Positions 1-21,900 of a stretch of 21,900 nucleotides of DNA are shown piece after piece (the stretch's first letter is position 1; the number at the start of each line of letters is the position of its first letter). The notes below the pieces were generated by a model. That model was not told the origin of the DNA and ran no database searches. It saw only the letters and a list, made by a program, of their open reading frames with translations. Location: IMG/VR virus record IMGVR_UViG_3300037189_021178, positions 1-21,900 of that record; one strand, 5' to 3'. The DNA is from a virus. The translations under genes and the position numbers were made by a program.

Positions 1-3000
1 CTTACAAAGCAAGCAAATAAAGAAGAGTATGAAAAAGCAACTGCTGCAGGTTATCCAAGTTGGATGGGATATGCATTAGGTGGAAGAGTTAATGGATATG
101 CAGAAGGTTTAGGAAAACAAGGAAAGTCTCTTACAACAATATTTGGAAGAATGAATCCTCCACACGCAGGTCATGGAATACTTCTTGATGCTGCAAGTGC
201 TTGGGCTCAGTCTACTGGATCAGACTTTAAGTTTGATTTAGATTCTAAAGAAGGAGACCCAAAAAATCCTTTGTCTTTGAATGAAAAGTATTCATTGTTT
301 AAGATGATGTTCCCACAATATGCAGCAAACTTACAACCACCAAGTTCTGGAACAAAAATTACAGACAAGTTACAAGGTTGGGTAAACAATGGATATACTT
401 CTGCAGACATATTCTTGGGTGAAGATCAAGCAGGTAAGTTTAAGAATTTCTTACCAAGAAGTGCAGAAAAACTTGGATTAAAAGCAACTATTCATAGTGT
501 AGCTAGACCAGAAGGTGCTATGTCAGCAACTGCACTTCGTGCTGCAATCGAAGCAAAGGACTTACAATCAATTATGTCATTTATTCCAGGAAATATTGCT
601 CCAGAACAACGTGATGCTATTGCTAAAAAACTTGCTGGCATTTCTATTCCACAATCTAAGGAAAAAAGATTAAAAAGTGCTGCAGGGGGATATTTTGCAC
701 ATATTGTTCCAGGAACAAATGTTGGTCAAAATATTAATTTAAAATATCCTCTTGGGTTTGATGTTCCTAAAGAAATTAACGATAAGCTAAATAATGATGA
801 AGCCTTGGTAAGAAAAGAAACCCTTATGGAAAAGTTTTTTAATTCAGCAGGATCAACACAAACAATGAAACAAGCTTTTAGAGCTTTTTCAAAACAGCAC
901 CCAGAGTCTGATATTAAAGAAGGCTATGAAAATACCATAAAGCAGTCTATGCAAATAGGTCTTCAAGATGCTCCAGAAATGCTTAACGATAAAATTTTAT
1001 ATCGTGAGGCATTAGATGAAGATCCGATTGAAAAAGCATTTAATACTTTTAAGAGATATAAATATCTTGCTGGGTATAGAGCAAATGCTAGTATAAAAAT
1101 GCTTGAAGACGCTGGATTTACACAAGATGGAGATATATATACTGCTCCAGGTCCAGATAAAGATCTAAAGGTTAGAGCTTTTAGGACAGATAGCGGTAGG
1201 CTTAAGCTTGTACATCCAGAAACAGGAGAAAATATGTGGGGCTCTCCCTCACAATCGAAAACTACCAGATCTGTACCTGACAAGTATCCTTTACTTAATT
1301 ACTTTATGAATCAAAAACAAATGGGTGGTCGCATAAATGGATATGCAACTGAAACAACTACTTGGGCAAAGAAAGCAGCAGCACCTAAAGCATATGCAGG
1401 TGTTTTGCAAGGCATTCCTAATTGGGCTACTAGAGATGCTGAATATCAAGCAATAGTTTCTGCATTACAAAATGCAGGTATTCCTGAATCAGATAGACTT
1501 GCATCATTCTATATTCAAGATGTATTGGCACATATTAATCCGTCCACAACAAATGCTAATGGAATATATGAAAAGGTATGGGCTGCAGCTAATTTGATGA
1601 AAGACTCTCAAGTTTACAATGTATTCCTTGAGACTTTAAATAGCAGAAAAGATATTGGTGGGTTGTTAAATCCTTCTACCGTCTCAAGAGTTGTTGCTGC
1701 ATCTGGACTAGCAATGCCAGTAGTTCAAGCAGAACTAACAAAGATTGCAGATGGTGTTCATCCAAATACCGCAAACGGTGCAAAGGTTATGATGACGCTT
1801 GCAAGAATGTTCCCATCAAGAACTTCTCCAGGAATGCCAATCGCTGTTGCAGCAGGTATGCAAGCAAGACTACAAGGTAACTTCTATGACACTCTTGGAC
1901 AAAGAGCATTGCCTTCAAACCTTCCAAACATCACTGTAAGGGCATATGATCCAAAGGGTGGCGGAGCACCAACATCAAGCACACAAGGCTCTAGAACAGC
2001 CTCTAGTGGCATTGTAATGCCATCTGGAGCTATTAGACCAGGAATGGTAATGCCAAACATTCAAAGTATCTCATCTGCAGCAGGTGGATTTAGAGGAACT
2101 GGAACGGGTGCAACTGTCAAGGTTGATGCTATGGGTAATGTCTTGTCAAGTGGTATTGATGATATGGTTGCAAATACTGTAACAGGTCAGCCTATTGCGG
2201 TATCTAGTAAGGAGCTTCTTGCTATTGCTCCTGGCGGTGGTATTGCAGGTGTAACATCTCCAGGAGATGAAGCTAGAGGTAATATTGTTCATCCTATGGG
2301 AACAGCATTAATGCGTGGTGGAAAATTTCAAAGACTTAGAGGTTATGCAAATACAACCGTTACAAGTGGTCTTGATTTTGTAGAGGGTCAATCAGCAGCA
2401 ACCAAGCAACAAGAAACACAACCTACATTTCAAGGCAATATTGCTGCTGGAAGAATGGATAAGTTTGCAGCAAGTATTGGGTTCTTAACAAGTGGAGCAT
2501 ATACTTTACAAACTGCCTTCCAACAATTTACTGCAACTGCTCAAGATGGTGCAGATAAGTTTACAAAAATGGCAGCAGCAACTACTCTTGCAATTACATC
2601 TATTCAAGGTGTTGCACAAATGCTTGTTGATAATGAAAAAGTGCAAGCAATGAAAGATAAAGCAGCATCTATGCAAGCCCCAGGATCTAGTAAAATGTCT
2701 AGCGGTATGGGTAAATTGCTTGGAGGTGGTGCAAAGTTTCTTGGATTCTTGGGTGGTCCTATGGGAATGATTGCTACATCTGCTGCTATTGCTGGTGTTA
2801 ATAAGGGTATTGCAATGTATCAAGAAGCGGTACAAAAAGCAAAAGCAGCAGGTCAAGCAATGTTTAAAGACCCTATCGAAGGTGCAAAACTTCTTGGAAT
2901 TACTTTGAAAGATACTTCTGCTATTGCACAAACATATTCAAAAATTGCAACAAGTCTTGGAATGAAAGGTACTGGTAAAGGTGCTTACGATAAAACATAT

Positions 3001-5490
3001 GCTGAAGTTGTTAAAAAAGACTATGGTGATTTAATTGATAGCATGAAGTTTGTACTTAATCAAGAAGAAAAAAGGAATAAACTATTACTTACATATATTA
3101 ATCTTACTCAAAAAGGATTTAGTAAAGAAGATGCAAAAGCATATGTGCAAGAAATTGCTCGTCAATCTGGTGCTATGTCAGCATTTAATAGTATAAATGT
3201 AGATAGTCTTAAAACTACTACTGATATTGCAGATCAAACAGTTGCATCTACAAAAGCTCTTGTGTCAAGTATAGGAAAAGTTGATCCAAATCTAATTGGT
3301 AAGTATATTAATAAAAAAACTGGTACTATTTATGACACTGAAGAAGCAATGAAAGCTGCATTCAGCCAACAATCAGCAATGACTAAGATTACTTCAACAT
3401 TTAATCCTGCTAATCTTAATGATTATGGAGATTTTACACAAATTAATGAAGATACTCCAAAAGAATTAACTGCTGGAATTTTGGGAACTATGAGCTCTTT
3501 AGGTTTAGATGAAAAACAATTAGGAGAAGCTATTGCAGGTTCACTTAAGACTGCATATTCAATAGCAGCTACCGACCCATCAGCAGCAAATCAAGCAGGT
3601 GCAATGATTATTGAAAATATTGCTAATGGAACACAGGCACAACAAGATGCTGCAAATGGTGCAATCCTTGAAATGTTAAAAGAAGCAGGAGCAAGCAATG
3701 CCGATTTAGGATACAGTTTTGTTCAAGGCGGTGGCTTAACTAAGATGGCAAAAGATGCAGAAAATAAGTTTGCAGGAATGGGTCCAAAGTTTGCAAACGC
3801 TATTACTTCTGCTATTCAGTCTGGTAATATTAATTTAGTAAATGATTTAATTAAAAACTCAGGAGGAGATCCTTCTCCAGAAGCTATGCAAACATTTGTA
3901 AACCAACTAGCAAAAATACAAGCATTAGCAAAAATTGATCTAGAAGTTGATATTCAACTAGAACAAACAAAGAAGCAACTTGAACTAATAAAAACAGAAC
4001 TTGGAAAAACCTTTGATATTTTGATTGCAGCAAAGCAAGCAGAAGTAGAAATTGAAAATAAGCGTCACGAACAAGCAATGAAAAATCTTGACAATGAAGC
4101 AAAACGCCTAAATGATAAAAAAGATATTCTTCAGAGAAATACCGATTACTATATCAAAGAACTTGAAAGAGAAAAGCAAGCAGAAGACTATTATGCCAAT
4201 CAAAGAAAGACTGGATTATCTGGTCTTAAGGCAATTTCTGGTGGAGATGTCTTTGGATTTATTGGTGCTCAGATGGATGCAGCATCAAGTGCCGATCAGT
4301 TTGGTAGAGATCGTTCAATGCAAGCAATACAAGAAACTTCAGATGCTGCTCAAAGGAAACTTGATGAAGATCTAAGAGCTATTGATAATAGAAGAGAAGC
4401 AGAGGCTGCAAGACACGAAGCAGAACTTGCAAATATTGAAGCAGAGATAGAATTTTTAAATAAGAAAAGAGCTGTATCGGTTGGTGCTGCAGAAAAAGCA
4501 ATATCAAAAATTGAAAAAGTTGTAGCTATGAGCCCATCCGATCCTGGATATGCAGCAGCAGTTAGAGAAGCAATGAGTCTTGCAACTAATGCTGGAATGC
4601 AAGCGTCTCAAGTTTTGCAAAATGCAGACACATCCTCTATGACAGATCAAGAACGCAAAGATTTTAATAAAGTAAAAGAAGACCTTGGTTTGGCTATTGA
4701 AACATTTAATTCTGATAAAGAAACAGCACTTGGGGTTCTTGGACAAGACGTTGAGGCTATTACAAAAAATATTGCAGACTCTCTTGGAGCAGCAGGAGAT
4801 GTTTTAGGTGGGGTTGTTGACTCTTTAAATCAGCCAGTTAAGCCAGGATCTGCTATAGCAAAAGTTGCAGAATTGGCTGGAATTAATGTTGGAACTGCTC
4901 AGGGAGGAGTTACTGGTGGAGCAACAGCAGGAAACACTACAAAGCCTGTAAGTAGTTCAGTTTCAGCACCAACAAAGTCAAATTATTTTGTTAATACTGG
5001 AGCAAGTGGTAGAGCTATTGCACCAAACTTTGCAAGTGGCGGTATGTTATCTGGTCCAGGAACTGGCACATCTGACTCAATTCCAATTATGGCATCAAAT
5101 GGTGAATATATAATGAATGCATCTGCTGTAAAAGCCTATGGTCCAAAGTTTATGGATAAGATTAATGCTAAGAAGTTTGCTAGTGGTGGATTTATTGGAT
5201 CAATGCCAACAATGTCTATTGCACCAGGAATGGCTGCTGGAGGAAGTGTTCCTATGCCAAGCATATCTGCACCACCAACTCCAAGTTATAATATTCCTTC
5301 TGCAGGTGGAGGAATGGCTCCAGCCCCTATTGCACAAATGGCTCGTGGAGGACAGATAACTTCAAACTCTTCAAACATAAACTCTAGTCCAGTTATGAAC
5401 TTTAATGGTGCAGGTATGGATATGGTTATGCATCACGTTAATAAAGCTGTTGGTGGTAGAATTAGTAGTAATTCTAGGAGAATTGGTTAA
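1..5490 (+). CDS. Tail tape-measure protein with embedded nucleotidylyltransferase domain (5' partial)
   Basis: This gene sets tail length and probably occupies the tail lumen until DNA ejection. The frame is open from base 1 with no start codon before the ATG at 64, so the true start lies outside the window and 64 is only the first internal Met (numbering below counts it as residue 1). Seen in order: an HxGH nucleotidylyltransferase domain (about 22-195); an unrecognised segment (196-418); an Ala/Gly-rich segment (430-750); a helical tape-measure body with a hydrophobic Gly-rich stretch at 885-912; long charged coiled coils at about 1283-1382 and 1433-1475; and a Gly-rich C-terminus. That C-terminus contains GPGTGTSDSIP and NGEYIMN (about 1664-1685), a block common at the end of siphophage tape-measure proteins. 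Short GG-centred repeats occur throughout. Its size and its position before the distal-tail and hub genes support the call. The fused enzyme domain is unusual. Confidence 0.9.
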   Translation, partial: LTKQANKEEYEKATAAGYPSWMGYALGGRVNGYAEGLGKQGKSLTTIFGRMNPPHAGHGILLDAASAWAQSTGSDFKFDLDSKEGDPKNPLSLNEKYSLFKMMFPQYAANLQPPSSGTKITDKLQGWVNNGYTSADIFLGEDQAGKFKNFLPRSAEKLGLKATIHSVARPEGAMSATALRAAIEAKDLQSIMSFIPGNIAPEQRDAIAKKLAGISIPQSKEKRLKSAAGGYFAHIVPGTNVGQNINLKYPLGFDVPKEINDKLNNDEALVRKETLMEKFFNSAGSTQTMKQAFRAFSKQHPESDIKEGYENTIKQSMQIGLQDAPEMLNDKILYREALDEDPIEKAFNTFKRYKYLAGYRANASIKMLEDAGFTQDGDIYTAPGPDKDLKVRAFRTDSGRLKLVHPETGENMWGSPSQSKTTRSVPDKYPLLNYFMNQKQMGGRINGYATETTTWAKKAAAPKAYAGVLQGIPNWATRDAEYQAIVSALQNAGIPESDRLASFYIQDVLAHINPSTTNANGIYEKVWAAANLMKDSQVYNVFLETLNSRKDIGGLLNPSTVSRVVAASGLAMPVVQAELTKIADGVHPNTANGAKVMMTLARMFPSRTSPGMPIAVAAGMQARLQGNFYDTLGQRALPSNLPNITVRAYDPKGGGAPTSSTQGSRTASSGIVMPSGAIRPGMVMPNIQSISSAAGGFRGTGTGATVKVDAMGNVLSSGIDDMVANTVTGQPIAVSSKELLAIAPGGGIAGVTSPGDEARGNIVHPMGTALMRGGKFQRLRGYANTTVTSGLDFVEGQSAATKQQETQPTFQGNIAAGRMDKFAASIGFLTSGAYTLQTAFQQFTATAQDGADKFTKMAAATTLAITSIQGVAQMLVDNEKVQAMKDKAASMQAPGSSKMSSGMGKLLGGGAKFLGFLGGPMGMIATSAAIAGVNKGIAMYQEAVQKAKAAGQAMFKDPIEGAKLLGITLKDTSAIAQTYSKIATSLGMKGTGKGAYDKTYAEVVKKDYGDLIDSMKFVLNQEEKRNKLLLTYINLTQKGFSKEDAKAYVQEIARQSGAMSAFNSINVDSLKTTTDIADQTVASTKALVSSIGKVDPNLIGKYINKKTGTIYDTEEAMKAAFSQQSAMTKITSTFNPANLNDYGDFTQINEDTPKELTAGILGTMSSLGLDEKQLGEAIAGSLKTAYSIAATDPSAANQAGAMIIENIANGTQAQQDAANGAILEMLKEAGASNADLGYSFVQGGGLTKMAKDAENKFAGMGPKFANAITSAIQSGNINLVNDLIKNSGGDPSPEAMQTFVNQLAKIQALAKIDLEVDIQLEQTKKQLELIKTELGKTFDILIAAKQAEVEIENKRHEQAMKNLDNEAKRLNDKKDILQRNTDYYIKELEREKQAEDYYANQRKTGLSGLKAISGGDVFGFIGAQMDAASSADQFGRDRSMQAIQETSDAAQRKLDEDLRAIDNRREAEAARHEAELANIEAEIEFLNKKRAVSVGAAEKAISKIEKVVAMSPSDPGYAAAVREAMSLATNAGMQASQVLQNADTSSMTDQERKDFNKVKEDLGLAIETFNSDKETALGVLGQDVEAITKNIADSLGAAGDVLGGVVDSLNQPVKPGSAIAKVAELAGINVGTAQGGVTGGATAGNTTKPVSSSVSAPTKSNYFVNTGASGRAIAPNFASGGMLSGPGTGTSDSIPIMASNGEYIMNASAVKAYGPKFMDKINAKKFASGGFIGSMPTMSIAPGMAAGGSVPMPSISAPPTPSYNIPSAGGGMAPAPIAQMARGGQITSNSSNINSSPVMNFNGAGMDMVMHHVNKAVGGRISSNSRRIG
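127..648 (+). other. Nucleotidylyltransferase (phage cytidylyltransferase-like, HIGH superfamily) domain inside the tape-measure protein
   Basis: The domain has FGRMNPPHAGH (27-37 counted from the Met at 64), the nucleotide-binding HxGH loop of the superfamily. It also has KNPLSLNEK followed by MMFP (67-84), GEDQAGKF (119-126), and SATALRAAI (154-162), which matches the C-terminal S/T-x-x-x-R phosphate-binding motif with Arg159. This order of motifs matches the free-standing 'cytidylyltransferase-like' proteins found in many aquatic T4-like and related phages, recalled from general knowledge of that family. The key His34, His37 and Arg159 are present, so activity is plausible. The substrate is unknown. 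Confidence 0.82.
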
Positions 5491-5492
5491 TA

Positions 5493-6023
5493 ATGGCTTA
5501 TAATAATCTTGCTCAAAAATATTCACGTCCATCTCTTATTATATGGTCAGAAGATGAACCATTATTAGGTGCTGCTGGAACATCAAGAGATGGCAAATGG
5601 GACCTTGGACCAAATTACCTATACATCTCTGATAACAATAGATCAGAGCTTGCAGTATCTTTTGAACGTATTGAATATAAGCAAAGAATGATTAATGGAA
5701 CAATGAGATCATATCACGTTGCAGATAAAAAGAATTTTTCTACATCTTGGGATAGATTACCATCTAGAAAAACTCAAGTAACTGAATATTCTGCATCTTC
5801 TGATTTTGCAGGTGGTCAGGAAATGCTTAAATGGTATGAAGATCATACTGGAGATTTTTGGATGTTATTAGTATATGACGTAGATAGCACAGTATCAACA
5901 GCAAATATAAAGAAAAATGTTGAAAAGGTAAACGTGTTTTTTGAAAGTTTTTCTTACAATGTAGTTGAAAGAGGTTCTAGTTTAGATTTATGGAATATTG
6001 ATCTTAGTTTGGTGGAAGTGTAA
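5493..6023 (+). CDS. Small tail protein, possibly a distal-tail (Dit-like) protein
   Basis: The gene encodes 176 residues without a signal peptide or membrane segment. It is rich in beta-prone and aromatic stretches, for example a DFWMLLVYDVD strand near 123-133. No family motif is certain. Its position, directly after the tape-measure gene and before the hub protein, is where siphophages keep the distal tail protein that joins tail tube to baseplate. The ATG follows the upstream stop by two bases, with AGGAG at 5476-5480 twelve bases upstream, and its own stop overlaps the next start as TAATG. It could equally be another small tail-tip protein. The assignment rests mainly on gene order. Confidence 0.55.
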   Translation: MAYNNLAQKYSRPSLIIWSEDEPLLGAAGTSRDGKWDLGPNYLYISDNNRSELAVSFERIEYKQRMINGTMRSYHVADKKNFSTSWDRLPSRKTQVTEYSASSDFAGGQEMLKWYEDHTGDFWMLLVYDVDSTVSTANIKKNVEKVNVFFESFSYNVVERGSSLDLWNIDLSLVEV

Positions 6024-9000
6024 TGCTTAGTACTGGAAATACCGCATTAAATACAGAAATTAAAACAGAACTTGCTTATAGTTCTTCTTTAGACTCCACC
6101 CATCAGGTCATTGCTGAATGGAACTATAATGCTTACACCCCATACTCTAGCATTGGTTGTTTACTTGCTAATGGAACAACAGATGACGGATACCAAAATT
6201 ACACTTATACTTCTGGTGATGATGCTCCAGTAACAAATACTGACATTGATAGAATTAAATATACACCGTTAAAAGATATTTTTAAAACAAATAGACCAAA
6301 TCCAGGAATTATTCACGGTGTTGCAAATAAGTCATTAGTTTATGATGCTTATGCTAAAGATAAAAAAGGTAAAAGTATAAAAGGTTCAGGTAAACCAATT
6401 AATGGGGATGCTGACTCTTTGGCAATAACTAGAATATTTAATCTTATTTCAGAAGACACTAGAGTTTATCCTATTTCTAAAAACTCATCATTTAAATATT
6501 GGTCTTCAATTAGACAAAAAAATGGTGTGACTATTGGAGTATCTTCTAAAACAGAAGTAAGTGGTCAGTATGCAATTACAGATGCATCACCTTTTATTGT
6601 TTATGAAGATATGATATATGTAAATAAGATAGTTGTTAAAACACAAAAGCATCAAGGTTATGCAAAAACTTTTAAGGTACAAGGAACATTAAATGGAACT
6701 GTATGGTTTGATCTTTATACCGCAACAAACTCTAATGTTTTACAAGACGGAATATTAAATATTTATCATCAAGGTTCTGGTGTTTGGTCAGAATATACCG
6801 CAGTAATTGATGCTCCAGATGAAAAAGTTGTAACTTCTTTTAGCAAGTCATCATTAGATAGTAAAATTGTAAGCCTAAAAGGAATTAGACTATATGTTGA
6901 AAAAATGTCTCAGCCAGGAATACCAATAGAAGTAATTGAATTAAGTCCAAGACTTGTTGCAGATATTACAAACAATGTAATTAACCTAGACATAAGGTCT
7001 TCTGTTGGAAACTCTGCTTATGGTTTGCCTATTGGAAGTGTAGTTTCTTCAAGTGGATCACTGTCTTTATCTGACTATGACTTCTTTTTTAATAAGAATA
7101 ATTCAGACTCTATTCTACAGAATATCTTAAAGCCAAATGTAGAAATTAAAATATATCAAAAGTTAACTATTGGATCTAATGACTATAGATTTCCACTAAA
7201 AACAATGTATACTGGTATTTGGGAAGATGCAGACTCTCTTACAGTAACAACAAGTATGGAAGACTATTTTAAGTTTTTTAGAGAAGCAGCAGCACCAGAT
7301 TTAATGATTGCAAATAATACTGGTGTTCCAACTTCAGTTGCTTTGCTAATGATGCTAGACAATATTGGTTTTACTGGATTTAGGTTTGAAAAAACTAGCA
7401 ATGACAATGATTATGAAGATGTAGTTATGGATTTCTTTTACTCAAAGAAAGAGCAGACGGTACTTGAAGTTCTTGAATCGGTTGCTGTATCTACTCAAAC
7501 ATCTATCTATATGGATGTAGATAATGAACTAATTGCTATGACTAAAGAAAAAATGATTGCTCCAGAAAAAAAAGATTTTTGGTTTATTGGAAATGATGGG
7601 GTAACAACAAAAGATAACATACCTTATATTTCTAATATTCAAAGTTTTAACGAATCATCTGAACCACCAATTACTGATGTAAATGTTGACTTTAATGGTC
7701 TTGGATTAGAGAAAAAATCATTATCCTTAATAAATAGCAATGATGATAAAAAACAACAACACTTAGAGTCGCCAAATTTTGGGGCTTCTTTTATAAATAA
7801 AGATTTAAGATATACCTTAGATATTGTATGGCAGCCAGGAAATGATAAAGGTAAGTCAGATAATTATCTAGCTGCTGCTGCAATTATTAAAGATATACCT
7901 GAAAAAACACCTATGCAACTGTTTGTAGATAAAACAGAATCAGCAGATAGTAAGCAAGATGCTATTAGAAAGTTTTATGCAAAATCCAATGCTGCAAAAA
8001 CACACCTTTGTATGAACCTAGATAAAGAAATGATTAATACTTTCATTAATAGCTACAACGGATATATAATGATTGATACTGAAATTATTAAATATAACGG
8101 TATTTTATTCTTTATGAGTAACCCAAGAGAAAAAACATTTAAAAAGAAAATTTTATTTAGTGTTGAAGAATATAACTTTGAGAAATCAAAACTTAGACAA
8201 GGTGGCTCTATTGAACCAGAAGCACTAATAGTTAGTTTAGATTTTAAAACAGCTATTGACCCATTAGATCCAACTAAAAATATTTATACTTTAATATCAG
8301 ATGGAAGAGGTCAAAATAAAACAGAAATTACCGCCCATAAAGCCGTAGATACAAGTAAAGAGTTTATGCAGGACAGGGCTGCTGATGATTGGCAAAAATA
8401 TGGAGTTCAACTTTGGGGACCAAAAAGAGCAGTGCCAGCATCTATTATTAATTCTTTTACTGTAACAAACAGAATAGATAATTTTATTTCAAATAAAACA
8501 ACAGGTGCTTTAATGACATCAAAGTCAATTCCTGGATACATTAGAGTAAGTTCTGCAAGATCATCTGGAAATATTCCAAGTAGAAGAAATCTTATACCAA
8601 CCTCATCCCTTACCTCAGCCATCCGTCTTTCTTCAACAAGTGCAAGATTTACATTTAATTTTTTTACTCAAAATTTTGCCGTTGGTCAAGTAGTTACTAT
8701 TTCAGGTATGACTCCTGACAGCTACAATCAGACAGTAACCGTTACTGCTGTTGGAGGATCCCCTGGTGCTTTTACATTTGACGCCAAAGGAACAGGATTT
8801 CCAGATGCTCCAGGAACTGGGGGTACTTATTATATAGAAAATTTAGTTACAGATTTTTTGCCTATGGATAATGTATCAGAACAGATAGTTGCTGGAATAT
8901 TTAAGAAGATAAAAGTAAATGGTTCTACTATTCCAATTAAAAGAATTGGCACAAGAATGAGACTTGTTGCAGATGTACCTAAAAATGTAGATGCAGGTGA

Positions 9001-10249
9001 AACATTAATTAAAGATTCTTGTATTGCAGGTATTGGTTGGAGTATTGCTACAACAAGTAAAGGTAGTAAGTCTGGAATTACTGGATACTTTGTTGAAGTA
9101 GAAGATGTTGGAAAAATTGATCAAGACTCTTTACTTAATGCAAACTATAGAAATCTTAGGTTTTATAAGGTAGTTTACGAAGCTGGAAAACATATCCCAA
9201 AGATACTTGTAAATGCTTGGGTTAATGTATCTTCTACACCATCCACCGCTCCAGATATGGGTACAGCACTTACTGATGCAAAGGGTGGCGGTAAAAGCTA
9301 TGCACAAATATTTGACTTAGAAGTAGTTACTAGAGATAAGGGCAACACCAGATATTATGAAATATACTGGGACGATCAACAAGTTGCTGAGGCATCAGAA
9401 CCTAAGTCATCTATTGCCCCAGAAACATCCTATGCTGGATTTATTACAAGAGGTGAGTCTTCAGCAATATATGAATACCTATATGTTTCTTCTTCCCCAG
9501 ACGACATTGTTGTTGAAAAAGTTTCATCAGTTTTAACAAAAAATAAAAATCAAAAAATGTCAAATCTTGCAGGTCGTGGATTATTACCAGACACATTAAT
9601 GCAATCGCTGGGTAACAGTAAGGTTCTAGTATACTTTGAAGACTTTGGAAGGTATGCTAGAGAGGTTAAAAAGTTTGATGCAAGGTTTGATACACCTTCA
9701 CTTAATCCAAATCTAATTAGTTTGTCAGAAGTTAATCCAAACTATTTTGTTTCAGACTTTCAACCTTCATCTTTTGGTGCATCTTTTTGGCTGTATAATA
9801 CTGGAAGTGGTCCTATTCAAATAGATGAAACTGCTCAAACTCCACTTTGGATTTCAGCATTTGCTTTAAAGAATATAAATCCTGGAACGGTGCAGTCAAG
9901 TAAACTTGTAGAAAAAGAAGAATATGACAAAGAAGATAATGATAGGTATACTATAAATAGAAATCTTTATGGAAAACAAGAAGTTATGATATCTGGAGAC
10001 TTTATTAATAATCTAGAGCAAGCAAGATCTCTTGCAACTTGGATTACAGATAGTCTGTCAAAAGAAAGAAAATCCATATCTTTGAGCATTTTTCCTAATC
10101 CAATATTAGAACTTGGAGATAAAGTTGGTCTTTTGTATTCAGATAAACTATACAACGATGATACAAAAACATATACCATTTCCTCCATATCTCATACTAT
10201 TTCTAATACTGGTCCAGCAATGAATATTGAAATAAAGGAGTGTGTCTAA
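6023..10249 (+). CDS. Baseplate hub / tail-associated protein with carbohydrate-binding-like domains
   Basis: This 1408-residue tail-tip protein probably forms the hub beneath the distal tail protein and contacts the cell surface. Residues about 155-310 look like an F5/8-type C (discoidin) fold: WSS near the start, VNKIVVKTQ, then FKVQGTLNGTVWFDL. Residues about 393-513 and the C-terminus (about 1308-1408: ARSLATWI, SISLSIFPNPILELGDKV, YTISSISHTIS) match what is usually seen in the hub/minor tail proteins of siphophages, including the closing beta strands of the hub domain. A VGQVVTISGMTP module (about 870-943) resembles the repeats of the fibre gene downstream. Residues about 1035-1160 (NARYYEIYWDD-like strands followed by YAGFITRGESSAIYEYLYVSS) resemble a laminin-G/concanavalin-like fold. 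The start and stop both use TAATG overlaps. Domain names are read by eye; the hub call is stronger than the lectin calls. Confidence 0.75.
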   Translation: MLSTGNTALNTEIKTELAYSSSLDSTHQVIAEWNYNAYTPYSSIGCLLANGTTDDGYQNYTYTSGDDAPVTNTDIDRIKYTPLKDIFKTNRPNPGIIHGVANKSLVYDAYAKDKKGKSIKGSGKPINGDADSLAITRIFNLISEDTRVYPISKNSSFKYWSSIRQKNGVTIGVSSKTEVSGQYAITDASPFIVYEDMIYVNKIVVKTQKHQGYAKTFKVQGTLNGTVWFDLYTATNSNVLQDGILNIYHQGSGVWSEYTAVIDAPDEKVVTSFSKSSLDSKIVSLKGIRLYVEKMSQPGIPIEVIELSPRLVADITNNVINLDIRSSVGNSAYGLPIGSVVSSSGSLSLSDYDFFFNKNNSDSILQNILKPNVEIKIYQKLTIGSNDYRFPLKTMYTGIWEDADSLTVTTSMEDYFKFFREAAAPDLMIANNTGVPTSVALLMMLDNIGFTGFRFEKTSNDNDYEDVVMDFFYSKKEQTVLEVLESVAVSTQTSIYMDVDNELIAMTKEKMIAPEKKDFWFIGNDGVTTKDNIPYISNIQSFNESSEPPITDVNVDFNGLGLEKKSLSLINSNDDKKQQHLESPNFGASFINKDLRYTLDIVWQPGNDKGKSDNYLAAAAIIKDIPEKTPMQLFVDKTESADSKQDAIRKFYAKSNAAKTHLCMNLDKEMINTFINSYNGYIMIDTEIIKYNGILFFMSNPREKTFKKKILFSVEEYNFEKSKLRQGGSIEPEALIVSLDFKTAIDPLDPTKNIYTLISDGRGQNKTEITAHKAVDTSKEFMQDRAADDWQKYGVQLWGPKRAVPASIINSFTVTNRIDNFISNKTTGALMTSKSIPGYIRVSSARSSGNIPSRRNLIPTSSLTSAIRLSSTSARFTFNFFTQNFAVGQVVTISGMTPDSYNQTVTVTAVGGSPGAFTFDAKGTGFPDAPGTGGTYYIENLVTDFLPMDNVSEQIVAGIFKKIKVNGSTIPIKRIGTRMRLVADVPKNVDAGETLIKDSCIAGIGWSIATTSKGSKSGITGYFVEVEDVGKIDQDSLLNANYRNLRFYKVVYEAGKHIPKILVNAWVNVSSTPSTAPDMGTALTDAKGGGKSYAQIFDLEVVTRDKGNTRYYEIYWDDQQVAEASEPKSSIAPETSYAGFITRGESSAIYEYLYVSSSPDDIVVEKVSSVLTKNKNQKMSNLAGRGLLPDTLMQSLGNSKVLVYFEDFGRYAREVKKFDARFDTPSLNPNLISLSEVNPNYFVSDFQPSSFGASFWLYNTGSGPIQIDETAQTPLWISAFALKNINPGTVQSSKLVEKEEYDKEDNDRYTINRNLYGKQEVMISGDFINNLEQARSLATWITDSLSKERKSISLSIFPNPILELGDKVGLLYSDKLYNDDTKTYTISSISHTISNTGPAMNIEIKECV
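10235..10240 (+). promoter_or_regulatory. Ribosome binding site AAGGAG deciding the 10249 start
   Basis: AAGGAG sits eight bases before the ATG at 10249. It overlaps the in-frame GTG at 10240, which therefore cannot use it. This fixes the start of the 337-residue protein. Confidence 0.75.
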
Positions 10250-11262
10250 TGGTTGCTATTGTTCCTGGTTCTGGAGAAGTTATTGAGGCTGGATACACTA
10301 TAAATGGTAAAAATGAGTTAGATTTTTACAAAAGAATGAACGTAGCTGATAATTATAATAAGGCTTTAGCAGAAGAAAAGACACTTTATAATATTCTAAA
10401 AACAAGAGTTCAAACCTATGGTGAAGGTTCTTTAAATACCACCTCTATGTATCCTCCAAAAGTTATTGGTGGTGGATCTAAACCAATATTGCCTTATGGA
10501 AGTCCTGCAAATCCAGGCATTCATCCTACATTAGAAGAAGCACAAAGAGCAATGAGTAATCATAATCTTAAAGAAATTGCTCCAGGTTTATATCAAGAGC
10601 AATCTATGCAAAACGGATATGTGTTTGTTTTGTCAAAAGCTGGTAAAAGGAGTAAGATAGATAGATATAGTCCCCCACCAAAATCTTCATTTACTCCTAC
10701 GCCATTTGTTCCTCAACCCGTAATACCACCACCTAACTGGGGAACTGTAAAATATCCAAGATTACCAAAAGAGGAAAAGAAAAAGGTTGCACAAGACTAT
10801 GATTTATTGTTTAATGCACTTGAATATACTAAAACTTTTGAGCAAGAAATAGATAGGTTATCTATGGAGCTAGTTCAGGCAGGAGATGACTTATTAACTA
10901 ATTATACATATGAAAGTATTGATTTCTTGCCAGATGTTGATATTGAGGTAAAGACATCTAATGGAGAATATAAAAATGCTGCAGATGTTTTTGAGCAAAC
11001 CGATCAATCTCAATACCTTGAAGCGGTAGTCGATGAAAGTCAGGCTTCAGAAGATATACAATTAGCCAATAAACTAATTACATATTTAGAAAGTAAGATA
11101 TCTACCTCAGCAGATTTTGAAACTTTAACACAACACTACGGAAGTCTTGAGGGAACTAAATTTACTGGAGCAATGCCAACTGAAAATAAAGTTGATTTTT
11201 ACATAGAACTTCCAAATGAATATGATAGCTTGGATGTGGAGATACGTTTTGATAGACTTTAA
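10249..11262 (+). CDS. Tail-tip protein of unknown function, Pro-rich linker
   Basis: The gene encodes 337 residues that I do not recognise. There is an N-terminal part with a helical stretch (about 22-50), a proline-rich linker at about 142-164 that includes PPPKSS and IPPPNWG, a helical segment with KEEKKKVAQDYDLLFNALEYTKTFEQE, and a beta-prone acidic C-terminus ending in VEIRFDRL. There is no signal peptide or membrane helix. The ATG at 10249 is chosen over the in-frame GTG at 10240 because AAGGAG at 10235-10240 lies eight bases before it and the ATG overlaps the upstream TAA as TAATG, the pattern used by most genes here. Its position between the hub gene and the fibre genes suggests a virion tail-tip or baseplate accessory protein. 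Confidence 0.7.
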   Translation: MVAIVPGSGEVIEAGYTINGKNELDFYKRMNVADNYNKALAEEKTLYNILKTRVQTYGEGSLNTTSMYPPKVIGGGSKPILPYGSPANPGIHPTLEEAQRAMSNHNLKEIAPGLYQEQSMQNGYVFVLSKAGKRSKIDRYSPPPKSSFTPTPFVPQPVIPPPNWGTVKYPRLPKEEKKKVAQDYDLLFNALEYTKTFEQEIDRLSMELVQAGDDLLTNYTYESIDFLPDVDIEVKTSNGEYKNAADVFEQTDQSQYLEAVVDESQASEDIQLANKLITYLESKISTSADFETLTQHYGSLEGTKFTGAMPTENKVDFYIELPNEYDSLDVEIRFDRL

Positions 11263-11269
11263 TGGTAAA

Positions 11270-12229
11270 ATGTACAATATGAACGGTATTTATAGAGTCT
11301 TTATTGACGGAGAATTAGTAGCAGAACAAAAAAATAAATTAACTTTATTAGGTAGATCAAATGCTCTTAAAACAATGCTTGGATTAGTTCCTTCATTTGC
11401 TGGTTCTATGGGAATTGGTATTTCATCTAAAGCAAATACTTCATCTGGTGCATATTTAGATATGGCAGATTTAGATTTTTCTGTTGGAAGATATCCAATT
11501 ACCGCAGCAAGTCTTGGTCAAGATTATGAAGAATATGAAGAAGATGTGCTAGTTTATACTGCAAGAATAACTGATCCTTCAAGATATTACATTACAGAAT
11601 TAGGGCTATATTCAAATAAGCTTTCCTCAAACTTTGAAGCAGATAATAGAGTTATATTTAACTTTGAATCTGGAGACCCATTAAAATTATCAAATAATTC
11701 ATATATTGTTACAACAGAAGTTGGAGCTACATCATCAAATTTAACTCCAAACTTTGTTTCAGACCTTTCTAATTATAGAATCGGAAGCAATGCTTTAAAG
11801 CTTACACAAACAGATACTATAAAATTTAATGATTCAGTTTTAGATATGGGATATGTTGCACCATATGATAGCTTTGTTTTGGCTGGTAATTTTAGTGATT
11901 CTTATACTGTAAGAGTTACATTTTTAAGTGCATCAGGAAATGCAGTTTATGATTTTGCATCAGGTGGTGCTGGATATAAAGTATTGTCAAAAGAAAAAAA
12001 TGAAGGCAGTGACTACGCAGCTGTTGATTGGTCAAAAATAACATCTGTTACTATTGCAAATGTAAGTAGTGGAACTACCATTCTTGATGGATTAAGAGTT
12101 AAAAAATACAAAACAGCCGATTCTGTAGAAGGTCTTGTTTCAAGGGCGGTGCTATCAGTACCTATTGAAAAGCCTCTTGGATCAGTTATTGATATCCAAT
12201 ACTTACTTGAAATGGAAATGGTAAAGTAA
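11270..12229 (+). CDS. Tail fibre / baseplate protein with ITELGLYS motif
   Basis: The protein has about 319 residues from the ATG at 11270; a second in-frame ATG at 11279 is equally usable. The N-terminal half (GIYRVFIDGELVAEQKNKLT, then a Gly/Ser-rich region and YYITELGLYSN at about nt 11585-11617) resembles a class of phage tail-tip proteins with an 'E-x-GLYS' motif, similar to collar/receptor-binding N-termini. The C-terminal half is beta-rich (SDLSNYRIGSNALKL, SYTVRVTFLS) and looks like a small carbohydrate-binding or jelly-roll module. The frame is open back to an ATG at 11216, but that would overlap the upstream gene by 47 bases without a ribosome site. The TAATG at 11260-11264 is in another frame and ends after six codons, which is unlike the other junctions. 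The gene is certainly coding. The function is inferred from position and composition. Confidence 0.68.
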   Translation: MYNMNGIYRVFIDGELVAEQKNKLTLLGRSNALKTMLGLVPSFAGSMGIGISSKANTSSGAYLDMADLDFSVGRYPITAASLGQDYEEYEEDVLVYTARITDPSRYYITELGLYSNKLSSNFEADNRVIFNFESGDPLKLSNNSYIVTTEVGATSSNLTPNFVSDLSNYRIGSNALKLTQTDTIKFNDSVLDMGYVAPYDSFVLAGNFSDSYTVRVTFLSASGNAVYDFASGGAGYKVLSKEKNEGSDYAAVDWSKITSVTIANVSSGTTILDGLRVKKYKTADSVEGLVSRAVLSVPIEKPLGSVIDIQYLLEMEMVK

Positions 12230-13707
12230 TGCAAAAACTATCTAAACTTGACCTAGAGCCAAATGAAATCTATAATGTTTCATTTAATATTAAACAAGGA
12301 AATAAGAATATAGATACTCTTAGGTTTTTTCAAACACAGGTTCCAAAACTTTTTAATATAAAGCCTTCAAACTTTTCTACATTTTCTCAAATAAATGAAT
12401 CAGCAACTTCTGTTAAATCAGAGGTAACTAATTCTGGAATTATTCCAGGTGGACCTTCTCATGCACCTAATCAAGGCGTTAAAGTAAAATCAGTAGAATG
12501 GAAATTTAACCAATTTCCAACAAGTCGTGAAGATGGAGTAACATCATATGAACCAGAAGGAGTTGAATATACTTTTACAATAACTTTTAATGGGGCTGTA
12601 GAATTTACTTCGTATTATTTATCTGGATTTAAAGGATTTTTGGATTTTTTAAACTACAGAACAGATTATCAAGTAGTAGATAAGAACACTTTAAGATTAA
12701 AGTTAAGTCTTGCAGATATTGATCCTCTTGCAGAAACAATATATAGTGTTAAGCGTACTACAACTCCTTTATATGTTAATATAGTAGATGCTATTCCTGT
12801 AGGTAGCACTACCGTATACCTTCCTGAAGATACAAAATTAACTAATATTATTGCTGGAAAATCAAATATATATGCGTTAGGTGCAAAAATAACTTACCAA
12901 GGTGTAAATTATGGAAGTTCGGTTGTATGGGATAATGCACCGATTATAGATGTTGGAAAATTTACCACTGAAAATGGTCGTAGATTGATTTATCTTACTA
13001 TGGGGAAAACAGCACTTTCTAAAAAAGAAGCAAATACTCAAGTTGCAATATATGGTACATTTGAAGGTACTTCATTTACTGGAGATTTTTATAAATATCT
13101 TAAAAAAGGGGGAGACCAGACATCCAAAGCGAAGAATGCAACAGTTGCATCTGCAAATATTATTTGGCAAACATCGACTCGTTATGATGCTACAAAAGCA
13201 TCAACTAATTATACTTTTAAAAAATCTTCATCTATAAGTTCTTCTCTTATAAATCCAAATATTATAGAAAAACTTATTTGGGAAGATGAGGTAAGAGATT
13301 ATATATATTTCATAATTTCAGATACCGATACAGGTGGAGATAATAAAAAATATTTTTTTGGAACATACGGAGACTCCCTTGCATTTCCAACGCTTGCAAC
13401 AGAAAATACATCATTAAAAGGCACAGAAACTTTTAAAAAAGGATCTCCACCTTCGGTTACAGATAATCCAAAAGTTATTAGTAGTAGCTTAAAAAGATTT
13501 CCAACTTCAACTGGAAAAGTAAAATATTATGAGGCAAGCAAACTGCAAGTAAATAATCAAACTGTTCCAGAGCTTTTAAGAAAAGTTGAAGTTCAGTTTG
13601 CTATTGCAAGGTATACAAAAAAAGATGGTGTCTGGAGTGCTTATTGGCTTCCAAACAGGAACGCAAGCGAAAATGAAATACTTTCTCAAGTAGAGGTGCT
13701 TGACTAA
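12229..13707 (+). CDS. Virion structural protein of unknown function (tail-tip region)
   Basis: The gene encodes 492 residues, beta-rich throughout, with no membrane segment, signal peptide or catalytic motif that I recognise. The opening (LDLEPNEIYNVSFNIKQGNKN) and a strand-rich block at about 85-165 (VKSVEWKFNQFP, VEYTFTITFNGAVEFTSYYL) look like an immunoglobulin- or fibronectin-type beta sandwich, judged only by strand pattern. The C-terminus (LLRKVEVQFAIARYTKKDGVWSAYWLPNR) looks like a packed beta domain. It starts at a TAATG overlap with the preceding fibre-like gene and ends at a TAATG overlap with the large fibre gene, so it is translated with the tail-tip block. A baseplate or fibre-attachment protein is the likeliest role. 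Confidence 0.62.
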   Translation: MQKLSKLDLEPNEIYNVSFNIKQGNKNIDTLRFFQTQVPKLFNIKPSNFSTFSQINESATSVKSEVTNSGIIPGGPSHAPNQGVKVKSVEWKFNQFPTSREDGVTSYEPEGVEYTFTITFNGAVEFTSYYLSGFKGFLDFLNYRTDYQVVDKNTLRLKLSLADIDPLAETIYSVKRTTTPLYVNIVDAIPVGSTTVYLPEDTKLTNIIAGKSNIYALGAKITYQGVNYGSSVVWDNAPIIDVGKFTTENGRRLIYLTMGKTALSKKEANTQVAIYGTFEGTSFTGDFYKYLKKGGDQTSKAKNATVASANIIWQTSTRYDATKASTNYTFKKSSSISSSLINPNIIEKLIWEDEVRDYIYFIISDTDTGGDNKKYFFGTYGDSLAFPTLATENTSLKGTETFKKGSPPSVTDNPKVISSSLKRFPTSTGKVKYYEASKLQVNNQTVPELLRKVEVQFAIARYTKKDGVWSAYWLPNRNASENEILSQVEVLD

Positions 13708-16700
13708 TGGCAGGTGTAGGAAAAAATAATCAATCCTCAAGCGTAAGAGGAATAGAATCTTCAGATGGTTCAATATACTTACTTTCAGATAGATTAGCGT
13801 CTTTAAACTTTAATGGCTTTATTCCAAGAACCAGTACTGAAGTTTATGCATCTGACTTAACTGTTGGTCAAACAATTTTTAATGCAAATCCAATATCACA
13901 AGATGATTCGTTTTTTATTACAAAAATTGATGCCTTTCCAGTTGTAGTAGACGGCGTTGATGAACAAAAATACTTTTTGTACTTTCTTGGAGATGAAAAC
14001 CTAGAAGAGCCATACACCTATGGTGCAGAAAATGAAGATGGATCATTTTCACAAGACCATTTATTTAGTTCTTATAGGGATGACATTTCAAGTCTTTCTC
14101 TTGGAACTGATGGCTGGATGATAACAAATCAAGGTAATGCTGTTTTTTCAAATGTTTTTGTAAGAGGAACAATAGAAGCCACATCTGGAAAAATTGATGG
14201 AATTTTAAATGTGGGTGAAGATGTAAATGGAGAACCACTAGTAACTATTGGAAAAAATCTATTTGAATCAACCTCTTTTGAAGGTAATTCTTCAGAACAT
14301 AGCGGTATATTTTTAGACAGACATAATTATTTTATGGGCTATGATCAGATAAAATCTATTCCTATTTTATCTGTTGTAGCACAAAATTCAACTAATAATG
14401 TTATCTTAAGAAAAGCAGAATTTACTTTAGCAAATCACACTCTTTCTGTTGCAGATAAAGTTTCTATTTCTGGATTTACAGAAGATAAGTTTTTAGAACT
14501 TGAAGATACGTTTTCTATAGCAGAAGTTACACCAAATACATTTACCGTTTATTATAAAAAAGATATCGCAGGTACAACAAATCCAATAACTGTTGACTTA
14601 AAAGCTGATTCTTTTGGTCTAGATGATATATATACGATTACACAACTTAATTTAGTTAATGTTGTTTCAACAGAAGATACATCAATTTTGCATATATATG
14701 TAGCTAAAGAATATATTGGAGAGTTTGAAGAAGGTTTTCCAATAACAGTAACTTCTTTTACTAGTCCAGTATTTGAACAAAGCTCACGTTACTCAGTAGA
14801 CTCTATAGTTGAAACTCCAGGAGAAGATGATCCAGATTATTTAGTAACAACTTCTTTAAGAGTTACGGCTGGAACATATACAACAGGTCTTGGACAAATT
14901 GACTCTTCTTTAAAAAACTATAAATTTAAAGTTGGTAATGACACTAATTCAATGAGCTATAACTCATTTACTGGAGCCTTAACCGTAACTGGAACCATAA
15001 ATGCTGATTCTGGAAACTTTACAAATAACATTACAGTTGGTAAGCAAAACATTTCTTATTCTGTATATAATAAAAAATTATTGGGCAATGTTGCAACTCT
15101 TGCAACAAGTACTTTTCATAATTTTGTTATTGGTGATGAAGTTGTTGTTTCTGGGGTAGATGCTACATTTAATGGAACATATACAATTACAGGCGTTCCA
15201 ACATTAGAGTCATTTACATATGCTAAAACTGCAAGCAATGTTGCTTCTACCGCAGTTTCTCCTCTTGGAACAGTTTCAATAGGAGAGCCTGAAAACGGAA
15301 ACATTTTTGTTGGATATGGTGCTAATCAAATAACAATATCTGGAACTGAATTAAGCACAACATCTTCTATTTTTTCAGGAGCAGGTAGCTTTAAAGATCC
15401 ATTTACTCCATTTTATATGGATGCCTCTGGAAGGTTTAGTATATCAGATCAGTTATATTTTGAAAGTGGTGTTCTTACTGCTCCTGGAATTGCAGCAACT
15501 TCTATAGCTGTTGGAACAGCTCCAAATAGAATAATTATATCTCCTACCGCCGTTTATGGTAGTGCAGGTTTATATATAGAAAATACTGAAGACTTTATAA
15601 ATGCTACTAATGGAAACTTTAGTCTTGGTGATGGTCGTGTAACTTGGGATACCGCATCTTTAACCCTAACTGTTGATGGAATTTTAAAAGGATTTGTTAA
15701 TGACACAACACCAATAACAGCAAATCCAGGCAACACTATGGGATTTGGATTATTTTCAACTGGATCAGTTGGTGTGGGTCTAAAAATTAATGATAACAAT
15801 TATTGGTTTGCAGATGCAGGTAATCCAAGAATTAGAGTAGGATCAGCAAATAATTATTTATCCTATCAATCAAGTTCTGACTTATTAGAAGTTACAGGAA
15901 CAATAAATGCAAATGCTGGAAGTTTTGGAACTTTTCTTATAGATACTTCTGGAGTTTCTGGAACTAATGATCCAGCCTTATGGGGAGCAAATGGTAAAGA
16001 TGTTATATCTTTAGACACAACAGACTCTGGACTTACAGGTTTCCCAGGAATCTCTATAGATACTTATGATAGAACTTTGCCAAATCCAATTTGGCAATCA
16101 ACTGTTGCTTTGAATGAGTTTGGACTTTGGTTTCAAAATAGAAATACAACTACTGCATCATATATTGAAAGTGATATATCTGGTTTTGGAATAGCTGTTA
16201 GTTTAGGAGAGGGTGCGGAAGACTATCCATTAATTTCGGCTTCTTATTCTAATCCAATAGTTATTAAATCTGCAACTATTAGTGGTGTAGGAAGTGAATT
16301 TGTTTATTCCGTAATAAATAAACAACTTACAAGCAATATTGCAACACTTACTACAGACGGTGAACACGCACTTGCTCCTGGATCAACTATAGTAGTATCT
16401 GGAGTTGATTCTATATTTAATGGAAGATATACTGTTATTGATACTCCAACTTTAAACACTTTCACATATGCTAAAACTGAAACCAATGTTGTTTCTACTG
16501 TAGTTAGTCCAGCTGGAAAAGCAGCAGCTAGTTACCGTACTACAGCAACCCTTTCGTTTGGAGTCCATACTGTTACAGCAGTTAATGATTTGAATCCAGA
16601 TTCTAATTCTGCTACATATACAGCAAATGGTCATACCTTTAATGTTGGAGATACTGTAATAATTAGTGGTGCTTCTATTGCAGGATTTAATGGAACATTT

Positions 16701-18356
16701 ACAATTACAGCAGTAACAACAAATACTTTTAGAGTTGCAAATACTACCACTGGAAATCCTTCATTTTCAACTGGATCAGTAAGTCTTTCAAGTCTTAAGT
16801 TATTGGCAACAGATCAAATTATCACTGCAACTGGACTTGTAACTCCACTTACAATTACAGCGATTGACGATGCAAATCCAGGTTCTGGATTTGTTACATA
16901 CACAGCAACTGGACATACCTTTTTCCCTGGAGACCTAGTTACAATTACTGGTGCATCGGTTGCTGGATTTAATGGTACGTTTGGTGTCTATGATGTTACT
17001 GCAAATACTTTTACTATTCAAAGCTCAACAACTGGAGCAACTTCAACTGCATCAGTGTTTTCACCAGTTCGTGTTGATTCAGTAGCTGCTACAAATGTAA
17101 CTATTTATTCTGATAACTTAATTAATGCAGGAGCTTTATCTAATATTAGCACAACATATGCTACATTTACGCATAGTGGTGATCGTACTTTTACTCTGGG
17201 TCAACAGTTTAACGTTTCTGGTGTAAGTGGTGGAAACTATAATAATTTTTCTACTATTGTTGCCATAGACAGCGATAATTCTTTTACTGTTGGTGCAAGT
17301 AATAATAATTTTACAAGCCCATCTGGATCTGGTGGTACTGTTAATTATGAGTCAAAAGGAAACTTTGTAATAAAAAGCATTAATCAAAGTGAAGAATTTT
17401 TAAGTATATCTCCTAGATTGGAACCAAGTAATACTTTATTGACTAGAGATACATTTTCGGTGTTTAATGATATATTTAAAATTAATTCAAGAGGCTCTGA
17501 ATTTCCTTCAGGATCCATAACAACTGACGTATCTAACTTTGCTATAGTTAATTCAAATGGTAACGGTTTATGGATTGATCCTAGTGATGTTTATGGTGTT
17601 TATCTTACACCAGCTTATAATGGTGTAAGACAGCTTGCCTCACAGCTATATTTTGATGGACCAAGTAATAGATGGCGTTTTGAGCCACCTGTTTATATGA
17701 ATAGTACTTTAAGAGTAGTTGGCACTTCAACGTTAACTGGAAATGTTGCATTTGGTGGCGGTGTTGATTTTGGAGCATTATCTATTGCTTCAGCAGGATC
17801 AGGAACAATTTCTTCAACAGGTGGAATTGCGTTATCAGCAACAAATGGTGGAGTTACTTTATCAGCAACAAATGGTGGAGTTACTTTATCAGCAACAAAT
17901 GATATAACATTATCAGCAACCGATGATGTAATATTAAATCCAATTAGTGAGTTAAAGGGAAATGTAAATGTTTATTCTAGTGCGAATCTTACTGGAAGAA
18001 CCTTACTTATTACTTCTAGTCCATATGTTATTGGAACATCTGCATCTACTAGAAGAGTTAAGCAACAAATATCAGATTTTCAGTGGGATGTGGATGCATT
18101 ACTCAACTTATCTCCAAAAGTATTTAAGTATAATAAAAGTGTTGAGGAGTTTGGAGAAAGTGCTCCGTGGGTTCATGGTCTTATTGCTGAAGAAATAGGT
18201 GATTTAGGTCTAGAAGGATTGATTCAAAGAGATGAAGAAGGAATTCCTGACTATGTAGAGTATGATAAAATTGGAGTTGCACTTATTTCTGTAGTAAAAA
18301 ATCAACAATTATTAATAGAAGACTTAGAAAATAGACTTGCAGCATTAGAATCATAA
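13707..18356 (+). CDS. Large tail fibre / tailspike with repeated beta modules and C-terminal S74 chaperone
   Basis: This 1549-residue, Ser/Thr/Asn-rich, beta-rich fibre probably trimerises and binds the host surface. Seen: three short units of the form V-x-GTI-x-A-x-SG (about nt 14160, 14985 and 15895), usual in phage tail proteins of the gpJ/Gp58 type; an FYMDASGRFSISDQLYF unit near nt 15411-15461; at least five ~60-residue modules with a GD-x-V-x-(I/V)SG ... FNGTYTIT ... TFTY signature (main copies at residues about 457-526, 872-941, 951-1028, 1039-1122 and 1147-1215); a 27-bp tandem repeat; then a C-terminal S74/intramolecular chaperone domain of about 100 residues ending in a coiled coil (LLIEDLENRLAALES). 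AGAGG at 13692-13696 precedes the ATG, which overlaps the upstream stop as TAATG. The fibre call is firm. The receptor is unknown. Confidence 0.88.
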   Translation: MAGVGKNNQSSSVRGIESSDGSIYLLSDRLASLNFNGFIPRTSTEVYASDLTVGQTIFNANPISQDDSFFITKIDAFPVVVDGVDEQKYFLYFLGDENLEEPYTYGAENEDGSFSQDHLFSSYRDDISSLSLGTDGWMITNQGNAVFSNVFVRGTIEATSGKIDGILNVGEDVNGEPLVTIGKNLFESTSFEGNSSEHSGIFLDRHNYFMGYDQIKSIPILSVVAQNSTNNVILRKAEFTLANHTLSVADKVSISGFTEDKFLELEDTFSIAEVTPNTFTVYYKKDIAGTTNPITVDLKADSFGLDDIYTITQLNLVNVVSTEDTSILHIYVAKEYIGEFEEGFPITVTSFTSPVFEQSSRYSVDSIVETPGEDDPDYLVTTSLRVTAGTYTTGLGQIDSSLKNYKFKVGNDTNSMSYNSFTGALTVTGTINADSGNFTNNITVGKQNISYSVYNKKLLGNVATLATSTFHNFVIGDEVVVSGVDATFNGTYTITGVPTLESFTYAKTASNVASTAVSPLGTVSIGEPENGNIFVGYGANQITISGTELSTTSSIFSGAGSFKDPFTPFYMDASGRFSISDQLYFESGVLTAPGIAATSIAVGTAPNRIIISPTAVYGSAGLYIENTEDFINATNGNFSLGDGRVTWDTASLTLTVDGILKGFVNDTTPITANPGNTMGFGLFSTGSVGVGLKINDNNYWFADAGNPRIRVGSANNYLSYQSSSDLLEVTGTINANAGSFGTFLIDTSGVSGTNDPALWGANGKDVISLDTTDSGLTGFPGISIDTYDRTLPNPIWQSTVALNEFGLWFQNRNTTTASYIESDISGFGIAVSLGEGAEDYPLISASYSNPIVIKSATISGVGSEFVYSVINKQLTSNIATLTTDGEHALAPGSTIVVSGVDSIFNGRYTVIDTPTLNTFTYAKTETNVVSTVVSPAGKAAASYRTTATLSFGVHTVTAVNDLNPDSNSATYTANGHTFNVGDTVIISGASIAGFNGTFTITAVTTNTFRVANTTTGNPSFSTGSVSLSSLKLLATDQIITATGLVTPLTITAIDDANPGSGFVTYTATGHTFFPGDLVTITGASVAGFNGTFGVYDVTANTFTIQSSTTGATSTASVFSPVRVDSVAATNVTIYSDNLINAGALSNISTTYATFTHSGDRTFTLGQQFNVSGVSGGNYNNFSTIVAIDSDNSFTVGASNNNFTSPSGSGGTVNYESKGNFVIKSINQSEEFLSISPRLEPSNTLLTRDTFSVFNDIFKINSRGSEFPSGSITTDVSNFAIVNSNGNGLWIDPSDVYGVYLTPAYNGVRQLASQLYFDGPSNRWRFEPPVYMNSTLRVVGTSTLTGNVAFGGGVDFGALSIASAGSGTISSTGGIALSATNGGVTLSATNGGVTLSATNDITLSATDDVILNPISELKGNVNVYSSANLTGRTLLITSSPYVIGTSASTRRVKQQISDFQWDVDALLNLSPKVFKYNKSVEEFGESAPWVHGLIAEEIGDLGLEGLIQRDEEGIPDYVEYDKIGVALISVVKNQQLLIEDLENRLAALES
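15055..15282 (+). repeat. Beta module, copy 1 of a close pair in the fibre
   Basis: The segment runs from YSVYNKKLLGNVATL through VVVSGVDATFNGTYTI to SFTYAKTASNVASTAVSPLG. It is the partner of the segment at 16306-16530, sharing both the leader (YSV-x-NK-x-L) and the tail (FTYAKT-x-x-NV-x-ST-x-VSP-x-G). This indicates an internal duplication of the whole unit. Confidence 0.8.
16306..16530 (+). repeat. Beta module, copy 2 of a close pair in the fibre
   Basis: The segment runs from YSVINKQLTSNIATL through IVVSGVDSIFNGRYTV to TFTYAKTETNVVSTVVSPAG. It matches the unit at 15055-15282 over its full length and is followed directly by two more distant modules (nt about 16557-16788 and 16820-17073). 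Confidence 0.8.
17832..17936 (+). repeat. Tandem repeat of 27 bp (two exact copies plus degenerate copies) in the fibre gene
   Basis: The unit encodes LSATNGGVT. Copies at 17832-17858 and 17859-17885 appear identical at DNA level; 17886-17909 (LSATNDIT) and 17910-17936 (LSATDDVIL) are diverged and the third is one codon shorter. Each turn would give one beta strand of a stacked or triple-helical fibre shaft just before the chaperone domain. Confidence 0.85.
18045..18353 (+). other. Intramolecular chaperone / peptidase S74 domain of the fibre
   Basis: The segment reads STRRVKQQISDFQWDVDALL, then LSPKVFKYN, VHGLIAEEIG, YVEYDKIGVALISVVKNQQ and a terminal coiled coil. That is the full order of the endosialidase-type C-terminal chaperone. 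Ser1447, Lys1452 and His1490 keep the spacings (5 and 43) that I recall for Ser911, Lys916 and His954 of the K1F endosialidase. Self-cleavage after Ser1447 would therefore release about 102 residues once the trimer has folded. The residue after the serine is Thr rather than the usual Asp. Confidence 0.87.
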
Positions 18357-18365
18357 TGCTATAAT
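18337..18365 (+). promoter_or_regulatory. Extended -10 promoter before the coiled-coil / lectin gene pair
   Basis: TGCTATAAT at 18357-18365 is a perfect extended -10 element (TG-n-TATAAT). Seventeen bases upstream is TTGCAG (18337-18342), a moderate -35 box lying inside the end of the fibre gene. Transcription would start near 18372, giving a leader of about 21 bases with AAGGAG at 18381-18386. This is the clearest promoter in the structural block. Confidence 0.7.
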
Positions 18366-18380
18366 ATACAAAGACACAAT

Positions 18381-18386
18381 AAGGAG
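18381..18386 (+). promoter_or_regulatory. Ribosome binding site AAGGAG of the coiled-coil gene
   Basis: AAGGAG with six-base spacing to the ATG at 18393 is the strongest site in the window and fits a gene that begins a new transcript rather than being coupled to the gene before it. Confidence 0.75.
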
Positions 18387-18392
18387 AAAAAT

Positions 18393-18575
18393 ATGTCACA
18401 AGATAAGACCCTAGAACTAGTTGTTCAGGAATTGCAAAATCGTATTGGTCAGATTACTAGTCAATATGAAACACAAATGGCTGTACTTAAGGCACAGGCA
18501 CAACAGGCTATTGAATCAAAAGATGAAGAAATTGCTTCTCTTCAAAATCCAGCCAAAGAGGAAAAATCTAAGTAA
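18393..18575 (+). CDS. Small coiled-coil protein, 60 aa
   Basis: The protein has 60 residues, charged and Gln/Glu/Lys-rich, with a heptad-like hydrophobic pattern over almost its whole length (LELVVQELQNRIGQITSQYE, then MAVLKAQAQQAIE). This predicts one long amphipathic coiled coil. There is no membrane helix, so it is not a holin despite its size and its place after the fibre. AAGGAG at 18381-18386 lies six bases before the ATG, the best-spaced ribosome site in the window, and a strong promoter lies just upstream. The gene overlaps the next one as TAATG. It could be a fibre-assembly helper or a minor virion protein; that role is inference from context. Confidence 0.75.
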   Translation: MSQDKTLELVVQELQNRIGQITSQYETQMAVLKAQAQQAIESKDEEIASLQNPAKEEKSK

Positions 18576-19015
18576 TGCCTGTAAGCCCACTAAGTGATGG
18601 AAATCCATTAACATATAACTGGTTAAATGATTTAGTTGTTGAGATTAATCAAACAGAAAAAGAAGTAAAGTCGGTAACTGGATCATCAAAAATTAATATG
18701 ATTGCTGCACACGCTTCTTCACCAACTTATGTTCAAATGGTAACTGGAAACGTAACAATTAATATTGCTGGTAAAGAAAGTGTAGATAAGACACTTGTTA
18801 CTTTTTCTGCACCATTTGCTTCACCAGATGTTTTAGTTATTCCAGCAATTAACTTTAAAGGTAATGCAGAAGAAGTTTATGCAACCGCTTGGGTAACAAA
18901 CATTAATGAATCAGGTTGCACCATTAGAGTAAAAAGATTTGCTCCTATTGACAATAAAAAGTCAACACCAATTACAATAAGATACCTAGCCATTGGCAAA
19001 GGAAAAAATATATAA
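18575..19015 (+). CDS. H-type-lectin-like small virion protein
   Basis: The protein has 146 residues. The N-terminal part (about 1-45: PLTYNWLNDLVVEINQTEKE) looks like a short helical attachment region. Residues about 72-141 (KTLVTFSAPFASPDVLVIPA, then ATAWVTNINESGCTIRVKRF and ITIRYLAIG) follow the strand order of the H-type lectin fold, the VTF-x-x-PF ... P-x-V ... GCT-x-RV ... I-x-Y-x-A pattern of small phage and invertebrate sugar-binding proteins. It would be a candidate host-glycan binder at the tail tip. AAAGAGGA at 18555-18562 precedes the start, which overlaps the stop of the coiled-coil gene. The pair is likely co-transcribed from the 18360 promoter. The fold call is by eye. Confidence 0.65.
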   Translation: MPVSPLSDGNPLTYNWLNDLVVEINQTEKEVKSVTGSSKINMIAAHASSPTYVQMVTGNVTINIAGKESVDKTLVTFSAPFASPDVLVIPAINFKGNAEEVYATAWVTNINESGCTIRVKRFAPIDNKKSTPITIRYLAIGKGKNI

Positions 19016-19021
19016 AGACTA

Positions 19022-19050
19022 TTGACACACCCCAGTTGCTTTGATAAACT
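19022..19050 (+). promoter_or_regulatory. Promoter of the early/replication operon
   Basis: A consensus -35 TTGACA (19022-19027) lies 17 bases before TAAACT (19045-19050), a 4-of-6 match to the -10. Transcription would start near 19057, after the hairpin, so the new transcript would not carry it. This is the only perfect TTGACA with usable spacing noticed at a gene boundary here. Confidence 0.6.
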
Positions 19051-19054
19051 GGGG
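19030..19054 (+). terminator. Perfect 8-bp hairpin after the structural genes (terminator and/or operator dyad)
   Basis: CCCCAGTT (19030-19037) pairs perfectly with AACTGGGG (19047-19054) around a 9-base loop. It lies 15 bases after the stop of the lectin-like gene. A run of six T begins only at 19063, eight bases beyond the stem, so it is not a textbook intrinsic terminator. The dyad also occupies the spacer and -10 of a predicted promoter, so an operator role is an alternative. Confidence 0.6.
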
Positions 19055-19089
19055 TAATGTCATTTTTTGGCATAAACAAAAGGATTAAA

Positions 19090-19899
19090 ATGAAAAACGA
19101 TTTAAAGTGGATGCTATCTTCTGACCAGCAATTCCCTTACCAAGATGATAAGATGATTGAATTATGGTTTACTGTTATGAGATGGTTTAAGCCAGATGTT
19201 GTAGACTACTTGGGTGATACCGATGATCAGGCTTGCTATAGCAAGTACACAGAAGGACGTTCAGCAGAGTTTTTAAAGATGCATAAAGATAATGAGGGTA
19301 ATGCAATAGTACCTCTTATGAAGCATGAAGCAAAACTAGCAAGAGATTTTTATACAAAGACACGCAATGTAGCAAGAAAAGCACAGCTATTTTCAGCACT
19401 TGGAAATCACGATATCCGTGTATTTGACTATGTAGATGCAAAACTTCCAGACTATATTGAAGTAACTACACCAGAAACATTGTGGAACTTAGATAGTCTT
19501 GGTTATGATTATATTTATTACAATGAGCCTCCTGCACACCGCTTTGGAGACATTCACGTTCATCACGGAAATGCTATCTCACAAAATGCAGGTGAATCGG
19601 TTCGTAAAGATGTAGATAACTTTGGTGTATCTTTAATTCGTGGACACTCACATCGTGCAGGTGTGTACTTTAATACCTATGAACTTAGAAACGGTGGCAA
19701 AGGTGAAACCCTAAGAGGATATGAGCTTGGTCATATGTGTGATGAAAAGTCTAAAGGTATGATGTATACAAACAACCATAACTGGCAAAAGGCATTTGCT
19801 ATTGCACACATTGAAAATGGTGTATATCCACATATTCAGCTTGTTCACGTTTCTCCTGATTATTCTTGTGTAGTAGATGGCAAGCACTTTAAGGTTTAA
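19090..19899 (+). CDS. Calcineurin-like metallophosphoesterase
   Basis: The enzyme has 269 residues and hydrolyses phosphoesters with two metal ions. The family motifs appear in order: SSDQQ (Asp12, with Gln14 where most members have His), LGDTDD (Asp43), LGNHD (Asn106, His107), HVHHGN (His158/His159) and RGHSHR (His186, His188). The long insertion between motifs II and III is helical. The substrate is unknown: nucleic acid, nucleotide or protein are all possible, and the place at the head of the replication genes favours nucleic-acid processing. The ATG at 19090 is preferred because AAAGGA at 19079-19084 lies five bases upstream. An in-frame ATG at 19057 coincides with the predicted transcription start, so an 11-residue longer leaderless form is possible. 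Confidence 0.85.
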   Translation: MKNDLKWMLSSDQQFPYQDDKMIELWFTVMRWFKPDVVDYLGDTDDQACYSKYTEGRSAEFLKMHKDNEGNAIVPLMKHEAKLARDFYTKTRNVARKAQLFSALGNHDIRVFDYVDAKLPDYIEVTTPETLWNLDSLGYDYIYYNEPPAHRFGDIHVHHGNAISQNAGESVRKDVDNFGVSLIRGHSHRAGVYFNTYELRNGGKGETLRGYELGHMCDEKSKGMMYTNNHNWQKAFAIAHIENGVYPHIQLVHVSPDYSCVVDGKHFKV

Positions 19900-19919
19900 T
19901 ACTATGCTATCATTTAACA

Positions 19920-20108
19920 ATGAAATGCAAACTATGCAAAGGTAAGGTGATGGTAGATAGGGTATTTTCCAGTTACACTCATATAGAATTATTCTGTATG
20001 ACTTGTGGAAAAAGATGGTCATTCCATCATCCAACTAACCATTCACCGTTTGTAAAATGGCTATATCAAAAAGAAAACGAACTGTCGAAGAAGACCTCCA
20101 ACAGTTAA
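19920..20108 (+). CDS. Small Cys4 zinc-ribbon protein
   Basis: The protein has 62 residues with two CxxC knuckles (Cys3/Cys6 and Cys26/Cys29) separated by about 19 residues, and ELFCMTCGKRW around the second. This is the pattern of a small zinc ribbon seen in many phage genomes as an unnamed protein. A second conserved-looking block, FVKWLYQKENE, lies near the C-terminus. Its last 52 bases overlap the start of the helix-turn-helix gene in another frame, so translation of the two is linked. No clear ribosome site precedes the ATG. It may bind DNA or a polymerase subunit, but no function can be assigned. Confidence 0.68.
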   Translation: MKCKLCKGKVMVDRVFSSYTHIELFCMTCGKRWSFHHPTNHSPFVKWLYQKENELSKKTSNS

Positions 20109-20590
20109 AGTCACCACAAAGAAGGCTATGCTTTCTTAATGATGAACTACACAAAATCATACACATTGATCGTGTAAACAATATTGTAAGAACTTATAAC
20201 TATGTTCAAGATAGGCAGATGGCTTATCTGTATACTGATTATAAGAAACTTAGAACACCTGCTTATTCGATCAGACTTGTTGGAAAGTTATTAAGTCGTA
20301 GTCCAGACTCAATACGAAAAGCAATAAATCGTGGTGATGTTAAAAAGCCATACCTTATGGATCAATACGTTCACGGTGTATACTATTTCTGTGAGACAGA
20401 TATATATAACTTAAGAGACTTCTATGCAAGTTGGCATACAGGAAGACCTAGAAAAGATGGATACATCACACCAAGATATGATGTGCCAACTAAGAAAGAA
20501 TTAGATGCACTTCTAGGTAAGTCAGAAATGCTATATATCAAAAATAAAAATGGGGAGTTTATTCCTGTTTGGAAAGCAGAGGACTTTTAA
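20057..20590 (+). CDS. Helix-turn-helix DNA-binding protein
   Basis: The protein has 177 residues. Residues about 70-99 (YSIRLVGKLLSRSPDSIRKA, then INRGDVKKP) form a MerR/excisionase-like helix-turn-helix: a small hydrophobic first helix, the S-R-S-P turn and a recognition helix. The N-terminus is basic (KRKR at 5-8), and residues 129-135 read GRPRKDG, an AT-hook-like segment suited to minor-groove contact. It is probably a regulator of early genes or a replication-origin binder; the sequence does not separate these. The start lies inside the zinc-ribbon gene. The basic N-terminus favours this ATG even though the ribosome site is weak. Its stop overlaps the next start as TAATG. Confidence 0.75.
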   Translation: MAISKRKRTVEEDLQQLKSPQRRLCFLNDELHKIIHIDRVNNIVRTYNYVQDRQMAYLYTDYKKLRTPAYSIRLVGKLLSRSPDSIRKAINRGDVKKPYLMDQYVHGVYYFCETDIYNLRDFYASWHTGRPRKDGYITPRYDVPTKKELDALLGKSEMLYIKNKNGEFIPVWKAEDF

Positions 20591-20838
20591 TGGCAAAAGG
20601 TAGACATTCTTCTAAGAATAAGCCACCAGAAGAAAAAGCATTTACAAACCTGCAAGAAGATGCTATCATTTACTCTATGGTATGTTTAGAGGAAGCGTTT
20701 ATTATAGCTAGAAAACGCAAAGATGTTAAGTCGTTAATTGACCTTGCTGATAAATGGTATGGTATTTCACAGGCTTTAGAAATAGTTGATGAAAGAAAAC
20801 CAGTAATTGGTTTTGGTGCAGGAGTAGATAATGAGTAA
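20590..20838 (+). CDS. Small protein of unknown function, 82 aa
   Basis: The 82 residues are mainly helical. The N-terminus is basic (MAKGRHSSKNK) and is followed by an amphipathic helical stretch (YSMVCLEEAFIIARKRKDVK, then SLIDLADKWYGISQALEIVD). I do not recognise the family. The ATG at 20590 is used, not the in-frame TTG at 20569, because it overlaps the upstream stop as TAATG and AGAGGA (about 20577-20582) lies seven bases before it. It overlaps the next gene by eight bases. Its place between a DNA-binding protein and helicase genes suggests a replication or regulatory accessory. Confidence 0.65.
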   Translation: MAKGRHSSKNKPPEEKAFTNLQEDAIIYSMVCLEEAFIIARKRKDVKSLIDLADKWYGISQALEIVDERKPVIGFGAGVDNE

Positions 20839-21034
20839 TACGGTTGTTAAGGTAAACCTTAAGTTTGTAAGAAACTTGGGTAACTATGAAAGTATGCACG
20901 TTGAACTTGGTGTAGAAGATTGGGTAAGAGACACCGATGCTAATACTGATGCTGCAATGAATAGAGTCTTTAACTTTGTAGAAAGCAAACTTATTGAAAA
21001 GGTTAATGCGTTAGAAAAGGATCTAAAGCAGTGA
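20831..21034 (+). CDS. Small conserved-type early phage protein, 67 aa
   Basis: The protein has 67 residues: a beta-prone N-terminus (VVKVNLKFVRNLGNYESMHV) followed by an acidic segment and a C-terminal helix (AMNRVFNFVESKLIEKVNAL). Proteins with the same 'RNLGNYES' opening and a V-x-x-FVE-x-KL helix are, from general memory, common unnamed proteins near the replication genes of phages of Gram-positive bacteria. The start overlaps the previous stop by eight bases, and its own stop overlaps the following GTG start as GTGA. No function can be given. Confidence 0.65.
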   Translation: MSNTVVKVNLKFVRNLGNYESMHVELGVEDWVRDTDANTDAAMNRVFNFVESKLIEKVNALEKDLKQ

Positions 21035-21366
21035 CAAAGAGTGAGGCAAACCTAGCTTTTGCATTACTCACATATTATGCAAAGAAGTTTGAAGATAGAT
21101 ATGGCAAGAAGCCAAATATAAACAAGTATAAAGAAAAGTGGGCTGCCTCATCTATTCTAGAAGACTTTGACTTTGATAATGCTAAGTTAATTATTGATTA
21201 TTACTTTACCTTATCTAAAGAAGGACACCCACTTTCGTGGCTATTTAATAACTTTGAGAAGTTAAAAGAATCGGTTGATTCAAATGAGCAGGATAGAATA
21301 CTAAGGGCTGAACGTAGAGCACAAACAATGAAGTTGAGAGAAGAGTGGTTAAATGGGAATGCGTGA
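21031..21366 (+). CDS. Small helical protein before the helicase; possible helicase-loader-like protein
   Basis: The protein has 111 residues, almost entirely helical (TKSEANLAFALLTYYAKKFE; AKLIIDYYFTLSKEGHPLSW) with a basic, Arg-rich C-terminal helix (RILRAERRAQTMKLREEW). It starts with GTG at 21031 in a GTGA overlap with the previous stop; AAGGA at about 21016-21020 precedes it. Phage helicase loaders are often small helical proteins placed directly before the DnaB-type helicase, so this is a candidate by size and position. I see no motif that proves it. It overlaps the helicase gene by 14 bases. Confidence 0.6.
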   Translation: MTKSEANLAFALLTYYAKKFEDRYGKKPNINKYKEKWAASSILEDFDFDNAKLIIDYYFTLSKEGHPLSWLFNNFEKLKESVDSNEQDRILRAERRAQTMKLREEWLNGNA

Positions 21367-21900
21367 AGAAGTAGAAGTAATTTCTGCTGTATGCGAAAAT
21401 AAAGATATCCATATTCTTTTTGAAAACAATGTGGACTATATGATGCAGTCCTGTGGTGATGTTTGGGACTTTGTAAAAGAATATTACAATGAAACTCGTC
21501 AAGTACCGCCGTCAGACCTTTTACAAACACGCTTTCGTGATTTTGACACAGTGCAAGATCCAGCACCAACTATCTATGCGGTAAATAGATTAAAAGAAAC
21601 ATTCCTAGATGAGTCATTAAGAACAACCGTTCGTAAGGCTGCACAGTTCCTTCAAGATAATCAATCTGGCAAAGCACTAAACACTATGTCAACAGACATA
21701 TCATCACTAGCTAGAATTACTGCAAGGGTTAGAGACCTTGATGTAACAGATGTTGAAGATGCATTACAGTACTTTGAAAAGACTCGTCAATCAGCAATGA
21801 ATGGTGATGTTGGTATTCGTTCTGGCATTGCTGCATTTGATTTATGTTTGCCTATGGGTATTGCTAAAGGTCAGTTAGGTGTATTGCTTGCATATCCTGC
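21353..21900 (+). CDS. DnaB-type replicative helicase (3' partial)
   Basis: The first 182 codons run off the right edge. The N-terminal part (about 1-105) is helical, as in the N-terminal domain of DnaB-family helicases (FENNVDYMMQSCGDVWDFVK). It is followed by a linker and the start of the RecA-like core: GIRSGIAAFDLCLPMGIAKG then QLGVLLAYPA, the 'G-x-x-x-G-x-x-x-LD-x-x-L-x-x-G-(x)-x-x-G-x-L-x-x-x-x-A-x-P' pattern that precedes the Walker A loop, which would follow within a few bases of the window end. A stop codon directly precedes the ATG at 21353 in frame. A second ATG at 21359 is possible. The enzyme would unwind DNA at the phage replication fork. Confidence 0.82.
   Translation, partial: MGMREEVEVISAVCENKDIHILFENNVDYMMQSCGDVWDFVKEYYNETRQVPPSDLLQTRFRDFDTVQDPAPTIYAVNRLKETFLDESLRTTVRKAAQFLQDNQSGKALNTMSTDISSLARITARVRDLDVTDVEDALQYFEKTRQSAMNGDVGIRSGIAAFDLCLPMGIAKGQLGVLLAYP

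Follow-up and report, generated by a model that had tools for sequence, protein, structure and literature searches.

We find that an uncultivated phage encodes a nucleotidylyltransferase (NTase) domain of the HIGH superfamily in one reading frame with its tail tape-measure protein (TMP), and that in related phages this domain is exchanged for others at recurrent separators within the TMP. The domain is probably a cargo cassette of a modular TMP, which would make it a tail-delivered, polymorphic version of the 'polyvalent' effectors of phages. This interpretation draws its support from NTase profile and fold matches, invariant motifs, the dN/dS ratio, the TMP fusion itself, the exchange of cassettes, a kinase neighbour and the precedent of phage P23-45. 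The DNA analysed (the window) is a complete 21.9-kb viral record whose edge falls inside the TMP gene. All sequences are uncultivated contigs, and those designated L002, L003 and L004 come from differently numbered IMG records. The features of the window gene are collected in Table 1.

Table 1. Features of the TMP gene in the window (positions in nucleotides; aa, residues of the window protein unless stated otherwise).
Feature	Position	Strand	Remarks and evidence
TMP, C-terminal 1,829 aa	1..5490	+	Contig edge removes the 5′ part; ORF, PHROGs, complete relatives of 3,560-3,767 aa
Linker ending the upstream kinase-like cassette	1..78	+	Kinase itself outside the window (L002 aa 1114-1414)
Cassette separator GGRVNGYA	79..102	+	L005 homology stops 21 nt after separator start
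HIGH-superfamily NTase domain, aa 41-217	121..651	+	PHROGs, alignment, AlphaFold, fold match
GRMNPPHAGH, HxGH catalytic motif, aa 49-58	145..174	+	Invariant in alignment A1
KNPLS motif, aa 88-92	262..276	+	KNP invariant in alignment
GEDQAGKF, aa 140-147	418..441	+	GxD motif; Q where free-standing relatives have R
SATALR, aa 175-180	523..540	+	(S/T)xxxxR-type phosphate-binding motif; S and R invariant
Domain F ('FAHIVP')	685..1323	+	Swapped together with NTase; clustering, pairwise comparison
Cassette separator GGRINGYA	1324..1347	+	Separator analysis
Domain G, largely helical, forming the constant right border of the cargo	1348..2334	+	Clustering, AlphaFold
TMP C-terminal ruler part	2335..5487	+	Second hydrophobic stretch (~2740-2800), coiled-coil-like stretch, GGMLSGPGTGTSDSIP motif; ORF, PHROGs, L003 hydrophobicity

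The TMP frame runs off the record at its 5′ edge and holds no internal stop, and the TMP family phrog_3547 matches this same frame (PHROGs, E 2e-20, aa 1423-1776). The almost identical contig L002, with 5 differences over 10,690 nt, extends it 1,412 codons further upstream and is itself also cut. Complete TMPs are provided by L003 and L004 (3,560 and 3,767 aa, respectively), and in a region that lies outside the window these have, by sequence match, a TP901-type tail tape-measure core (TIGR01760 and PhageMin_Tail, E 1.7e-30 and 2.3e-27 in L003 and similar in L004). Within the family, TMP lengths range from 2,038 to 3,779 aa. A preliminary description of the window had proposed that a set of NTase motifs shares one open frame with a TMP, and this is borne out by the presence of all four motifs without an internal stop. 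Looking for the same fusion in further TMPs recovered NTase and TMP in one frame in L002, L003 and L004, with the NTase of L003 80% and that of L004 51% identical to the window copy; only three non-redundant TMPs carry the domain. The unbroken frame and the shared architecture of these contigs also exclude a frameshift or stop between the NTase and the TMP body. The NTase is not at the N-terminus of the TMP: the contig edge cuts the gene, and the domain lies in the middle of the L003 and L004 proteins (about aa 1,590-1,950).

Judged by the TMP core, the nearest isolates are Streptomyces and Gordonia phages, and we therefore guess that the hosts are Actinobacteria. Streptomyces phage Sham, a cultivated relative, has a TMP of 2,104 aa whose core is 37% identical; this TMP aligns with the L003 protein in the core only and has none of the separators searched for. 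Neither the TMP core nor the kinase of cassette D (described below) found a relative when used to search 84,980 species genomes. Elsewhere in the window, a metallophosphoesterase (19057-19899; phrog_221, E 5.5e-58) is encoded downstream of the tail genes, and a 1,549-aa tail-fibre-like frame (13707-18356) has several phrog_9998 stretches and matches phrog_1786, 'minor head protein', at its C-terminal end.

Several lines of comparison identify the NTase domain. The N-terminal 230 aa of the window protein match phrog_3041 and phrog_395, both named 'cytidyltransferase' (E 6.2e-23 and 4.3e-17, respectively). The nucleotidylyltransferase profile match anticipated in the preliminary description was thus obtained with PHROGs, and also with Pfam CTP_transf_like for 11 of 13 aligned relatives (best 1.2e-7), but not for the window protein itself, with which Pfam and NCBIfam gave nothing significant. 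An AlphaFold model built from window aa 34-778 with 17 relatives agrees with the proposed fold: it predicts a Rossmann-like alpha/beta core with pLDDT mostly 80-95 for the NTase, and model part 8-184 matches PPAT/CoaD (Z 13.2), NadD-like (12.9) and NadM (12.5) structures over ~150 residues with an rmsd of 2.9-3.2. Taken with the HxGH and S..R motifs, the predicted core makes this a HIGH-superfamily NTase.

When a profile that includes cyanophage relatives was compared with solved structures, the matches were UPF0348 (7.5e-5), NadD (0.012), PPAT (0.042) and the NMNAT MJ0541 (0.045); RibF is also listed, and no CTP enzyme is. Because both profile and fold matches go to adenylyltransferases, sequence and model place the family on the adenylyltransferase side, and 'cytidyl' is a label only. 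A specific cytidylyltransferase finds no support beyond that family label, and CTP_transf_like is a generic Pfam name. The best profile match among solved structures is PDB 3gmi (MJ0951, UPF0348). The UPF0348 family includes tRNA-modifying relatives, so the acceptor of the NTase may be an RNA.

Across all 13 aligned sequences, RMNPPHAGH, KNP, GxD and the S and R of SATALR are invariant, with the last motif reading SATALR, SASALR or SATQLR in the TMP copies. Among these copies the motif residues remain invariant down to 51% identity, and dN/dS is ~0.30 between the two closest (L002 and L003). The conservation of HxGH and S..R, together with this ratio in the closest pair, argues for the predicted NTase activity. 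The earlier statement that catalytic residues are kept holds for HxGH and S..R in all three non-redundant TMP copies, but not for the Arg after GxD. This residue is present in all aligned free-standing relatives and is Gln in the three TMP copies, a replacement that may signify a changed acceptor or weaker catalysis.

Free-standing members of the same NTase family occur in cyanophages and Caulobacter phage Cr30 (phrog_3041/phrog_395; 24-34% identity). They have the same motifs and an intact GxDR, but are encoded by separate genes of 268-432 aa or form part of multi-domain proteins other than TMPs. In five free-standing relatives (L015, L016, L017, L020 and L022), the NTase is followed in the same frame by a GGPGSGKD P-loop-like stretch, an arrangement that resembles an NTase-kinase fusion. 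In Synechococcus phage S-SM2 (SSM2_161) and phage P-RSM1 (CPPG_00128), the NTase gene stands among large hypothetical genes between the gp41 primase-helicase and gp61 primase genes, and the stretches inspected have no annotated tail gene.

In the TMPs, the NTase belongs to a cargo region that spans ~1,500 aa and is flanked by the TP901 core and the C-terminal ruler part. This region holds up to seven internal modules per TMP, with cargo domains of ~200-350 aa each set between GGR(I/V/M)xGYA separators (variants include GGRIQSHA). Clustering yields nine cargo architectures: A(ART-like)-B-C(kinase-like)-D(kinase)-NTase-F-G in L002 and the window, A-B-ART2-ART3-NTase-F-G in L003, X-Y-D-NTase-F-G in L004, A-D-Z-G in L005 (incomplete), A-B-ART2-ART3-F31-G in L031, A-C-ART2-F-G in L032, A-B-ART2-ART3-W-G in L034/L035, A-ART2-F31-G in L038/L039 and C-ART2-F31-G in L040. 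The NTase is present in three of the nine and always precedes domain F, and F-related domains are found without the NTase in L031, L032, L038 and L040. Domain G is probably part of the TMP proper. A 133-aa insertion in this domain, with a hydrophobic stretch and a Cys/His-rich motif, is present in L031 (aa 2226-2360) and in L034/L035 and is absent from the window, L002 and L003. A distant set of TMPs (L046-L069) has kinase D at about 40-50% identity. Near aa 718 in this set, pairs with 48-88% identical cores often lose homology right after VPGSGxGDKIPAMLEPGEF(I/V)VN, as if this site were an insertion hotspot.

Direct pairwise comparisons carry the argument that cassettes are exchanged. TMPs whose flanking DNA is 91-96% identical hold different modules, and the breakpoints lie at separators. 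For example, the DNA of L003 and L034 is 96% identical for the 5,275 nt that lead to the separator preceding the NTase, at which point L034 has an unrelated 206-aa domain opposite the NTase and F of L003 (~420 aa), and 96% identity resumes thereafter. The same whole NTase-F replacement, with two other replacement domains, distinguishes L003 from L031 and L002 from L005, the latter two parting 21 nt after the separator start. On these alignments, cassettes are replaced by recombination at the separators, and closely related phages therefore carry different cassette sets. A break statistic carries less of the argument: in 11 pairs, 42 of 67 homology breaks fall within 12 aa of a separator (9% expected), but the pairs share sequences, such that the P-value of 3e-27 treats them as more independent than they are, and separators coincide with domain borders as well.

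Within one gene, the 24-nt separator cores are ~70% identical as DNA, with flanks at ~35%, which is the random level. Because identical separator residues are often encoded by different codons, the separator appears to be conserved as protein, whether as a linker, a processing site or both. Separators that serve purely as DNA-level recombination repeats were rejected on the same grounds, given that protein constraint must be at least part of the reason for cores of this identity with differing codons.

The clearest of the neighbouring cassettes is D, which was modelled well (model 862-1135, pLDDT about 80). Its fold matches are CtkA (Z 11.7), MavQ (11.2), PI4KII (10-11), and LepB and HipA/HipT (about 9-9.7), and kinase-type K, E, D, N and D residues are invariant in five sequences. 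Foldseek alone also ranked CtkA first, but with an E of 0.03. Since profile searches of the PDB with the kinase and ART alignments found nothing significant, the identity of D was settled by fold: the model, with its K, E, catalytic D..N and metal-binding D, is that of a HipA/PI4K-like kinase. Cassette C has a kinase-like motif order as in D (GNADTHPGN, LDN) and aligns weakly to it. The cassettes A, ART2 and ART3 keep an R67, S111, E218 pattern in 10 of 10 sequences, and from this pattern we guess, at the level of motifs, that they are ADP-ribosyltransferase (ART)-like. Comparisons of these cassettes with the PDB, Pfam and T4 ModA/ModB profiles, the last being thin, gave no match. AlphaFold models of cassettes A, B and C are of low confidence because few relatives are known, and domain B looks GNAT-like by eye only, which we do not claim as an assignment. 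No Pfam family scored above the cut-off for the cassettes. Kinase D, ART3 and domain F had no match in 50,697 phage records, and thus no isolate carrying any of them was found. Several disparate catalytic-type domains therefore appear to reside in one polypeptide, with the NTase and a kinase recognised by fold and a second kinase-like and an ART-like domain by motif.

Given these neighbours, a special case of the cargo-cassette interpretation deserves mention. As an NMNAT/NadD-like adenylyltransferase, the NTase would restore or redirect NAD-type cofactors in the infected cell, either countering an NAD-depleting defence or feeding the ART-like cassettes present in the same proteins. The matches to NadD, NadM, NMNAT MJ0541 and PPAT are compatible with this, and phages are known to carry HIGH NTases of the NadM/NadR kind (PMC9503650). 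However, PPAT and the UPF0348 protein score equally well. Few TMP copies per virion would make a poor metabolic enzyme, and the NTase is also found in L004, whose neighbouring cassettes have a weak ART assignment. We consider so specific a role unlikely.

A different view is that neither the NTase nor its neighbouring domains are active and that they serve as fillers or spacers, tuning the length, packing or unfolding of the TMP, their motifs having been kept only by recent origin. TMPs act as rulers, cargo changes TMP length across the range given above, and one active-site Arg is altered in the TMP copies. However, recent origin fits poorly with motif residues that remain invariant between such divergent copies and with the dN/dS value of the closest pair. 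Other cassettes also retain catalytic-type residues, and it would be unexpected for fillers to be enzymes so consistently. Structural co-option of this kind therefore seems quite unlikely.

If the domains are cargo, we can envisage how they might be delivered. The TMP would combine constant ends, namely the TP901-type core and the C-terminal ruler part, with a variable middle of cassettes, and by analogy with other TMPs it would be packed in the tail tube together with its cargo. In other phages, as has been established or proposed, the TMP occupies the tail tube and passes into the envelope on ejection (PMC10770324). A folded domain is not expected to pass the tail tube, and storage in an unfolded or extended form would therefore be needed; from the same analogy, extended cargo would be ejected ahead of the DNA. 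In L003 the cargo is flanked by hydrophobic stretches at about aa 542-571 and 2637-2657, and in a short TMP (L048) the same two stretches are only about 570 aa apart. Lying between them, the cargo might be placed at or across the membrane, fold there or beyond, and become active during the earliest minutes of infection. A host molecule would then receive an NMP (probably AMP) from the NTase; this acceptor might be a nucleotide or NAD-type cofactor or a macromolecule. The earlier proposal of an injected effector gains some indirect backing from the finding that the NTase is one of several interchangeable cassettes, kinase-like and ART-like ones among them, in a single TMP family. Domain exchange is by itself no proof of action on the host.

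The position of the cargo between two hydrophobic stretches could also suggest that its site of action is the cell envelope, or the producing cell while virions are assembled, rather than the cytoplasm of the newly infected host. Wall-degrading domains are found in many TMPs, and the P23-45 TMP has a metallopeptidase domain. However, both HIGH NTases and kinases depend on NTPs, a cytoplasmic resource, and no peptidase or lytic domain was matched in the TMPs scanned, which leaves this alternative distinctly improbable. Although the contig edge cuts the window gene, the chance that an assembly artefact or chimaera joined a free-standing phage NTase to a TMP is negligible, and this possibility, like a local frameshift, was rejected on finding the same architecture in L002, L003 and L004, divergent copies included.

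The closest precedent for the proposed cargo cassette is the TMP-fused RNA polymerase of Thermus phage P23-45 (gp96), which is active in vitro and present in virions (PMC10770324). Both cases involve a complete enzyme inside a TMP polypeptide, and that of gp96 is thought to act as DNA enters. However, gp96 is a 5,002-aa TMP with a single two-barrel RNA polymerase, placed N-terminally. The NTase is of another enzyme type and lies internally, and the TMPs described here have several small, exchangeable enzymes of modifying type between core and ruler part, with repeated separators. Polyvalent proteins, described in phages and conjugative elements (Iyer et al. 2017, PMC5512222), unite ART, kinase, GNAT and Pol-beta NTase domains and are believed to accompany the DNA into the cell. 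They resemble the present TMPs in having many disparate domains per polypeptide, in modularity and in predicted entry with DNA. In contrast, the carrier here is the tape measure, and the word 'tape' is absent from that report; the NTase is of HIGH rather than Pol-beta type, and the kinase shares a class with theirs but not the family that was tested. The carriers described in follow-up work are of head type, with ARTs and Nudix domains fused to MuF, portal or other head proteins (PMC9503650).

Two bacterial systems offer further parallels. Sle1-type effectors of actinobacterial contractile injection systems are TMP-like and have interchangeable functional domains (PMC13277306). As we envisage for the present phages, a TMP-related protein with an interchangeable functional domain is loaded in a tail-like particle. 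However, Sle1 belongs to a bacterial device and has one C-terminal functional domain, whereas the phage TMPs described here have up to seven internal modules. Polymorphic toxin systems (PMC3482391) likewise join a constant delivery part to domains exchanged by recombination, but these are bacterial C-terminal tips with immunity genes rather than internal cassettes of a phage structural protein. An unsystematic look here recognised no immunity gene.

More broadly, we see about an even chance that the TMPs of this uncultivated phage group, probably one that infects Actinobacteria, serve as polymorphic carriers of effectors. Up to seven domains, several of them enzymes of modifying type, would then be housed in the tail instead of the head, exchanged at GGRxxGYA separators (maybe processing sites) and fired in ahead of the DNA as a pre-transcriptional arsenal for counter-defence or takeover. 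In the open-access literature searched, we found no report in which a TMP carries a series of such interchangeable enzymes. The finding also raises the puzzle of how a ruler protein tolerates cargo of varying length, and whether tail length follows. If our interpretation is correct, a ruler protein would deliver exchangeable host-modifying enzymes before phage genes are transcribed, and the polyvalent-effector idea would extend from heads and plasmids to siphovirus-type tails. It would also link phage TMPs with the tape-measure-like effectors of contractile injection systems, and would add new kinase and NTase families whose targets may be defence or takeover factors. Phage tails would, if this is true, be programmable enzyme injectors.
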